Source of the DNA: Micromonospora sp. CCTCC AA 2012012
GTDB lineage: Bacteria > Actinomycetota > Actinomycetes > Mycobacteriales > Micromonosporaceae
Direction: 5' to 3'
Assembly: GCF_040499845.1 (NCBI RefSeq)
Contig: NZ_CP159342.1
Span: 868,001-932,000, forward strand
Length of the DNA stretch: 64,000 nucleotides
This document shows positions 1 to 64,000 of the stretch, piece by piece. The position numbers and the translations under genes were made by a program. The notes beneath the pieces were generated by a model. It saw nothing but the letters and a program-made list of their open reading frames with translations, had not been told where the DNA came from and made no database searches. Numbering within the stretch: position 1 is the first letter of the stretch; every line of letters starts with the position of its first letter.

Positions 1-1
1 T

Positions 2-160
2 CCCGCGGTGCTGCCCGACGACCTCACCGCCGTCACCCGGGCGCTGGTGCCGACCCTGCGCGACCGGGGCCTGTTCCGTGCCGGCTACCCCGACGGGACG
101 CTGCGCGCCCTGCTCGGACTGTCCCGCCCGGCCAACCGGTACGCCGCCGCGACCGCCTGA
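2..160 (+). CDS. LLM-class flavin monooxygenase, C-terminal end only
   Basis: An open frame runs in from the window edge and stops with TGA at 158-160. The visible 52 residues contain LVPTLRDRGLFRAGY followed by GTLRALLGL. This is the typical C-terminus of NtaA/SnaA/DszA-type FMN-dependent monooxygenases and matches the end of the next gene (LLQERGVFRTRY and TLREHLGL). It is therefore the tail of a paralogous monooxygenase and the upstream member of the operon. Only the last helices are present, so no catalytic residues can be judged. Confidence 0.75.
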   Translation, partial: PAVLPDDLTAVTRALVPTLRDRGLFRAGYPDGTLRALLGLSRPANRYAAATA

Positions 161-174
161 CCCTGGAGAACGCC

Positions 175-1533
175 GTGCCCAAGCAGATCATCCTCGCCGC
201 GCACTTCCCCGGCGTGAACAACACGACCGTGTGGAGCGACCCCGCCTCCGGCAGCCAGATCGACTTCGCGTCCTTCGTCCACCTGGCCCGTACCGCCGAG
301 CGGGGTTTGTTCGACTTCTTCTTCCTCGCCGAAGGACTCCGGCTGCGCGAGCAGCGTGGCCGCATCCACGACCTGGACGTGGTGGGCCGCCCCGACACCC
401 TGACCGTGCTGGCCGCCCTGGCCGCCGTCACCACCCACCTCGGCCTGGCCGGCACCCTCAACGCGACCTTCCGGGAGCCGTACGAGCTGGCCCGGCAACT
501 CGCCACCCTGGACCACCTCTCCGGCGGGCGGGCCGCCTGGAACGTGGTCACCACCTCCGACTCGTTCACCGGGGAGAACTTCCGCCGGGGCGGCTTCATG
601 GACCGTTCGCTGCGCTACGAGCGGGCCGCCGAGTTCGTGCGTACGGCCCGCGAGCTGTGGGAGTCCTGGGCAGCCGACGCCCTGGCCGGCGACCGCGACA
701 GCGGCCGCTATCTCACCGCCCCCGACCCCGGCGCGTTCATCCACCACGGCGACCAGTTCGACATCGCCGGCCACTTCACCGTGCCGCGCAGTCCGCAACT
801 GCATCCGGTGATCCTGCAGGCCGGCGACTCGCCCGACGGGCGGGAGTTCGCCGCCTCCAGCGCCGACGCCATCTTCTCCCGCCACGGGACCCTCGAGGCG
901 GGGCAGGAGTTCTACCGGGACGTGAAGTCCCGGCTGGCCCGCCACGGCCGCGAGCCGGACGACCTGAAGATCATCCCAGGGGTGACCGTCGTGCTCGGCG
1001 ACACCGACGCCGAGGCTCAGGAGAAGGCCCACCACATCCGGCGCCAGCAGGTCAGCCCACAGACCGCGATCCTGCTGCTCGAACAACTGTGGAACCGGGA
1101 CCTGTCCGGACACGACCCGGAGGGACCCCTGCCCGCCACCGACCCGGACGTCTCCGCCGACGCGATCAGCCGGGGCCGCGCCGGCATGTATCCCGACCCG
1201 GTCGCCACGGCCCGCCAGTGGCGCGCCCTGGCCGAGGAGAAGGGGCTCGGCATCCGTGACCTGATCATCGAGGTGACCGGTCGGCAGTCCTTCATCGGCA
1301 CCCCGCGGCAGGTCGCCGAGCGGATGAACCACTTCGTGCAGGCCGACGCCGCCGACGGCTTCATCCTCGTGCCCCACCTGACCCCCGGCGGCCTCGACGA
1401 GTTCGTCGACCGGGTGGTCCCCCTGCTGCAGGAACGCGGCGTCTTCCGCACCCGCTACGCCGGCACCACCCTGCGGGAGCACCTCGGCCTCGGCGCCGCC
1501 CGTCCGGTCTCGGCTGTGGCGGCCCCGCGATGA
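175..1533 (+). CDS. NtaA/SnaA/DszA-family FMN-dependent monooxygenase
   Basis: 452 aa, full length for the two-component flavin monooxygenases that use FMNH2 from a separate reductase (nitrilotriacetate, sulfone or S-alkyl substrates). The N-terminal strand QIILAAHFPGVN, the FDFFFLAEGLR segment, LDHLSGGRAAWNVVTT and RRGGFMDRSLRYERA are family landmarks. The GTG start lies 14 bases after the previous stop and follows GGAGAA. The stop overlaps the next start by 4 bases, so translation is coupled. In this operon context the likely substrate is an N-acetylated S-alkyl or organosulfur compound, but that is inferred. The oxidised substrate cannot be read from sequence. Confidence 0.85.
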   Translation: MPKQIILAAHFPGVNNTTVWSDPASGSQIDFASFVHLARTAERGLFDFFFLAEGLRLREQRGRIHDLDVVGRPDTLTVLAALAAVTTHLGLAGTLNATFREPYELARQLATLDHLSGGRAAWNVVTTSDSFTGENFRRGGFMDRSLRYERAAEFVRTARELWESWAADALAGDRDSGRYLTAPDPGAFIHHGDQFDIAGHFTVPRSPQLHPVILQAGDSPDGREFAASSADAIFSRHGTLEAGQEFYRDVKSRLARHGREPDDLKIIPGVTVVLGDTDAEAQEKAHHIRRQQVSPQTAILLLEQLWNRDLSGHDPEGPLPATDPDVSADAISRGRAGMYPDPVATARQWRALAEEKGLGIRDLIIEVTGRQSFIGTPRQVAERMNHFVQADAADGFILVPHLTPGGLDEFVDRVVPLLQERGVFRTRYAGTTLREHLGLGAARPVSAVAAPR

Positions 1534-2072
1534 GCACGCCCACCCGGACGCGGCTCGCCCAGGTGGTGGTCTGCCGGCGACGCTGGCAGGACCCGGACGC
1601 CGTACGGCTGCGCGCGGCCCTGACGAGCGAACTGCGCAACCGCTACGCCGACCGGCCCACCGACCCGATCCACCTGCCACCGGACGAGGCGGTCGCCGCG
1701 GCCTCCGTCGCCTGGACCGGCGTCGCCTACACCCCGGCCGCCAACCCGGTCGGGCACGCCGCGCTGCGCTGGCACGGCGACGACCTGGAACTCAAACGGA
1801 TGTACGTCGTGCCGGAGCACCGGGGCCACGGCGTGGCCGACGCGCTGCTCACGGCCGCCGAGGACGCCGCGGCGCGACTCGGCGCCGCGCGGATCGTGCT
1901 GCAGACCGGCGACCGCCAACCCGACGCCGTCCGCCGCTACGAGCAGGCCGGCTACCACCGGCTCCCGGTCTTCCCGCCGTACGACGGGTTGCCCTGGTCG
2001 CTCTGCTTCGCCCGGACGCTCACCCCGCCGCAGGCGGCCACGAACCGGCCAGGAAGGACGGCCCCGGCATGA
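1530..2072 (+). CDS. GNAT-family N-acetyltransferase
   Basis: 180 aa. The acetyl-CoA binding region is visible as LKRMYVVPEHRGHGVADALL (R-G-H-G-V-A, the Q/RxxGxG/A loop), followed by AARLGAARIVLQTGDRQPDAVRRYEQAGY, the C-terminal GNAT fold. It overlaps both neighbours by 4 bases (ATGA), so it is an integral operon member. In Bacillus sulfur-salvage operons (SnaA/SnaB, YxeL) a GNAT acetylates S-alkylcysteines before the monooxygenase cleaves them, and the same role is plausible here. The acceptor substrate is an inference. Confidence 0.85.
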   Translation: MSTPTRTRLAQVVVCRRRWQDPDAVRLRAALTSELRNRYADRPTDPIHLPPDEAVAAASVAWTGVAYTPAANPVGHAALRWHGDDLELKRMYVVPEHRGHGVADALLTAAEDAAARLGAARIVLQTGDRQPDAVRRYEQAGYHRLPVFPPYDGLPWSLCFARTLTPPQAATNRPGRTAPA

Positions 2073-3133
2073 AATTCCTGCTCATCACCCTCATCACCCA
2101 TCTGCCCGACCCGGTCACCGGGCGGCGCAGGAGCACCACCGAACGGTTCCGCGAGGTCGTCGACACCGCGGTGCTCGCCGAGGAACTCGGCTTCGACGGG
2201 TACGGCGTGGGCGAACGCCACGAGCGGCCCTTCATCTCCTCCGCACCACCGGTGGTGCTCAGCCACATCGCCGCCCGCACCTCCACCATCCGGCTGTTCA
2301 CCGCGGTCACCACGCTGAGCCTGCTCGACCCGGTACGCGCCTACGAGGACTACGCCACCCTGGACCACCTCTCCTGCGGGCGGCTGGAGCTGATCATCGG
2401 CAAGGGCAACGGCGCCGCCCAGGCACAGCTGTTCCACGTCACCCCCGAGGACCAGTGGGAACGCAACCGGGAGGGCTACGAGCTGTTCCGCCGGCTCTGG
2501 CGCGAGGACAAGGTCACCTGGTCGGGCCGGTTCCGGCCACCACTGGTCGACGCCGAGACCTGGCCCCGGCCCCTGCAACAGCCCATCCGGGTCTGGCATG
2601 GCAGCGCCACCAGCCGCGACTCGGTGGACCTGGCCGCCCGCCACGGCGATCCACTCTTCTCGGCCAACGTCACCAACCCCATCGAGCCGTACGCGGAGCT
2701 GATCCGCTACTACCGCGAACGCTGGCTGCACTACGGTCACGACCCGGCCGACGCGCTGGTGGGCGCCGGGACCGCCGGCTTCTACGCGGCACGGACCTCG
2801 CAGGAAGCGGTCGAGACGTACCGACCGACCTTCGACGCGCGGATCGCGGCGTTTCGGAAGGTCGGCGTGCAGCCGGTCTTCGAGACGATCGAGGACGCCA
2901 TCGAGCGCAGCTCGATCCTGGTTGGCAGCCCCCAGCAGATCGTCGACAAGGTGCTGCGCTACCACGAGCGGTTCGGCCACGAGGTGATGCACCTGTCGGC
3001 CGACTCCGACGGCCTCACCGACAAGCAGCACCGGCAGAGCCTCGAACTGTTCCAGAGCGAGATCGCCCCCGCGCTGCGTCGGGCCATCCCCAGCCGTCCC
3101 CTGCACCGACCGTCGTCCGCCGTCACCACCTGA
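2069..3133 (+). CDS. LLM-class flavin-dependent oxidoreductase
   Basis: 354 aa luciferase-like TIM-barrel protein. Landmarks are [19 protein letters not shown] (residues about 35-55), then [19 protein letters not shown] and a late segment with [17 protein letters not shown], the usual C-terminal lid of this family. It starts 4 bases inside the preceding GNAT gene. It belongs to the alkanal/F420-like branch rather than the NtaA branch. Given the high-GC actinobacterial host, F420 rather than FMN cannot be excluded as cofactor. Its substrate is unknown, and its operon position suggests organosulfur or amino-acid-derivative oxidation. Confidence 0.82.
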
Positions 3134-3155
3134 GCCGAAATCGGGGAACAACACC

Positions 3156-4280
3156 ATGCCATCGACCCCACTGTCCGTGCTCGACCTGTCCCCGGTGCCC
3201 GCCGGTGGCACCGTGGGCGACGCCCTACGGAACACCATCGACCTCGCCCGCCACGTCGAGCAGTTCGGCTACCGGCGGTACTGGCTCGCCGAACACCACT
3301 TCGCCCCCGGCGTCGCCAGCGCCGCCCCGGCGGTGCTCATCGGGCAGGTCGCCGCCGCCACCAGCCACATCCGGGTCGGCTCGGGCGCCGTGCAGCTCGG
3401 TCACCAGACCGCGCTGTCCGTGCTGGAGCAGTTCGGCACCCTGGCCGCCCTCCACCCGGACCGGATCGACCTCGGCCTCGGCCGCTCCGGTCAACGCCGC
3501 GCCGAGGCCGCGAAGGAACTCGCCACCGCACCGCCCCCGCCTGGCGAAGCTCGGGTGGTCGACGGACTCCTCATCCCGCCGCCCTTCTCGTTCGCGAAGA
3601 TCCTCACCTCACCGCGCGCCGCGCTGCACACCGCGCTGCTGCACCAGCCCGGTGCCCAGCCGCCGGACTTCGCCGAGCAGCTCGACGACCTCCTCGCCCT
3701 GCTGCGCGGCGACTACCGCGACACCACCGGCCTCGACGCGCACGCGACCCCCGGGGAGGGCGCCGACCTTCAGGTCTGGCTGCTCGGCAGCAGCGGGGGA
3801 GAGAGTGCCCGACTCGCCGGTGCGCTCGGCCTGCCGTTCGCCGCCAACTACCACGTCAGCCCGGCCACCGTGCTCGACGCCGTCGCGGCGTACCGGGCGG
3901 CTTTCCGGCCCTCGGCGACGCTCGCCGAGCCGTACGTCGTGGTCTCCGCCGACGTGGTCGTCGCACCCGACGACGCGACCGCCCGCCGCCTCGCTGCCCC
4001 CTACGGCCTGTGGGTACGCAGCATCCGCAGTGGACAGGGTGCGATCCCGTTCCCAAGCCCCGAGCAGGCCGCCGCACACCGCTGGACGCAGGAGGACCGG
4101 GACCTGGTGGCGGACCGGCTCGACACCCAGTTCGTCGGCTCGCCCGAGACGGTGGCGGCCCTGTTGCGGACCCTGCGGGACGTGACGGCCGCCGACGAGC
4201 TGCTCGTCACCACCATCACGCACGCTCACGCCGACCGGGTCCGCTCGTTCGAGCTGCTCGCCAAGGAATGGCATGGCTGA
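3156..4280 (+). CDS. LLM-class (MsnO8/YtmO-like) monooxygenase
   Basis: 374 aa. The opening [20 protein letters not shown] and the [19 protein letters not shown] segment are characteristic of the MsnO8/luciferase-like subgroup that includes Ytm[23 protein letters not shown] and [12 protein letters not shown] follow as the flavin-site core. The gene starts 22 bases after the previous stop with a weak ribosome site (GGGGAACAACACC). It is the third complete luciferase-like enzyme in the operon, so several S- or N-alkyl substrates may be handled. A 48-base gap follows before the transporter genes. Confidence 0.82.
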
Positions 4281-4328
4281 CCCGCGCCGCCTTGGCCGTC
4301 GGCGACCCGTGAGCGTCCGGAGGTTGCG

Positions 4329-5261
4329 ATGAGTCTGCTGTTCACGCCGGCCGCGACGCCCGGCACGGCCGATTCGCCCACCCTGACGGTGGTGCCCGCC
4401 CGGCATCCGTGGCGGTGGGTGCTCTCCGTCGCCGCGCTGGTGCTCGCGGCGCAGTTCGTCCACGGTCTCGTCACCAACCCGGGTTGGGACTGGCCGACGT
4501 TCGTCGGCTACTTTCTCGAACGCTCGGTGCTCCTGGCGCTGCTGACCACCTTGCAGCTCACCCTCGCCGGCGCGGTGCTGGGGTTCCTCGGCGGGGTGGC
4601 GCTGGCCGCCATGCGCCTGTCGCACAGCCCCGTCCTGCAGGCACTCAGCTGGACCTACATCTGGGTGTTCCGCTCGGTGCCCCTCATCGTGCAACTGCTC
4701 TTCTGGGCCAACCTCGGCTACCTCTACGACACCCTGCAACTCGGTGTGCCGTTCGGACCGGGCTTCGTCGAGGTGTCGACGGCGAACCTGATCGGGCCGT
4801 TCGGGGCCGCGCTGCTGGGACTCACCCTGCACCAGGCGGCGTATGCGGCGGAGATCGTCCGCTCCGGCATCCTCTCGGTCGACCAAGGGCAGCTGGAAGC
4901 CGCCGCCGCGCTGGGCATTCCCCGGCCCCGCCAGTTCCGCCGGATCGTGCTGCCGCAGGCCATGCGCGCGATCCTGCCCAGCGCCGCCAACGAGCTGATC
5001 AACCTGCTCAAGAGCACCTCGGTGGTCTACGTGCTGGCCATCGGGGAGCTGTTCTACCAGGTGCAGGTGGTCTACGGACGCAACGGCCGGGTGGTCCCGC
5101 TGCTCATGGTCGCCACGGTCTGGTACGTGGTGCTCACCGCGCTGCTGTCGATCCTGCAGTTCTACGTCGAACGGCGCTTCGCCCGGGGAGCGGTACGCAC
5201 CCTGCCCCCGACCCCGTGGCAACGCCTCCGGGCCGGCCTGGGCCGGGCGGTGGCGCGGTGA
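4329..5261 (+). CDS. Polar amino-acid ABC transporter permease (HisM/GlnP type)
   Basis: 310 aa with an N-terminal extension, then hydrophobic helices starting at about residues 35, 68, 105, 150, 230 and 255. The His/Glu/Gln-type permease signature is present ([19 protein letters not shown]). The cytoplasmic EAA loop reads [20 protein letters not shown] and couples to the ATPase. Its last codons overlap the GTG start of the ATPase gene. A single permease gene implies a homodimer in the membrane. It most likely imports an amino-acid-like substrate such as cystine or an S-alkylcysteine. Confidence 0.88.
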
Positions 5262-6022
5262 CGGCCATGCTCGAGGTGCGCGGCGTGCACAAGACGTACG
5301 GCACCCACGAGGTGCTGCACGGCGTCGACCTGACCGTGCCGGCGGGCAGCGTGACCGTCGTCCTTGGACCCTCCGGCTCGGGCAAGTCGACGCTGCTGCG
5401 GGCGATCAACCACCTGGAGAAGGTGGACCGGGGCACCATCACGGTCGACGGCGAACTCATCGGCTACCGCCGGGTCGGCGACCGGCTGCACGAGCTGGGC
5501 GAACGGCAGATCCTGCGGCAACGAGCCGACATCGGCTTCGTGTTCCAGAGCTTCAACCTCTTCCCCCACCTGACCGCGCTCGACAACGTCGCGGAGGCGC
5601 CGATCGCCACCGGGCGCCGACGGCGCGCCGAGGCACTGGCGTACGCCCGGCAGCTGCTCGAGCGGGTCGGCCTGGCCGACAAGGCGGACGCCTACCCGCG
5701 GCAGCTCTCCGGCGGCCAGCAGCAGCGGGTCGCGATCGCCCGCGCCCTGGCCCTCGATCCGAAGCTCGTCCTCTTCGACGAACCCACCTCCGCGCTCGAT
5801 CCCGAGCTGGTCGGTGAGGTGCTCGACGTGCTGCGGGCGCTGGCCCGCGCTGGCACCACGATGATCGTGGTCACCCACGAGATCGGGTTCGCCCGGGAGG
5901 CCGCCGACACAATCGTGTTCCTCGACGCCGGACGCGTCGTCGAACAGGGTCCGCCGGCGCAGGTACTGGACCACCCCACCCACGAACGCACCAGGGCATT
6001 CCTGTCCGCGGTCCTGATCTGA
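5258..6022 (+). CDS. Polar amino-acid ABC transporter ATP-binding protein (GlnQ type)
   Basis: 254 aa when started at GTG 5258, which overlaps the permease stop. An in-frame ATG at 5267 is an alternative. Walker A is [14 protein letters not shown], the Q-loop is [18 protein letters not shown] (typical of GlnQ/HisP), the signature is [16 protein letters not shown], Walker B is [13 protein letters not shown], and the H-loop is VVTHE. All motor residues are present. The open frame continues far upstream of the start, but that part is read-through of permease DNA in another frame and is not coding. Confidence 0.9.
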
Positions 6023-6033
6023 GGAGACACCCG

Positions 6034-7005
6034 ATGCACACCCGCCCCCTCCTGCTCGCCGTCGTGCTGGCCCTGGGCCTGACCGCCTGCGCCGCCCCCG
6101 AGGAGAGCCCCCGCGCCGCGGCCGCCACCCCCGGTGCCAGCCCGTTCACCGTCAACGACGGCCCCGACCAGAAACGGATCGTCCCGGCGAAGGTCGACGC
6201 CGTCGCCGCGCTCCTGCCGCCGGAGATCCGCGACGGTGGCACCCTCACCATCGGCGTGGGCGCGGCCGGCGCCGGCTTTCCGCCGCTGGCCTTCACCGCC
6301 ACCGACAACAAGACTTTGATCGGCAGCGAGCCCGACATCGCGGTGGCCGTGGCCGGGATCCTCGGCCTGGAACCGAAGCTGGAGAACACCTCCTGGGAGA
6401 ACCTCTTCGTCGGTCTGGACAGCGGCAAGTACGCCGTCGGCGCCTCCAACATCACCGTGACCGAGGAACGCAAGCAGAAGTACGACTTCGCCACGTACCG
6501 GCTGGACAACCTGGCCTTCGAGGCGAAGAAGGGGGCGGCCTGGAAGGTGACCGGCCCGAAGGACGTCGCGGGCAAGCGGATCGCGGTAGGTTCCGGCACC
6601 AACCAGGAGAAGATCCTGGTCGAGTGGAGCGCGGAGGCGAAGCGGCAGGGCCTGGCGCCGGTGGACATCAAGTACTACCAGACGAACCAGGCCACCTACC
6701 TGGCGTTGGGCTCCGGTCAGATCGACGCGTACCTCGGGCCCAATCCCAGTGTCGCCTACCACGTCGCCGTCGCCGGGCAGACCGGGATCATCGGTACCTA
6801 CTCCGGCGCCGGGGGCGCCCTGCAGGGCAAGATCGCACTGACCACCAAGAAGGACAGCGGCCTGGTCCGGGCCCTCGCGGCGGCCATCGACGAGCTGATC
6901 CGCTCCGGTGACTACGGCAGGATCCTCGCCCGCTGGAACCTCGGCAACGAGGCGACCGGGAAGTCGGAGATCAACCCGCCGGGTCTGCCGATCGAGGGCA
7001 AGTGA
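6034..7005 (+). CDS. Extracellular solute-binding lipoprotein (SBP_bac_3)
   Basis: 323 aa. The signal peptide ends in a lipobox, LTAC, with the lipidated Cys at residue 19. The mature protein is a family-3 solute-binding protein with GGTLTIGVGAAGAGFPPLAF and a G-S-E-P-D-I-A-V-A segment, then NLFVGLDSGKYAVGASNITVTEERK. Helix VRALAAAIDELIRSGDYGRIL closes the fold. It starts 11 bases after the ATPase stop, with AGGAGACACCCG as ribosome site. It feeds the importer encoded just upstream. An amino acid or S-modified cysteine ligand is likely, but the specificity is not readable. Confidence 0.88.
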   Translation: MHTRPLLLAVVLALGLTACAAPEESPRAAAATPGASPFTVNDGPDQKRIVPAKVDAVAALLPPEIRDGGTLTIGVGAAGAGFPPLAFTATDNKTLIGSEPDIAVAVAGILGLEPKLENTSWENLFVGLDSGKYAVGASNITVTEERKQKYDFATYRLDNLAFEAKKGAAWKVTGPKDVAGKRIAVGSGTNQEKILVEWSAEAKRQGLAPVDIKYYQTNQATYLALGSGQIDAYLGPNPSVAYHVAVAGQTGIIGTYSGAGGALQGKIALTTKKDSGLVRALAAAIDELIRSGDYGRILARWNLGNEATGKSEINPPGLPIEGK

Positions 7006-7718
7006 CCGACACCGCCACCGACGCGGTCCTGGACAACCCGGTGTGGGCCGCGCTGACCGGCCCGCACCGGGGGTTCGCCGAGACGCACGGACTGGCCGCC
7101 CGCTACCAGCCGGACGTCGCCCCGTTCACCTGCGTACGCGGCGGTGACGACCCGGGCGTCTGGCACGACCTGGCCGCGCTGGTGGGACCCGGCGTCACGG
7201 TCGCCGTGACCGGGACGGCCGCGCCGCTGCCGACCGGCTGGACCGTCGAGGGGGAGGTGGCCGGGGTGCAGCTCGTCGACGTCGGCGTCGGCGCGGCCAG
7301 CGACCCGGAGGCGGTGCGCCTGACCGGCGCCGACGTGCCCGAGATGCTCTCCCTGGTCGCCCGTACCCGGCCCGGACCGTTCCTGCCCCGGACCGTGGAA
7401 CTCGGCACCTACCTGGGCATCCGGCGCCGGGGCGAGCTGGTGGCCATGGCCGGCGAGCGGCTGCACCCGCCGGGGTGGACCGAGATCAGCGCGGTGTGCA
7501 CCGCCCCCGAGGCGCGCGGCCAGGGCCTGGCGACCCGGCTGGTACGCGCCGTGGCAGCCGGCATCCGCGCCCGTGGTGAGCGGCCGTTCCTGCACGCCGC
7601 GGCCAGCAACGTCACGGCGATCCGGCTGTACGAGTCGATCGGCTTCACCCTGCGCCGGCACACCCTGTTCCGGGCGGTCCGGACACCCGCGTTCGCGAAG
7701 CCCGAGCAGTCTGCGTGA
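7002..7718 (+). CDS. GNAT-family N-acetyltransferase (second of operon)
   Basis: 238 aa, GTG start overlapping the lipoprotein stop by 4 bases. The C-terminal half carries the GNAT core WTEISAVCTAPEARGQGLA (R-G-Q-G-L-A acetyl-CoA loop), followed by FLHAAASNVTAIRLYESIGF. The N-terminal half is a degenerate GNAT-like or FR47-type region. It is the last gene of the operon and convergent with the sugar permease at 7760. Two different acetyltransferases in one operon suggest two acetyl acceptors, or one catabolic and one detoxifying role. The acceptors are unknown. Confidence 0.82.
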   Translation: MTDTATDAVLDNPVWAALTGPHRGFAETHGLAARYQPDVAPFTCVRGGDDPGVWHDLAALVGPGVTVAVTGTAAPLPTGWTVEGEVAGVQLVDVGVGAASDPEAVRLTGADVPEMLSLVARTRPGPFLPRTVELGTYLGIRRRGELVAMAGERLHPPGWTEISAVCTAPEARGQGLATRLVRAVAAGIRARGERPFLHAAASNVTAIRLYESIGFTLRRHTLFRAVRTPAFAKPEQSA

Positions 7719-7759
7719 AGCCGTCGCGGCGGACCCGCGTCACGGTCGAGCCGGGTCGG

Positions 7760-8575
7760 TCATCCCTTGACGGCTCCCGCGGTGATGCCGGCGATGAAGT
7801 GGCGCTGTAGGAGGGCGTACGCGACGACCATGGGGGTGGAGGCGACGACCACGCCGGTGAAGAGCAGCGGGTAGTCGGTGAGGTATTCGCCGGTGAAGTC
7901 CAGCAGTGCCAGCGGCAGGGTGCGTTTGGCCGGGTCGTCGATGAACAGCAGGGGGTAGAGCAGGTCGTTCCAGTGCATGACGAACAGGTAGATCGCGGTG
8001 GCGGCGAGCGACGGGGCGGGCAGTGGCACCGCGACCCGGCGGAATGCGGTCCAGGGGCCGGCGCCGTCGAGTTCGGCGGCCTCGTACAGCTCGGTGGGGA
8101 GGGTGCGCAGGAAGCCGGCGAGGATGAACACCGCCACGGGCAGGGTGACCACCACGTTGACGAGCATCAGCCCGGCCAGGCTGTCGCGGAGGCCGAGCCG
8201 GTCGAACTGCACGTACTGCGGGATCATCACCGCCTGCGCGGGCACCGCCAGCCCGGCCGCGAACACCGCGAACAGCACCCGGCCGGGCCAGCCCGGCAGG
8301 CGGGCGATCGCGTAGGCGACCAGGCTGGCGAGCACCAGCGTGGTGGGCACGGAGACCGCCACGACGAACGCGCTGTTGCCGAGCACCCGCAACAGGTTCT
8401 GCGTGGTGAGCACCTCGACGTAGTTCTGGAGTCGGGGGTTCGTGGGCGGTCCGAACGGCGAGTCGAACAGTTCGGCGGTGGTCTTGAGGCTGCCGCCGAG
8501 GACGACGAGCAGCGGCACCGTCACCAGTAGCGCGTAGACCGCGAGCACGGCGCGGCGGCCCAGTCTGGCGAGCAC
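7760..8575 (-). CDS. Carbohydrate ABC transporter permease (MalG type)
   Basis: 271 aa with six predicted helices, beginning at residues of about 10, 70, 105, 135, 185 and 240. The cytoplasmic EAA loop reads YEAAELDGAGPWTAFRRV with the LPLPAPSLAA continuation, typical of MalG/UgpE permeases. It would pair with a MalF-type partner, but the gene immediately upstream (8585-8993) is a truncated, frameshifted MalF remnant, and no solute-binding protein or ATPase gene is nearby. The gene is intact yet probably orphaned, unless another locus supplies a partner. Confidence 0.85.
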   Translation of the reverse strand: MLARLGRRAVLAVYALLVTVPLLVVLGGSLKTTAELFDSPFGPPTNPRLQNYVEVLTTQNLLRVLGNSAFVVAVSVPTTLVLASLVAYAIARLPGWPGRVLFAVFAAGLAVPAQAVMIPQYVQFDRLGLRDSLAGLMLVNVVVTLPVAVFILAGFLRTLPTELYEAAELDGAGPWTAFRRVAVPLPAPSLAATAIYLFVMHWNDLLYPLLFIDDPAKRTLPLALLDFTGEYLTDYPLLFTGVVVASTPMVVAYALLQRHFIAGITAGAVKG

Positions 8576-8584
8576 GGGTGGCTC

Positions 8585-8993
8585 CTATCCGTGGGTGAGC
8601 CGGGCGGCCCGGTTCTGCAACCAGGTGACCAGCGCGATGGCCAGCATGAACACGATCGACTCGGCGGCGGCGTAGCCGAGTTGGGAGTTGGCGAAGGTGG
8701 TGTAGATCCGGGTGGAGAGGATGTCCAGCGAGGCTCGGGGCGGATTGCCCGCCAGGCCGAGGATCAGGTCGAACGCCTTGAACGACTGGATCGTGGTGTA
8801 GGCGACGACCAGGGCCGTGGCGGGGGCGACCATCGGCCAGGTGACGTGCCGGAAGAGCTGCCCCGGCCGGCGCCGTCCGTCCTGGCCGCCTCGTACAGCT
8901 CGGCGGGGATCTGGTTGAGTCCGGCGATGTAGATGACCATCATCTGCCCGGCGTGGAACCAGATCTGAGCGATCGCGACCCAGCCGACGCCCT
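8585..8993 (-). pseudogene. MalF-type sugar permease remnant, 5'-truncated and frameshifted
   Basis: The C-terminal 95 or so codons read as a good permease end (LFRHVTWPMVAPATALVVAY, then SFKAFDLILGLAGNPPRAS and a last TM ending NRAARLTHG). Just upstream on the same strand, the preceding EAA region is in a different frame: VAIAQIWFHAGQMMVIYIAG then NQIPAELYEAARTDGA. The frames switch near 8868-8880. The first 150-180 residues expected for MalF are missing. The sequence joins unrelated DNA near 8993, just before the 9034 gene. It is therefore a deletion scar of a sugar importer operon. Confidence 0.8.
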
Positions 8994-9033
8994 AGCATTG
9001 CCGCCGTCCGAGTGCCTGCTGAAACGAGGCGAG

Positions 9034-9747
9034 ATGCGTTGGCTGCGGCGGTTGCTGGGTGGCAACCCGGTCCAGCTCGATTCGGCGCGGCAGCAGGCGC
9101 TGCTGCGGGAGCTCCGGCAGCGCTACGGCGCGCACGCGCAGGTCCGCTTCTCCGACCAGGTCGACGCGGCGGCCCGGCTGCTCGACGGGGACGACGGCCT
9201 GGTGGTGGCCGTCCGGGTCGTGAGCGAGGCCGCCGACGAGGCGTACGCGGATCTGCGGGCCCAGGCCCACGACGTGCAGCTGCGGACCGGTCGGCGACTG
9301 GTGGTGCACCGGCGCAACTACCGGCCGCTGTGGAAGGAGGCCGGCCCGGCACTGCGGTGGCCGCTGTTCACGCTGCCGGGCGGCTTCCATCCGTACGTGC
9401 AGGTCGCCGCCGCGGTCGTGGTGGTCGGCGGCGGTGCCTCGCGGCTCGATAAGGTGACCGATCCGAGGCCGCTGGTGACCCGTCTGTTCGAGCTGCTCGA
9501 CCTGACCACCGCCGGCTGGGAGTACGGCCGGGTGCGGGTCGACACCGACGCTGCCGCCCTGGTCGAGCGGCTGAACACGACCGTCGGGCGGGTCCTCGCG
9601 GCGATGGACGACCCGCCTCGGCTGCCCCCGCCGGTCCGCGAGCTGATGCGCCGCAACAATGCCCTCGACGTGCACGACCCGAGTCGTCCCCGGGTGGTCG
9701 GCACGATCAACCTCGGGGCGCGCATGCGGGAGGTCCTGCTGGCCTGA
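9034..9747 (+). CDS. Conserved hypothetical protein
   Basis: 237 aa. ATG at 9034 is chosen because GAGG lies 8 bases upstream; the longer open frame before it overlaps the MalF scar. Soluble alpha/beta composition with no signal peptide. A recognisable segment is VVHRRNYRPLWKEAGPALRW, then a Val/Gly-rich stretch (VQVAAAVVVVGGGASR) that could be one buried strand or a short helix. No catalytic motif is recognised. It stands alone between a decayed transporter and the convergent HxlR regulator. Confidence 0.6.
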   Translation: MRWLRRLLGGNPVQLDSARQQALLRELRQRYGAHAQVRFSDQVDAAARLLDGDDGLVVAVRVVSEAADEAYADLRAQAHDVQLRTGRRLVVHRRNYRPLWKEAGPALRWPLFTLPGGFHPYVQVAAAVVVVGGGASRLDKVTDPRPLVTRLFELLDLTTAGWEYGRVRVDTDAAALVERLNTTVGRVLAAMDDPPRLPPPVRELMRRNNALDVHDPSRPRVVGTINLGARMREVLLA

Positions 9748-9841
9748 GTCACCGTGACGGGTGGGCAGCGGAGGCCGGACAGGGACAGTGCGCGGTCGGC
9801 GGGGCGTTCGCCAACCTAGGGGTGAGCGTGAACTGGGCCGC

Positions 9842-10210
9842 TCACCTGGGGGCGTGCGCGAAGCGGTCACGGCTGGCCAGTACCTCGGTCAGGTGCTGTC
9901 GGCTCCAGTCGCACAGTTGGTAGACCGTGTGGCGGGCGGCCCGGCCGGCGTCGGTGAGCGCGTAGTCGACCTGCGGCGGCACGGTCGGATGCACGTGCCG
10001 GGTGAGCAGTCCTTCCCGTTCCAGGGCGCGCAGCGTCTGCGCCAGTACTTTGTGGCTGACGCCCGGCACGGCGGTCTGGACGGCCGTGAAGCGCAGGGTG
10101 CGCTCGCCCAGCGCGTCGAGCACCGGCAGTACCCACTTGCCGCCGAGCGTGGTGAACACCTCACGGGCCACCGCGTGTACGCGGGCCATCGCGTCGGGCT
10201 GCTCGGTCAC
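9842..10210 (-). CDS. HxlR-family transcriptional regulator
   Basis: 122 aa winged-helix protein. The family core is visible as LGGKWVLPVLDALGERTLRF, then FTAVQTAVPGVSHKVLAQTLRALEREGLL (recognition helix region) and a wing with VDYALTDAGR. The GTG start at 10210 is preceded by GAGG. It is divergent from the VOC gene at 10281, the common arrangement in which an HxlR protein controls a neighbouring enzyme. It has no conserved N-terminal Cys, so thiol sensing as in HxlR/HypR redox sensors is not obvious. Confidence 0.85.
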   Translation of the reverse strand: MTEQPDAMARVHAVAREVFTTLGGKWVLPVLDALGERTLRFTAVQTAVPGVSHKVLAQTLRALEREGLLTRHVHPTVPPQVDYALTDAGRAARHTVYQLCDWSRQHLTEVLASRDRFAHAPR

Positions 10211-10280
10211 CTTGAGGTACCTCCCGATCCTTCAAGTGCGTTCTTACGCTAGCCCGAGACGCTGGCTAACGTCGTCGGGC
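10211..10280. promoter_or_regulatory. Divergent promoter region between HxlR regulator and VOC gene
   Basis: A 70-base space holds both start signals. It contains the perfect 10-base palindrome GAGGTACCTC at 10214-10223, directly in front of the regulator start. HxlR dimers bind short palindromes, so this is a reasonable autoregulatory operator. It also doubles as the ribosome site of the regulator (GAGG). No clear -35/-10 pair could be assigned. Confidence 0.35.
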
Positions 10281-10673
10281 GTGACCATTCTCAAGACCTA
10301 CGCTCGGCTCTGGGCCGACGACCTCGACGCCACCCTTCCGCTCCTGCGCCGGCTGACCGGCACCGAACCGGACCTGCTTTTCGCGTTCGCGTCGCTCGAG
10401 CTGGCCGCGATCGGCGACTTCTTGGTGATCGCCGGGCCGCTGGCCGCCCGGGAACCGTTCACCCACGCCTCGACGACCGTGGTGGTCGACGATCTGGACG
10501 AGACCCGCCGGCTGGTGCTGGCCGACGGCGGCACGATCACCACGCCGGAGGCGACCAGCGAGACCGGCCGGTTCCTCTACGCCAGGCACGCCGGCGGCGC
10601 CGAGGTGGAGTACGTCGAGTGGCGCCCGGAGGTACGCATCCGGGTGCTCGGCCGTCGAGCGCGAGAGGTGTAA
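10281..10673 (+). CDS. VOC-family (glyoxalase/bleomycin-resistance-like) protein
   Basis: 130 aa with the beta-alpha-beta-beta-beta layout of vicinal-oxygen-chelate proteins. Segments are LKTYARLWADDLDATLPLLR, FAFASLELAAIGDFLVIAG, and a second half with TTVVVDDLDETRRLVLADGG and a closing VEYVEWRP. GTG 10281 is the likely start. The TAA stop (10671-10673) lies inside the terminal inverted repeat of the IS256-family element, so the insertion may have replaced the native last codons. It is probably regulated by the divergent HxlR protein. Confidence 0.75.
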   Translation: MTILKTYARLWADDLDATLPLLRRLTGTEPDLLFAFASLELAAIGDFLVIAGPLAAREPFTHASTTVVVDDLDETRRLVLADGGTITTPEATSETGRFLYARHAGGAEVEYVEWRPEVRIRVLGRRAREV

Positions 10674-10688
10674 GAGACGGCCATCGCG
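10671..10688 (+). repeat. Left terminal inverted repeat of IS256-family element
   Basis: TAAGAGACGGCCATCGCG, the perfect reverse complement of 11993-12010. Its first three bases act as the stop codon of the VOC gene. Confidence 0.9.
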
Positions 10689-10703
10689 GGATCCGGTTTG
10701 ATG

Positions 10704-11947
10704 TTAGGCGGCGATCGGGTTCGGGTCGGACTGCTGGGTGTCGTGTTGGGCGGTGTCGACGGTGATCAGGCGGGCTTTGGCCAGTAGCTCCAGGCTCATG
10801 TAGCGGCGTCCTTCGGTCCACTCGTCGGTTTGCTCGGCGAGGACCGCGCCGACGAGGCGGATGATCGCGGCTCGGTTGGGGAAGATCCCGACGACGTCGG
10901 TGCGGCGGCGGATCTCCTTGTTCAGCCGCTCCTGCGGGTTGTTCGACCAGATCTGACGCCAGATCTCGCGGGGGAAGCCGGTGAAGGCGAGGAGGTCGTC
11001 GCGGGCGGCGTCGAGGTGTTGCGCGGCGGCGGGGAACTTGGCTTCGATCGTGGTCACGACGCGCTGGAATTGGGCGTGGACGGCGTCGGTGTCGGGCTGG
11101 TCGAAGATCGTTCGCACCAGGGTGGCTATCCACGGCTGCGCAGACTTCGGCACCTTCGTCAGCAGGTTGCGCAGGTAGTGGGTCCGGCACCGTTGCCAGG
11201 AGGCTCCCGGCAGAGCCGCCCCGATGGCCTGCACGAGTCTGGCGTGGGCGTCGGAGATGACCAGGCGGACACCGGTCAGGCCGCGGGCGGTCAGCGACCG
11301 TAGAAACGCCAGCCAGCCGGCGCCGTCTTCGTCGGAGGCGACGTCGAGGCCGAGGACTTCGCGTTGGCCGTCGGCGTTGACGCCGACCGCGATCAGGGCG
11401 TGGACGTTGACGGTGCGGCCGTGTTCGCGGACCTTCATCGTCAGGGCGTCCATCCACACGAACGTGTAGTGCCCTGAGTCGAGGGGCCGGTTGCGGAACG
11501 CCTCGACCTGGGCGTCGAGGTGGGCGGCCATCTCCAGACCTGCGACTTGGACAGCTGCCGGATCCCGAGCTGCTCGACGAGCTTCTCCACCCGCCGGGTC
11601 GACACCCCGAGCAGATACGACGTCGCCACCACTGACACCAGAGCCTGCTCCGCCCGCCGGCGGTGCGTCGGCAGCCAGTCGGGAAAGTAGCTGCCCTGGC
11701 GCAGCTTGGGGATCGCCAGGTCGATCGTGCCGGCCCGGGTGTCCCACTCCCGCTGCCGGTAGCCGTTGCGGGAGTTGACCCGATCGTCGCTGCGCTGCCC
11801 GTAGCCGGCGCCGCAGATCGCGTCGGCCTCGGCGGACATCACCGCCTGCGCGAACGTTTTGATCATCGCCTGCAACATGTCCGGCGACGCGCCCTCGATC
11901 TGCTCGCGCAGCAGGTCAACAGGGTTCACACTCTCTGAAGCGGCCAT
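10704..11947 (-). pseudogene. IS256-family (Mutator-type) transposase, 1-base frameshift
   Basis: Two overlapping frames together give a full transposase of about 410 aa. The first runs from ATG 11947 to a stop at 11441 and ends its homology at QLSKSQV. The second frame resumes with EMAAHLDAQVEAFRNRPLD and reaches the natural end at 10704. The switch is near 11534, where GTCTGGAG on the coding strand fits an original GTCTCGGAG with one base lost. The DDE residues are all in the second frame: FVWMDALT, VISDAHARL and NNPQERLNKE. The catalytic domain is preserved but cannot be made without frameshifting. No canonical slippery site is seen. Confidence 0.88.
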
Positions 11948-11992
11948 CGCGTCCTCTCTTCCTTCTCTGACTTGGTCGTCTTGAAGGATCGA

Positions 11993-12010
11993 CGCGATGG
12001 CCGTCTCTTA
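11993..12010 (-). repeat. Right terminal inverted repeat of IS256-family element
   Basis: CGCGATGGCCGTCTCTTA on the + strand, perfectly complementary to the left repeat at 10671-10688. An ATG inside it begins the chimeric frame that runs into the TnpB remnant. Confidence 0.9.
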
Positions 12011-12034
12011 TCTACGTAACACGCCCATCACGGG

Positions 12035-12480
12035 CAAGTCGTACACCACACCCGTGGACGCAACTCGGCGGCACAACCTGAGGCAGTGGCAGATCGGCCG
12101 TCCGCTACAAATCCTGCCAGACAAGGATCACCCTGGGGTTATCACCGTCAACCTGGTCAACGAACGCGGCACCTCGTCCAGCTGTCCCGCCTATTTGCGG
12201 CGGGTACCGAAATCCCGCGGCCGGACCCTGTCCTGCCCGTACTGCCAGCATGTCGGGCACCGCGACCTGGTCACGGCCCTCACCATCGCCACCTGCACCC
12301 CGGGCGGTGGACCCACCACCCCGGTAGCCGTTGTGCTGCCGGAGGCGGTCACGCACCGCCGAGCCGGCCGGCACCTGCCCGGTGCCGGCCAGTCCCGGCG
12401 TGACCCCGCCGCCCATCACAGGCGGCGAGAGGATCAGTTGGCCCGCGGAGGCCCGCTGCACCACCAAGTGGGAGTCGCTC
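12035..12480 (+). pseudogene. TnpB/IS605 OrfB C-terminal remnant
   Basis: The frame contains RRHNLRQWQIGRPLQ, then a region reading TVNLVNERGTSSSC and GRTLSCPYCQHVGHRDLVTA. These are the end of the RuvC-like region and the zinc ribbon of IS200/IS605-family TnpB. The first zinc knuckle is degraded (CPAY instead of CPxC) and the second is kept (CPYC). The final RuvC Asp survives in HRDLV. The N-terminal two thirds are missing; the remnant begins at the IS256 boundary. The trailing residues (PGGGPTTPVAVVLPEAVTHR) match the usual tail. It is a non-functional fragment. Confidence 0.7.
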
Positions 12481-12544
12481 GCCTACACGGCGAGGATCCA
12501 CAACAGCCCACCGGAAACCCGGTAAACGTGAAGTCGACACCGCA

Positions 12545-13153
12545 CTAGCTGGCAGGGTACGGACGCTCGACCAGAAGGGATGCGATATGAGCAGCATTGG
12601 CGGCGAGGGTCTTGGTGGCTGCGCCGGTGGTGTCCGGCTTCGGTCCGGCGTCGCTGTAGTCGGTCTTACCCATCGCTTCGCCGACCCAGTACGTCGAGGC
12701 GGACGCGGAGGCGGTGAAGCCGACGTCGTTGAGCGCTTGAAGCACCTCGGCGGTGACGTGGTGAGCGCCGTCCTCGTTGCCCACGACCGCGACCGCGGCG
12801 ACCTTGCCGAACGTGAGCAGCCTGCCCTCCTCGTCAGTCTCGGATAGCTCGGCGTCGAGACGCTCAAGCACCATCTTGCAGACGCTCGACGGCTGTCCGA
12901 GCCAGATCGGCGTCGCGATGATCACGATCTGAGAGTTCAGCAGCTTCGCGCGGATGCTCGGCCACTCGTCCCCTTGGCCTTCGTCGGTCGACACCCCGAA
13001 GCGGATGTGCTGATCGACGACGCGGATGAGCTCACCGCTGACGTTGTGCTCGCCGAGCGCGGCCAGCACCTCACGGCCCAACTGTTCGGCGCTGGACGGG
13101 GCGGGAGACGGTTTGAGAGTGCAGCACAAGACGAGCGCGCGTATGGAGGTCAC
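12545..13153 (-). CDS. Flavodoxin-fold NAD(P)H-dependent oxidoreductase
   Basis: 202 aa from GTG 13153, with GAGGAG 8 bases upstream. The open frame continues further upstream but only as antisense to a methyltransferase. The fold begins with RALVLCCTLKPSPAPSSAEQ (flavin phosphate loop), continues with SQIVIIATPIWLGQPSSVCK (second flavin loop) and AAVAVVGNEDGAHHVTAEVL (third loop). It is an FMN-binding NADPH quinone/azo-reductase-like enzyme, cytosolic. Its ribosome-site region borders the truncated methyltransferase gene at 13208. Confidence 0.8.
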   Translation of the reverse strand: MTSIRALVLCCTLKPSPAPSSAEQLGREVLAALGEHNVSGELIRVVDQHIRFGVSTDEGQGDEWPSIRAKLLNSQIVIIATPIWLGQPSSVCKMVLERLDAELSETDEEGRLLTFGKVAAVAVVGNEDGAHHVTAEVLQALNDVGFTASASASTYWVGEAMGKTDYSDAGPKPDTTGAATKTLAANAAHIASLLVERPYPAS

Positions 13154-13207
13154 AGACGTTCTCCTCACAGGGACCGGGGTGATCCGATTTCCGTACCCCG
13201 CCGCTGA

Positions 13208-13954
13208 TTCTCCAACCCGAATGGGCTCGACCGGCAGGTCGCCCAGCACGCCCTGCGGATCACTCCGGACGGACCGGCCGCCGGCCAGGCGAACCGGGCC
13301 TTCCTGCGCCGGGTGGTCCGGTTCCTCGCCATCGAGGCCGGTATCGACCAGTTCCTCGACATCGGGTCGGGGCTGCCCACCCAGGGCAACGTGCACGAGG
13401 TCGCCACCGAGCACAACCCGAGCGCCCGGGTGGTGTACGTCGACAACTACCCGATCGTCCTGACGCACGGACGGGCCCTGCTCGCCGCGGAGGGCACCGC
13501 CACGGTGATCCAGGCCGACATTCGGCGACCGCAGGAGATCCTCGCCGACCCGGACGTCCGCCAGTTCCTCGACTTCGACCGGCCGGTCGGATTGTTGCTC
13601 TTCGCGATCCTGCACCACCTCGGCGACGAGGAGGAGCCGCGAGCAGTGTCGGCAGAGTTGATCGACGCGCTGCCGTCGGGTAGTTACGTGGCAATCTCGC
13701 ACTTCCGCGATCCGGGTGAGCGGGACCCGGAAGGCTCCCGTAAGGCCCGCGAGGTCGAGCGGATCTTCAACGAGTCGCTGGGCACCGGTCGCTGGCGTAC
13801 CGACGAGGAGATCCTCTCCTTCGCCGTCGGGCTGACGCTGCTGGAGCCGGGGTTGGTGCCGCTGGCCGAGTGGCGCCCGGACCCCGGCACACCCGCACCG
13901 AAGCAGACCGACACCTACCACACCTTCGTCGGGCTACTTGCCCGTAAACCGTAG
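13208..13954 (+). pseudogene. DUF574-type SAM methyltransferase, 5'-truncated
   Basis: The family core is intact: QFLDIGSGLPTQGNVHEVA (SAM loop), ARVVYVDNYPIVLTHGRALL, and PVGLLLFAILHHLGDEEE. In-frame homology already starts upstream of any start codon (LDRQVAQHALRI and then QANRAFLRRVVRF from 13226). An in-frame TGA at 13205 closes the frame, and the usual YDYxLGGKDN N-terminus (about 40 residues) is absent. The first usable start would be GTG 13313, which would give 213 aa lacking a conserved helix. The junction near 13205 sits just behind the oxidoreductase start and looks like a deletion or rearrangement scar. It could still make a shortened enzyme. Confidence 0.7.
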
Positions 13955-14118
13955 GCCGTCGCGACGTAGTCGCCGATCGTCATCGTCGCCAACGACGCCG
14001 GATGGTCTGTCGTGCCAGGCACGTCCACCGACCGGCGGCAGCAGACCGTGACGGTCAGGTGGTCCCCACGCGCTTCCGGGCGCCTAGCCGGCCGGGGGCG
14101 GTAGCCGGCGTGCGGAAC

Positions 14119-14151
14119 GGCGGCCCACCGGGGATCTCCCGGTGGGCCGCC
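14119..14151 (-). terminator. Hairpin terminator of phosphoesterase operon
   Basis: A perfect 14-bp stem (GGCGGCCCACCGGG with its complement) around a 5-base loop GATCT, located 37 bases after the stop of the minus-strand phosphoesterase gene. No U-tract follows, as is common in actinobacteria. Confidence 0.7.
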
Positions 14152-14187
14152 CGAATCCCCGTCACCGAATCCGTGTGTGACGCAAGG

Positions 14188-16983
14188 TCAGTCGACGTCG
14201 GTGCCGGGCAGGGCTTCCCCCGGCACCTCCTTCGGCAGGTAGATCCTGGCGTCACCCGGGTAGGGCAGGTCCCAGTTGTGGGCGCCGTACCACGTGTACC
14301 GGTTCATCAGCTCCGGGTTCGCGTAGTCGGCCTGCGCCCCCTTGCCGGTGAGGCGCTGCTTCGACGCCCACTGGTCCCACTCCTCCGAGTAGGAGACGAA
14401 ACCCGCCGGGACGGGACCCTGGAGGGCGGCCGCCTTCGCGCCGGTCGGCGTGTCGAGGCCGCACGCGGGTGCGGTCTTGATGTTCTCGGTCAGCGAGATG
14501 TTGTTGGCCTTCGCCGTGTACGGCGTGAACACGGGCTTGGGCTGGAAGGCGTCGTACATCGGGGTGGCCGCGGCGACCTTCTGGTTGAGCGGCTCCGCAC
14601 CGAGGATCTGCTCGATGGTGCGGACCATGTTGATCTGGGAGTAGTAGGTCGAGACCGTCTTGCCGTGGACGGCGTACGGGCTGATGACCTGGATCGGGGC
14701 CCGGTGGCCGTCGACGTGGTCAGGGCCGGCCTGGCTGTCGTCCTCGACCACGAAGATCGCGGAGTCCTTCCAGTACGGGCTGTGCGAGATCGTCTCGACG
14801 ATCTTGCCCAGCGCGAGGTCGCCACCGGCGACGTTCGACCGCTGGGACACCGGACCACCGGTGTGGTCGTCGGAGAGCCACACCATGTTGAACTCGGCCG
14901 GACCGTTCTTCTGGAAGTCGTCCTTCCAGATCTGGTAGCGGTACAGGTCGGGGATCTGCATCTCGAACGGGGGTGCGGTCGGCACAGTGATCTTGTTGAG
15001 CGAGGGAATCGGCGAGCCGTAGTCGCCCTTGAGCGCGGGGCTGGTCAGCTGCGCCGGGTCGCCGCCCTGGTCGACGCTCTGCGCGGCGCAGTAGTACTGC
15101 TGCCACGTCGAGCCGGCCGGCTTGCCGCTGGAGGAGTAGACGAACTCGCCGAAGTTCTTGGCGGTGTGGCCCGCGGCCATGACGGCGGTCCACAGGAAGC
15201 CCGAGCGCTGGTGGCCCAGCACGTCCTCCTCGGTGTCGTAGCTGCGGACGTACTCGCCGGCGCTGGACTCGGTGTACTCCGGGTTGTCACCCTGCATGAT
15301 CCAATTGTGGCCCTCGGCGGAGTTGGTGCCGATGTCGTAGGTGTTGTCGTAGAGACCGAACTGTCGCGAGAGCGCGTGGATGTTGGGCGTGACCTGCTCG
15401 CCGAACTGGGCCAGCGACGGGTCGCCGTTGCCCTCGGGCATGTCGCCGTGGATCTGGTCGTAGGTGCGGTTCTCCTTGACCAGCATGAAGACGTGCTTGA
15501 TGGGCGAGGGGTCGCCGATGCGCCGGGGCACGGGCAGGGGCGCCACGTCGCTGCCGCGGACGGCGCGCTTGACGTCGCTGTCCGCGCCGCCCCAGCCGTT
15601 CTGCTTGAAGACCTGCGGGGTGTAGGTGTCCCTGATCTCGCTGTCGGAGGGGAGGGCGAAGCGGGTCAGCGAGGCGGTCGTGGCGTGGGTGCCGTGGCCG
15701 GTCGCCGGGGTGGTGCCGAAGCCCTGGTTGTAGGTGATGGCCGGGCCCCGGGCGTCGATGCCGCGGCGGTTGGCCACGACGATCCGGTCGCCGACCGCGA
15801 AGACGTCCTCGGGGTAGTAGTCGGTCGGGACGAGGCCGACGTAACTGACCGGGTCGAGCGCGCTCTCGCCGAGCCTGTAGACGGCGATCGCGTTGACGCG
15901 GCCGAGGCTGACGAGCAGACGGCCGTTGTACACGGCGATCGCGTCGGGCCCGTAGCCGACCTCCGAGCTCTGCCAGGGCTTGGTCTCGATCGTCTGGACG
16001 ACCTTGTCCATGCCGGTGTCGACCACCGAGATGGTGTCGTCGTTGGTGTTGGTCACGTAGAGCGCGCCGCCCTCGAGGTGCATGTCGGTCGGGTGGCGAC
16101 CGACCTCGATCTGGCCGATGGGCGCCGCGGCGTTGGCCGTGTCGATGACGCTGAGGACACCGGTGGTCGAGGTGCCGAGCACCGGGTCCGCCGGGACGTT
16201 GGAGCCGTAGGAGTCGATGGTGTCCTCACCCGGCTGGGCCGGGCGGCCGCCCTCGTCGCTGACGTAGAGCTTGGTGCCGACGAACCTCAGCTGACGCGGC
16301 GCGATGCCGACGGGGTAGGTCGCCTTGACGGCGCCGGCAACCGGGTCGATCGCGACGACGGTGTTCTGACCGTTGACGGCGGCGTACAGCGTGCTGCCAT
16401 CGGGCGAGAACGTCATGCCGGCGGTGAGCGCCTGACGGGTGGGGCCGGTCAGGTCGGGGATGGCGATCTTGGTGCCGGCCGCCAGGGTGCCGTCGGCCTT
16501 GACCGGGAACCGGGTGAGGCCGGTCGCGTTCGGCATGAAGAGGAACTTGCCGTCGGGGGAGTAGAGGGGGCTCTCCTGGCCGACGCTGTTGTCGGAGGGG
16601 CGCAGGTTGGCGCCGGAGGCGGTGCCCGCCCGGAAGATCAGCTGGTAGGTCTCCAGGTCGAAGATCTGCAGCGAGATCGACCGGTCGTTGGCGGTCGCGG
16701 CCAGGAAGCGGCCGTCGGGGCTGATCGTGGAGCCCATGAACTTGCCGTAGTTGGTCACGAGCCGTTCGCCGAGCGGCTTGATGATCTGGTTGGCGGAGAT
16801 CTGCAGACCGTCGGTGTACTCCTCGCCGACCAGGTTCTCGCCGAAACCCCTGGTGGAACCGGCGGCGACACCACCCGTCACCGCGACCGCGAGGGCCACG
16901 CCGCCGGCCACCAGGCCGGTGGGCAACGAGCGCAGGAAGCGACGACGAGGCGGCCTCACGACGCGGTTGCGCCTTACATTCAT
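14188..16983 (-). CDS. Secreted bifunctional YncE-like beta-propeller / phosphoesterase
   Basis: 931 aa from ATG 16983, chosen because GAAGGG lies about 8 bases upstream. The N-terminus has an Arg-rich stretch (RRRFLRS) then a hydrophobic core, a Sec- or Tat-type signal peptide. Residues 60-460 or so contain repeated propeller blades such as FSPDGSTLYAAVNGQNTVVA and SVVDTGMDKVVQTIE. From about 500 on is a PF04185-type phosphoesterase domain with HVFMLVKENRTYDQIHGD, GTNSAEGHNWIMQGDN, and FVVEDDSQAGPDHVDGHRAP carrying metal ligands. The likely activity is hydrolysis of phosphate esters or phospholipids outside the cell. It lies directly downstream of the ABC permease (11 bases) and is probably co-transcribed. 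Confidence 0.88.
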   Translation of the reverse strand: MNVRRNRVVRPPRRRFLRSLPTGLVAGGVALAVAVTGGVAAGSTRGFGENLVGEEYTDGLQISANQIIKPLGERLVTNYGKFMGSTISPDGRFLAATANDRSISLQIFDLETYQLIFRAGTASGANLRPSDNSVGQESPLYSPDGKFLFMPNATGLTRFPVKADGTLAAGTKIAIPDLTGPTRQALTAGMTFSPDGSTLYAAVNGQNTVVAIDPVAGAVKATYPVGIAPRQLRFVGTKLYVSDEGGRPAQPGEDTIDSYGSNVPADPVLGTSTTGVLSVIDTANAAAPIGQIEVGRHPTDMHLEGGALYVTNTNDDTISVVDTGMDKVVQTIETKPWQSSEVGYGPDAIAVYNGRLLVSLGRVNAIAVYRLGESALDPVSYVGLVPTDYYPEDVFAVGDRIVVANRRGIDARGPAITYNQGFGTTPATGHGTHATTASLTRFALPSDSEIRDTYTPQVFKQNGWGGADSDVKRAVRGSDVAPLPVPRRIGDPSPIKHVFMLVKENRTYDQIHGDMPEGNGDPSLAQFGEQVTPNIHALSRQFGLYDNTYDIGTNSAEGHNWIMQGDNPEYTESSAGEYVRSYDTEEDVLGHQRSGFLWTAVMAAGHTAKNFGEFVYSSSGKPAGSTWQQYYCAAQSVDQGGDPAQLTSPALKGDYGSPIPSLNKITVPTAPPFEMQIPDLYRYQIWKDDFQKNGPAEFNMVWLSDDHTGGPVSQRSNVAGGDLALGKIVETISHSPYWKDSAIFVVEDDSQAGPDHVDGHRAPIQVISPYAVHGKTVSTYYSQINMVRTIEQILGAEPLNQKVAAATPMYDAFQPKPVFTPYTAKANNISLTENIKTAPACGLDTPTGAKAAALQGPVPAGFVSYSEEWDQWASKQRLTGKGAQADYANPELMNRYTWYGAHNWDLPYPGDARIYLPKEVPGEALPGTDVD

Positions 16984-16994
16984 CTGGTTTCCCT

Positions 16995-18350
16995 TCACTT
17001 CGTAGTTGCCAGCAGGTCGACGACTCCGTCGAACTGCCACAGCGGGTTAGGCCGGTCGCCCAGGGGGGTGGCGACCTGGAAGAACCCGTTGACCTCCTTC
17101 GGCCCGTCGCCGTCGGCGACGTACCGCCCGTCCGCGGTCACGTCGAGCTGGTAGATCGCGTTGCCGGTCGCGGTCGCACCAGGCAGGGTCCACGTCACGA
17201 CGCACCGCCAGTCGGCGCCCGGACCCTGGTCCTCGACGCGCTCCCCGGCTTTGTCGCGCGTGGCCGTGGCGTGGAGCTGCTCCTCGGTGACCGCCTGCCG
17301 GTTGAGCTGCGCGGTCTGCAGGACGTACAGGTGCGAGAACGACGTCGCCAGCGACGCCTCGAGTTTGGGCCGTTCGATACCCGTGCCGTCGACGCCGGTG
17401 GTCACGGCGACGACCATGGTCGTGACCGCGGCCAGGCCCGCCAGCGGGGCCAGACCCGCGACCAGGAAGCGGCGGCCCATGCCGTCGTAGCCCAGATCGG
17501 TGAAGTCGCGACGCACGAAGAGCCGATAGGTCAGGTAGGTGGCCAGCGCCGTCCAGGCCAGGCTGACGGCGAGCCCGATCCACAGCGACCCGAGCTGCCC
17601 CGGGGCCGTGAAGAGGCCGCGGTAGGTGATGAAGGCGTTCATCGGCGTCGCCATCCGCAGCGCCACCGGGACCGGCATCAGCTGGACACCTTCGAGGATG
17701 AGCGCGATGACCACCGGCATCAGGAGGCCCAGCGGGGAGCGCCCCAGCGCGACCGACCCGAGCAGCCCGACCCCGGAGAAGGCGAGCGTGGGCGGGACGA
17801 TGGTCAGCCAGGCGAGGAGGACCGTCCGGGCGAGCTCACCGGAGTCCATGAGGTGCCCGTCCAGTCCCGGCATCGGCTGGGAGCCGAGCGCCAGCAGGCC
17901 GCCGGCCAGCGACGACACGAGGAGTGCGGCGAGAAGCGCCACGGTGACGGTGAGCGCGGCCATCGCCTTGGCCACGAAGATCCGGCGCGGCGAGCGCACC
18001 GCGACCATCAGGTGCCGCCACGTGCCGAGCCGCTCCTCGACGGCGAAGACGTCGCCGGCCACCAGACAGGTGAGCAGGGGCAGCACCAACGTGCCCATGA
18101 ATTCGAGGATGACCAGGGAGCCCGCCCAGCCGGACTGGTTCATCCAGCGGCCGTAGACCGCGTCGGCGGGAAGGGAGGTCTGCTGGCTGATCACCGCCGT
18201 GTAGACGGCCGGGGCAAGCAGGCAGGCCAGGAAGACCAGCCGGACGCGCCACTGCGACACCAGCTTGACCAGCTCGAACGGGTAGCAGCGGCTCAGCGCC
18301 ACGGGCTGTGGCTGCGTGCGGACGGGGGCATCGACGATGGCCGCGGTCAT
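16995..18350 (-). CDS. ABC-2-type exporter permease with extracytoplasmic C-terminal domain
   Basis: 451 aa. The N-terminal half has about six hydrophobic helices (for example FLACLLAPAVYTAVI, VTVALLAALLVSSLAGGLLAL and GLLMPVVIALILEGVQL). A last helix near residue 310 (LAGLAAVTTMVVAVTTG) is followed by about 130 soluble residues with a single Cys, probably outside the cell. It is translationally coupled to the ATPase by an ATGA overlap. Pairing with the secreted phosphoesterase suggests a role in envelope maintenance or in releasing the enzyme. The substrate is unknown. Confidence 0.78.
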   Translation of the reverse strand: MTAAIVDAPVRTQPQPVALSRCYPFELVKLVSQWRVRLVFLACLLAPAVYTAVISQQTSLPADAVYGRWMNQSGWAGSLVILEFMGTLVLPLLTCLVAGDVFAVEERLGTWRHLMVAVRSPRRIFVAKAMAALTVTVALLAALLVSSLAGGLLALGSQPMPGLDGHLMDSGELARTVLLAWLTIVPPTLAFSGVGLLGSVALGRSPLGLLMPVVIALILEGVQLMPVPVALRMATPMNAFITYRGLFTAPGQLGSLWIGLAVSLAWTALATYLTYRLFVRRDFTDLGYDGMGRRFLVAGLAPLAGLAAVTTMVVAVTTGVDGTGIERPKLEASLATSFSHLYVLQTAQLNRQAVTEEQLHATATRDKAGERVEDQGPGADWRCVVTWTLPGATATGNAIYQLDVTADGRYVADGDGPKEVNGFFQVATPLGDRPNPLWQFDGVVDLLATTK

Positions 18351-19354
18351 CGGGAGGTCTCCTGGAGAGCAGGGGTCGAGCCAGGGCGGATGTCGGCGTC
18401 TCGGCCGGGGCCGGTGCCGGCGTCGGCGCCGGTGAGCGCCAGGAAAGCGGCCTCCAGCGGGGGCACGACGGGGCCGAGCTCGCGGATCGCGATGCCCGCG
18501 CCGACGAGCCGGGCAATCAGGTCGTCGAGGGCCGGCTCCGGGCCCCGTACGACGACCGACTGGTCGTCGTACTGCGACTGCGACTTTCGGCCCGCGACCC
18601 GGCTCAGGCCCGGGACGTCGTCGGCGAACCGGCGTGCGCCCTCGGCGTCGGTCGTGACGAGCCGGTAGTCGAGCTCGCCGCTCTCCGAGGCCAGCTTGTG
18701 CACCGGGCCCGAGAAGACAACCCGGCCGGTGGACAGCAGGGTGACGTCGTCACAGAGCGCTGCGAGGTCGTCCATGCGGTGGCTGGAAAGGACCACGGTG
18801 CCGCCGGCCTCGGCGAGGTCGGTGAGGACCCGGTGGACCTGTCGCTTGCCGCCGGGGTCGAGGCCGTTGGCCGGCTCGTCGAGGACCAGCAGACGCGGCT
18901 CGCCGAGCAGGGCGGCGGCCAGCCCGAGGCGCTGCCGCATACCGAGCGAGAAGCCGCGGACGCGGTCACCCGCCACCTCGATGAGCCCGACCCGGTCGAG
19001 CAGCTCGTCAACCTCGGCGGAGCGGCCGGCGCCGCCCCGCAGGGAGACCAGGGCCGCAAGGTTCTGGCGCGCCGTGAGCTCCGGATACAGACCGGGACCG
19101 TCCACGAAGCCCGTGACGCCGTCGGGCACCGACAGGATGCGCCCGACCGGTGAGCCGAGGATCTCCAGAGAGCCGCCGTCGGCCACCGACAGGCCCAGCA
19201 GCATGCCCAGGAGAGTGGTCTTGCCGGCGCCGTTGGGTCCGACGAGGCCGTGGATCTGCCCCTCGGCGAGGTCGAGATCGACCCCGTCGAGGGCGATGAC
19301 GTCGCCGAAGGTCTTGGTGATGCCGCACGCACGAACGGCAGCAGCTGGTTGCAT
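18347..19354 (-). CDS. ABC transporter ATP-binding protein (DrrA/CcmA-like)
   Basis: 335 aa, longer than a bare ATPase because of a C-terminal extension of 70-100 residues typical of DrrA-type exporters. Walker A is VGPNGAGKTTLLGMLLGL, the signature is FSLGMRQRLGLAAALLG, Walker B is LLVLDEPANGLDP, and the H-loop is VLSSHRMDD. It starts at ATG 19354 and overlaps the permease start by 4 bases. It energises the ABC-2 permease encoded next. As first gene of the operon it carries the promoter in the 19355-19656 space. Confidence 0.88.
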   Translation of the reverse strand: MQPAAAVRACGITKTFGDVIALDGVDLDLAEGQIHGLVGPNGAGKTTLLGMLLGLSVADGGSLEILGSPVGRILSVPDGVTGFVDGPGLYPELTARQNLAALVSLRGGAGRSAEVDELLDRVGLIEVAGDRVRGFSLGMRQRLGLAAALLGEPRLLVLDEPANGLDPGGKRQVHRVLTDLAEAGGTVVLSSHRMDDLAALCDDVTLLSTGRVVFSGPVHKLASESGELDYRLVTTDAEGARRFADDVPGLSRVAGRKSQSQYDDQSVVVRGPEPALDDLIARLVGAGIAIRELGPVVPPLEAAFLALTGADAGTGPGRDADIRPGSTPALQETSR

Positions 19355-19656
19355 CCGGGTCTCGTCCCATCTGGCCGCGAGCAGCCGAAAGCCATCGCCA
19401 ACTCCAACTTCCTTCGACGGCGAAGCTAAGGAGCCCAGATGACCTGACCCGATCGATTTGCTGAACGTATTGCCAACGTTCCAAACAAATGGCTCATGCC
19501 CCGCGTGTACCGCAAAGGACTCGAACGTCTCTGCGGCGCCATTGTGGCCAGTGCGCGGCGTGGCGTATCACGGCGTGTCCGCCTCGGGCGAGGCGGGCCA
19601 GGCGGCGGATCTCGTTGCTGCTGACCAGCGGACCGCGTCAAGCTGCTGCTGAGCGT

Positions 19657-19698
19657 GGTGTGGGTGCCCGACGGCCATGGCCGTCGGGCACCCACACC
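19657..19698. repeat. 42-bp perfect palindrome
   Basis: Two 21-base arms meet without a spacer at 19677/19678 (core GGCCATGGCC). Arm sequence GGTGTGGGTGCCCGACGGCCAT is shortened to pair exactly from 19657 to 19698. It lies about 300 bases upstream of the ABC ATPase start and beside a decayed methyltransferase. No gene on either side ends here, so it is not an ordinary terminator of a recognised gene. It could form a cruciform or an RNA hairpin. Confidence 0.75.
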
Positions 19699-19702
19699 TG
19701 AA

Positions 19703-19945
19703 CGGCGCACTCGTGGCGGAGGCGACGGACCTGCCCCCGGGCTGCCGCTCGACGTCGGCGCGAGGGAGGAAGCCGTCGCGCTCTGGCTGACCGAACGAGG
19801 CTGGCAGGTGACCGCCTCCGACGCCGACGACCCGGCCGCGTACGCGCGGGCTGCGCAACCTGCTCGACGCCGTGGGCCGTAGGTGGAACGCTGCTAATCG
19901 TCGGCCACGACCCGACCTGGCTTCAGCAGCCGGTGGCCGACCCGT
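19703..19945 (+). pseudogene. Class I SAM methyltransferase (TehB-like) remnant
   Basis: Pieces of one methyltransferase appear in successive frames: NGALVAEATDLPPG, then LPLDVGAREEAVALWLTERG and WQVTASDA (the SAM-binding loop), then LRNLLDAVG, then GTLLIVGHDPTWLQQPVADP. At least three frame changes separate them, and the middle of the enzyme is missing. The G-x-G-x-G loop is degraded to VGAREEA. It is non-functional debris between two operons. The spaces from 19355 to 19656 and from 19946 to 20038 hold no recognisable gene. Confidence 0.55.
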
Positions 19946-20038
19946 TGTCACGACCGCGTCGCCCCGGCTCGTCGAGAGGTCGAGAGAACTCGATCGCGGC
20001 GGGTAGGGCGAAGAAGAAGCTGCCGAGTATCGCCAGGG

Positions 20039-21394
20039 TCAGTAGAGCGGGCGTCCGCTGTTCTTGGCGGCCACGTACGCCTGCCAGTCGAGGGCGACCT
20101 GGTCGGCGAAGCTGGTGGCGAATGCCCGGGTCTCGGCCTGCAGTCCCGACACCGACGTGATGGCGTTGTCGATCGCCGCGTCGGCCGAGTACGCCAGCCC
20201 GGTGCCGGACAGGTCCTGGTCGGCGCGCGAGTGCGCGGCGGCGAGCAGCCTGCCGATGTCGCGCACCGAGTCGTCCCAGGTCGTCGAGCTGCTCAGGTCG
20301 GCGATGGTCAGGTCCTCGGCGAACGGCGACTTCTCCCGCACCGACACCGGTACCGTGCCGACGCTTGCCCAGCCGGTGAGCGGGTCGGATTCGTTGACCA
20401 GCCAGCGCAGCGCCAGCGCGGGTCGCTGCCCGCCGGTGAGGGTCGTCGCGGTGGGGGCGAGTTGCTTGGGGGCCGGGTCGACGGCCTGCTTCAGTTCGAG
20501 GATGCGGTCGTCGCCGGTGGCGGTGGTGTCGCCCTCGACGAGGACGTACCAGCGCCAGCGGCCGAGGCTGCCGGTGCCCGCGTTCAGACGTCGGCGTACG
20601 TCCTTGACCACGGCCTCGGAGCTGCTCAGCGGGCCGCTGGCGGTGGTCCGGTACGCCGCGATGGCGCTGATCAGGTTGGTCCGGGTCGCCGCCGGGACGG
20701 TCTGCAGGGTGGGGTCGGCCTTGAACACCCGGCCGGACGTGCCGACCACGGTCCGCCGGTCGAGCAGCCCCTTGCGGCTGTCGGCCGCGGAGTCGGCGAT
20801 GAGGGCGGCGCTGAGGTCGGAGGTGTTGCTCGCGGTCAGCCGCCAGTCGAGTTCGTTGTCGGTGCCGTGGAACTTGTCGATCCACTGGGCGTACTCGGCG
20901 ACGAAGGTGTCGACGTCGGCGTTGATGCTGCTCGCGCTACGGCCGTTGGCGCGCCCGGCGAGCACGATCGAGACGGCTTCGCGGCGTAGCTCCCACGTCC
21001 AGGAGCCGCGCCAGGCGTCGTCGGTGTCGGTGAGCTGGTACTGCTCGGTGTTGTCGGCGCCCCGGTCGGCGCCGGTGTTCTCCAGGTGCGCGTCGCCGGT
21101 GATCCACACGTCGCCGCCGCCGCCGGCGTACGCGGACGGCGAGAGTTCGCCGAGGTCGCGGTAGTACAGCGAGGAGGTGCCGCGGAAGAAGGCCCAGGCG
21201 TTGGAGGCGAGCTTGGTGGTGCGCGCTGCCAGTTCGTCGTCGGTGGCCCCACCGTTGAGCAGGTGCAGCGCGTGGTCCTGGTTGTAGACCACGGCGACGG
21301 GGTCGCGGGTGAGCGCGGCGACGGCCGGGGTGGCCGGGACGGTGAGCGCTGTGGCGGCGAGCAGCACGGCGGCGGTGTAGGCAACGGGACGCAT
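20039..21394 (-). CDS. Secreted DUF2252 family protein
   Basis: 451 aa from ATG 21394. It begins with a Sec signal peptide (residues 1-27, hydrophobic AAVLLAATALTVPATPAVA). The DUF2252 kinase-like landmarks follow: AWAFFRGTSSLYYRDL, then VWITGDAHLENTGA (the GDxHxxN catalytic-loop-like motif), then TDTDDAWRGSWTWELRREA. The late part has RYVLVEGD-type strands and GRLLAAAHSRADQ. DUF2252 proteins are typically about 400-450 aa and uncharacterised, and some are exported. It is monocistronic. The 350 bases upstream (21395-21747) contain only its promoter region. Confidence 0.82.
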   Translation of the reverse strand: MRPVAYTAAVLLAATALTVPATPAVAALTRDPVAVVYNQDHALHLLNGGATDDELAARTTKLASNAWAFFRGTSSLYYRDLGELSPSAYAGGGGDVWITGDAHLENTGADRGADNTEQYQLTDTDDAWRGSWTWELRREAVSIVLAGRANGRSASSINADVDTFVAEYAQWIDKFHGTDNELDWRLTASNTSDLSAALIADSAADSRKGLLDRRTVVGTSGRVFKADPTLQTVPAATRTNLISAIAAYRTTASGPLSSSEAVVKDVRRRLNAGTGSLGRWRWYVLVEGDTTATGDDRILELKQAVDPAPKQLAPTATTLTGGQRPALALRWLVNESDPLTGWASVGTVPVSVREKSPFAEDLTIADLSSSTTWDDSVRDIGRLLAAAHSRADQDLSGTGLAYSADAAIDNAITSVSGLQAETRAFATSFADQVALDWQAYVAAKNSGRPLY

Positions 21395-21747
21395 GCATTG
21401 ATTGATATCGAACGAAGGTGACGGGAGGGCGGCCGGTAGGTGACCGGCTGCCACCTCCGCGGGGCCAGCAGGTGGCCCGGCGTCGCGGAAAGACGGTACG
21501 ACCGACAGGTTGAGTGATAGTGCAACCGACAGCGGCAGGTAGGGCCGGATCACCAACGCGTGGACGGCGATGGGTGAGCAGGTGACCGAGCGACGCGGCG
21601 TGCTCAGGACCGCCCCCGGGGCCTCGGCGGACCGGGGCACCTGACTCGGGCGTAACCAAGACCCCGACTCGACCTGCCCGGCGAACCTGCCACGCACGGA
21701 ACCGGATTGCCCGCTATCCGCAGTGCGTCGCCGCCCCGCTTGGCACA

Positions 21748-21870
21748 GTGGCCCTGATGGGCGGGCTCGGTCGTATCCAGCTGGCCGGCGACGCGGGCGG
21801 CGTGAGCCGGCTGGTGCTGTTCGTCGACCTGATCTTCGTGTTCGCCTTTCTCAACGTGACCGCGGTGAGT
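21748..21870 (+). pseudogene. Low-temperature-requirement A (LtrA) fragment
   Basis: The N-terminal piece VSRLVLFVDLIFVFAFLNVTAV is the characteristic first helix of LtrA membrane proteins. Homology ends abruptly near 21867 and the frame runs into unrelated sequence. The remaining 350 or so residues are missing. It is a truncated remnant, probably cut by the event that brought the minus-strand gene at 21986. Confidence 0.6.
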
Positions 21871-21985
21871 GATTTTCGATCTGCGAGGACTTCGTCTTTC
21901 GATTTGCGGCATCAGTCGTGTTCGTTATGCGGCTATCTGGTGTTAGATCTGCGGCCATTGGTCGTGACGTTCGGGGGTCCCCCAG

Positions 21986-22390
21986 CTATGCCGCGTTGCT
22001 GCGGGTCGCACCGAGTTCAGGGAAGGCGTCCTCCCAGCGTTGGCGGAGCTGGGGTGGCAGCCAGAGGGTGGGCCAGAGTCGCCGGAGGAGGTCGGCGTCG
22101 AGCCAGGTGTTCAGGTCCTCAACCTTGCTGGCTTCGGTGAGTACCACCTTGTACATGATGGCCAGGCGTGCGGCCCGGTTCAGGTCGTACTCGGCGTGCC
22201 CGGACCAGTCGAGATGACGCGAAAGCGTCACCGTCCCTTCGGTCGGGCCGTGCAGTTCGGCAAGGGCTTCGGCCACAACGCGGCTCCATCGTGACCGAAA
22301 AGAACTGGGAGATTGGCTGGGACGTTTGGCAGTTTCGAGGGTCCGGACCGTGCCTTGCTTCTTCGGATGTCGACCGACGTGCGGGCCCAT
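21986..22390 (-). CDS. Conserved hypothetical protein, possibly N-terminally altered
   Basis: 134 aa. The last 95 residues look well conserved: SRVVAEALAELHGPTEGTV, LSRHLDWSGHAEYDLN, AARLAIMYKVVLTEASKVED, LNTWLDADLLRRLWPTLWLP and RQRWEDAFPEL. The first 35 residues are low-complexity basic sequence and may be out of frame or replaced. I recall similar short proteins in actinobacteria next to nucleotidyltransferase-type genes, but no partner is present here. The function is unknown. Confidence 0.5.
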   Translation of the reverse strand: MGPHVGRHPKKQGTVRTLETAKRPSQSPSSFRSRWSRVVAEALAELHGPTEGTVTLSRHLDWSGHAEYDLNRAARLAIMYKVVLTEASKVEDLNTWLDADLLRRLWPTLWLPPQLRQRWEDAFPELGATRSNAA

Positions 22391-22483
22391 GCCGACCGTT
22401 GGTTGCTCTCCGCCGTCCGAGCCGTGACGGGCGTTGGCGGAGTGCTACCGGGTCCGTTGAGCCGCGCGACGCTGCAGGCAGGC

Positions 22484-22518
22484 AAGGGGTGGGACCCGTC
22501 GCCCGGATCCCACCCCTT
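22484..22518 (-). terminator. Hairpin terminator after mechanosensitive channel gene
   Basis: AAGGGGTGGGA at 22484-22494 pairs perfectly with TCCCACCCCTT at 22508-22518 across a 13-base loop. It begins 10 bases past the channel gene stop on the minus strand. Confidence 0.7.
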
Positions 22519-22527
22519 GGAGGTCGG

Positions 22528-23343
22528 TCAGCGGTAGCTGCGGCCGCTGCCGTCGGGGATGACCATGGTGGCCTCGTTGTCGGCGCTCCGCCCGCCGGGC
22601 TGAGCGGGCGCCGGCATGGTCGGCATGGCGGTGTCAGCGTCGCGGCGTCCGGCCTGGTAGGCGCGGGCGTGCGCGGCGATGGCCTGCGACTCTTCCTGGG
22701 CGCGGGTCAGCCAGGTCTCCCACCGGTTCTGCATGGGGCGGACGAGGCCGCCGCCGACGCCGACGATGAGCACACCGGCGATGGTCGCCAGGACGGCGAC
22801 CAGGACGGGCGTGGTGACGGTGGTGGCCACGCCGATCTGGTTGAGCGCGGCGATCACGCCGAGGGCGAGGATGAACACCGAGGCGATGTTCGCCAGGACC
22901 CGGCCGTAGGACAGGCCGCCCAGCGCGGAGGAGATGAGGTCCTTGACGGCCTTGGCGATGGCGGCGGCGACCACGACGATGATGATGGCGACGAACGCCT
23001 TCGGCAGCCAGGCCACGACGCCCCGGATCAGGTCCGAGATCGGGTTGGGGCCCCAGATCCCGAAGGCCAGCTGCAGGGTCACCAGCAGCACCGCGTAGTA
23101 GGCCAGCTTCGCGACGATGTCACTGGCGTCGTACTTCGACCGGGCCAGCGCGGTGCGGATGCCACCGCGCTCGACGGCGCGGTCGAAGTGCACCCGCTCC
23201 AGCACCTTGTCGACGATCTTCAGCACGGCCTTGGCGATCAGCCACCCCACCAGCAGGATGGCCAGGAACGCTACGGCTTTGGGCAGGAACAGCATCACCG
23301 CACGAAGGGCGTCACCCACCGCGTCCGTGACGTTACTTTTCAT
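22528..23343 (-). CDS. Mechanosensitive-channel-like membrane protein (conserved TM helix family)
   Basis: 271 aa from ATG 23343, preceded by GGAG. Four or five hydrophobic helices are visible: AVMLFLPKAVAFLAILLVGW with LIAKAVLKIV, KLAYYAVLLVTLQLAFGIWG, WLPKAFVAIIIVVVAAAIA, and ANIASVFILALGVIAALNQIG followed by VAVLATIAGVLIVGVGGGL. This is the arrangement of the CmpX/conserved-TM-helix relatives of MscS. The C-terminus is a soluble Gln/Ala-rich tail. Lying close to the DUF2382 stress gene, it fits an osmotic-stress role (inference). Confidence 0.75.
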   Translation of the reverse strand: MKSNVTDAVGDALRAVMLFLPKAVAFLAILLVGWLIAKAVLKIVDKVLERVHFDRAVERGGIRTALARSKYDASDIVAKLAYYAVLLVTLQLAFGIWGPNPISDLIRGVVAWLPKAFVAIIIVVVAAAIAKAVKDLISSALGGLSYGRVLANIASVFILALGVIAALNQIGVATTVTTPVLVAVLATIAGVLIVGVGGGLVRPMQNRWETWLTRAQEESQAIAAHARAYQAGRRDADTAMPTMPAPAQPGGRSADNEATMVIPDGSGRSYR

Positions 23344-23493
23344 AGTGACCAACTCCAAGGAATACGGGAACAGTTCTGCACCGCCCTGTACCCCGTGAGT
23401 GACAGCGTAAAACGAGCGTCGATTCGACACCCTTCAATCAGAATGAGGCGCCGCCCGAGTTGCCTCGGACCGCGCCCTCATCGCAACTGCTCG

Positions 23494-24300
23494 TCAGTTC
23501 AGGTCGCGGCGGCCTTCGTCGGGCAGGTCCGCCTCGATGCGTTCCTTGCGGACCTCACCGCCGACGGTCTCGGTGTCGGTGACGGTCTCCTTGCCCAGGC
23601 GCACCCGCTCCACCGGAACCGTCTCGGTGTCCACGACGGGACGTTCGGCGTGCAGGGTGACCTCGTGCTCCTCCTCGCTGATCGCCGGCCCATCGAGGGC
23701 CTTGCCGATGTTGGCGTCGGTGATCGGCTCCCGCTCCAGGCGCACCTCTTCGCGCTGCACGGGGACCGTCACCTGCTCGTGCTCGGTGACCACATATTTG
23801 CGCAGCCGCGCCGTGCCCGCCTGCTGGCGTTCCGTGCCCACGTTGAGCCGCTCCTCCGAGCGGGTCATCGCGTCGTCGGTGTTCGGACCGGACGTATCGT
23901 GTCCAGCGCTGGCCTGGTAGGCCGTGTCGCCGTACGAAGCAGTGGCGTCGCCGTAGCCCCCGTGCTGACCGCGCTCGGTGTCCTCCCAGCTCAGCCCGTA
24001 GTGCCGGTAGAGGTCCGCAACCTCGGCGCTGCTCAACGGCTCGTCAACGTCTGCGTCCACGTTCGGGGCGTCCTTCACCGTGCCCTTGTCGAACGGCACC
24101 GTCAGCCGGTCACCCTGCATCCGCGCCACCTGCAATGGCACCAGCGACTCGTTCACCCCGAAGAAGCCCGTACGGACGCTTGCCCACGCCGGGCGGCCCG
24201 CCGCGTCAGCCCACACCTGACCCACCGTGCCGATCTTGTCGCCGTCGCTGTCATAGACTTCGCGGCCGATCACGCCGGTCGCCTGCTCCTGGCCAATCAT
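23494..24300 (-). CDS. PRC-barrel and DUF2382 (YsnF/AvaK) domain stress protein
   Basis: 268 aa. Residues 1-100 form a PRC-barrel (IGREVYDSDGDKIGTVGQVW, FFGVNESLVPLQVARMQGDR, SSAEVADLYRHYGLSWED). Residues 140-260 are the DUF2382 domain with RSEERLNVGTERQQAGTAR, KYVVTEHEQVTVPVQREEVR and VERVRLGKETVTDTETVGGE. Such proteins are general-stress proteins of unknown biochemistry in actinobacteria. Monocistronic, and the ribosome site GGAGAGG precedes ATG 24300. The 24301-24480 space holds no gene. Confidence 0.87.
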   Translation of the reverse strand: MIGQEQATGVIGREVYDSDGDKIGTVGQVWADAAGRPAWASVRTGFFGVNESLVPLQVARMQGDRLTVPFDKGTVKDAPNVDADVDEPLSSAEVADLYRHYGLSWEDTERGQHGGYGDATASYGDTAYQASAGHDTSGPNTDDAMTRSEERLNVGTERQQAGTARLRKYVVTEHEQVTVPVQREEVRLEREPITDANIGKALDGPAISEEEHEVTLHAERPVVDTETVPVERVRLGKETVTDTETVGGEVRKERIEADLPDEGRRDLN

Positions 24301-24479
24301 GGTGTCGCCTCTCCTTTCGTCGGTGCCGGCACCAGTACCCCCGTCATCCGTCGGAAATCACCACCGCGGCAATTTCCCCTGCCTCTCGCAGAAGAAGCTG
24401 TGCAACAGCGGACACGCTTATCCATAGGTGTTCCTGGTTAAGCAGAGTCCCATGAGCGGGATCGGACATCAGTTGTAAT

Positions 24480-25534
24480 CATCGCTCTCGGGCGTGTAGC
24501 GAAGAGGCCGCCTGGCCGGCGCTCGGATACAACCCAAGCGCCTCTCGCTCGGGCTTGCCGAGCACCGCGCCGGGCAATGTCCGCCCCACGGCACCAGGGT
24601 CGCCGCAACCACCGTCGGCGTGAGCCATTCGTGGCGGGTGTCGAGCTTGTCGAGTGCGATCGGGTCGTGAAGCTCGGGCAGGGTGCGGGCACCGACGACC
24701 AGGGTGACGTGGCGTCCGGTGGGGGATTCCCCGAGGTGTTCGACGACGGCGCGCAGGGGTGTTAGTCCGGTGCCGCCGGCGGCTAGGAGCAGCGGCGCCG
24801 AAGAGTGAGGGTCGAGGGTGAGGCCGGTGGTGGTGGGTGGGCCGAGCCACAGCAGGTCACCGGGGTGGACGTGGTTGACGAGGGTGGAGGAGAGCGGTCC
24901 GTGGGGGACAGTGCGGATGTGCAGTTCGATGGTGCCGTCGACGCGTGGTGTGTTGGCGGGGCAGTACCAGCGCCACGGCCCGGGCCGGTGGGTGGTGAAG
25001 ACAGGTAGGGCTTGGCCGGGGGTGGTAGTGCAGGCGCCGCCACGGTCGGATGGTGAGGATCGTGATCGTCGGGGTGGCGTGGTCCCGGTCGATTAACTGC
25101 GCGGGTGTCCAGGGCGGCCCGTCGGCGGGGAGGGCGGTGGCGGCGGCGCAGGTAAGGTCCAGCGCCTGGTGGCATCGGTACGCCCACTCGATGGCTGCCA
25201 CGTCGTCTCGTCCGGTGCTCGTGTCGTTGACGGCGGTGCGGAGTGCCGCGCTGATGGTGTCGTGGTGGTAGGTCTGCGTGCGGTGGTGGCGGTAGGCGTG
25301 GGCCAGGACGGTGAGGAGCGCGGCCCGGCCAGCGAGGTCGTCGTGGCCGCTGATCAATTGTGTGAGGGCGGCGAGGAACAGGGGTGCGTCGCGTTCTGGG
25401 ATGAGGCGGGGCCACTGGTCTTCCAGCCTGCACCAGAAGCGGTCGGCGGCCGGCCGGAGTTCTTCCGGGCTGGTGTGCCACGGCGGGACGAGGTTCGACG
25501 GGGGCAGCTCGCCGGCGTGATGGGCTAGGTTCAC
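24480..25534 (-). pseudogene. Flavohemoprotein-like FAD/NAD reductase, frameshifted
   Basis: The first frame (start GTG 25534) gives an all-helical domain (PAADRFWCRLEDQWPRLIPE and later AIEWAYRCHQALD) that looks like a degenerate globin. The FAD domain begins with TPTITILTIRPWRRLHYH. The frame then changes at a run of five G at 25018-25022. Removing one base restores GQALPVFTTHRPGPWRWYCP, RTVPHGPLSSTLVNHVHPGD, and LLLAAGGTGLTPLRAVVEHL (NAD-binding GGTG) with LVVGART. A second shift near 24600 leads to DPGAVGRTLPGAVLG. It overlaps the GNAT stop by 4 bases, so it was the last gene of the operon. Decay or sequencing error in the G-run are both possible. Confidence 0.72.
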
Positions 25535-26346
25535 CGCCTGTCCTGCCGTTCGGTGCCTGGTGCTTTACCGGTACGCGGGGGAGAGACCGGTGAGGTGCGG
25601 TGGTGGCGCGAGGTGGGGCGCCACTGTTGCTGGGAGTTGGTGTTCGCCGTCCCTGGGTGTGCGGCGGTCGGGGGTGGGGGAGTGTGCTGTGCCGGGTTGG
25701 GGTGCCTGAGTGGTGTGGGCGGTGCGTCGACGGCCGTGCGGTGTGCCGGTCGTGGTCTCGTGTGGTGAGGGCCGAGGTGCATGGCGGTCAGGACGGGGCC
25801 GTCGGGTAGCGGCAGGTCGACGTGTCGGGTGTAGCCGTGGTGGGTGAACAGGCGTTTGCTGTCGGCGGTGGTGACGGTCCAGCCGGGAAGGTTGAGCCGG
25901 TCGAGGCGGTGGCGGTGATGTTCCAGCATCGCGGTGGCCAGACCGGTGCGGTGCCGGGTGGGGGCGGTGGCGAGGAACGCGAGGTGGTAGTGGGGTTCGA
26001 CGGGCACGTTGTCGTCGATGAACCGGTCGACGAGCAGGAACCGTTCCCGGTAGGGGCCGCTGGCCGCGATGAGTCGGGGCTGGTAGTTCGCCGGTGGTGG
26101 TAGGGGGCGGAAGCGGTGTAGGCCGACGGCTGCGGCGGTCAGGTCGTCGGTGACGCGGGTGTCGCCGTAGAAGAGGGAGTGCTCCACCCAGAGCTCGAGG
26201 ACGTCTGCGAGAACCCGTTGCCGGTGCGCCTTGTGGGGGACCAGCCAGTGGCCGAGGGCGGTGGTGGCGAGGGCGTCGGCGATGAGGGTGGCGATGGGAC
26301 GTCGGTCGGCCCAGCGGGCAGGCCGGATACGGGGCAGGTCGCCCAT
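25531..26346 (-). CDS. GNAT acetyltransferase with Pro/His-rich C-terminal tail
   Basis: 271 aa. Residues 1-195 form a GNAT fold: IRPARWADRRPIATLIADAL, HYHLAFLATAPTRHRTGLAT (R-x-x-T-G-L-A acetyl-CoA loop) and WTVTTADSKRLFTHHGYTRH. Residues 195-271 are low-complexity Pro/Thr/His-rich and probably disordered, an unusual addition for this family. It is coupled by a GTGA overlap to the downstream reductase remnant and follows the GPP34 gene by 29 bases. The acceptor substrate is unknown. Confidence 0.75.
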   Translation of the reverse strand: MGDLPRIRPARWADRRPIATLIADALATTALGHWLVPHKAHRQRVLADVLELWVEHSLFYGDTRVTDDLTAAAVGLHRFRPLPPPANYQPRLIAASGPYRERFLLVDRFIDDNVPVEPHYHLAFLATAPTRHRTGLATAMLEHHRHRLDRLNLPGWTVTTADSKRLFTHHGYTRHVDLPLPDGPVLTAMHLGPHHTRPRPAHRTAVDAPPTPLRHPNPAQHTPPPPTAAHPGTANTNSQQQWRPTSRHHRTSPVSPPRTGKAPGTERQDRR

Positions 26347-26375
26347 GTCAGGTTCCTTGGAATGTCAGGTTGGGG

Positions 26376-27077
26376 TTAGCGGTAGGTGGCGGTGGCGAGG
26401 TCACCGATGGCGGCGTCGACGGCCGTGGTGATGGCCTGCACCGTGGGGTGGTGTCGGGCGGCGACCGCGCGGAGGCGGGCGGCGAGGGTGGCGGTGTCGG
26501 CGTCGAGGTACAGGTGTGGGGTGAGGCCGAGGACGGCGACGAGCCCGGCGAGGGCCGCGGTGTGGTTGGTGGGTGGTTCGCGGCCGGCGGCGAGGTAGCA
26601 GAGGCGGGCGCGGGGGACGACCGCCCATCGGGTGTGGGTGATGAGCCAAGTGTCGATGCGGAAAAGCCCGCCGAGGCGGCGGTGGTGGTGCTGCCGCAGG
26701 ATTCCGGCGGTGACGAGTCCGGCGCGGGTGCGTTCATACAGGTCGTCGGTGAATCCGCGCAGCCAGGTCTTCAGCGGTGGCGCGCCGAGTGTGTGGCGCA
26801 GTGTGGTGAGGGCGGCGTCGGCGATCAAATCGCCGACGGGTTGGTGGGTGTGGAGGTAGAGGCGCTGCTCAGGTGCGGGCAGGTCGGTGTCGGTGGGATC
26901 GAGGCGGACTCTGCCGGTGAGGAACAGGTCGATGAGGGTTGCGCCGGCCAGGCCGGCGGCGAGGGCTTGTCGGTGGAGGTGGGGGCGGCCGGTGTCGTCG
27001 TCGTGGCCGATGAGGAACAGTTCGTCGCGCAGCGGCAGGACGGGGAGGCGGGTGTTCACCACAGGGGTCTCCCTCAT
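26376..27077 (-). CDS. GPP34 (GOLPH3/Vps74-like) family protein
   Basis: 233 aa from ATG 27077, overlapping the formamidase stop by 4 bases (ATGA). The N-terminus LPVLPLRDELFLIGHDDDTG followed by QALAAGLAGATLIDLFLTGR is diagnostic of the GPP34 family. ARLCYLAAGREPPTNHTAAL and LAARLRAVAARHHP follow in the helical C-terminal part. In eukaryotes the family binds phosphatidylinositol 4-phosphate. In actinobacteria it is widespread with unknown function, possibly membrane-associated. Here it is embedded in a formamidase/permease operon, which is unusual. Confidence 0.8.
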   Translation of the reverse strand: MRETPVVNTRLPVLPLRDELFLIGHDDDTGRPHLHRQALAAGLAGATLIDLFLTGRVRLDPTDTDLPAPEQRLYLHTHQPVGDLIADAALTTLRHTLGAPPLKTWLRGFTDDLYERTRAGLVTAGILRQHHHRRLGGLFRIDTWLITHTRWAVVPRARLCYLAAGREPPTNHTAALAGLVAVLGLTPHLYLDADTATLAARLRAVAARHHPTVQAITTAVDAAIGDLATATYR

Positions 27078-28087
27078 TCCAGCCCGGTGGCGGTGCGGCG
27101 TAGCCGTGTGTGCACGCCGGTGTAGGGGAGCGCGGCTGCCGGGAGGTGGGTTTTGTTGACGGCGGCGACGATGGTGTAGTTCGGGTCGCACACGTTCCCG
27201 ACGGGTGCCCGCCCGGCCTGGGAGATCAGCTGGTAGGCGTCCAAGAGGTCGAGGCCGGTCAGGTGGCTGGTCCAGCCGACGAGGTCGTGGTGCGCGATGC
27301 GGTACGCGTCCTCCAGGGGCCGGGCGGCGCCGACCGACATGATCGTGTGATCGGTTTCCAACCGCGGCCACGGCGTGTTGACGCCCTTGATGAGCTCGAC
27401 GATGAGGGTGGTGGTGGTCGCGATTTCCACGCCCGCGCCGCAGGCCTCACCGTCGCCTTGGCGGGCGTGCCCGTCACCGAGGGCGAGCATCGCGCCGTGC
27501 AGGTTCACCGGCAGGTAGACGGTGGTACCGGCCCGCATCTGTGGGCAGTCGAGGTTCCCGCCATGCGTGTCGGGCACGATCGTGGAGCGGGCTTCGAACC
27601 CGGCGGGGGCGACGCCGATCGTGCCGATCATCGGCTCCAACGGCAGGTCCACCGTGTGGTCGCTGGCGGTGGCGTGGAACCGCACCAGGCGGGCCTGCCG
27701 GTCGACCTCGTACATCCACACCCGCTCGTCGAGGGCCGGTTGGAGGGTGGCGGTGTGTGCGGTGGAGGTGAGGGCACCGAAGTGCGGGAACGTCGTCGAG
27801 ACACCCCAGTCCCGCGTCGGCTCGACCGACACGAGGTGCACGGCGAGGGTGTCGCCGGGCTCGGCGTCCTCGACGAAGAACGGCCCGGACACCGGGTTCA
27901 GATACGGCATCCGACACACCCGCGACGGCAGATCCGCGGGTCCGCGGACCAGACCCCCGAAACAGTCCTCCGTGACGACCTCCAGAACGTCACCGGAGCG
28001 GATGTGCGCGACGGGCATCCGACCGCCGAAGGTGTAGGCGAACTCGTCCCGGACCGGCCGGTACACGATCTTGTCCACGGTGCTCAC
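27074..28087 (-). CDS. Acetamidase/formamidase family amidohydrolase
   Basis: 337 aa, within the FmdA/AmdA family range. Motifs include VEDAEPGDTLAVHLVSVEPT, FHATASDHTVDLPLEPMIG, DTHGGNLDCPQMRAGTTVYL and LALGDGHARQGDGEACGAGV, the conserved metal-binding core of the family. GTG start 28087 overlaps the upstream permease stop by 4 bases. It hydrolyses short amides such as formamide or acetamide to ammonia and the acid, in the cytosol. With the upstream APC permease it suggests import and deamidation of an amide or amino-acid derivative. Confidence 0.87.
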   Translation of the reverse strand: MSTVDKIVYRPVRDEFAYTFGGRMPVAHIRSGDVLEVVTEDCFGGLVRGPADLPSRVCRMPYLNPVSGPFFVEDAEPGDTLAVHLVSVEPTRDWGVSTTFPHFGALTSTAHTATLQPALDERVWMYEVDRQARLVRFHATASDHTVDLPLEPMIGTIGVAPAGFEARSTIVPDTHGGNLDCPQMRAGTTVYLPVNLHGAMLALGDGHARQGDGEACGAGVEIATTTTLIVELIKGVNTPWPRLETDHTIMSVGAARPLEDAYRIAHHDLVGWTSHLTGLDLLDAYQLISQAGRAPVGNVCDPNYTIVAAVNKTHLPAAALPYTGVHTRLRRTATGLE

Positions 28088-29490
28088 ACCCGCTCCACGT
28101 CACGCCGCTGCGGCTCGGCGGGCGCTAGACCGGACAGCACCGGCCGGCGACCCGACAGGTAGAGGCCGGCGAGGACCAGCACACCCACCGCCAGCCACCC
28201 CATGCCGAGCCGCTGCGCCGCGATGTTCGCGTGCACCACCACGAAGGCGAGGACCACGAACCCCACCGTCGGCATCACCAGATGCGCCCACCAGTTCCGG
28301 CTACGCCGGCGAATCAGGTGATGCACCACGACGGACACGTGCAGCACCAGGAACGCCACCATCGCCCCGAAATTGATCAACGACGACAGCAGGGTGATCC
28401 CATCCGCCCGGCTCGCCATGTACAGGCCGAGCAGCAGCGACACCCCACCGGTCAACAACGTCGCGTTGATCGGCACGCTGCGCCGCACCGACACCCGCGC
28501 CAAGAAGCCGGGCAGCTGCCGGTCCCGAGCCATCGCATACAACAGACGCGACGTGGCCACCTGCGCCACCATGCTGTTCGGCAACCCCCACGCAATCGCC
28601 GTCGCCACTGCGCACAGCGTCGCCAGCCACCCGCCACCGGCCACCTGGGCGGCGTCGTAGAACGCGGTGCCGGCCGGATCCCCGTCCGTCAGCAACGATG
28701 CCGGGTTCGGCACTAGCATCGCCGCCAGCCATGTCTGCACGATGAACAACACCCCCGCCAGCACCAGCACGGCGGCCATGGCGCGGCCGATCTGCCGGGC
28801 ACCGTCCCGGGTCTCCTCCGCCAGCATGCTGATCCCGTCGAAGCCCAGGAACGACAGCACCGCGATTGACACCGCCCCCGCCACCAGGGACCAGGTGAAC
28901 GTGCCCGGGTTGTAGAACGCCTCCCAACCGAACCGGCCCTTCCCCGTGGCCAGGGCCCAGCCGCCGACGGCGAGGAACACCGCCAGGACGAGCAGCTCAC
29001 CGACCAGCATCACCCGGGTCACGACCGCCGTCATACGGATCCCGACCGAGTTGACGACCGTGTTGACCACGACGAACCCGACCAGCCACCCCCACACCGG
29101 CACCCCGGGCACCGTCGCGTGCATCGCCACCGACGCCACCAGATACAGCAAGCCCGGCACGAGGACGTAGTCGAGGAGGATTACCCAGCCGGCGAGGAAA
29201 CCGACCGGTGGGCTGATGCCCCGACCGGCGTAGTTGTAGACGCTGCCTGACATGGGAAACGCCTTCACCATCTGCGCGTAGGAGAACGCCGTGAACACCA
29301 AGGCGACCACACCGATCGCGTAGGCGAGGGCCACCATGCCACCGGAGCCGGCGTACACGCTGCCGAAGATCGCCATCGGCGCGATCGGCACCATGTACAC
29401 CAGCCCATAAGCCATGAGGTCCCGGAACCGCAGTTGGCGGGCCAGCTCCTGTCGGTAGCCGTAACGCTCCAGTTCATGCTGATCCAGCAT
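28084..29490 (-). CDS. APC-family amino-acid/amine permease
   Basis: 468 aa from ATG 29490, preceded by GAGAGG. A longer frame upstream has no ribosome site. About 12 transmembrane helices can be traced. The first helix region DLMAYGLVYMVPIAPMAIFG and SGSVYNYAGRGISPPVGFLA are APC-superfamily landmarks. VAGAVSIAVLSFLGFDGISM carries the helix-6 substrate loop, and LAEETRDGARQIGRAM follows. It is the first gene of the operon with formamidase, GPP34, GNAT and the reductase remnant. The likely substrate is an amino acid, amine or amide. Confidence 0.87.
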   Translation of the reverse strand: MLDQHELERYGYRQELARQLRFRDLMAYGLVYMVPIAPMAIFGSVYAGSGGMVALAYAIGVVALVFTAFSYAQMVKAFPMSGSVYNYAGRGISPPVGFLAGWVILLDYVLVPGLLYLVASVAMHATVPGVPVWGWLVGFVVVNTVVNSVGIRMTAVVTRVMLVGELLVLAVFLAVGGWALATGKGRFGWEAFYNPGTFTWSLVAGAVSIAVLSFLGFDGISMLAEETRDGARQIGRAMAAVLVLAGVLFIVQTWLAAMLVPNPASLLTDGDPAGTAFYDAAQVAGGGWLATLCAVATAIAWGLPNSMVAQVATSRLLYAMARDRQLPGFLARVSVRRSVPINATLLTGGVSLLLGLYMASRADGITLLSSLINFGAMVAFLVLHVSVVVHHLIRRRSRNWWAHLVMPTVGFVVLAFVVVHANIAAQRLGMGWLAVGVLVLAGLYLSGRRPVLSGLAPAEPQRRDVERV

Positions 29491-29957
29491 TCGGGCCCTC
29501 TCACACTTGATCATGAGTCGTCTGTACTCGCCCCGTCGGAAACGCCGCCTGTCCCGGCTTGGCCGGGACGGATTCGGGCTGGGGGATGGCACCCGCCATC
29601 GGCGACGAAAGCTAATTAAGGCGAAGGCGGTTGATGTCGGTAAGCCTTGCGGTCCACATCTGACAATCCGCCGACAAGATGCCACTTCGTCGGCGGCTGT
29701 ATCGCAGAGCGAGCCGTTGAGCACCGGATCCAGCAGCACAAAGATCGCGGCTGGCGATCGTAAAAGGCTCAGCTGGGTCGATCGATGTCGGAGCTTTGTC
29801 GGAGGTCGACGCGGCAGGTTATCGACATGCACAGGCCCAACCGCTAATGGGGACATCACCGTGAGCGCCGACGGCGCGACAACAGCGGTGACGGGCGATC
29901 CGGCCGCCGGCTGGTGTCGCCCGCCTGTGCCCAACGCTCCCGTAGGAGGGATGTGCC
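29491..29957. promoter_or_regulatory. Divergent intergenic region with TGTCGGA repeat element
   Basis: 467 bases separate the APC permease from the + gene at 29958. No gene is convincing here. The region carries GATGTCGGAGCTTTGTCGGA at 29784-29803, that is TGTCGGA twice with a 4-base spacer. The same element with one mismatch occurs at 32626-32645 upstream of the XRE regulator. GTAGGAGGG at 29942 is the ribosome site of the following gene. Confidence 0.45.
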
Positions 29958-30569
29958 ATGGCCCCACGAACCATGCCCGAACCGGCCGCGGTCGGTCGCC
30001 GAGCCGCCGAGATCCTCGACCTGATCACGCAGCACCCGTCGTCCGAGCGGCTCCGCAGCTCGTCGATGAAGTACTCCAGTTGCTGGGCGACGTTCACCGG
30101 GTACCCGGCGATCAGCCGGTGGTCCCTGGACCGGGACTCAGGTCCGTTGCTGACCGAGGCGATGCGTGTCCTGGCGCTGAAGGCCGCGGTGTTCGAGTTC
30201 TCCGGCGGTGACGAGGAAGCCGCGGAGCTGCTGGTGCCGGCGCCGGTCGACGAGATGATCCACGCCGTGCTGGCCCAGTTCACCCTGATGTCCCGGATGC
30301 AGCGCGACCTCAGGGTCACGTTCCCGCACGCCACGGAGTTGGAGGAGTTCACCTACACCCGCGGCTGCGTGACCGACGAGTATTACGCCGCCGCCGGCTG
30401 GGGGCCGCAGCCGCTGCGGTACTGGCTGGACTCCGCCGAGGTGACCCGCCGCCTGAACCAGCTCAACGCCCACTACCAGGCCGCGGGCCTGGGACGCGAC
30501 GGACGCAGCCACAACTTCGACTTCGACATGCCGGAACCGGCGACCGCGCCGGTCAGGGTCAGCGGTTAG
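29958..30569 (+). CDS. Hypothetical protein
   Basis: 203 aa with a strong ribosome site (GGAGGG). Soluble, mostly helical. Recognisable pieces are MRVLALKAAVFEFSGGDEEA, VPAPVDEMIHAVLAQF, YTRGCVTDEYYAAAGWGPQP and a closing LNQLNAHYQAAGLGRDGRSH. Residues 20-65 are poorer in protein-like character and could reflect an upstream frame error. No family is recognised with certainty. It overlaps the convergent gene at 30559 by 11 bases at their 3' ends. Confidence 0.55.
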   Translation: MAPRTMPEPAAVGRRAAEILDLITQHPSSERLRSSSMKYSSCWATFTGYPAISRWSLDRDSGPLLTEAMRVLALKAAVFEFSGGDEEAAELLVPAPVDEMIHAVLAQFTLMSRMQRDLRVTFPHATELEEFTYTRGCVTDEYYAAAGWGPQPLRYWLDSAEVTRRLNQLNAHYQAAGLGRDGRSHNFDFDMPEPATAPVRVSG

Positions 30570-31005
30570 TCAGCTCCACCGACAGCACCCGCCGCATGGC
30601 CGCCACCACCTGCTTAGGGTCGAACCTCTCCGCAGCGATGCGCTCAGCGCGGGCGACGGCACCGAAGATCTGCTCCGACGGGGCGTCGCGCAGCACAGCG
30701 ACGAGCCAGCCTTCCAGATCCACCAGGTCGGCAGGCAGCACCAGAGAGGCAGGCGTCGGCGCCGGTCGTGACGCCTGGGCGGGAACAGGCTCGCCGCGCG
30801 AGGCGTAGCGGCCCGGTGGCAGTCCGACCCGGTACGGGTGCACACACACCGCGACACCTTCGACGGTGACTCGCCATCCGATGTCCGGGCTGTAGGCGAA
30901 CTCGGGTCCGGGCCGGTCGACTACGTCGAACTGGCCCGGCCCGAGCTGCTGGGCGGGACACACCACGCACGTCTGCTTACACCACTGCGGTAGCGGCCCG
31001 GACAT
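30559..31005 (-). CDS. Hypothetical protein with N-terminal Cys motif
   Basis: 148 aa. The N-terminus WCKQTCVVCPAQQ contains three closely spaced Cys, suggesting metal binding. The middle is a beta-rich part (DIGWRVTVEGVAVCVHPYRV). The C-terminal helices DLEGWLVAVLRDAPSEQIFG and VVAAMRRVLSVEL follow. No family is recognised. It is divergent from the HD-hydrolase gene at 31042 and convergent with the gene at 29958. Confidence 0.5.
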   Translation of the reverse strand: MSGPLPQWCKQTCVVCPAQQLGPGQFDVVDRPGPEFAYSPDIGWRVTVEGVAVCVHPYRVGLPPGRYASRGEPVPAQASRPAPTPASLVLPADLVDLEGWLVAVLRDAPSEQIFGAVARAERIAAERFDPKQVVAAMRRVLSVELTNR

Positions 31006-31041
31006 GGCGCTGATGCTACGGCAAATAGGAGGTATCAGGCT

Positions 31042-31626
31042 ATGACCGTCTTATCCCCTCCCAGGCCGGCCATCGTCGACCGCGCCGTGCGCGACGCCCA
31101 GCGATGGTGCGCCGGCCACACGATCGACGACCACCCCGCGCTGGCTCACGCGGTCCGAGTCGCGGTGACCATCGGCGAGTATGTGCCGAACCCCTCGCCG
31201 GAGCTGATAGCGGCAGCGCTGCTGCACGACGTCCCGGACTTCGTGCCGCGCACACCGGACATCTACCAAGTCCTCGCCGACGCCTACGGCCCGCAGGTAC
31301 CACGGATCATCGCCGCCCTACACGCCGAGCACCAAGCCCTCGACATGCCGAACCCGCCCATCCGTGTGAGCGACCCGCCGGTGCTGCTCGCCTCGACCGC
31401 CGACAAGATCGTCGCGCTGAGATCGCTGCTGAGGCGGGCACATGCCAGCGGCAACGTCACCAACTTCCTGAGGGCGCGCCCGGCGCTGCTCACGCTGCTG
31501 CCGCACTTCCGGGCCTTTCAGCAGGCGGCCCACCCTCGGGTGCCCGCGGGGATGTCAGCACGCCTCGACACCGCGCTGACGCTGCTCGAGCGAGCCGCCG
31601 CCAGCATCCCGACGGTGAGCGAGTGA
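31042..31626 (+). CDS. HD-domain phosphohydrolase
   Basis: 194 aa, ribosome site GGAGGTATC. The HD metal site is visible: HALAHAVRV-type His near residue 32-36, LIAAALLHDVPDFVP (the HD pair) and STADKIVALRSLLRRA (the distal Asp). Spacing resembles RelA/SpoT-type hydrolase domains, but no synthetase domain is present, so a small alarmone or nucleotide hydrolase is possible. It is coupled to the next gene by an overlapping stop/start (TGATG). It forms a two-gene unit with the phosphotransferase. Confidence 0.78.
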   Translation: MTVLSPPRPAIVDRAVRDAQRWCAGHTIDDHPALAHAVRVAVTIGEYVPNPSPELIAAALLHDVPDFVPRTPDIYQVLADAYGPQVPRIIAALHAEHQALDMPNPPIRVSDPPVLLASTADKIVALRSLLRRAHASGNVTNFLRARPALLTLLPHFRAFQQAAHPRVPAGMSARLDTALTLLERAAASIPTVSE

Positions 31627-32672
31627 TGATCACTATCGGTGCCGCGCTGGCGGACCAACTACGCCTCGACCTGCTCACCGCCGCCGTCCATCAACAGACC
31701 GCCGCGCAGGTCATCCAGGAGTGGGAACTGTCGACGGTGCAGCGGCTGTACCTCAGCGACGGCAGCAGCGTGATCTGCAAGCTCGCCACATCGCCGTTCA
31801 CCAGTGAAGCTGCCGTGCTGCGATCCCTTAACGAATACGGCGCCGCCGTGCCCCACCTGCACGGCTATACGCTGCGGCCGCATGCGCTGGGCATGCTGAT
31901 GGACGACCTCGGCACCCCCATCCGACTACCCACCATCGCCGAGGCCGCAGCCGCAGCCCGCGCGGCACACACCATCCCTCCAATGCCCACCCTGCCCGTG
32001 TTCGACCAGCAGACGCTGGCGCGCCTTCCTGAGCAGGCGCTCACCGCACTGGACGCGCTACACCGCCAAAGGCGCTTCCTCAACACCGGCACTATCGAGG
32101 AACTACTGCGGCGGCTGGCAGCCGTAGCGGACAGGCGCGTCGATGGCGCCGAACGAGAACCCTTCGGGCTGTGCCACGGCGAGTTCCACCGTAGCTCGCT
32201 GCACGTCAGCAGCACCGGATGCCGCCTTGTCGACTGGGCGAAAGCTTTTACCGGACCTGGGCTGCTCGACCTCGCCACCTGGTTCGGCACCCGCAACGCC
32301 GCAGACCCCGACCAACTCACCCGCCTGATCCACGCCTACGTCGCGGCCGGCGGCAGTCCCGACGCACACTCGCAACGCGGCGGCCTACCGGCAGCCCAGT
32401 GGGCCCTGGGGTGGCACCGCGTATGGGCAGCCTGGTGGTTCCTGACCACAGCCGCCGCAGGCCACCACCAGCCCCACACAGACAGCCACCACACCCGTGT
32501 CGTACACCGTCAACTGCAGGGTGCCGCAGAACTGCTTGCGTCGGCACCGCGCGCCACAGCAGCGCGGGCTAACGGGACGGAGCATCCGAGAATCGCCGAC
32601 CCCGCGGGTTGGACTCCGAGAAGGGGATGTCGGAGCTCTGTCGGAACAATGTTGGAAGAAGCCGCGGAGTAG
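31626..32672 (+). CDS. Aminoglycoside-phosphotransferase-like protein with altered catalytic loop
   Basis: 348 aa. The APH fold is visible: SDGSSVICKLATSPFTSEAA (nucleotide-binding strands and the ATP-binding Lys), LGMLMDDLGTPIRLP (hinge), LCHGEFHRSSLHVSSTGC (catalytic loop) and RLVDWAKAFTGPGLLDLATW. The family catalytic loop is HGDxHxxN. Here Asp is Glu and the Asn position is Ser, and the DxD metal motif reads VDW. Activity is therefore doubtful or altered. The C-terminal 40 residues are low complexity and overlap the repeat element at 32626. It is co-translated with the HD protein. Confidence 0.72.
   Translation: MITIGAALADQLRLDLLTAAVHQQTAAQVIQEWELSTVQRLYLSDGSSVICKLATSPFTSEAAVLRSLNEYGAAVPHLHGYTLRPHALGMLMDDLGTPIRLPTIAEAAAAARAAHTIPPMPTLPVFDQQTLARLPEQALTALDALHRQRRFLNTGTIEELLRRLAAVADRRVDGAEREPFGLCHGEFHRSSLHVSSTGCRLVDWAKAFTGPGLLDLATWFGTRNAADPDQLTRLIHAYVAAGGSPDAHSQRGGLPAAQWALGWHRVWAAWWFLTTAAAGHHQPHTDSHHTRVVHRQLQGAAELLASAPRATAARANGTEHPRIADPAGWTPRRGCRSSVGTMLEEAAE
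32626..32645 (+). promoter_or_regulatory. TGTCGGA-n4-TGTCGGA element upstream of XRE regulator
   Basis: GATGTCGGAGCTCTGTCGGA, 110 bases before the XRE gene start, inside the 3' end of the phosphotransferase gene. It matches 29784-29803 with a single mismatch. Two heptamer half-sites 11 bases apart lie on the same face of the helix. It is a candidate operator, possibly of the XRE regulator itself. Confidence 0.45.
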
Positions 32673-32755
32673 CCGACGCATCACAGGCCTGCACTACAGT
32701 GCTCCCACGCCCACCGAGCCTCGCGCGCAAGCGTTCGTACCCATTGGGAGCTGCT

Positions 32756-34024
32756 ATGCCGAGCTTTCCACCGCAGGACGTAGCCAACGAATGGGTCGCC
32801 CTGGGGCAGATGCTTGCCCGCAGCCGTAAGGCCGCCGGCTACACGCAAGAGACGTTCGCGCCTCGGGTGAGCTATGGAAGAAGCACGATCGCGAACGTGG
32901 AGACCGGCCGGCAGCGCGCCGGGCGTGACTTCTGGACCCGAAGCGACGACCTGCTGGGGACCGGCGGCAGACTGTCCCGAGAATACGACCGTATCCGGCT
33001 CGCTAGCACCCAGCATCTGCCCAGCGGCATGGCTGCCGCTCAGGCGTTCCAGGTCGTTGCGGAGCCGTTCTCCTCCACCGCAGTGGAGACGTTCGCCCGC
33101 GCGCCCGGGACGGACTACCTGGTGGGCGAGTGGAACAGTTTCTCTAAACTAACCAGTATGCTGGCCGAGCAGCGCCAGGCCGTGTCGCCCGACGCGCTAC
33201 TGGGTCTGATCGAGGCCCACCGTGATTGCCTGTCAACGCTATACCGCAAAGCCGGTCGTGCACCCATCCGTGCTGATATCGGAACGATGCTCGCTGAAGC
33301 CTCGATCGTCGCCAGCCGGCTGTGGAGCGCGCAGGGCAACCGTGCCCTCGCGCTCGCTCACTGTGCCTACGCTCGCCAGCTCGGCGACATGCTGGGCAGC
33401 CGCAGGATCAGTGCGACGGCACGCATTTTCGAGAGCAACCTCCACTCGGAAGCCGCCACACTGATCGACGCAGATGGTGACATTATGATCGGCCTGCGGC
33501 TACTCGATGAGGCCGCCCGGGCGTCCACTGATCTCAGTGCCGCCGCACGAGCTCGAGTAGCTGCCGAGCAGGCCCAAGCCTATGCTGCTCTGCGACTTCC
33601 ACGCGAGGCAACGGCGGCCCTGAAGCGGGCAGAAGAAGCGGTCAACGACTTGTCACCCGTTGACTGTGTGGGCCTCTACAGCGACTGGAGCAGCGCCCGC
33701 CTTGACGTCTATGCGGGCACATGCCATCTTCTTCTCGGTCAGCCCCGCCAGGCTGTGACCGTGCTCGAAAATGCAGTACGGATGCTGGAACGCGATCACG
33801 CCAACGTCAACGTCGCCCTGGCAGCAGCCGTAGACCTTGCCAGCGCCTACGCCGAGGCTGGTGAACTTGAGCAATCCTGCACGCTGCTTGGCGACACCTA
33901 CGATCAGCTGAGAGCAGGTGGAAACCACCGAGGCATCGCTCGAGCTCAACGAGCCCGTCAGCGGCTGGTCCGGTGGCGCCACGAGTCAGTTGTGCTCGAA
34001 CTTCAGGAGAAGATGGCCGCCTGA
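32756..34024 (+). CDS. XRE-family HTH regulator with TPR-like C-terminal region
   Basis: 422 aa from ATG 32756, preceded by GGGAG. An open frame begins further upstream but lacks homology. HTH at residues 13-60: LGQMLARSRKAAGYTQETFA then YGRSTIANVETGRQRAGRDF. The remaining 330 residues are helical repeats of TPR type (ANVNVALAAAVDLASAYAEA, GELEQSCTLLGDTYDQLRAG, LRLPREATAALKRAEEAV). This layout is common in actinobacterial regulators that respond to peptides or small ligands. Two TGTCGGA elements nearby are plausible targets. Confidence 0.82.
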   Translation: MPSFPPQDVANEWVALGQMLARSRKAAGYTQETFAPRVSYGRSTIANVETGRQRAGRDFWTRSDDLLGTGGRLSREYDRIRLASTQHLPSGMAAAQAFQVVAEPFSSTAVETFARAPGTDYLVGEWNSFSKLTSMLAEQRQAVSPDALLGLIEAHRDCLSTLYRKAGRAPIRADIGTMLAEASIVASRLWSAQGNRALALAHCAYARQLGDMLGSRRISATARIFESNLHSEAATLIDADGDIMIGLRLLDEAARASTDLSAAARARVAAEQAQAYAALRLPREATAALKRAEEAVNDLSPVDCVGLYSDWSSARLDVYAGTCHLLLGQPRQAVTVLENAVRMLERDHANVNVALAAAVDLASAYAEAGELEQSCTLLGDTYDQLRAGGNHRGIARAQRARQRLVRWRHESVVLELQEKMAA

Positions 34025-34035
34025 CGGGTGGCTGG

Positions 34036-34755
34036 CTACCCGCCAGAGCTCAACAGCGAGCTGACGGCGGCCACCACCGTCGTGGGGTCGAGACTGTCGA
34101 GCACCAGATCAGGTCCGTAGGACGCCAAGTCTTGGCGTCCAATCCGGTGAGCGACGACAGCGACACGAAAGTCGGCATGACGTGCGCAAGCGATATCGTT
34201 GGGCGCATCCCCGATGACGATCACTCGCGCGGAATCGAGCGGATCGCCGTAGATCGCGGAGTAGCGCTGAGCTACAACTGCCGGAAGCTCAAAGCGATCT
34301 TGAGCGTCCGACCCGAACGCGCCAATCCGAAGATCAAGAAACTCATCCAAGCCCGCCACCTTTAGCTTCACCTCGGCGGCCACACGCAGGTTGCCAGTCA
34401 GCACGGTTTGGATGAAACCACGGTCGTGTAGCTCGGCGATGCTCGCTACAGCACCTGGATACGGCGGCTGGACTTCAGCGAACTCCTGCCGGCCCTCTTG
34501 CATGACCGCAGCAATGGCCTGCCGGAAGGCGGATAGGCCCGCCTCCGCAGCTGACGGGTCCACGCCCGAAGCAATCGCCGCGTCGACGGCGATCGACTCG
34601 TCCGTATACCCATGCACCTTCTTGTCAGGGAAAACGACCTCGGACTGCGAGATACCGTACGCACGAGCGATCGCGCGCGTCAGCCAACGCAAGTCCGCTG
34701 GGATAAGCGTCCCGTCCACGTCCCAGACGACCAAGCCGGCGCTGCTGTGGTTCAT
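34036..34755 (-). CDS. HAD-superfamily phosphatase
   Basis: 239 aa from ATG 34755; 15 further codons lie upstream without a ribosome site. Motif I is VVWDVDGTLIPAD, motif II is TVLTGN (Thr), the lysine comes before motif IV, and motif IV is VIVIGDAPNDIACARHAD. The cap helices (AIASGVDPSAAEAGLSAFRQ) fit a type-1 cap as in phosphoglycolate phosphatase-like enzymes. It ends 11 bases from the convergent XRE gene. The substrate is a small phosphomonoester, not identifiable from sequence. Confidence 0.85.
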   Translation of the reverse strand: MNHSSAGLVVWDVDGTLIPADLRWLTRAIARAYGISQSEVVFPDKKVHGYTDESIAVDAAIASGVDPSAAEAGLSAFRQAIAAVMQEGRQEFAEVQPPYPGAVASIAELHDRGFIQTVLTGNLRVAAEVKLKVAGLDEFLDLRIGAFGSDAQDRFELPAVVAQRYSAIYGDPLDSARVIVIGDAPNDIACARHADFRVAVVAHRIGRQDLASYGPDLVLDSLDPTTVVAAVSSLLSSGG

Positions 34756-35280
34756 AGAAGCATCGTCGCACGGGCACAGGAACCCAACTCTGTCGAGCAT
34801 GTCGCGTTTCGCGGCCGGACCGAGACGGCCCGACGGCGGACGGTCGCGCCAGCCATCGCTCTACCCAGTTGGGCGACGTGGCGGCCGAGCGCGCCATGAT
34901 CTGGGCGGTGATCGGTCCGGCGACAGGATCCGGACGGCCACGGCGCGTGGGCCGGGTGCGGTTAGTGGCGAGCCGGTCCCGCGGCAGACGCAGGCTGTCT
35001 CGCTAGCCGGGGCCAGGATGTCGGCGTGCAGCTCAGCTGTCTAGGGACGCTGTCGGTCAGTCGTTCCCGGAGGTAGGGATAAGACGGGCCAGGACGCTGG
35101 GGCACGTGCTGCCTTCGGTTCGATCAATGTCTCGACTGGTTGAGTGGGCCTACTTAACGGACAGTTCCGACATTGATGCCGGAGACGGCGGCCGGTCCCA
35201 TGATCGACAGCCTTTCGGGAAGCTGACGGATGCGCTGAACAGCGCCCAGCAGCGCCTAGCGGCACCCAACGACGTCCTGG
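34756..35280. other. No recognisable gene
   Basis: About 525 bases between the HAD gene and the tRNA fragment. Short open frames exist on both strands, but none has protein-like composition with a ribosome site. It may be debris at the edge of an integrated element. Confidence 0.4.
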
Positions 35281-35325
35281 TTCACACCGAAGAGGTCACT
35301 GGTTCGATCCCAGTATCGCCCACCA
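35281..35325 (+). other. 3' half of tRNA-Val(CAC): integration-site scar
   Basis: The segment TTCACACCGAAGAGGTC starts with a complete anticodon loop (TTCACAC, anticodon CAC). It continues with the variable loop, a perfect T-arm (ACTGG-TTCGATC-CCAGT), the acceptor strand ATCGCCC, the discriminator base and an encoded CCA. The 5' half is missing: the bases before the loop (CCTGG) do not pair with CGAAG and no GGGCGAT lies upstream. A 3' tRNA piece of this kind is the typical att duplicate left by an integrative element. It is not a working tRNA. Confidence 0.75.
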
Positions 35326-35341
35326 TAGATCCATGCAGGTA

Positions 35342-35378
35342 GGAAGCCCGTCACCGGTTCGGTCGGTAACGGGCTTCC
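35342..35378 (+). terminator. Hairpin behind tRNA-Val fragment
   Basis: GGAAGCCCGT pairs with ACGGGCTTCC across a 17-base loop that itself can form a small ACCG/CGGT stem. It is placed 16 bases after the CCA end, as expected for a tRNA terminator carried along with the att site. Confidence 0.6.
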
Positions 35379-35395
35379 GCGCTGTTGCCCCTTAA

Positions 35396-35417
35396 ATTGG
35401 GAGCAGATTGGGAGCAG
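35396..35417 (+). repeat. Tandem 11-base direct repeat next to att scar
   Basis: ATTGGGAGCAG occurs twice head to tail. Such short repeats beside an attachment site may be integrase arm-type sites, or the vestigial end of an integrase gene. Confidence 0.5.
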
Positions 35418-35689
35418 GGCGTTCGGCTCTGGTGTCCGATCGCCATGGGGTCGCCCGGCAGCGGCCTCGGGTTACCGGTCCGACCGGGCTGGCCGGCTAA
35501 TGGAGGACTTGGAGCTACGGGTACCAGGTCTCACGTGACGAGGGAGCCTCCCGCTATCGTTCACCTGCCTGACTTGATGGTCGTTGGTCTGGTGTGCCGC
35601 CCACTCACCGGTCCACGTCGCCAAGTCGTGTACCCAGCTTTCGGTGCTCTGCCGGGACTTGGCCGACCACTTCGATGCGTTCTATCGCA

Positions 35690-37456
35690 TCAGGACCCGG
35701 TGACGCCGTCTTGATAACCGGTCATCCGGTCCAGGAGCTCGTCTGTGAGACGCTCGAACGTCTCGACTTCCCGCCGAGGCCGCCGCAGTGGCATTCCACG
35801 GGTGTGCAGGAATCTCTGCAGCGGCACCTCCGGGCCTTCGGAGCGCCACCGGCTTAGCAGGTCGCCCGCGTTCGCGCCGTCCTCGACGGCACGCTCCACC
35901 AAACCAAGATCGTCCACGGTGATGACGCCCAGCGGCGTGGCGCGACTGGTTTGCAGCGTCCCGGACGCTGCCAAGATCTCCTGGACCCTGCGGTGCACCG
36001 CAGGGTTCCAGGGCAGGCCATCTTCCGGGATAACGATCAGCGGCACGAATCGGGTGCCTGGTAGCAGGTTCCGTGAGGTCAGTTGCGGCAGCTGCGCGGT
36101 GAGATGTCGGATGGTAGAGGCGATTTGGGAAGCCTTGTGGTGGGCCAGAACGGCGTTGACCTCGCGGTCCAGCTCTGTGGGATCAGCCAACCCTCCGGCG
36201 ACGGGCTGGGACAGGCGCCGGTTGGTCGCATCCAGGCAGAGCCACATGTGGCCGCAGTCCACGACCCAGTCACACACTTTCGGCTTACGGCTCGGGGTAC
36301 CCCAGGCACTCCACATGTCGTGCTCGGTGTAGAGGCGCCCGAGCCTGCCGGTGGCGGGGAAGATGCGCCGTAGGACGTCACCGACGCTGTGCTCGAACTG
36401 CGTGTTCAGGGCCGACCGGAAGGCTTCTTCACGGCCGCCCTTAACGGTCAGGTTCGTGCCGCCGTCGAGGGTGCGCAGGTGGTCCCGTACGTCGAATTCG
36501 GGAACTTGCCCGAAGGCGCGCTCGAGCACGTAGCCAAGGCGGATGACCTGCACCGAGCCGTTCGGAAGCCGGACGATCGGCCGACGGCGCAGCTCGTTGA
36601 AGTCCCACGGATGCTGGATGGCGTCGTGTCCTGCGGCGTACTCCCGCAGGTCGTCCAACGCCACCGAGGTGGCGCTGAGGAAGCGGTCGACGGCCGCCGG
36701 CGCGATACCGATCCGACGGAAGAACTCGGGCGGGAAGGTGAGGTATCGGTGCTGCTGAGCCTGCACCCACAAATGAAGGGCCACGCCGAGGAAGTCGTCG
36801 AGGCTGCACCTGGTCGCCTGGGCAAACAGCTCGGCCGGCTGTCCACCGGCACGAGCCTGAAGCTGCGGTTTCACCGACCGCGCCCAACCGCTGCGCCACA
36901 CGGCATGTGTCCGCGCGATCAGCGGCAACGGATAGGCGGTGATGTTGAAGTAGCTGTTCGCCATCAGCTCGGCGGCCAGGGATGCTTTGAGTCCACCCCA
37001 CCGGGGTTCGCCCGCGTCGCGGAACTGCCCCAGCTCGTCGGCGATGCTCCACACCGCCTGTAGGACGAGGTCAAGGCCTACTAGGTCGTCGCGTGCGTTG
37101 CCGGTCGGGCAGAAACGCAGCGCTTCCTTCAGAGCGACGAGGAGCAGCTGCGGCGGCAGCAGCCGACGACCGGAGCGGATCGCGGCCCGGGCGCGAGCGC
37201 CTGCGGGTTCTGGAAGGGAGGACGCCCAGCCCGCCTCGACCGCCTCGGTCGGCGGGTCACCCAAATCCAGGTCGCGGAGCATGCCGCTGAGCAGGCCCAT
37301 GGCGTGAACGACCGGGATCCGTTTCCACAGCTGTTCTCTCGATGCGCGGCCGATGACCTCAGAGAAGATATCTTTCCCGGTGCAGTAGGGGCGACCCATG
37401 CTCCTCCAGGAGTTCCCGACGGCTGCACCGCTTCCCGGGATCCATAAATCGCCCAT
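35690..37456 (-). CDS. Large hypothetical protein, possible restriction-nuclease-like domain
   Basis: 588 aa, no family recognised. The N-terminal 300 residues are helical (VALKEALRFCPTGNARDDLV and LAAELMANSYFNITAYPLPL). A middle part reads RRPIVRLPNGSVQVIRLGYV. Then come EAFRSALNTQFEHSVGDVLR, KPKVCDWVVDCGHMWLCLDA and TNRRLSQPV. The spacing of a helix Glu, an Asp in CDWVVD and the LCLDATN strand resembles a PD-(D/E)XK nuclease core with a non-standard last motif. No signal peptide or TM. Location between the tRNA scar and the restriction genes fits a defence role, which is inference. The start has no clear ribosome site. Confidence 0.6.
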   Translation of the reverse strand: MGDLWIPGSGAAVGNSWRSMGRPYCTGKDIFSEVIGRASREQLWKRIPVVHAMGLLSGMLRDLDLGDPPTEAVEAGWASSLPEPAGARARAAIRSGRRLLPPQLLLVALKEALRFCPTGNARDDLVGLDLVLQAVWSIADELGQFRDAGEPRWGGLKASLAAELMANSYFNITAYPLPLIARTHAVWRSGWARSVKPQLQARAGGQPAELFAQATRCSLDDFLGVALHLWVQAQQHRYLTFPPEFFRRIGIAPAAVDRFLSATSVALDDLREYAAGHDAIQHPWDFNELRRRPIVRLPNGSVQVIRLGYVLERAFGQVPEFDVRDHLRTLDGGTNLTVKGGREEAFRSALNTQFEHSVGDVLRRIFPATGRLGRLYTEHDMWSAWGTPSRKPKVCDWVVDCGHMWLCLDATNRRLSQPVAGGLADPTELDREVNAVLAHHKASQIASTIRHLTAQLPQLTSRNLLPGTRFVPLIVIPEDGLPWNPAVHRRVQEILAASGTLQTSRATPLGVITVDDLGLVERAVEDGANAGDLLSRWRSEGPEVPLQRFLHTRGMPLRRPRREVETFERLTDELLDRMTGYQDGVTGS

Positions 37457-37911
37457 GACGACACGCTAGGTCGAGACCTCTGGCGGCGGCAAACGTGATT
37501 GGGGAGCTGGACGTATACCGTCGCCCCTACTGCTGCGGCGACCGCCCCTGTCGGGCAGCCTCTGGACCTTGTCCGTGCCGCCTCCTATGTGGCCGGTCAG
37601 CTGTGATGCCCTCACATAGGTAATGCGGGTGGCCCGGCTTGCGCCGCTCCCATGATCGGCGGAGACAGGGTCACCATCATCAACAGTCCGCCCATCCAGC
37701 GGGAGGGTCAGTGAGCATCGCCCCGTCCGGTGAGCTACCCCCAGCCGGTCTTCCCCAAGGTCGTGGGACCGAATTCGCCGCGCGACGACGACGTCGAGTC
37801 GGCCGGCTGACGCCGGGGGCCGCTTCTGAGTCTCCGGAATCCCGGCCCTCCCCCGGTCATGCCTGCATAACTGATCTTCTTGAGGCGCGGAGGTGTTCAC
37901 GCCAGTGGTGG
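37457..37911. other. No recognisable gene
   Basis: About 455 bases upstream of the 588-aa gene. Probably contains its promoter. Short frames lack family resemblance. Confidence 0.4.
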
Positions 37912-38229
37912 TCAGTCACGACGGCTGCTGGCCCTGATGGGCCCGCTCGCGGCGTAGCAGGATGCGGGAGAGCCAGGGCAGCTCAGGTAGGTGAACGGTG
38001 ACGCGTTGGTGGGACCAGGGGCGGCGGAGCGCGAAGAGGCTGCAGAGGGCGACGCCGGCGGTGGTGGTGCGGGCAGGGCCGGTGGTGGTGGCCCAGACCA
38101 TCGCTGTGGTGGCGGCGCCGAATAGGATCCGGTCGAGGCAGGCGGCCACGGCCTGCCAGAAGTGGCGAGAAGGAACAGGGCGACGCCAGCGGCGCACAAG
38201 TCCACCACCAGGAAATGAGGAAGGCCCAC
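37912..38229 (-). pseudogene. Small conjugation-type (Spd-like) membrane protein, frameshifted
   Basis: One frame begins with HFLVVDLCAAGVALFLLATS (first helix). The next frame continues with FWQAVAACLDRILFGAATTA (second helix), MVWATTTGPARTTTAGVALC (third helix) and FALRRPWSHQRVTVHLPELP. The frames switch near 38165. Multi-helix small proteins with a basic cytoplasmic end are common in actinomycete integrative conjugative elements and plasmids (Spd type). The resemblance is by topology and style, so the assignment is tentative. From 38230 to 38525 nothing else is recognisable. Confidence 0.45.
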
Positions 38230-38525
38230 CCGCGACGGGAGGGAGACCCTCCCTGATCGGCTGATCGTCTACGGCCTCCTCGTACCGGTGTAAAGCCCAA
38301 CGGCAATGCTGGCCAGAACTGGCCCCGCAGGATCGCCAGGCTGCTCGTGCCGACAACCAGTTGAACAGCGTTGCCGTCGATTCCGAGCTGGAAACACGCT
38401 GGCTCCTGGAGCGACCTGCGTCCCGAACTTCGCCGCCGAGCCGCCCTTAACGCCCAGTCGCAGGCACGCCCTGCCCGAGTACACGGGCGCGCGAGACCAA
38501 GGCCTCGACCTGATGCGCGGCTGGC

Positions 38526-38723
38526 TCACCTACGTCGGATGGGGATGATCGACAGGAGCGCGGTGAGTGCGCGGCGGGCGTCGGCGCGACGCTCCTTGTC
38601 GGAGTGGAGCGTGGCTACCAGGGTGGTTAGCGCCAGGAGTGCGGCGTAGAGGGCCACGGCGGAGCCAACGAGGTACGCCAGGACGGGCGCCGCCACGATG
38701 AGGTCCTGCAGCGATGAGGGCAT
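38526..38723 (-). CDS. Small membrane protein
   Basis: 65 aa with one long hydrophobic stretch (APVLAYLVGSAVALYAALLA) that could span the membrane once or twice, then a basic tail DKERRADARRAL and IPIRRR. AGGGAG lies 8 bases before ATG 38723. Similar short proteins occur in actinobacterial mobile elements. The function is unknown. Confidence 0.55.
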   Translation of the reverse strand: MPSSLQDLIVAAPVLAYLVGSAVALYAALLALTTLVATLHSDKERRADARRALTALLSIIPIRRR

Positions 38724-38905
38724 GGTGAAATCTCCCTATTTCAGGGGTTCTCCCAGCTATCGCTACGGTCGAAGAGCTTACCGTACGATGTCTGCCTCGG
38801 CGCGCGACCGCGGTAGCCAACGTGCCCGAAGGTCAAGAGCTTGACGCTCTGAGCGTGACGAGGAAGGCCGCGGGAACGACCCCGGCCTTGGGCGTGCACT
38901 CCGGG

Positions 38906-39133
38906 TCAGGCCTGCTGTTTGGCCTTTTCCGCCAGGAACGTCTGCACCCATGTCGGCCAGTGGAAGGCGTACCCGTCAACGGACTCCACCCACCGGGCGC
39001 CAGCGATCGGCTGACCCGAGCTCGAAACTCGCTCCACCACCTCGGCTGGCAGCGGGTCGGTGTCGATGTGCTGGATGAACAGGTCACGGTCACCCTCGGG
39101 CAGGCTCTGCCACCAGGCATTGAGGTCGGTCAT
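38906..39133 (-). CDS. Small hypothetical protein
   Basis: 75 aa from ATG 39133; a longer start at 39274 would add 47 low-complexity residues. The sequence is acidic and soluble: TDLNAWWQSLPEGDRDLFIQ, then FHWPTWVQTFLAEKAK. No family recognised. It lies just upstream of, and divergent to, the recombinase gene. Confidence 0.45.
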   Translation of the reverse strand: MTDLNAWWQSLPEGDRDLFIQHIDTDPLPAEVVERVSSSGQPIAGARWVESVDGYAFHWPTWVQTFLAEKAKQQA

Positions 39134-39282
39134 GCATTCCACGGTATCCGGCACGGCGTGCCGGACCCGGACAACACCATCGGGCGCCGTGCCTCTACGG
39201 CGGTGCTCGGGCCCAGTGCCGGGCGTCGACTCGCTGCCATCCGCTGGCGCCTCACTGTTTCGGTTCGTCGCCAAGCCTCTGT

Positions 39283-39384
39283 CACTGAGTGGATAAGCTG
39301 CCTTATCCGTCGAGTGGTGTGACCATCTCAGCGGATAACGTGGTTTCGCCTTAGCTGAAAGTCCGGGCGAAACTCAGCGGATAA
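39283..39384. repeat. Repeat cluster in front of tyrosine recombinase
   Basis: CTCAGCGGATAA occurs at 39327-39338 and again at 39373-39384. A related copy, GAGTGGATAAG, is followed by its inverse CTTATCC, making the inverted repeat GGATAAG-CTGC-CTTATCC at 39291-39308. The cluster ends 19 bases before the recombinase start. Such paired sites are what a tyrosine recombinase would bind, either as recombination core or as an autoregulatory site. Confidence 0.5.
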
Positions 39385-39402
39385 GAGGGGCGGTGGACCA
39401 CA

Positions 39403-40352
39403 GTGGCCCGGACCGCGACCGCGAAGATCATTCCGCTACGCCCCGCCGACCCGACCGCAGCGGTCGAGTCCGCTCTCGCGGCGCTGCACCGGCACCTCGA
39501 CCGGTGCGCCCTGGCAGCCAACCCCGCCAAGGCATACCGGGCCCGCGCCCGCGCGTACGCCGCCTGGCTAGCCCAGCACGTCGGCGAGCACCCGGTCGCC
39601 TTCGTCGACCAAGTCGGCGCCGAGTCCGCCGTCCCCGCCTGGCGCCGGCACCTCATCGCCACCAAGGCCAGCCCGTCCACCGTCAACAAGGCCCTCGCCG
39701 CCGTCGACCTCCTCTACGCGGTCGGCGCCGGCTTGCGGCTGAAGATCAAGCGCGCCCGAGTGCCCCGCCCCGGCGAGCCCGAGGCGCTCACACCGAAGGA
39801 GCAAGGCGCGGTGGAACGTGCCGACGACCGCCGCGTCAACCGCGACGCCGCGATCATCGCCGTGCTGCTCTGCACCGGCGCGCGGGCGGAGGAGTGCGCC
39901 CGCCTCGATGTTGACGACCTCGCCCTCACCGCCCGTACCGGCACCATCCGCCTACACGGCAAGGGCGACGAAGTACGTCAGGTCCCAGTGCCGGCCCCGG
40001 CCCGCGATCGGCTCACTGCCTGGATCCGCCACCGCGGCGGCAAGCCGGGACCGCTGTGGACCGGGCAGCGCGGCTGGCTCACCACCTCCGGCATCACTCA
40101 AGTCGTCCTGACCGTCGGTTCCGACGCCAACCTTCCCGGTCTGCGTCCGCACCGCCCTCGTCACACTTACGCCACCCCACTCCGCCAAGGCGGAGCCGAC
40201 CCGCCCAGGTGCAAGCCCTGCTCGGCCACGCCTCTCTCGACACCACCGCCCGCTACTTCCGTGCCGGCGCTGCAGAGCAGGCGGCCGTGGTGGAACGAAT
40301 CTTCGACTGGGCACCGGTAACCGGTGCAGAGTCGGTTGGATCCCAGAAATAG
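39403..40352 (+). pseudogene. Tyrosine recombinase/integrase, C-terminal frameshift
   Basis: The first frame (GTG 39403) gives a SAM-like N-terminal core-binding domain (YRARARAYAAWLAQHVGEHP) and the catalytic domain with AIIAVLLCTGARAEECARLD (catalytic Arg), IRLHGKGDEVRQVPVP, and RPHRPRHTYATPLRQGGADP (HxxR box). The frame is lost at about 40205. The other frame continues with AQVQALLGHASLDTTARYF, carrying the nucleophilic Tyr. Adding one base (GACCCGGCCCAG instead of GACCCGCCCAG) joins the two. As it stands the protein of 305 aa lacks Tyr and is inactive. XerC/phage-type family. Confidence 0.85.
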
Positions 40353-40417
40353 GGTGGCCGGCAGGAACACTGCGGCCTTCGGGTCGCTCCCTTTGACGAG
40401 CAAGGACACCCCCACTG

Positions 40418-41995
40418 ATGGCAGTGACCCAGCAGGAGATCGAAAACCGGCTGTGGGACGCCGCCGACGAGCTGCGCGTGGCGATGCCGGAAGCGCAATA
40501 CTCCTCGGTCGTCTTCCCGCTGATGTTCTGGAAGTACCTCTCGGACACCTGGGAGCACCACCACCAGGAGTTCCTGACCGACAATGAGGGCCTCCTGGAC
40601 GGCCTCTCCGCCGAGGAGGCCCACGAGATTGAATACCGCGACTATCAGTCGTTCGAGATCCCGTGCATCCACCCTGGCACAGTCCAGCAGCGTCGCGCCT
40701 CCTGGTCATCCATCCTCGCCACCATCACCCAGCCCGGCCTCGGCCAGCGTGTCCGCGCCTCCCTGCAAGCCATCGAGACGGCCAACCCTGACAAGTTCTC
40801 CCGCCTGTTCGGGTCCATGACTTGGACCTCCGAGGAGGTGCTGTCGGGAGAGGTGCTGGCGGCGGTCATGCAAGCGATGGACCGCACCCCGAAGATGCAC
40901 GAGGGCAATATGTCCCACGACGTGCTCGGTGGGGCGTACGAGTACCTGCTGAAGCGGTTCTCCGACGGGTCCGGCACCCGCGCCGGCCAGTTCTTCACCC
41001 CGCGCGAGGTCGTCGAGCTGATCGTCGAGGTCCTCGCCCCCAAGAACCGCGAGTCGGTGTACGACCCGACCTGCGGGTCGGGCGGCATGCTCATCGCCTC
41101 CGCGAACCTCCTGAAGGCCCACGGCGGGCGTGGCTACACGCTCCGCCTGTACGGGCAGGAGGCCGTAGCGGACACCGCGGGTGTGGCACGCATGAACCTC
41201 TTCATGCACAACCTCACCCAGTTCCAGATCGAGGTCGGCGACACCCTGAAGGACCCACGCTTCAAGAAGCCGGACGGGTCCCTCGCACAGTTCGATGTGA
41301 TCGTCGCCAACCCGCCCTACAGCCTGAAATGGAAGCCCTGGACCAAGGACCCGCGCGCCATCGGCGGTGTCGCCCCCCAGTCGTCGGCGGACTGGGCCTT
41401 CGTGCAGCACATGATCGCGTCGATGGACCCGAGGAAGGGACGCGCTGGCGTCGTCTTACCCCACGGCGTCCTCTTTCGCGGCGGCCAGGAAGCAGTCATC
41501 CGCCAGCGCGTGCTGGATGATGACCTGCTCGAAGCGGTCATCGGCCTGCCTGCCAACCTCTTCTACAGCACCCCTATTCCCACGGCGATCCTGGTGTTCC
41601 GTGCGCTCGGCACCAAGACCCCGGAGCGGCAGGACGGCGTGCTGTTCATCGACGCCTCCAAGCGATTCGCCAAGATCAAGAACCGCAACGTCCTCACCGC
41701 GACCGACATCGCGGACACAGTGACTGCTTACCGCTCGGACTTCGACGCCGACGGCAGCCCAGTAGACCCCGACGGTGATGGCGGCCTGGCAGCGCGCTTC
41801 GTGCCCACCGCGGAGATCGTGGCGAACGGGTACGACCTCAATATCGGGCGGTACATCAAGCAGGCCGCCGCTGAGAGCGAAGACCTTGGCACCCTCATCG
41901 ACGCCTACAACCTCGCCCGCGCCGAGCGGCAGAAGACCGAGGATCACATGCTCGCCGTGCTCGCCGACGCCGGAATCGAGGGCTTCGATGAGTGA
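40418..41995 (+). CDS. hsdM: Type I restriction-modification methyltransferase subunit M
   Basis: 525 aa. HsdM N-terminal helical domain at residues 5-150 (ENRLWDAADELRVAMPEAQY, FPLMFWKYLSD). The N6-adenine methylase core has AGQFFTPREVVELIVEVLAP, SAM motif DPTCGSGGMLIASANLL and catalytic motif FDVIVANPPYSLKWKPW (NPPY). The C-terminal coiled tail contacts HsdS. It transfers methyl from SAM to adenine in the recognition site and is also part of the restriction complex. The stop overlaps the HsdS start by 8 bases. It starts 66 bases after the broken recombinase. Confidence 0.95.
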   Translation: MAVTQQEIENRLWDAADELRVAMPEAQYSSVVFPLMFWKYLSDTWEHHHQEFLTDNEGLLDGLSAEEAHEIEYRDYQSFEIPCIHPGTVQQRRASWSSILATITQPGLGQRVRASLQAIETANPDKFSRLFGSMTWTSEEVLSGEVLAAVMQAMDRTPKMHEGNMSHDVLGGAYEYLLKRFSDGSGTRAGQFFTPREVVELIVEVLAPKNRESVYDPTCGSGGMLIASANLLKAHGGRGYTLRLYGQEAVADTAGVARMNLFMHNLTQFQIEVGDTLKDPRFKKPDGSLAQFDVIVANPPYSLKWKPWTKDPRAIGGVAPQSSADWAFVQHMIASMDPRKGRAGVVLPHGVLFRGGQEAVIRQRVLDDDLLEAVIGLPANLFYSTPIPTAILVFRALGTKTPERQDGVLFIDASKRFAKIKNRNVLTATDIADTVTAYRSDFDADGSPVDPDGDGGLAARFVPTAEIVANGYDLNIGRYIKQAAAESEDLGTLIDAYNLARAERQKTEDHMLAVLADAGIEGFDE

Positions 41996-43250
41996 CCCGA
42001 CGAGCAATGAATATGCCCCCCGGGTCCAGATGGCTTGGCTTCGGGCGCCTCTGGCACGGTTCCTCACGTTGAATGTGGAATCCGTGGACGTGGATCCGGG
42101 ACAGATGTACCCATCCGTGGGGGTACTGAACAGGGGGCGGGGGTTGCTCTACCGCGATCCTGTCGCAGGGAGCTCGACTTCCTACAAGCAGCTTAACCGG
42201 ATCCGCCCAGGCGTGCTCGTCTACAGTCGGCTCAAGGCGTTCGAGGGGGCGATTACCGTCACACCCAACGACCTGCCGGAATCGTTCGCTTCACAGGAGT
42301 TCCCCACCTTTACCTTCGCATCCGAGGCGGACCCTCACTTCTTTCGCATCCTCACCACGACACAGGGCATGTGGGATGCCCTTCAGAGGGCATCCAAGGG
42401 GATGGGTGGCAGGCGTGAGCGGGTGAAGCCCGCTGACTTCCTCAACATTGTCATGGACATTCCTCCGCTGCCGGTGCAGGAACGGATCGTCGAAGTCATT
42501 GGCGTGATCGACGACCAGATCGCGGCACTCGACAAAGAGGCCGAGACGCTGGAACGCATGTCGATGGCCATTGCCGAAGACTTGCTCTCTAACGAACGAA
42601 TCGTGGCGCTCGGAACGATGCTCGATGACATTCAAGGGGGCAGGAGTCCCCAGGCGAACACGAGGCCTCCGGGCGCTGACGAGGTTGGTGTGTTGAAGGT
42701 CAGCGCGGTCACGCCCTTCCGATTCCTGCCGGAAGAGTCCAAGGCCCTTCTACCTGGCACCTCCATGCCAAAGTCTGCGCTTGTTCAGCCCGGCGACGTA
42801 CTCATCACGAGAGCGAACACACCTTTGCGAGTCGGGGCCGTCGCGCGTGTCCCTGATGATGTTCGGAACGGTCTCTACCTCGCCGACAAGACTCTACGAC
42901 TCGTGCCGTCGCCAAAACTGGACCCCGATTTCCTCGTGGTGGCGATGGCGCTCAAGTCGGCGCGGACGCACCTCACCAGTTCGGCTACAGGCACCAGCGC
43001 CTCAATGTTCAACGTCAGCCAGGATCGCATTCGTGAGACGCCGATCCCGCTTCCTGAGCTAGACCGGCAGCAGGAGGTTTCCTCCGCCGTGCTGTCCGTT
43101 CGTGCGAACGCCGATGCGGCACGTGCTGAGGTCGCCAGTCTTCGTCGGGTTCGAGCCGGCCTACTGTCCGGGCTGCTGAACCGCACCATCAACATCGAGT
43201 CCGCCGAGCTTGGAGGTCTGATCCGTGGCGAAGGGCATTCGGGAGCGTGA
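41988..43250 (+). CDS. hsdS: Type I restriction-modification specificity subunit S
   Basis: 420 aa from ATG 41988. Two target-recognition domains (residues 10-165 and 215-365) are separated by conserved helices: PPLPVQERIVEVIGVIDDQI and IPLPELDRQQEVSSAVLSVR with a closing LRRVRAGLLSGLL. This is the classic two-TRD layout and implies a bipartite recognition sequence. The two TRDs differ, so the halves of the site differ. Codon usage is less GC-biased than in the chromosomal genes, consistent with transfer. Overlaps HsdM by 8 and HsdR by 26 bases. Confidence 0.93.
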   Translation: MSDPTSNEYAPRVQMAWLRAPLARFLTLNVESVDVDPGQMYPSVGVLNRGRGLLYRDPVAGSSTSYKQLNRIRPGVLVYSRLKAFEGAITVTPNDLPESFASQEFPTFTFASEADPHFFRILTTTQGMWDALQRASKGMGGRRERVKPADFLNIVMDIPPLPVQERIVEVIGVIDDQIAALDKEAETLERMSMAIAEDLLSNERIVALGTMLDDIQGGRSPQANTRPPGADEVGVLKVSAVTPFRFLPEESKALLPGTSMPKSALVQPGDVLITRANTPLRVGAVARVPDDVRNGLYLADKTLRLVPSPKLDPDFLVVAMALKSARTHLTSSATGTSASMFNVSQDRIRETPIPLPELDRQQEVSSAVLSVRANADAARAEVASLRRVRAGLLSGLLNRTINIESAELGGLIRGEGHSGA

Positions 43251-46200
43251 GTTCCAGAACCTGGTGATCCAGTGGTCCCTGCCGATGGGCTGGCGTTTCA
43301 CGGCGGGCAGGTCGCTGCCGCGTGAGACGACGCAGACGGTGGTCGCCGGCCAGCTGCGGGACGCCATTGTCCGGCTCAACCCAGAGCTGATCGACGGGTT
43401 CGACGTGGATGCAGTGGTCGAGGAGATCATCGCCACGGTCAACGCCGTGGAAGGCGGGCTGGTGCGGGCCAACGAGCAGGTTCTACACCTGCTGCGGGGG
43501 CATAAGGAGTTCCGGGACGCCAACGGCGTGTGGTACGCCTTGAAGATCATCGACGTCGAGCACCCGACCGCCAACACGCTGGTCGTCTCGGACGAGGTGA
43601 CCATCACTGTTCCCGGTAAGACCTCCCGACGCTTCGACCTCGTGTATTGGGTCAACGGGCTGCCCTTGGTGGTGGTCGAGGTGAAGTCGCCGACCGCGAA
43701 GTCCGGGTGGGTCGATGCTGCCCGCGAGATCAACGACGTGTACGCCGCTGAGTACCCGTGGTTCTTCACCCCCAACGTCTTCGCCGTCGCCTCGGACGGG
43801 ATGAAGCTGCGGTTCGGTGCCGCGGGCGCGCCCATGAACCTGTGGCAGCCGTTCCGGTCCACCGCTGACGACGAGAAGCTGTCCGCACAGGCCGACGTGC
43901 AGCGCTCGGTCGAGCTGCTGCTCAACCCTGCGACCGTCCTGGACATGCTCGCCAACTTCGCTCTGTTTGATACCTCCGGTGGTGGGGTGGACAAGAAGTA
44001 CCTGCCCCGCTACCCGCAGATGGAAGCCGCCCACCTGATTCACGAGCGAGTCGTAGCCGGCGGCCAGAAGGGCCTGATCTGGCACCACCAGGGCAGCGGG
44101 AAGACTCTGCTGATGGTGTTCGCCGCCTCGCTGCTGCTGGCCGACACCCGTACCGAGTCGCCCACGATCATCCTGCTCTCGGACCGTACCCAGCTCGTCC
44201 GGCAGACCTCCGGGGTGTTCACCTCGGCGATGGGGCACGCCTACTTCCACCAGCCCGCCACCGGCCAGGAGTTGCGTTCCCTGCTGGCCGACGACGTGCG
44301 TGGCGTCATCTCCACGACCGTTCACAAGTTCGCCGACGTCGGCAAGGACCTGTCGACCCGGAACAACATCATCGTGCTGGTCGACGAGGCGCACCGCACC
44401 CAAGCCGTCAGCCGGGACCGGGGGAGACTGCCCGGCAGGCCGACCCTGGCCGAGCAGATGCGCGCGGCACTGCCTAATGCGAAGTTCTTCGGGATGACCG
44501 GCACCCCTCTCAGGAACCTCGCCACCGACACCTTCGCCCTCTTCGGCGAGGAGACCGACCCGGGCAGGGTGCTGCACCGGTACTCCGTGTCGAGGTCTCT
44601 GCGTGACGAGGCGACCGTCCCGGTCATGCTGGACCCGCACCCGGTCTCGTTCGAGATGAACGACCAGGAGTTGCAGGCCGAGTTCGACCAGTTCGCCGAC
44701 GACTTCGACCTCGACGACCCCGACCGTGAGGCCCTGTCCCGCAAGTTCGGGCGCCTCACCTCGGTGTTCGCCAACCCCGACCGCATCCACACGGTCTGCC
44801 AGGACATCGTGGACCACTACCTGGCCGGCGCCTACCGCAACGGCCTTAAGGCCCAGGTTGTCGCCTACAACCGTGAACTGGCCGTGGCGTACACCGACAA
44901 GATCAACGAGCTGCTGGCTGGCTTCGAGGCCTCACAGGTGCTCGCCGAGGTCGGAAAACACGACCGGATCATCGCCGAGGTGAACATCTCCGTCTCGGAC
45001 TCCAAGGACGAAGATCCCTCCCTGCGGCCGTACCGCCTTTCGGAGGCCGAGGAGGAGGAACAGAAGCGGCGGTTCCTCACCCCGGACGACCCGCTGTGCT
45101 TCCTGGTGGTGACCGCGAAGCTGATGACGGGGTTCGACGCCCCCAACGAGGGCGTCCTCTACCTGGACAAGCCGCTGAAAGCCCACACCCTGTTCCAGAC
45201 GATCACCCGCCCGAACCGCACCTGGGTGTCCCCGACCGGGTTCGTGAAGACCTCCGGCGTGGTCGTGGACTACATCGGCCTGGCCGAAGAGGTGCAGCGG
45301 GCCGTCGTCGACCCCACCGCGGAGGGGACCGGCAAGGGTGGCGGCTTCCTCACCGATGTTTCCGAGCTGGTCGCCGAGTTCCGCACCACCTTCGCCCGCA
45401 TTGAAGACCTCCTCGCGGACGTCGACGACCTGGACCTCACGGTCCACGGATACGAGTCCGTGCGGGCCATCAACGTCTTCCTGGACACCAACCACGGTGC
45501 TGCCGAGGTGTTCTCCAAGGACTACCGGCTCCTGGCCCGCCTGTACCCGCTCATCAACACCGACAAGCGGGTCGCCAAGTACCGGGACGGCTTCGGGCTG
45601 TTCGGGTCCGTGTACACGACCCTGTTTAAAAAGTCCTCCGACGAGGAGAGGAAGGAACGGCTGGCCGAGCTGGGACCGATGGTTCTGGAGATCATCAACG
45701 CCCACGTCCACTCCTTCTCCGTGGTCGCCTCCCAGGAGGAAGCCCTCGTCCTGGACGCCCAGGGCATCACCATCCTCAAAGAGCTGATGTCCCTCGTCCG
45801 CCCCAAGCCCGGCAAGGACGACGGCGACGACAAGAAACGCCCGTCTGCGGCGGAGATCCTGGACCACATCAAGGCCGCCCTCGACAAGGGCGTCGAACCA
45901 GGGTCCGCGAAGTACACCGCCCTCGCTGAGCGGATCAGGCTGCTGCGGGACCGGATCATCCAGAACGCCCAGGACGCCCTGGAGTTTCTGGCCGAAGCGC
46001 TCCGGATCGCCCGCGCCATCGTCAACGCCGAGAAACACCCCGACGAAGCCGTCGTCGTGCTGGACGACGACCGTGTAGGCGTGCTGTCGCGGATCATCCA
46101 CGACCACGCGCCGTCCGGCCTCACAGTCACGGAGAGGAACCTGGCTGAGGAGATCGACCAGGTGGTCACCCGGACCCTCGCCCAATCATGGGACAACGCG

Positions 46201-46326
46201 GACGCTCGCAACCGAGGCGTCCGCCGCGCTACCGCTGCGGTCTTCCGCCGGTACATGTTGAAGCCGGTGGGGGAGCCGTATGACTCCACCGTCGCCTACA
46301 TCGAGGCCCACTACCTTGTTGACTGA
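43225..46326 (+). CDS. hsdR: Type I restriction endonuclease subunit R
   Basis: 1033 aa, full length. GTG start inside HsdS. The nuclease core is FDLVYWVNGLPLVVVEVKSP (D...ExK). The helicase has Walker A IWHHQGSGKTLLMVFAASLL, DEAH box VLVDEAHRTQ, motif III MTGTPL and a late motif LMTGFDAPNEGVLYLDKPLK with TRPNRTW. The C-terminal helical region (EERKERLAELGPMVLEIINA) binds the MTase core. It cleaves unmethylated foreign DNA after ATP-driven translocation. All three subunits are intact, so the system is probably active. Confidence 0.94.
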   Translation: MAKGIREREFQNLVIQWSLPMGWRFTAGRSLPRETTQTVVAGQLRDAIVRLNPELIDGFDVDAVVEEIIATVNAVEGGLVRANEQVLHLLRGHKEFRDANGVWYALKIIDVEHPTANTLVVSDEVTITVPGKTSRRFDLVYWVNGLPLVVVEVKSPTAKSGWVDAAREINDVYAAEYPWFFTPNVFAVASDGMKLRFGAAGAPMNLWQPFRSTADDEKLSAQADVQRSVELLLNPATVLDMLANFALFDTSGGGVDKKYLPRYPQMEAAHLIHERVVAGGQKGLIWHHQGSGKTLLMVFAASLLLADTRTESPTIILLSDRTQLVRQTSGVFTSAMGHAYFHQPATGQELRSLLADDVRGVISTTVHKFADVGKDLSTRNNIIVLVDEAHRTQAVSRDRGRLPGRPTLAEQMRAALPNAKFFGMTGTPLRNLATDTFALFGEETDPGRVLHRYSVSRSLRDEATVPVMLDPHPVSFEMNDQELQAEFDQFADDFDLDDPDREALSRKFGRLTSVFANPDRIHTVCQDIVDHYLAGAYRNGLKAQVVAYNRELAVAYTDKINELLAGFEASQVLAEVGKHDRIIAEVNISVSDSKDEDPSLRPYRLSEAEEEEQKRRFLTPDDPLCFLVVTAKLMTGFDAPNEGVLYLDKPLKAHTLFQTITRPNRTWVSPTGFVKTSGVVVDYIGLAEEVQRAVVDPTAEGTGKGGGFLTDVSELVAEFRTTFARIEDLLADVDDLDLTVHGYESVRAINVFLDTNHGAAEVFSKDYRLLARLYPLINTDKRVAKYRDGFGLFGSVYTTLFKKSSDEERKERLAELGPMVLEIINAHVHSFSVVASQEEALVLDAQGITILKELMSLVRPKPGKDDGDDKKRPSAAEILDHIKAALDKGVEPGSAKYTALAERIRLLRDRIIQNAQDALEFLAEALRIARAIVNAEKHPDEAVVVLDDDRVGVLSRIIHDHAPSGLTVTERNLAEEIDQVVTRTLAQSWDNADARNRGVRRATAAVFRRYMLKPVGEPYDSTVAYIEAHYLVD

Positions 46327-46765
46327 CGAATGCAGGAAGTCCCGGCAACCTGTGGCGGTCGCGGGGACTCGTTGCACTGCTCGGGCGCCGGAGCATGGCC
46401 GCGGCAAAGTCGTGAAGGCGTCCGACTTGGGGGCTTTGGGGAAGAGGCGCCTGTGCTGTTGGCAGCAGGGCGGGCACGGCTCGGTTACTTGATCACCACT
46501 GTGCTCTACACACGGTTGTTCGTCCGAAGTGGTCTCGGGCGCTACGCGCCTCGCCATCATCGCTAATTCGTCAGACAAGGCGTCAGCGGATCATCGTCAG
46601 ACGCGGCACCCCGCACGGCTCCGGCCTGGCATCCGCCGCTTGGTGCAGCACAGCGCCCCACGATGACGACACTCGTGAGGCGACGGCCGGTCGCCGTTGC
46701 GACAGTGGCGTCGTCCCCTAGCTACACTACGCAGCACTGCCATCAGCACTCCATGGAGGTGAACA
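46327..46765. promoter_or_regulatory. Intergenic region before DUF262 gene
   Basis: 440 bases with no gene. CGTCAG-type hexamers recur at 46566-46605 (three copies in about 40 bases). GGAGGT at 46755 is the strong ribosome site of the next gene. It is likely the promoter of the DUF262 protein. Confidence 0.35.
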
Positions 46766-48994
46766 GTGCCTGAGGCTCCCATCCGCGGCGACGGCTTCAC
46801 CGTTCAGGGGCTGTTCAGTACCTTTCAGTTCCGGCTGGACTCGTTTCAGCGGGAGTACAGCTGGGGCCGCCAGGATGTTAAGGCATTGATCGACGATCTG
46901 TCGGGCCACTTCATCCGGCAGTGGTCACCGGGGCAAGAGCGCCGGGATGTCCGGCTCTTCGAGCCGTACTTCCTGGGCCCATTTGTCTACTATCGCGACG
47001 ATGAGTTCGCCGCGCTTGTGGACGGACAGCAGCGGATCACGACTCTGCATCTGCTTCTGGTGCATTTGCGTCGGCTCGCTGCCGAGGCTGATCGCCGGGA
47101 GTATGGCAACGATATAGCGGCCCTTGATCCGCTCATCGCTGGAACGTCCTATGGGGAGCGAGCGTACGCCATCGACGAGCCTGAGAGGGTTCCGCTGCTG
47201 GAGTCCCTCCTCGACGGCACGCTTTTCAGCGTTTCGGCCGAAGCCAGCCCGTCTGTGACCAACCTGTATGAGCGCAGTCAGGAGATCGACGAGCTGTTGC
47301 CGGAGACTGTCCGCGATGAGGCGCTGCCGCTATTCATCCACTGGCTTCTCAATCGGGTATGCCTAGTCGGTATCGACGCCGTCAACCGCCGTCAGGGTTG
47401 GGCGATCTTCGAGACGATGAACGACCGCGGTGTGCAGCTGGGTCCCGCCGACCTGCTCAAGAGCTTCCTCTTGCGGCGGGCCGACAACGTGCACAACCGG
47501 GCACGGCTCGGCGAGACCTGGCGCTCGATGCTGACGAGGCTGCATGCTGTCGGCACCCAGGCTACAACGCGGTTCCTCCAGGCTCTTCTCGTGGGGAAGT
47601 ACGCGATCGACCAATCCGACGTGACCGACATTGCTATTTCCTTCCACGGCTGGGTCCAGTTGAACGCCGAAAAGCGGCTTGGCCTCATGCATCCTTCGGA
47701 ATTCGCGCGCTTCATTGAGCGCGACCTCCCGGCCTTCTCCCGTCGCTTCGCAACTCTCGCCGCCGCCTCCAGGCGGCCCGATCAGGGTCTTGATCCGGTG
47801 TTCTACAACGCGGTCAACGAGATTGACCAGATGCCCTTCCTGCTGGCGACGCTTGGACCCGACGATACCGATGCGCAATTCCGGGACAAGGCTCGGCTTG
47901 TGGCGGCGTTCCTGGATCTAACCTACGTGCAACGGTTGATCAACAATGGGGACGACCGCCCAGACGCGGCGTTGCCTGAGTTTTTGGACCTGCTCCGTGA
48001 TCTACGCGGCTGTCGCGACATCGAACAGATCAAGAAGCTGCTCGGCGACCGAACGGCAGGCCTCGACACGTCGTTCTCAGTGGTACGGCAGTACGGGCTC
48101 CGGCCAGATAACCGGGCGCAGGTCAGGTATCTGTTGGCTCGGATGACCGCGTTCGTGGAGTTGGAAAGTGGACGCCCGGACCAGATTGCCCGGTACCTGG
48201 AGAAGTCCGAACCGTATGAGATCGAGCACATTTGGGCGAACAAATTTGAGAGGTATCAGGCGGAAGTTAAGACGGAGGACAAGTTTCGGCTTCAGCGCAA
48301 TCGTCTAGGGGCGCTCCTGCTGCTCCAGAAGTCGCACAATGCGAGCTATCAGGCTGCGCCGTATGAGGAAAAGGTCGAGTGGTACCGCGGGCAGAACCAC
48401 CTTGCCGCGTCTCTGCACAAGGTCAACCATCAACGCAACAGGCCGTTCACCGACGGCGTCGTCAAAAAGTATGGCCTGGAGAAGCTTTTCCGATCGTTCG
48501 ACAAGTTTGACATGAGCGCCATCGAGACACGACAGCTTCTCTACCAGCGGCTGTGCGAGCTGATCTGGGATCCACAACGGCTGGGCTTCGTCGTGCCGCC
48601 GAAGGCTTCGTTGCCCGAGCGGGCCACCGCCCGGGCGGTGGCCCACCGGACCCGCGCTCACTATGGTGCGATCACCGTCGCCCGCTTGGTCGGGGCGGAG
48701 GCGCTCAGCGTGGGCGAGGAGTTGACCCTGGTCTACAAGCAAGTTCGCCACACCGCTCGAATCAGTCTGGGTGGCCAGATTGAGCTGGCCACTGGCGAGC
48801 GGTTTGATTCGCCCTCGCCAGCAGGCACGGCCGTGACCGGTAAGCGGACGATGAACGGCTGGAGCTACTGGAAGGTCGACCGGGCCGGCAAGGCAGTTAC
48901 CTTGTTCGACGTGCGTTCAGACGCTCTCGAGCGCGGCCTCCTCGAAACAGAGGAGCGGCATCCCGAGCAACCAAGCTCCACCGGTCTTTTCTGA
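46766..48994 (+). CDS. DUF262/DUF1524 (GmrSD-like) protein with C-terminal RAMA-like domain
   Basis: 742 aa from GTG 46766. The N-terminal DUF262 (ParB-like/GmrS) domain has FQFRLDSFQREYSWGRQDVK and the NTPase motif ALVDGQQRITTLHLLLVHLR (D86-G-Q-Q-R90). GWAIFETMNDRGVQLGPADL follows. The DUF1524 HNH-type nuclease (GmrD-like) region has PYEIEHIWANKFERYQ and RLQRNRLGALLLLQKSHNAS. The last 110 residues (SVGEELTLVYKQVRHTARIS, then FDSPSPAGTAVTG and NGWSYWKV) match the RAMA/DUF4357 pattern. Known relatives are type IV enzymes cutting modified DNA. The RAMA part could read the modification. Lower GC than flanking genes. Confidence 0.85.
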   Translation: MPEAPIRGDGFTVQGLFSTFQFRLDSFQREYSWGRQDVKALIDDLSGHFIRQWSPGQERRDVRLFEPYFLGPFVYYRDDEFAALVDGQQRITTLHLLLVHLRRLAAEADRREYGNDIAALDPLIAGTSYGERAYAIDEPERVPLLESLLDGTLFSVSAEASPSVTNLYERSQEIDELLPETVRDEALPLFIHWLLNRVCLVGIDAVNRRQGWAIFETMNDRGVQLGPADLLKSFLLRRADNVHNRARLGETWRSMLTRLHAVGTQATTRFLQALLVGKYAIDQSDVTDIAISFHGWVQLNAEKRLGLMHPSEFARFIERDLPAFSRRFATLAAASRRPDQGLDPVFYNAVNEIDQMPFLLATLGPDDTDAQFRDKARLVAAFLDLTYVQRLINNGDDRPDAALPEFLDLLRDLRGCRDIEQIKKLLGDRTAGLDTSFSVVRQYGLRPDNRAQVRYLLARMTAFVELESGRPDQIARYLEKSEPYEIEHIWANKFERYQAEVKTEDKFRLQRNRLGALLLLQKSHNASYQAAPYEEKVEWYRGQNHLAASLHKVNHQRNRPFTDGVVKKYGLEKLFRSFDKFDMSAIETRQLLYQRLCELIWDPQRLGFVVPPKASLPERATARAVAHRTRAHYGAITVARLVGAEALSVGEELTLVYKQVRHTARISLGGQIELATGERFDSPSPAGTAVTGKRTMNGWSYWKVDRAGKAVTLFDVRSDALERGLLETEERHPEQPSSTGLF

Positions 48995-49299
48995 ACTTGG
49001 TCGTAACTTGAAGCCACGACCCGTACGTCGCTTCGCGGTCGGCGCGCGCATCGTGACGATCCAGCTCCGCCAAGGTGCGTCGGCGTCAAGCTGAGCGACC
49101 CGCTGGGCCACCGACAGCAGCGCCGGCCACCCCCATCGGCATACCTCATCAACCCCGCCTACGCCCATGCCCGTCAAGATCACGCCGACACGCAGAACCG
49201 TAGAGGACAGATCTGGCTGTTCAACATCTGTAGGGATCTCCTAGGGTGAGCTGGTCTTTGACGGTCCAGCAGGCGTCCTGGACATCGGTCGGTCACCTG
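48995..49299. other. No recognisable gene
   Basis: 305 bases between the convergent DUF262 and DUF6527 genes. No clear hairpin with a long stem was found. Confidence 0.4.
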
Positions 49300-49746
49300 T
49301 CACGAGGCGTCATCGGCGCGGCCGTGCCGCCTCAGCCACGCCCGCACCGTACCCATGAGCCGAGGGCCTTTGCCCACCACAGCACCCCCGGGATCCTGAT
49401 GTTGCCGACCTGGAGCCGTTGACCCAACGGCACTGGCCGAGCGATGCCGGTCGGGGCCATCGTGAGAACGGTCCTTAGCCCACTCAATCCGGTTGCGCCG
49501 GATCCAGTAGTGCGATCGGCACGGGTAGTTCCAGTTGCCCACCGAAGGGTGCAGCGTCACGGACACCCCGTCGAAGGTGAGGCTCCACCCCTCCCTGCTG
49601 ATCGGGGTGACGATCTCACTGCTGCAGCCGCACGGGCACAGGTGCAGCGCTGTGGCGTAGCGGATCGAGACGTACAGCACGCCGTCGTCGAGGACGTCGG
49701 GGGCCGAGTCGACGAAGCGGTGCTCGATGTTGGTCCGTCGGGTCAT
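49300..49746 (-). CDS. DUF6527 family protein (Ubl-system partner)
   Basis: 148 aa. The DUF6527 pattern is clear: VLYVSIRYATALHLCPCGCS, PISREGWSLTFDGVSVTLHP, SVGNWNYPCRSHYWIRRNR. Cys/His groups in LCPCGC and PCRSH probably bind a metal. The last 60 residues are basic and low complexity, beyond the domain. Its start overlaps the E1-like gene stop by 4 bases. DUF6527 proteins are found with ThiF-type E1 and multiubiquitin genes in bacteria; their role is not known to me and could be processing or effector. Third and last gene of the cassette. Confidence 0.78.
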   Translation of the reverse strand: MTRRTNIEHRFVDSAPDVLDDGVLYVSIRYATALHLCPCGCSSEIVTPISREGWSLTFDGVSVTLHPSVGNWNYPCRSHYWIRRNRIEWAKDRSHDGPDRHRSASAVGSTAPGRQHQDPGGAVVGKGPRLMGTVRAWLRRHGRADDAS

Positions 49747-50921
49747 GTCTGGTCATCACCGACCAGGCAGTTGGTGGTGATCGTGTAGACGCTGTGGTGC
49801 TCGTGCTCGATATCGGCGTAGAAGCCGCACCACTTTTTCCACCTGATCACCGCGTAGGTGGCGTTCAAGGCGTTGAGCTCGGCGATCTGGATGTTGGTGC
49901 CGTAGTCGTCGTCGCCGTCGTCCTCGAACGGGATCCGCCGCTGGTCCCAGATGTGGTCCCGCTTCTGCGGGGTGCTCGTGGTGGTCCGCAGGTGCCCGGC
50001 GATCATGTCATCGACGGTGTAGAGGCCCATGCCGACGTCGACGAACGCGACCCCGGCCGCCTCCATCGCCTTGATCAGGTACTGCTTGGGTTCGCCCTGG
50101 TCCATGCAGAGGAACACGAACGACATCGACTGCAACTCGTCGGCGTTCGTCTCGTGGAGAAAGTAGGGGTGGGCGACGATGCCGCGGCGCATCGCGCCGT
50201 ACATTTCGGCGTAGTGGTAAACCTTCTTGGGCCGCTGCCGCAGCTGATCGAGCGAGGGCGCGCCGGGGGCCCGGAAGGCGTTGTGCTGCAACAAATCGTC
50301 ACCGTCGAACAGGTGGATCTCCCGAACTGGCGCCTTGGCGATTAGGTCCAGCACGTAGGAGCCGCTGCCGCCGAGCCCGACGACCGCAACCCGGGGCAGG
50401 GCCAGCTTCGCGTTGATGGCCGCGATCCCGGCGCGGCTGCTGGCCGTGTCGAGGTAGCGGAAGACCGACTCCGACGCGTCGGTCTCCACGACCCGGAACG
50501 TTCGGGCGGTCACCGACGGGTCGACCGCGGCCGCGTGCGTGGCCAGGAGGGCCACGTAGGTCGTGATCTTCGCGTAGTAGTCCGGGTAGCCGGCGTCGGG
50601 CTTGTTGGAGAACATGAAGTTCACCGTCAGCCCTGGGATGATCTGCTCCTGGACCGGGCTGTGGATCACCTTGCTGAGCGGCTGTCCGTTCGCGTCGCAG
50701 GGCTGCTCGCCGGCGAAGTGGACCACGTGGGTCTCCGGTGTGATCGTGGTGTCGCCGGCGAGGCTGAGCTTGGACACCAGGGTGCCGAGCTTGACCTCCC
50801 GCTGCGCGTTCAGGTACGGGACGTGGGCGACCACGAGGTGACCGTGCTCGACGGTCACCTCGTAGCCCTCGTCACGCAACCGGCGCAGGTCGGCGCTACG
50901 AGCGACGAGTGCGAGTGACAT
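49743..50921 (-). CDS. ThiF/E1-like adenylyltransferase of bacterial ubiquitin-like cassette
   Basis: 392 aa from ATG 50921. A longer frame upstream (to 51032) only overlaps the Ubl gene. The N-terminal 150 residues (DUF6791-type or E2-like region) contain HVVHFAGEQPCDANGQPLSK. The Rossmann E1 domain begins PRVAVVGLGGSGSYVLDLIA, with HLFDGDDLLQHNAFRAPGAP (adenylation site Asp and Asn/Arg) and SFVFLCMDQGEPKQYL. Candidate catalytic Cys are in the N-terminal HFAGEQPC and near the end (KWCGFYAD, TTNCLVGD). It would activate the Ubl C-terminus with ATP. Overlaps Ubl by 26 bases and DUF6527 by 4. Confidence 0.82.
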   Translation of the reverse strand: MSLALVARSADLRRLRDEGYEVTVEHGHLVVAHVPYLNAQREVKLGTLVSKLSLAGDTTITPETHVVHFAGEQPCDANGQPLSKVIHSPVQEQIIPGLTVNFMFSNKPDAGYPDYYAKITTYVALLATHAAAVDPSVTARTFRVVETDASESVFRYLDTASSRAGIAAINAKLALPRVAVVGLGGSGSYVLDLIAKAPVREIHLFDGDDLLQHNAFRAPGAPSLDQLRQRPKKVYHYAEMYGAMRRGIVAHPYFLHETNADELQSMSFVFLCMDQGEPKQYLIKAMEAAGVAFVDVGMGLYTVDDMIAGHLRTTTSTPQKRDHIWDQRRIPFEDDGDDDYGTNIQIAELNALNATYAVIRWKKWCGFYADIEHEHHSVYTITTNCLVGDDQT

Positions 50922-51174
50922 CGAAAGCGGTTCCGTCCTTGATGGTGACCGTGCCGCCCTCGCTGAGGTTGCCGTCACGCTGTGGTGCCACCGCGCGGTG
51001 GTAGGTGACCGTGAAGACCACCTCGGTGTCATGGGCGCCCGGGAACGCGAGGGCGACGACCTGGGCGAAGGTGAGCTCGCGGTCGTCGACGGTCTTCTGG
51101 CGGGTGTTGATGATGATCGTGTAGCGGCGCTGGACCCGCTGGTCCTGGTCCGCGATGCCGATGTCCGACATCAT
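50896..51174 (-). CDS. Multiubiquitin-type ubiquitin-like protein
   Basis: 92 aa with AAGGAGGAC directly before ATG 51174. The beta-grasp fold is readable: RRYTIIINTRQKTVDDRELT (strands 1-2), FAQVVALAFPGAHDTEVVFT (helix and strand 3), VTYHRAVAPQRDGNLSEGGT, and KDGTAFDVTRTRRS. This matches the multiubiquitin family, here as a single domain. The C-terminus TRTRRS has no Gly-Gly, so it is not a classic di-glycine modifier; the family often ends in a similar TRTDxS. First gene of the Ubl-E1-DUF6527 operon. Confidence 0.8.
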   Translation of the reverse strand: MMSDIGIADQDQRVQRRYTIIINTRQKTVDDRELTFAQVVALAFPGAHDTEVVFTVTYHRAVAPQRDGNLSEGGTVTIKDGTAFDVTRTRRS

Positions 51175-51506
51175 GTCCTCCTTGATGGTCTGGTGTGTCC
51201 AGGCGCCGGTGGTCCCGGCGTCCTGCTTCCGCCGATGCCTGACGGCGAACCGTCCCCGGCTGTCCGATCCCGAAAGACCGCGGAGGATGTGTCGATGATC
51301 ACATTCGTCCGGACGACGGTTCGACCGGCTGGTCGCAGGGCGCGCGTCCCGAGGTGGCGGTGGGTGCCGACCCGTTCATTCCGGAGTGTCGGCGGGACCG
51401 AACGCGCCCGTGCCGGTGGCGAGGGGGGCGAGCGCGCAGCACGGTCCGTATGCTGTACGTCGCCGTTCGCCGGTTCCAGCCGAGCGGTAGGTAGGAGTAG
51501 CCCACG
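51175..51506. promoter_or_regulatory. Bidirectional promoter region between Ubl cassette and sigma-like/ImmA module
   Basis: 332 bases separate the two divergent operons. The + ribosome site GTAGGAG (51492) and the - site GGAGG lie at the two ends. No gene is convincing inside. Shared promoter DNA suggests joint control of the Ubl cassette and the protease module. Confidence 0.4.
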
Positions 51507-51869
51507 ATGACGTGGCCCGGCCAGAGGGTGTGGCGGCCGCCTGTCGGCCTGGTCGCGGTGCTACCCCGCGACTACTACAACCCGCGCGACCCGCACGCCC
51601 GCAGACCGACGGTGGTCGTGCGGGTCCTGCCCGCGGACCGCGCGTGCCTGGTCGTGACCCGGACCAGCGACACCATGGTCGCGCACTCCAAGGACATCTG
51701 GCACGACAAAGATCCAGAGCTGCTCTGCGACCGCCAGGGCTGGTGGCAGCCCCGGCGTGTCCACCGGGTCGACTTCGGTGCCTACGACGACGAGGACACC
51801 AAACCACACGTGATCATGAGCGGGGATCTTCTCGACCGCATCCTCGCCGCCTACCAGGAGTTTTCATGA
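51507..51869 (+). CDS. Hypothetical protein, possibly PemK/MazF-like fold
   Basis: 120 aa. The start region GLVAVLPRDYYNPRDPHARR followed by PTVVVRVLPADRACLVVTRT resembles the first strands of PemK/MazF-type proteins. The rest (RQGWWQPRRVHRVDFGAYDD and SGDLLDRILAAYQEF) is compatible with a small beta-barrel plus helix. The match is by eye and weak. It is coupled (ATGA) to the sigma-like gene. A toxin role would need an antitoxin, and none is obvious. Confidence 0.5.
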   Translation: MTWPGQRVWRPPVGLVAVLPRDYYNPRDPHARRPTVVVRVLPADRACLVVTRTSDTMVAHSKDIWHDKDPELLCDRQGWWQPRRVHRVDFGAYDDEDTKPHVIMSGDLLDRILAAYQEFS

Positions 51870-52828
51870 GCGCATGGGAGGAGTTGCAGCGCGACGGCGT
51901 CTTCGGCACCGAGGCGACCGCCGAGCTGTACCGGTGCGTCCGCGCGGTCGCCCGGGCCGGCAACTTCCCGCCGCCGACCGGTTACCACCAGTGGACCTTG
52001 GACGCGATCGAGGAGACCGCGCACGAAGTGTTCGCCGATGCGAAGGGCCCACAGCGTCTGGTCGAACTCGCGGTGAAGGCGCACGACGACACGAGCTTCC
52101 GCCGGCTGCTGGAGCAGGTCGTCCGCAACTTCCTGCGGGATCGGGCCCGGGCCACGACCAAGGGCCGGCTGATCCGGCGGCTGCGGGAGGTCCTAGACGG
52201 TGATTCCCGGTTCCGGTTCGTTCCCGATGGGCGGCCCGGCGCCGGCCGCAACGTGGAACTGGCCGACGGGACCACACCCGGAGTCTGGAACGGCCGACTC
52301 ACCGACCTAGTCACCGCGGCCTACAAGGTGACCGACGTGACGATCGTGCGGTGGCGGCCTGATGCCCGCCGGGAGTCGCCGGTGGCCGACGCTGACAGCT
52401 TAGCCAACGTCTGCGAGGCGACGCTGCGGGCTGCAGGAGCGTCGCTCGCGCTGGCGGACCTAGCCGACGTGGTCGCCGCCCGGTTCGCCGTCGGGCCGAC
52501 CCCGGTGGTGACTCCGGTCGACGACATCGACCCCTGGTTGCCCGGCGTCGACACCATCGAACTGGCCCAGGCCGAGGCCGAGATCCGCGCCGGCGCCGAT
52601 CGGCTGCTCGCCCAGCTCACCAAGCGGGAGCAGTTAGTGCTCGCCTACCTGGACCAGCCTGTCCGGCAGATCGCCGATCGCACCGGCCTGGGCAAAAGCG
52701 TCGCCGCGCAGGTTGCCGCCAGGGTCAAGGAGATCGCCGGTCAGATACTCGGCGCCGAACCGCGTCGCGAGGACATGCTGAGCCTGGCGCAGTCGCTGGC
52801 CACCCCGCGTCCGCATGACGAGCATTAG
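51866..52828 (+). CDS. Sigma-factor-like protein with C-terminal region-4-type HTH
   Basis: 320 aa from ATG 51866, 4 bases inside the preceding gene. The last 60 residues, LLAQLTKREQLVLAYLDQPV and RQIADRTGLGKSVAAQVAAR, are a sigma-70 region-4-like HTH. The N-terminal part has a basic helix region (RRLLEQVVRNFLRDRARATT and KGRLIRRLREVL) where region 2 would lie, but no clear -10 recognition motif. The middle section (SLANVCEATLRAAGASLALA, LADVVAARFAVG) is an extra helical domain. It could be a diverged ECF sigma factor or an anti-activator. Followed by a zinc-motif protein, as sigma/anti-sigma pairs are. Confidence 0.65.
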   Translation: MSAWEELQRDGVFGTEATAELYRCVRAVARAGNFPPPTGYHQWTLDAIEETAHEVFADAKGPQRLVELAVKAHDDTSFRRLLEQVVRNFLRDRARATTKGRLIRRLREVLDGDSRFRFVPDGRPGAGRNVELADGTTPGVWNGRLTDLVTAAYKVTDVTIVRWRPDARRESPVADADSLANVCEATLRAAGASLALADLADVVAARFAVGPTPVVTPVDDIDPWLPGVDTIELAQAEAEIRAGADRLLAQLTKREQLVLAYLDQPVRQIADRTGLGKSVAAQVAARVKEIAGQILGAEPRREDMLSLAQSLATPRPHDEH

Positions 52829-52857
52829 CATCTCGGCGAAATCGGACGCACATCACC

Positions 52858-53052
52858 ATGGCGCAAAGAAGCGCCGGCCGCGGCCGGACAGACCACGACG
52901 GTGCGCCGTTTCAACTACGTACACAGGTCAGATGGAGAAGGCATGAGAGTGCGGGAGATGACCTGCGGGAGGGTAGAGGCATGGTGACCCATCAGCCCAT
53001 TCGCTCACGACTGCGGCGGACCGTCGCCAGCCCGACTGGTGTACGGCGATGA
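52858..53052 (+). CDS. Possible small basic peptide gene
   Basis: 64 codons from ATG 52858. The stop overlaps the next start by 4 bases (ATGA), which is the only positive sign. The product is Arg-rich and low complexity and no family is recognised. It may be a chance frame in the 220-base gap or an upstream coupling ORF for the zinc-motif gene, which has no clear ribosome site of its own. Confidence 0.22.
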   Translation: MAQRSAGRGRTDHDGAPFQLRTQVRWRRHESAGDDLREGRGMVTHQPIRSRLRRTVASPTGVRR

Positions 53053-54302
53053 CCGGCATTCCGTCGAACGACCACGGCCCGGTGTGGCACGTCTTCGCCG
53101 ACGCCGACTTGAATCCTCCGGTGGCAGTCGCCGGAGGGCACCTGCTCGATGCAGATCTGGAAACATCTGGGCAGGGCGACCGCAAGCACTTGGCCGAATG
53201 CGGCTGGTGCCAGCAGCGCCAGCAGGCTGCACGGCGGCACGGTGAGGACCTCGATGACGAGGCGTTCCTGCGCGCGGCACGGCAGCGTGCTCTCGCTGGC
53301 GGTGCGGCCGCCCTAGCGTCGGTCACCCGGCTGTCCCCCGAGGTGCACGCCCTGACCGTCGACACCGGCGTCCGGAAGGACGTCATGGTGGGCCAGTTGT
53401 GGCGGCTGCGGTGGCAGGACGTCACCGAACTTGCGTTGGTCGTCGACGTCGATCGCTGGTGGGTGACTGTCGCTCCGGTCACCACCGATGTGAGCGCCGC
53501 CGATGAGTTCAGCCTCATCCTGCCCACGACCGCCAGCGTGCTGAATACGGAATTCGCGGTCTGCTTCAGCCTGGAAAGCACGGTTCCGCTGTTCGTGTTC
53601 GATCGCGAGATCACACCGGCGAGCCGTCCGATGCTCGATGAGGCGAAAGCCGCCGCCCAAATTCCCCCACCCGAGACCATCCGGGACGTGTGGCGGGCAT
53701 GGCGCCGCGGCGTCGCCGGCCCCGCCCATCTGACCTATGGCACCTCGGTCGACGAGGCAGACCTGGATCGGCGCGAGCTGCGCAACGCCGTCGCCGCCGG
53801 ATTCACCCAGCTCGCTAGCGCCGCCGCCTGCGTCCCGGGTGACCCGGTCGGGGACGTAGTGCCCCTGCTGCAACAGGTCAAGAGCCTGCGCCTGCCGCCG
53901 GACCAGCTCACCGCACGCTCCGGCCTCGACATGAACGTCTTCCTGAGGATCAAGAAAGGCGGCCGCGTCACCCGCAGCGAAGCAGCACAGCTGGCACAGC
54001 TGCTCAATACCGACACCCGCACCGTTCTGGACGCGAACCCACCGTTCGACGACGCATTGATCGCCGAGGTCAGCCGGCCCACACATCGCGCGTCCCTGCG
54101 GTTGCTGGCCGGGACACACAGCTCCGAAGACGAACAACGCTGGGAGATGGCCGAGACGGTGGCACCACAGGCTGCGCGGGCCGTCAGCACGGCGAAACCG
54201 TCCGACAGCGGTGCCGGACGCACCGACTGGGCGGCGAAGGTGTCGGTCTATCTTCAGCAGCGCCTTACCGCGCTCGGTGGCTCCCTTTCGGACCGGCCAT
54301 GA
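53049..54302 (+). CDS. Zinc-motif (anti-sigma-like) and XRE-like HTH protein
   Basis: 417 aa. At residues 47-54, HLAECGWC gives H-x3-C-x2-C, the pattern of zinc-binding anti-sigma (ZAS) domains. The centre is beta-rich (LWRLRWQDVTELALVVDVDR, WWVTVAPVTTDVSAADEFSL). Residues 285-340 (LPPDQLTARSGLDMNVFLRI, KKGGRVTRSEAAQLAQLLNT) resemble an XRE/HigA-type HTH. The gene overlaps the ImmA/IrrE gene by 4 bases, the standard repressor-protease pair arrangement. Thus it may be both a zinc-dependent inhibitor of the sigma-like protein and a DNA binder cleaved by the protease (inference). Confidence 0.65.
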   Translation: MTGIPSNDHGPVWHVFADADLNPPVAVAGGHLLDADLETSGQGDRKHLAECGWCQQRQQAARRHGEDLDDEAFLRAARQRALAGGAAALASVTRLSPEVHALTVDTGVRKDVMVGQLWRLRWQDVTELALVVDVDRWWVTVAPVTTDVSAADEFSLILPTTASVLNTEFAVCFSLESTVPLFVFDREITPASRPMLDEAKAAAQIPPPETIRDVWRAWRRGVAGPAHLTYGTSVDEADLDRRELRNAVAAGFTQLASAAACVPGDPVGDVVPLLQQVKSLRLPPDQLTARSGLDMNVFLRIKKGGRVTRSEAAQLAQLLNTDTRTVLDANPPFDDALIAEVSRPTHRASLRLLAGTHSSEDEQRWEMAETVAPQAARAVSTAKPSDSGAGRTDWAAKVSVYLQQRLTALGGSLSDRP

Positions 54303-55324
54303 CACGTACCAAACAAGCCCTGATCGATGAACTGGTGCCGGCGATGCTGGCACACCTGGCCAGCCTCGGCGTCGACGGCCGCAAATTGGCCGCCGACCCG
54401 GCCGCAGTAATCGTGACCATCGACGGCATTGTCCTGGACTGGGTCGAGCCCGCCGCACTCGGCAGCGGCTGCTCGGTCGCGGCGCTCTACAGCGGAGGGG
54501 AAACCCCGCCACGAATTGCGGTGTTGCGCGACACGTCGGAAGGCCGGCGCAACTTCTCCTTAATACACGAGTTCGGCCACCACCTATGTCCGAGCGTGAC
54601 AGCGGTCGCTGCCGCCCTGTGGGAGCTTCCTGACGGCGAAGAAGGACCGTTCGAGGAAGACCTGGTCGACGCATTCGCCGCAGCAGTCCTACTGCCCACC
54701 GACATTGTCAGCCGGATCTTTGCTGACGGTGTCACCGCGGCGTCGGTGATCCGCCTGTGGCAGAGCACGACAGCATCGCGGGAGGCGTGCTGCGTCGCCG
54801 CCGCACACCGCCTGCCCGCACCGGGCTACGTCATGCTGGTCGAGCCGAACAGCCGTAGCCAGTTCGCCGCCCGCCACGGCGACGTCCTGCCGATCGCCCG
54901 CGGCAGTGTCCAGTCCGCCACCCGGCTGCAATCCGCGGTGCGCGGCGGTACCGCCCGAGGCGTCGACCGGCCGACCTTCCGCAGCGGCGTCGCCGGCCCG
55001 CAGATGTACCTCGACGCCCAGGGGACCGATGGTTACACCATCGCCGTGTGGGTCACCGACTCACCGGACTGGCCCTCCCTGACCGCGCCTCTGGCCACCG
55101 GCCCGGTCGGCCACGACGGGCACTGCGCGGACTGCGGCGAGGACTTCACGTCGTGGAAGAGGCCCTGCGGTACGTGCGGCGAACCGTTGTGTCCGCAGTG
55201 TGGGGCCTGCGAATGCGCGGCCGGAGGCCAGCGCCCCATCGCCAACCGGCTGTGTACGAGCTGCTTCCTCTCCCTGCCGCTAACGGCCTTCCTCGGCGAC
55301 TCGACCACCTGCAACCAGCACTAA
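54299..55324 (+). CDS. ImmA/IrrE-family metallopeptidase with Cys-rich C-terminal zinc domain
   Basis: 341 aa. The zinc-protease helix is RRNFSLIHEFGHHLCPSV (HExxH at residues 90-94). FEEDLVDAFAAAVLLPTDIV, residues about 114-133, is the second family landmark carrying the third ligand. VTAASVIRLWQSTTASREAC follows. The C-terminal 75 residues add CADCGEDFTSW, CGTCGEPLCPQCGACEC and NRLCTSC, at least two zinc knuckles not usual in the family. ImmA/IrrE proteases cleave an XRE repressor after a stress signal, and the upstream gene is the obvious target. The Cys-rich tail may sense redox, metal or DNA. Confidence 0.83.
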   Translation: MTRTKQALIDELVPAMLAHLASLGVDGRKLAADPAAVIVTIDGIVLDWVEPAALGSGCSVAALYSGGETPPRIAVLRDTSEGRRNFSLIHEFGHHLCPSVTAVAAALWELPDGEEGPFEEDLVDAFAAAVLLPTDIVSRIFADGVTAASVIRLWQSTTASREACCVAAAHRLPAPGYVMLVEPNSRSQFAARHGDVLPIARGSVQSATRLQSAVRGGTARGVDRPTFRSGVAGPQMYLDAQGTDGYTIAVWVTDSPDWPSLTAPLATGPVGHDGHCADCGEDFTSWKRPCGTCGEPLCPQCGACECAAGGQRPIANRLCTSCFLSLPLTAFLGDSTTCNQH

Positions 55325-55391
55325 GTGCGTCGGCCAGCGGCGGCCGCCGACCAGCGGGCGGCGTCCGGGCCGCGCGTATTCACGTAGCAGC

Positions 55392-55574
55392 TTGGGGGTG
55401 CGCGATTTCTGGGATCGAGTACCGCTGGCTGGTGGCCCCACGGAGCTGATGGCCGAGGGGCTGCTCCACCTCGACCTGCCCGAGGACGTGGCAGGCTTCT
55501 TCCCTAACGGCCGGCCAATGAGCGACGGAACCGGCGCCCGGAACTCGAGCTACGGATTCGGCGTGCGTTTCTGA
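55392..55574 (+). other. Short open frame, possible gene end fragment
   Basis: 60 codons, protein-like in composition (FWDRVPLAGGPTELMAEGLL, HLDLPEDVAGFFPNG), without a ribosome site. It may be the 3' remnant of a lost gene. Function unknown. Confidence 0.25.
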
Positions 55575-56057
55575 CCTGGGGGTACGGCGCGCCCCCGCTA
55601 CCCACACCGGGCGGCACTGCCTCGTCAGCCAGCGCTACCCGCAGCGGCGAATGCGAAGACGATGGAGGTGAAAAAGTTGCTGCTGTGCGCTGCCACGAGC
55701 GGCTGACGGCAGGAAGCTCAGCAGGTGGCGGCGCTCAGTACCGTTCGACCCGATGGTGTACCAATAATTGTCATTATGGATGAGCCGACGCGACGACCTC
55801 CTTTGGGCACGTCGGTTTGGGTTAGCGTGGCCGCGAGGCGCTGGCCTCCAAGTTGGCGTCGGGACCGCCGGTACGAGTACGGACACTTGATGATCCGAGG
55901 TGACACACCAGGGCGGGCAGGAGCTGGGAGCACGTCTTCGCCGCGATGCGTGTGCTCGGGCAGCGTTCCGGTGATGAGCGAGGAGATGTTCTCTGCTGTG
56001 CGCCGTGACAGCACTTCGTCGAGGTGCAGACGCAGGGTCCGGCCGACACGACCGAGG
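55575..56057. other. Non-coding stretch with AT-rich inverted repeat
   Basis: 480 bases downstream of the broken NLR gene, with no convincing gene on either strand. Around 55764-55777 it has ATAAT-TGTC-ATTAT, an AT-rich inverted repeat unusual in this GC-rich DNA that could be a metal-regulator box. Confidence 0.3.
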
Positions 56058-58207
56058 TCACCCAGAAGCTTCGTTAGCACCGTTGTTTTGGGCGACAAGT
56101 TGCCGGACGGTGCTTGCGTGGGGGTCTCCGAGTGGATCGAGGATCTGGAGTGCCTGCTGCCAGCTGCGCTGCGCGTCGTCGTGTTGGCCGGTGGCGTAGA
56201 AGGTGTCGCCGAGGGCGGCGAGGGTGAGTCCTTCGCAGCGTCGGTCGTCGAATCTGCGGAAGAGTTTCAAGGCCAGCTGGTGCTGGTTGAGAGCCTCGTT
56301 GTGTTGGCCGGTCTGCTGGTAGGCCAGGCCGAGGGGGTAGGAGGCCCAGGCGACGCTCCATTGGTCGTTGATGCCGTCGAGGATGGCAACTGCTTGCTGG
56401 TAGTGGGCGATGGCGGTGTCGAGTTGTCCGCGGGCGCGGTGGCAGTTGCCGAGGCTGAGCAGGGACATGCCTTCGCCTCGGGTGATGCCGTGGTGACGGA
56501 ACACCTCCCAGGCCTGACCGTACAGGTTGAGGGCTTCGTCTATGTGGCCGAGTTCTTCGTGGATGAGGCCCTGGCCTCGGAGGCTGAAGCCTTCAACCCA
56601 GTGGTCGTTGACGTCGCGGCTGGCGTTGGCGCCTTGGCGGTAGCAGTCCAGGGCGGTTTCGCGTTGTTCCATTCGCCAGTAGGCATCGCCGAGGCAGCGG
56701 AGGTTGGCGGCTTCGCCGAGGCGTGATTTGGCGGTCCGGGCGGCGCGTAGGCCGGTGAGGTGGATGTCGCGCCAGTCGGCCCAGTACGACTTGAGTTCGA
56801 AGAAGCCGTCGCTGACGACGGGTAGCTGCCAGGCGATGTCGTGGTCGCCCAGCTCGTCTGCTTGGCGGATGGTGTCGAGGAGGTTGAGTCGTTCCCGCTC
56901 GAACCATGCCATCGCCTCGGCCACCGTGCTGGGTGGGGTGAGTGGTACGACGGGTCCGGCCGGGGGAAGGGCGATGGCGTGGGAGTAGGGGAGTATGAGC
57001 TTGCGGCCTTCCTCTGCCATCCACAGGTACCAGGTGTAGACGCGGCGTCGTGATTGGTGTTGTTGTTCGGGGGTCTCTTCGGCTTGCGCGCGTTCGAGGG
57101 CGTAGGCGCGCAGGAGGTCGTGGAACAGGTATTGGTCGCGGGCGGGGTTCTACACGAGGTGCGCTGCGGTGAGTTGGTCGAGGAGGTTACGGGCGCGGGG
57201 GATGCTGACGCCGGCGATGGCTGCCGCGGCGGCGGCAGAGATGTCGGAGCCGGCGTGCAGCCCGAGGCGGCGGAAGAACCGCGCCGTGTCCCCGGGCAAT
57301 GCCTGGTAGGACCAGGAGAACACGGCTCGGACGTCGGAGAGTTCGTCATCGTCGACGGTGAGGGCGTCGAGTTGATGGTCGACGAGCGCGAGGTCGGCAA
57401 CGAAGTCGGCGAGGGTGGCGTAGGGGGTGCTGGCGATGCGTTCCCCGATGATCCGCAGGGCGAGCGGGAGGTAGGCGCATCGTCGGGCGAGTTCGGCGGC
57501 GGCCTGTGGTTCGGCGCTGACGCGGTCTCCGCCGATGCTGTCGCGCAGCAGCGTGATCGCTTCGTCGGGGGACAGGACGTCCAGGGTCATGCGTGACGCT
57601 CCTTCCCGCGCGACGAGGCCGGACAGCCGGCTGCGGCTGGTGATGATCGCCATGCAGGTCGGTGTGGCGGGCAGCAGCGGCCGAACCTGGCTGACGGTGG
57701 ACACATTGTCCACCACGACCAGTACACGCTTGCCGGTCAGGACGGATCGGTAGAGGGCGGCGCGTCCCTCGGTGTCGGTCGGGATCTGCTCGGCCGGCAC
57801 GTGCAGGGCGCGCAGGAATGTGTCCAGCGCCTGTCCGACGTCCAAGGCCGGTCCGGGCCCGTAGCCGCGCATGTCGACGTAGAGATCGCCGTCGGCGAAC
57901 CATCGCCGGACCCGGTGAGCCAGTGCACGGCCAACGCTGTCTTGCCCACGCCGGGGGCGCCCGCGATGGCCGCGACGGCCATTGGCGGGCCGCCCGTAGC
58001 CGTGGCGTCATCGTGGGCGGGCAGTGCCGCGTCAAGTCGGGTGAGGGTCTGCTCGCGGTTGACGAAGCGGGTCGCGTCGAGGGGCAGCTGACGAGGCGGG
58101 GGAGAAGGCGGTCCCGCGCGCCCGAACAGGTTGATGCCGCCGTGCACCGTTCCGGCTTGAACGACAGCTTCGGCATCGCCGGACGACTCGTTGTGCGTGG
58201 TGGGCAC
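56058..58207 (-). pseudogene. NLR-like NB-ARC/TPR protein with N-terminal amyloid-type motif; broken
   Basis: GTG 58207 follows GGGGAGGAGGCAGC. The N-terminus contains AVVQAGTVHGGINLF (residues 14-28), a RHIM-like amyloid signalling motif. Next is FVNREQTLTRLDAALPAH, then Walker A VAAIAGAPGVGKTALAVHWL. The frame shifts near 57913 and continues as VLVVVDNVSTVSQVRPLLPA (Walker B), CAYLPLALRIIGERI (GLPL-like) and LPGDTARFFRRLGLHAGSDI. TAG at 57150-57152 then interrupts (LV-stop-NPARDQYLFHDLLRAYA, probably GAG originally). The same frame resumes with TPR repeats (GEAANLRCLGDAYWRMEQRE) to 56058. As an intact gene it would be a 715-aa STAND regulator or defence sensor. Confidence 0.85.
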
Positions 58208-58235
58208 GCTGCCTCCTCCCCGACGAGCGGCGGAT

Positions 58236-58793
58236 CTATGGAGAGCTGGGCTGGAGCTGGCCTGCGTACGTCCGGTAGGGGATTGACGCCGAGACGGCGG
58301 CGTCACGCCAGAGGTTGGCCTGCACGATCTTCTCCGGCTCGCTGATCAACTCGCCGGAGACGAACCGTCCCTCCTCGTCGTAGTGCATCGCCACGAGCTG
58401 CGAGGAGTCGAACAACCAGTAGTCGTAGTGCGGCAACGCGGCCGGCCAATCATCGCCGGAGACCGCGATGAGACGGACGTCCTCGCCCGCCTCGACCGTG
58501 TGCTCGTAAGCCCAGCCGCATTCGAACCGGACGTAATCCGACAGCGGCTCGGCGACGACATGGACCCGGTGCATCCGCTTGCCCGCTGACACCGCTGCCC
58601 GCACCGTGTCGCACCAGGCGGCGATTCCGGGAAACTCCCCACGGGCCTCGCCCGCCAGGAACCGGGCGAACTCATCCTGCTCGTACGACACGTCATAGCG
58701 CTGAAGCGTCTCCAACCGGTAGGCCGTGTACCGGAAGTCGCGGAACAGTTGGTTGAACTCGGCGTCATCCAGCGACGTGAACGATCGGGTCAA
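58236..58793 (-). CDS. DUF6879 family protein
   Basis: About 185 aa if started at TTG 58793; the start is uncertain because no ATG/GTG is near and the frame extends upstream. DUF6879 features: FNQLFRDFRYTAYRLETLQR, YDVSYEQDEFARFLAGE, GKRMHRVHVVAEPLSDYVRF, ECGWAYEHTVEAGEDVRLIA and HYDYWLFDSSQLVAMHYDEE. These actinobacterial proteins usually lie next to HTH regulators and have no known activity. It overlaps the upstream 73-aa gene region and lies 28 bases from the NLR start. Confidence 0.75.
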   Translation of the reverse strand: MTRSFTSLDDAEFNQLFRDFRYTAYRLETLQRYDVSYEQDEFARFLAGEARGEFPGIAAWCDTVRAAVSAGKRMHRVHVVAEPLSDYVRFECGWAYEHTVEAGEDVRLIAVSGDDWPAALPHYDYWLFDSSQLVAMHYDEEGRFVSGELISEPEKIVQANLWRDAAVSASIPYRTYAGQLQPSSP

Positions 58794-58800
58794 CCCTCGC

Positions 58801-59022
58801 TCACCGCTGCCCGGACTCGCGGTAGCGCTCGATCGCACCGAGCACCACCTCGGCAGAGATCCGCACCGCACCCTCACCGGGAAGAACGTTCTCCAACTCG
58901 CCGAAGGTGTCGCCGTCGACCAAGTGCCCCTGGACGACCAGCTCGCCACTGTCGGCGAGGTAGACCGTCGGGCAGCCGTTGCCACCGGACCCAGGGTCCT
59001 TGTAGAGCTTGGTCAACTTCAC
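58801..59022 (-). CDS. Small hypothetical protein paired with DUF6879
   Basis: 73 aa from GTG 59022, with GGAGGTCGCG directly upstream. Beta-rich start (KLTKLYKDPGSGGNGCPTVY, LADSGELVVQGHLV), then LPGEGAVRISAEVVLGAIER. Similar short proteins commonly precede DUF6879 genes in actinobacteria, and the two probably form a unit. Function unknown. Confidence 0.68.
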   Translation of the reverse strand: MKLTKLYKDPGSGGNGCPTVYLADSGELVVQGHLVDGDTFGELENVLPGEGAVRISAEVVLGAIERYRESGQR

Positions 59023-59380
59023 CGCGACCTCCTTCGAATCAGACGGCCAGCAAGTGCCGCCAGTGAGGACAGTAGTGCGTAGAGTAGCGGCCGAACAAGT
59101 TAATATCGTCTATCCGATCTTGGCGTCTTGGGCACGCGCATTGCCGTACACGTCCCGTCTGAAGGTCGGCCGAGTACGGGCCGGAGCGGCTGGCTGGGTC
59201 CGGTCCTCCCGACACCTCGGGCCGGCTCTGGGGCATGACCCCGATTCGTTTGGCAACCTTCAACGGCGTGTTTGCAGTTGCTGCGGTAGCTCCCGGGGAG
59301 CCGCTTCGCCGTGGAAGTGCACGCGGCCGTACACGTCGCGGGCTTGGACCAGCTCCGCCGGCCGGGCAGGTCGGACCGGT
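59023..59380. other. Intergenic region, no recognisable gene
   Basis: 358 bases between the small DUF6879-partner gene and the decayed DUF6879 gene. Likely promoter DNA of the 59022 gene. GTTAATATCGTCTATCC at 59099 is AT-richer than average and may contain a -10. Confidence 0.35.
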
Positions 59381-60043
59381 TCACCTGAGCCGGCCCGTGC
59401 CTGGTCCCGTCCGGCCCGACGCCTTCCACGTGTTACCCCGCGCGGGGAGGCTCCAACGGCGCCACCGCACGGGCGAGAACTCGTCCAGCGGCTCACCGCC
59501 TTCGTAGAGCGACTCGATGAAGGCTTGGCAGTGTGCCACCAGCTCGAGGTCATGCCAGCGACGAGCGGCCGCCAACACGCCGTCGGCGTCATAGACCGCC
59601 TCGTACATCACCTCGTTGCTGAGGGTGTAGACCTCCGGCAGCGGACCGCCCAGCTCGGCTGCCGCCACCGCGTCCGTACCAACGACCCGGGTCAACCCTC
59701 CGTGCTCGTGCCGCAGTCGCAGCACGTGCAGCTCCCACTGGGATAGGGGGTGAAAAGTTCCTCAACGACCTGCACCCGCCGGGTGGCGAAACCGTTCTCG
59801 GTGATCCGCCGATAAGTAGTTCTGGAACTCGGGGCGACGCGCCTCGAGGATCCGCAGCGAATTCTCCCACCGCCCGTCGGCGAATGCCTGCCACCCTTCG
59901 TCCCCGGGTTCCTTGAAGGTCTGCTGCCGTTCCAGCTTCCAGAAGCCAGGGGCGATGGTCTTCCAGAACCGATTCTCGAAATCGGCCCAGTAGCCTGCCA
60001 GGCTCAGTCGCTCGCCGGGGTCCCCGCGGAACAGGCCATGCAT
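59381..60043 (-). pseudogene. DUF6879-type protein, multiple frameshifts
   Basis: From ATG 60043 the frame gives YWADFENRFWKTIAPGFWKL, ERQQTFKEPGDEGWQAFADG and RWENSLRILEARRPEFQNYL. It then ends in noise. Homology continues in another frame (ITENGFATRRVQVVEELFTP) and then in a third (SQWELHVLRLRHEHGGLTRV, LPEVYTLSNEVMYEAVYDAD, RWHDLELVAHCQAFIESLYE). Two frame changes near 59805 and 59745 make it non-functional. It would have been a second DUF6879 copy in this locus. Confidence 0.72.
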
Positions 60044-60044
60044 C

Positions 60045-60307
60045 AGGTATGTCCACCTTCGCCGCGATCATGGTCGACCGGGGAATGATGATAAGCCGCT
60101 CGCCCGGGGCCACCGAGCCCCCACCGGAAGTCGCCCCTCGTAGGTCTCGGTGAGGTCCTGCCCGATCACCGCGATGTCACCGTTGCTCAACTCCCAGACA
60201 TCGGGACAGCTGCCGTCGCCGGACGTGTTACCCAACTCGTGTGAGGACTTACCCCAGCGGCGCGTGAGCTCGGCGGTAGGGTCCGCTTCGCAACGCTGTG
60301 CACTCAT
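60045..60307 (-). pseudogene. Small DUF6879-associated protein, frameshifted
   Basis: From ATG 60307 the frame reads CPDVWELSNGDIAVIGQDLT and TETYEGRLP. After a frame change in a G-rich run near 60117-60130 it continues as APGERLIIIPRSTMIAAKVD. This pattern is common for short proteins encoded just before DUF6879 genes. It is the partner of the decayed gene at 60043. Confidence 0.6.
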
Positions 60308-60395
60308 GCCAGCCCCGGTCTTGGTGTTCGTCCGCGCACTCCGAGTAACATCGAACTCGCTTGATAGCTGGTGAGCGATGTGGGGAGGCGGACGA

Positions 60396-60815
60396 ATGGC
60401 AGACCCGATCATGGTCACCGCCGCGACGACGCTCGTCGCCTGGGCGACCACTGAGCTGGCTCAGAGCGGGCGCGCCGCTGTGGCCTCCCTGATCGAATTT
60501 CTGCGAACCCGCTTCCAGCACGAGCCGGCGACTCGCGCGGTCATCGAGGGTGCCTTACGGCAGCCCTCGCCGGAGGCCGTCGGCCGTCTCGCCGAGCTGC
60601 TGGACCGCGAGTCGCGCCGCGACGCGGCCTTCGGGGCCGAGCTGCGTGCCCGGTGGTCGAGGGCCGACGCCACGATCGCCGAGGTGGCTGGCGGCGTGGC
60701 GAACTCGGTCTCCGGCGATGTGCACGGCTCGGTGGTGCAGGCGCGGGACGTCCACGGCGGAATCCACCTCGGCGACGGTCCGACTCGATCCCGACGAGAA
60801 GGCAGGCGAGAATGA
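60396..60815 (+). CDS. Small helical protein with C-terminal RHIM-like amyloid motif (candidate effector)
   Basis: 139 aa from ATG 60396 (GGGGAGGCG 6 bases upstream). Residues 1-90 are amphipathic helices beginning with a hydrophobic N-terminus (ADPIMVTAATTLVAWATTEL), then AAVASLIEFLRTRF and AVGRLAELLDRESRRDAAFG. Residues 106-126 carry GDVHGSVVQARDVHGGIHLG. The core VVQARDVHGGIHL shares 10 of 13 positions with the NLR N-terminus at 58207. As I recall, in bacterial NLR amyloid pairs the effector has a pore-forming helical Bell-type domain and such a C-terminal motif. It is probably the partner of the NLR; killing or pore activity is inferred. Confidence 0.72.
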   Translation: MADPIMVTAATTLVAWATTELAQSGRAAVASLIEFLRTRFQHEPATRAVIEGALRQPSPEAVGRLAELLDRESRRDAAFGAELRARWSRADATIAEVAGGVANSVSGDVHGSVVQARDVHGGIHLGDGPTRSRREGRRE

Positions 60816-61029
60816 GAGATCCGGAGGGGCAACTGGCCAGTTTGGTTCACGAAGCGCGGCAATAGGCCCGCGGGCACCGAACCGGGCGCCTATCGCTTAC
60901 AAGCTCTGTGCGTCCGCGTCCGGCGACGGCTGCACGCTCGGACGTTTGTCCGTGTCGGTGCTACTCAGCGTGCGGCCGTCCAGTCGGCTTGCTGTCAGCG
61001 TTGCTGTCGACAGCCATTCGGCGCGCTGG

Positions 61030-61473
61030 TCACGCGCGTCGCCACCGATTCCGTGAGTCGGTAGCCGAGGTGCGGCACCGCATGAGGGTTCCGTCACTGG
61101 TGAGTCCCATGGCGCCGGATGGTGAACAGAAGGCGCCCGGGTGCACGCCCTTGCGGGTGTACTCCGGCTGAGGGGCTTGGGTGGTGGGCCGCTTCGTCGT
61201 CGGCCTCGGTGGCGGCTTGGTGGTGGTCTTGACGGGAGTAGGCTTCTTGGATCTCGTCGGCGATGGTGCCGGCACTGACTTGGGTGAAGGGCTGATGGTT
61301 GGGGTTGGAGAAGGTGCCCCGCCGAGGACGCCACGGGTCGGAGCCGTCGCGCCGATCGCCGGGGCCGCCTTCTTGGTGCTGTCGTCGTCACCGAAGGCAG
61401 CGATGCCGCCGCAGCAGCAAAGTAGCGCCAATGTCGTGCCGATGATCGTTGCGTTGAGTTTCTTCCGGTTCAC
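61030..61473 (-). CDS. Secreted or membrane-anchored Pro/Thr-rich protein
   Basis: 147 aa from GTG 61473 (GAGGCGCC upstream). Residues 5-30 are a hydrophobic helix with a Cys run (LNATIIGTTLALLCCCGGIA), either a TM anchor or an atypical lipoprotein signal. Residues 45-100 are a Pro/Thr/Ser/Lys linker (SPTPTISPSPKSVPAPSPTR). The C-terminal VHPGAFCSPSGAMGLTSDGT with CRTSATDSRNRWRR is a small two-Cys module seen at the end of many actinobacterial secreted proteins. The function is unknown. Only 60816-61029 separates it from the effector gene, with nothing recognisable there. Confidence 0.65.
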   Translation of the reverse strand: MNRKKLNATIIGTTLALLCCCGGIAAFGDDDSTKKAAPAIGATAPTRGVLGGAPSPTPTISPSPKSVPAPSPTRSKKPTPVKTTTKPPPRPTTKRPTTQAPQPEYTRKGVHPGAFCSPSGAMGLTSDGTLMRCRTSATDSRNRWRRA

Positions 61474-61688
61474 GGCGCCTCTATCGTCGTCCCTGCAGCT
61501 CCGGGGACATCGTGGTCCACCGGCGCAAGGCGTGGAGGCCCCCTATCGGTCACGATGGGATAGCGGAGCGTATTAGTTGTCATGCCGCAAGTAGGATGCT
61601 GGATCCCCGTTACGTCACGCTCGGCTCCAAGAGAGCGGCGTGCCGTGGCTCCGCATCAGCATCGTCGCTGGGGATCCTTCGCACCTAA

Positions 61689-61699
61689 GAGCTCCTAAC
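61689..61699 (+). repeat. Left terminal inverted repeat of IS5-family element
   Basis: GAGCTCCTAAC, perfect complement of 62572-62582. It includes the transposase stop region. Confidence 0.8.
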
Positions 61700-62521
61700 T
61701 CTTTGAGCGTTGGAGTCGGCGCCAGCAGATGATGGCGCAGGCGAGGGTGAGGAACGCTTCGTGGATGTCGTCGCGGATCTCCCAGCGGATCCGCAGGCGG
61801 CGGAACCAGTGCAGCAGGGCGATGGTCTGCTCGACGACCCAGCGTCGGGTGCCGAGCCCGGAGCCGTGACCGACGCCGCGTCGGGCGATGACAGGTGTGA
61901 TGCCCCGCGTGCGTAGCTCGCGGCGGTACTTGTCGAAGTCGTAGCCACGGTCGGCGTGGATCCGCTCGGGTCGTTGCCGGGGCCGGCCGCGGATGCCCTT
62001 GATTCTGGGAACCTTGTCGACCAGGGGCATGAGCTGGGTGATGTCGTGGTGGTTGCCGCCGGTCAAGGCCGTGGCGAGGGGGGTGTCGCCCGCGTCGGTG
62101 ATGACGTGGTGTTTCGAGCCTGGCTTGCGGCGGTCGACCGGGCTCGGACCGGTTTTGGGCCGCCCTTGAGCGCCCGGACGTGGGAGCCGTCGATCACCGT
62201 CCGCGACATGTCCAACTGCCCGGCGGCCCGGAGTCTGCCCAGCAGGACCTCGTGCAGTCGTTGCCACACGCCGGCGTCGTTCCAGTCCCGCAACCGGCGC
62301 CAGCAGGTCATCCCCGACCCGAAGCCCAGCTCTTGGGGCAGGTACTCCCACGGGATCGCCGTGCAGAGCACGAACAGGATCCCGCACCACACCTTCCGGT
62401 CATCGAGAGGCCTACGGCCCGGGTAGCGGTGCCTGCGCGGTGGTCGGGGTGGCAGCAGCGGCACGATCTCGGCCCACACCTCGTCCGAGACGATCCACGG
62501 CGGCTGCTCACCCCTCCTCAC
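61695..62521 (-). CDS. IS5-family transposase (OrfA/OrfB, -1 programmed frameshift)
   Basis: OrfA starts at 62521 (WIVSDEVWAEIVPLLPPRPP, RKVWCGILFVLCTAIPWEYL, GMTCWRRLRDWNDAGVW, then DMSRTVIDGSHVRALKGG with the first DDE Asp). At CCCAAAA (62159-62153) the -1 frame takes over: GPSPVDRRKPGSKHHVITDA, TGGNHHDITQLMPLVD, ERIHADRGYDFDKYRREL (second Asp), and TRRWVVEQTIALLHWFRRLR (Glu). The fused product is about 275 aa, normal for the family. OrfA alone ends at 62063. The DDE triad is complete in the fusion, so the element is probably active. Confidence 0.85.
62153..62159 (-). other. -1 ribosomal frameshift site in IS5 transposase
   Basis: On the coding strand C-CCA-AAA in the OrfA frame (X-XXY-YYZ form). 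Slipping one base back gives CCC-AAA and enters the OrfB frame exactly where transposase homology continues. Confidence 0.75.
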
Positions 62522-62571
62522 GTTCAGACAGAACGATCCTCACGTCCCGAGGACACCCCCAACATCATTTC

Positions 62572-62582
62572 GTTAGGAGCTC
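62572..62582 (-). repeat. Right terminal inverted repeat of IS5-family element
   Basis: GTTAGGAGCTC on the + strand, complementary to 61689-61699. The following TAA is the target duplication. Confidence 0.8.
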
Positions 62583-62585
62583 TAA

Positions 62586-62872
62586 CACGCTTCCGGTGCT
62601 ACTCGGCTGGCATAGCCTGGCGATCGCCGCCTACGTCGTCGCCCTGAGCCACCAATCGCACGCGGGGGCGAGCTATGAATACTCGGACTGGGAGAGGCTG
62701 TGGATCTTTGGGGTCACCATCGGTGCGCCGCTACTTTTCACCGCCCTGCTCGCCGGCCTTATCCTGCTCCGAGGGCTTCCCAGAAAGGGCTGGATCAGCT
62801 CGGCGTCAGTCGCGGAACCGTCGTCGCCGCACCGATGCTCCTGCTGGTTGCGGCCTACTTCGAGTCGAGGTA
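62586..62872 (+). pseudogene. Membrane-protein remnant cut by IS5 element
   Basis: Directly after the IS target repeat one frame encodes two TM helices (LLGWHSLAIAAYVVALSH and GAPLLFTALLAGLILLRGLP) with YEYSDWERLWIFGVTI between. Near 62795 the frame changes and GTVVAAPMLLLVAAYFESR gives a third helix and a natural end. The 5' part is not visible on the other side of the IS. It is a small multi-pass membrane protein of unknown function, disrupted at least twice. Confidence 0.5.
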
Positions 62873-63034
62873 GTCCCCGGCACGTGGCGACAGTCAGGCA
62901 CCCGGTGCTGCTCTTGCTGACAGCCGGTTGACCAGCGTTGCCGTTGATTCGGGATGGAAGTCACGCCACGCTAATCGGGCATGCCATACCCGTCCTGCGC
63001 CACGCGATGGCCGCGGGACGAGAGATGAGACGAG

Positions 63035-64000
63035 ATGTTGAGTAGTCACGAGGCCCGCGTTCTGGAGGCGATCGACGATGCGGAAGCCGTGAACCTGCTA
63101 GCTGAGGCCGTGAGGATCCCGAGTGTTACCGGTACGGCCGCCGAGTGCGAGATGCAGCACTGGTGCGCCCGCCTGCTCACCGAGGCCGGCCTGGATGTCG
63201 ACCTCTGGGAGCTCGACCTCGCCGGGCTGCGGGACATGGCCGGTTTCCCAGGTACCGAGGCCCCGCGCACCGAGGCGTACGGGCTGGTTGGCGTCCTCGG
63301 CGGTGAGGGCACGCCGGCGCTCGTGCTGCAGGGGCACGTCGACGTCGTACCCACCGGTGACCTGGCCCGTTGGGAGGGCAACGACCCGTTCACGCCCTGG
63401 TTCACCGGCGACACCCTGCACGGCCGGGGCGCCTGCGACATGAAGGCCGGCCTGATCGCCAACCTGGCCGTGATCCGCGCCGTGAAACGATCAGGGGTGC
63501 GACTCGCCCGCCCGCTGGCCGTGCACTGCGTGGTGAGCGAGGAGGACGGCGGCCTCGGCGCCTTCGCCACCCTGGCGCGGGGCCATGGCGGCGAGGCCGC
63601 GGTGATCACCGAGCCGACCAACGGCACAGTCGTGACCGCCAATGCCGGCGCGCTGACCTTCCAGATCGAGATCGCCGGCCGGGCCGCGCACGGCGCCACC
63701 CGACGGGAGGGCGTCAGCGCCGTCGAGGTGTTCTGGCCGGTGTTCGCGGCGATCCGGCAGCTGGAGGCCAGCCGCAACAGCGCACTGCCGGCCCTGTTCG
63801 CCGGCAACACCCAGCCTTACCCCATCGAGGTCGGCACCGTACGCGCCGGCGACTGGCCCAGCAGCGTGCCCGACCTGCTCGTCGCCCAGGGCCGGATGGG
63901 AGTGCGGCTGGACGAGGACCCCGCCGACGCCCGTGCCGCCTTCGAGCAGGCAGTCCACGACATCGACCATCCCTGGTTACGCACCCACCCACCTACCATC
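63035..64000 (+). CDS. M20-family metallopeptidase/deacylase (ArgE/DapE type), partial
   Basis: 322 codons visible, running out of the window. ATG 63035 has only a weak GACGAG ribosome site; an earlier ATG at 63025 is out of frame. Metal and catalytic landmarks are PALVLQGHVDVVPTGD (His and Asp), LHGRGACDMKAGLIANLAVI (bridging Asp), CVVSEEDGGLGAF (catalytic Glu and metal Glu) and AGRAAHGATRREGVSAVEVF (dimerisation-domain His). It removes an acyl group or cleaves a small peptide with two zinc ions. An N-acetylcysteine-type deacetylase role for the distant operon at 1-7.7 kb is conceivable but unsupported by position. Confidence 0.88.
   Translation, partial: MLSSHEARVLEAIDDAEAVNLLAEAVRIPSVTGTAAECEMQHWCARLLTEAGLDVDLWELDLAGLRDMAGFPGTEAPRTEAYGLVGVLGGEGTPALVLQGHVDVVPTGDLARWEGNDPFTPWFTGDTLHGRGACDMKAGLIANLAVIRAVKRSGVRLARPLAVHCVVSEEDGGLGAFATLARGHGGEAAVITEPTNGTVVTANAGALTFQIEIAGRAAHGATRREGVSAVEVFWPVFAAIRQLEASRNSALPALFAGNTQPYPIEVGTVRAGDWPSSVPDLLVAQGRMGVRLDEDPADARAAFEQAVHDIDHPWLRTHPPTI

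Follow-up and report, generated by a model that had tools for sequence, protein, structure and literature searches.

The window, a stretch of 64,000 nucleotides of Micromonospora DNA, carries on its minus strand, at positions 49300 to 51174, a real three-gene cassette that encodes a ubiquitin-like protein (Ubl), an E1-like enzyme, and a protein of the DUF6527 family. Codon usage across related loci shows selection on the encoded end of this Ubl as protein sequence, at the cost of synonymous codon choice in the E1 gene that overlaps it. Taken as a whole, the evidence leans modestly toward an explanation in which the cassette is a horizontally spread ubiquitin-like modification system, a JAB-less variant of operon type 6e that is sister to the Bub systems. 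The features of the cassette are as follows.

50896..51174, minus strand: Ubl, 92 amino acids, with one Multi_ubiq β-grasp domain and the C-terminus V-T-R-T-R-R-S
50896..50921, minus strand: Ubl/E1 overlap of 26 bases, read in two frames as the Ubl end VTRTRRS-stop and the E1 start MSLALVAR
49743..50921, minus strand: E1-like enzyme, 392 amino acids, with an N-terminal DUF6791 domain (residues 10-159) and a ThiF adenylation domain
49743..49746, minus strand: E1/DUF6527 overlap of 4 bases, formed by the E1 stop and the DUF6527 start
49300..49746, minus strand: DUF6527 protein, 148 amino acids (PF20137, E 3.3e-25), all-β over residues 1-90

Organization of the cassette

The genes run head to tail from 51174 to 49300 in the order Ubl, E1-like enzyme, DUF6527 protein, and the two overlaps given in the preliminary description, of 26 and 4 bases, are both exact. 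The start of the E1 gene is an ATG within the Ubl gene; the 429-residue open reading frame listed for this enzyme merely begins at an upstream ATG. The 5' end of the Ubl gene reads ATGATG, and since an AAGGAGG stops 2 bases ahead of the first ATG and 5 ahead of the second, the second may be the true start, giving a protein of 91 residues.

Pfam matches exceeding the curated cut-offs were obtained for all three proteins: Multi_ubiq for the Ubl (PF14452, E 1.7e-18, residues 18-89; 67 bits against a cut-off of 24.5), DUF6791 (PF20590, E 2.6e-61) and ThiF (PF00899, E 6.6e-10) for the E1, and DUF6527 for the third protein, the single match to that family in the whole genome. The Ubl also aligns over residues 17-92 with chain A of PDB 9cd2 (E 3.8e-6), the ZDHYS365 multi-ubiquitin domain protein, the last part of which falls on the Ubl end (VTQTDKS versus VTRTRRS). 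That protein, of solved structure, is a multi-domain chain of 222 residues, whereas the Ubl of the window is a single domain of 92. The earlier observation of the cassette is confirmed, and its interpretation is supported in part: PF14452 and the 9cd2 alignment support a single Multi_ubiq-type Ubl, the ThiF match and an E1 fold in the fold search of the predicted model support a ThiF/E1-like enzyme, the Ubl ends in TRTRRS as reported, and neither a JAB protease nor a separate E2 was found in the cassette by open reading frame listing or Pfam.

Distribution of the three families

A profile built from 24 E1s retrieved 499 relatives from a genome collection, and the best 80 of the 499 were fetched. 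A search of their neighborhoods, which had been proposed as a check, bears out the association: the DUF6527 profile matches in 80 of these 80 loci and the Ubl profile in 79, the lone Ubl-less locus (L035) being a contig that starts inside the E1 gene. The order Ubl-E1-DUF6527 holds in the 80 loci wherever all three are present, with the DUF6527 frame of one locus (L074) lying about 2 kb downstream and not abutting the E1 gene. Co-occurrence of the three families is far beyond chance.

By record titles, the loci come from about 12 bacterial phyla, including Actinobacteria, Cyanobacteria, Proteobacteria, Bacteroidetes, Acidobacteria, Nitrospirae, Planctomycetes, Verrucomicrobia, Elusimicrobia, and Chloroflexi, among others, and from two archaeal records (L030 and L031); single phylum assignments may be wrong, as many of the loci are MAGs. 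Among the proteins listed, the nearest E1 is that of Micromonospora chersina (93% identical), and Micromonospora phytophila (locus L076) has a cassette whose E1 is 54% identical. A search of 61 genomes for DUF6791 recovered it in just one, that of the window itself; the 61 include 36 congeners, all of them negative. The cassette is thus sporadic within Micromonospora. Relatives of the E1 are contained in 115 of 72,556 plasmid records and in no record of the phage collection. In one locus of the window's order (L089), a transposase-like frame separates the Ubl and E1 genes of a cassette of this type.

A fixed dual-coding junction at the end of the Ubl

The lack of a Gly-Gly tail pointed out in the preliminary description is true of the window's Ubl but is not peculiar to it. 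All 80 tails examined, the window included, end in Ser, mostly as V-T-x-T-D/N-K/R-S, so that Ubls of this operon type lack Gly-Gly as a rule. Measured from the E1 start codon closest to the first profile position, the Ubl and E1 genes share exactly 26 bases in 76 of 79 loci; the other three (L020, L024, and L025), with a TTG start one codon later, share 23. An overlap of 26 bases recurs in 14 of 14 further two-gene loci with an E1 score of at least 100 bits (L083 and L107 share one genome, the window copy L084 was left out, and in this further set the contig of L113 ends before the Ubl), and it persists down to an E1 identity of 38% (L115).

This overlap places the Ubl tail wholly inside the E1 gene, in a register that makes each Ubl codon begin on the third, wobble position of an E1 codon. 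Choice at these wobble positions can therefore be set against the counts expected from each gene's own usage of those synonymous codons that differ only at the third base. The wobble base is A in 80 of 80 loci at E1 codon 4 (expected 23), T in 80 of 80 at codon 7 (expected 25), and T in 80 of 80 at codon 8 (expected 21). At codon 6 it is A in 66 of 80 (expected 11), and 58 of the 66 are the Ile codon ATA, through which the Ubl frame can read Lys. As a control, 0 of 376 other E1 codon columns reach 95% uniformity (mean 47%, maximum 85%). The E1 set is diverse, with a mean pairwise identity of 53% and GC contents of 34-68%; clustering at 80% identity leaves 67 sequences, whose Ubls end in Ser in 67 of 67 and have Thr (65) or Ser (2) at residue -4. 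Relatedness alone fails to explain the tail, because these genes show no such uniformity at their other wobble sites. The overlap probably also couples translation of the Ubl and the E1. A limited literature search, in sources available in part, turned up no description of a fixed dual-coding junction with a selected Ser end, which may nevertheless be published.

Ser ends also occur in a second Multi_ubiq operon type, found in the window's order, in which the Ubl is followed by a clear E2-like gene and the long overlap is lacking; its Ubl ends in DDNS or DENS in 9 of 9 loci, two of them from one genome. Among the seven other Multi_ubiq loci of that search, one (L104) ends in AAS and six are without a Ser end, making 6 of 27 loci in the window's order. 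Three of the six (L100, L103, and L105) represent a Multi_ubiq type that ends in FKRG, that is, in a C-terminal Gly. Weak E2-like matches (E 1e-4 to 0.008) were seen in three of the seven (L100, L103, and L106).

Relationship to known ubiquitin-like systems

That cassettes of this class are known from comparative genomics, as had been claimed, is correct, and they are conserved across phyla. In the available part of its description by Iyer et al. 2006 (PMC1779556), operon type 6e comprises one to three Ubl repeats, an E1, and a metal-binding protein with the signature C-x(3)-C-x(35-38)-H-x(2)-C, the E1 being fused to a JAB domain or, in a bacterial subset, to an uncharacterised N-terminal domain. 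The window cassette fits a variant of this type with “domain X,” a class known since 2006, the assignment being made by description and not by the sequence of domain X. To judge from the same partial text, a Ubl next to an E1-like gene is common to both. The window E1 has DUF6791 at its N-terminus and no Pfam JAB (domain X being compared by description only). The motif of the window's DUF6527 protein has close spacing (x34 versus x35-38) but the last two ligands swapped, and the cassette has no RWD/E2-like gene. The window locus is an ordinary member of the class with a single Ubl domain.

In Bub (bacterial ubiquitination-like) systems of the Citrobacter type, BubCD carries an N-terminal JAB-type part. 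BubCD is also the nearest structure to the window E1 and is the E1 of a conjugation pathway; the E1 fold is common to both proteins as far as the predicted model goes. The titles of the Bub entries (PDB 9ea4, 9ea5, 9ea8, 9eae, and 9eav) indicate a separate BubB, whereas the 26-base overlap leaves no gene between Ubl and E1 in the window and thus none in the BubB position. Unlike Bub, the window cassette has DUF6791 as the N-terminal half of its E1, and DUF6527 in addition. A Citrobacter-type Bub operon was rejected, as there is no BubB gene and DUF6791 occupies the JAB position. Bub systems have reportedly been described by Ye et al. in 2026 and Gong et al. in 2025.

Two other systems were likewise set aside. 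Bil operons consist of a Ubl, an E2, an E1, and a JAB peptidase; Ubl and E1 are common to the window cassette, but the E2 and JAB genes are missing from it, and membership was rejected on that ground. Cap2 of CBASS type II is an E2-E1 fusion adjoining a CD-NTase. The window E1 similarly has an N-terminal domain, but no CD-NTase is among the matches listed for the ten open reading frames scanned (for one of them, the best 25 of 39 PADLOC matches), so CBASS type II was also rejected.

The E1-like enzyme and the DUF6527 protein

The adenylation residues of the E1 are intact in the sequence, and its predicted model matched the fold of the BubCD E1 in a search that covered mainly residues 145-392. 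The extra N-terminal domain with a candidate Cys that had been noted is present as DUF6791, with C75 in a P-C motif. This is the only near-invariant Cys of the E1, found in 77 of 80 E1s, but other relatives have Ser, His, or Arg in its place; the candidate therefore exists without being essential, an obligatory role as thioester Cys is improbable, and a thioester relay through this residue is doubtful. The two lineages in which C39 of the DUF6527 protein is changed both carry Ser75 in the E1.

In the predicted model, DUF6791 has helices at residues 2-8 and 10-17 and strands at 21-25, 28-37, 43-51, and 66-70, an order that recalls UBC, and its first half may accordingly be described as a putative E2/RWD-like arrangement of a helix and four strands. 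Profile comparison of DUF6791 with a BubB-like set gave no match (probability 0.2%, from a shallow alignment of 10 rows), no E2 family and no JAB were listed by Pfam for the 24 DUF6791 E1s scanned, and PADLOC E1-E2 matches on the window E1 are confined to residues 136-218. An E1 of the L092 type shows a JAB-like HxH..SxxD motif by eye, with no Pfam match at E up to 1.

In the DUF6527 protein, H35, C37, C41, C76, S78, H79, and Y80 are conserved in 81 of 81 sequences, four of these residues forming the motif C37-x3-C41-x34-C76-x2-H79. Mean pLDDT per ten residues of its model is 86-98 over residues 1-90 and below 65 beyond. The predicted core gave no clear match among solved folds, so that the term “deconjugase” for this protein derives from gene content. 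Likewise, since Pfam shows no JAB in the L092-type E1, the notion that DUF6527 stands in for JAB draws on an unconfirmed motif there and on general background.

Genomic surroundings

Upstream of the cassette lies a block of genes on the opposite strand.

51507..51869, plus strand: open reading frame of 120 amino acids, no Pfam match; divergent, first gene of the upstream block
51866..52828, plus strand: open reading frame of 320 amino acids, sigma-factor-like by eye, no Pfam match
53049..54302, plus strand: open reading frame of 417 amino acids with an HTH-like stretch by eye, no Pfam match
54299..55324, plus strand: M78/IrrE-like peptidase, CapP-like (PF06114, E 1.8e-6; PADLOC capP, E 1.1e-9)

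A tblastn search of 89 other loci gave no match for the 120-residue frame, which by its position may be a companion of the cassette, and none at 1e-4 for the 417-residue frame; in a two-sequence comparison the latter is 26.6% identical over 94 residues (E 8e-5) to the frame at the same position in L065. Relatives of the 320-residue and M78 genes immediately precede the cassette in 3 of the 89 loci (L065, L071, and L122), in the same direction as the cassette, whereas those of the window are divergent.

Among flanking frames grouped by single-linkage clustering, which may lump some unrelated ones, the largest family consists of XRE-type HTH and M78-type proteins (49 of 80 loci, mostly divergent and upstream), with an HExxH-bearing member in 45 of the 80. 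Where the sequence before the Ubl end exceeds 2.5 kb (70 loci), such a member ends no more than 3.5 kb upstream in 42, and lies on the opposite strand in 37 of these 42. These genes resemble CapH+CapP pairs. In the available part of a study of Bub operons (PMC13373217), CapW or CapH+CapP accompany 219 of 544, and phage defense by Bub pathways is said by the authors not to be demonstrated.

On the other side of the cassette are a phage-type integrase (39403-40320), a type I restriction system (HsdM, 40418-41995; HsdS, 41775-43250; HsdR, 43225-46326), and, between HsdR and the cassette, a GmrSD-type protein (46766-48994) with GmrSD_N, GmrSD_C, and RAMA domains and a PADLOC HEC-06 match (E 9e-33). 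The integrase, type I restriction, and GmrSD/RAMA neighbors make this a defense-island setting. A small, DUF2188-like frame of about 84 residues (GGWDVKRGGA..DPFPPKG) occurs near the cassette in 15 of 80 loci, upstream in 13 (for example, L045:4739-4990).

Possible mechanisms

If the cassette is a modification system of the kind favored at the outset, the E1 would most likely act on the untrimmed translation product of the Ubl gene, adenylating the carboxylate of its terminal Ser, and the fused DUF6791 would receive the activated Ubl, or hold it in position, so that it can be passed to a target's amine or hydroxyl group. DUF6527 would replace the JAB peptidase of the sister operons as a metal-bound partner, perhaps a deconjugase, and the upstream HTH/M78 genes would probably switch the cassette on under stress. 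A more specific proposal, possible but tentative, is that the Ser-ended Ubl is conjugated as encoded, that DUF6527 is a new metal-dependent deconjugase acting on a linkage through E1 residue 75, and that the tail and the E1 start are locked in 26 dual-coding bases in bacteria and archaea. A linkage through residue 75 as the target of DUF6527 would explain the joint changes of C75 to Ser in the E1 and of C39 to Asp or Ser in DUF6527.

The Ubl might instead be adenylated by the E1 but non-conjugating, its activated tail serving sulfur transfer, small-molecule synthesis (as with MccB or PaaA), or a Ubl-Ubl polymer, with DUF6527 as acceptor or scaffold and not a protease. This appears unlikely, as none of the 10 largest clusters of flanking frames resembles sulfur or biosynthesis genes by eye and the nearest structure belongs to a conjugation pathway. 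Another view, rather improbable, makes the encoded Ser tail a precursor, with DUF6527 as a processing peptidase that trims the Ubl end ahead of activation. The JAB of sister operons is a peptidase, the L092-type E1 has its JAB-like motif by eye but no Pfam JAB, and H35, C37, C41, C76, S78, and H79 of DUF6527 are kept throughout; the last and -4 residues of the tail, however, are its most conserved and are kept by E1 codons, which would be odd unless they form a recognition site. Very improbable, finally, is that the tail does nothing for the Ubl and is conserved only because it shares its DNA with the start of the E1. The tail does lie wholly in the overlap and is thus constrained by the E1 sequence M-S-x-x-L-I-x-R, but wobbles that the E1 leaves free are fixed, as at codons 7 and 6, and Ser ends recur in Multi_ubiq operons without the overlap.

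Implications

Lack of a terminal Gly marks a conserved class of Ubls and not degenerate copies, and their tail must matter, since the E1 spends unfavored codons to keep the last Ubl residues. A Ser-ended Ubl asks for chemistry unlike that of textbook ubiquitin. A fixed dual-coding overlap of 26 bases, spanning about a dozen bacterial phyla and archaea by record titles, would be unusually stable, and DUF6527 adds an uncharacterized family, its predicted core having no clear counterpart among solved structures. The analysis also names residues for testing.
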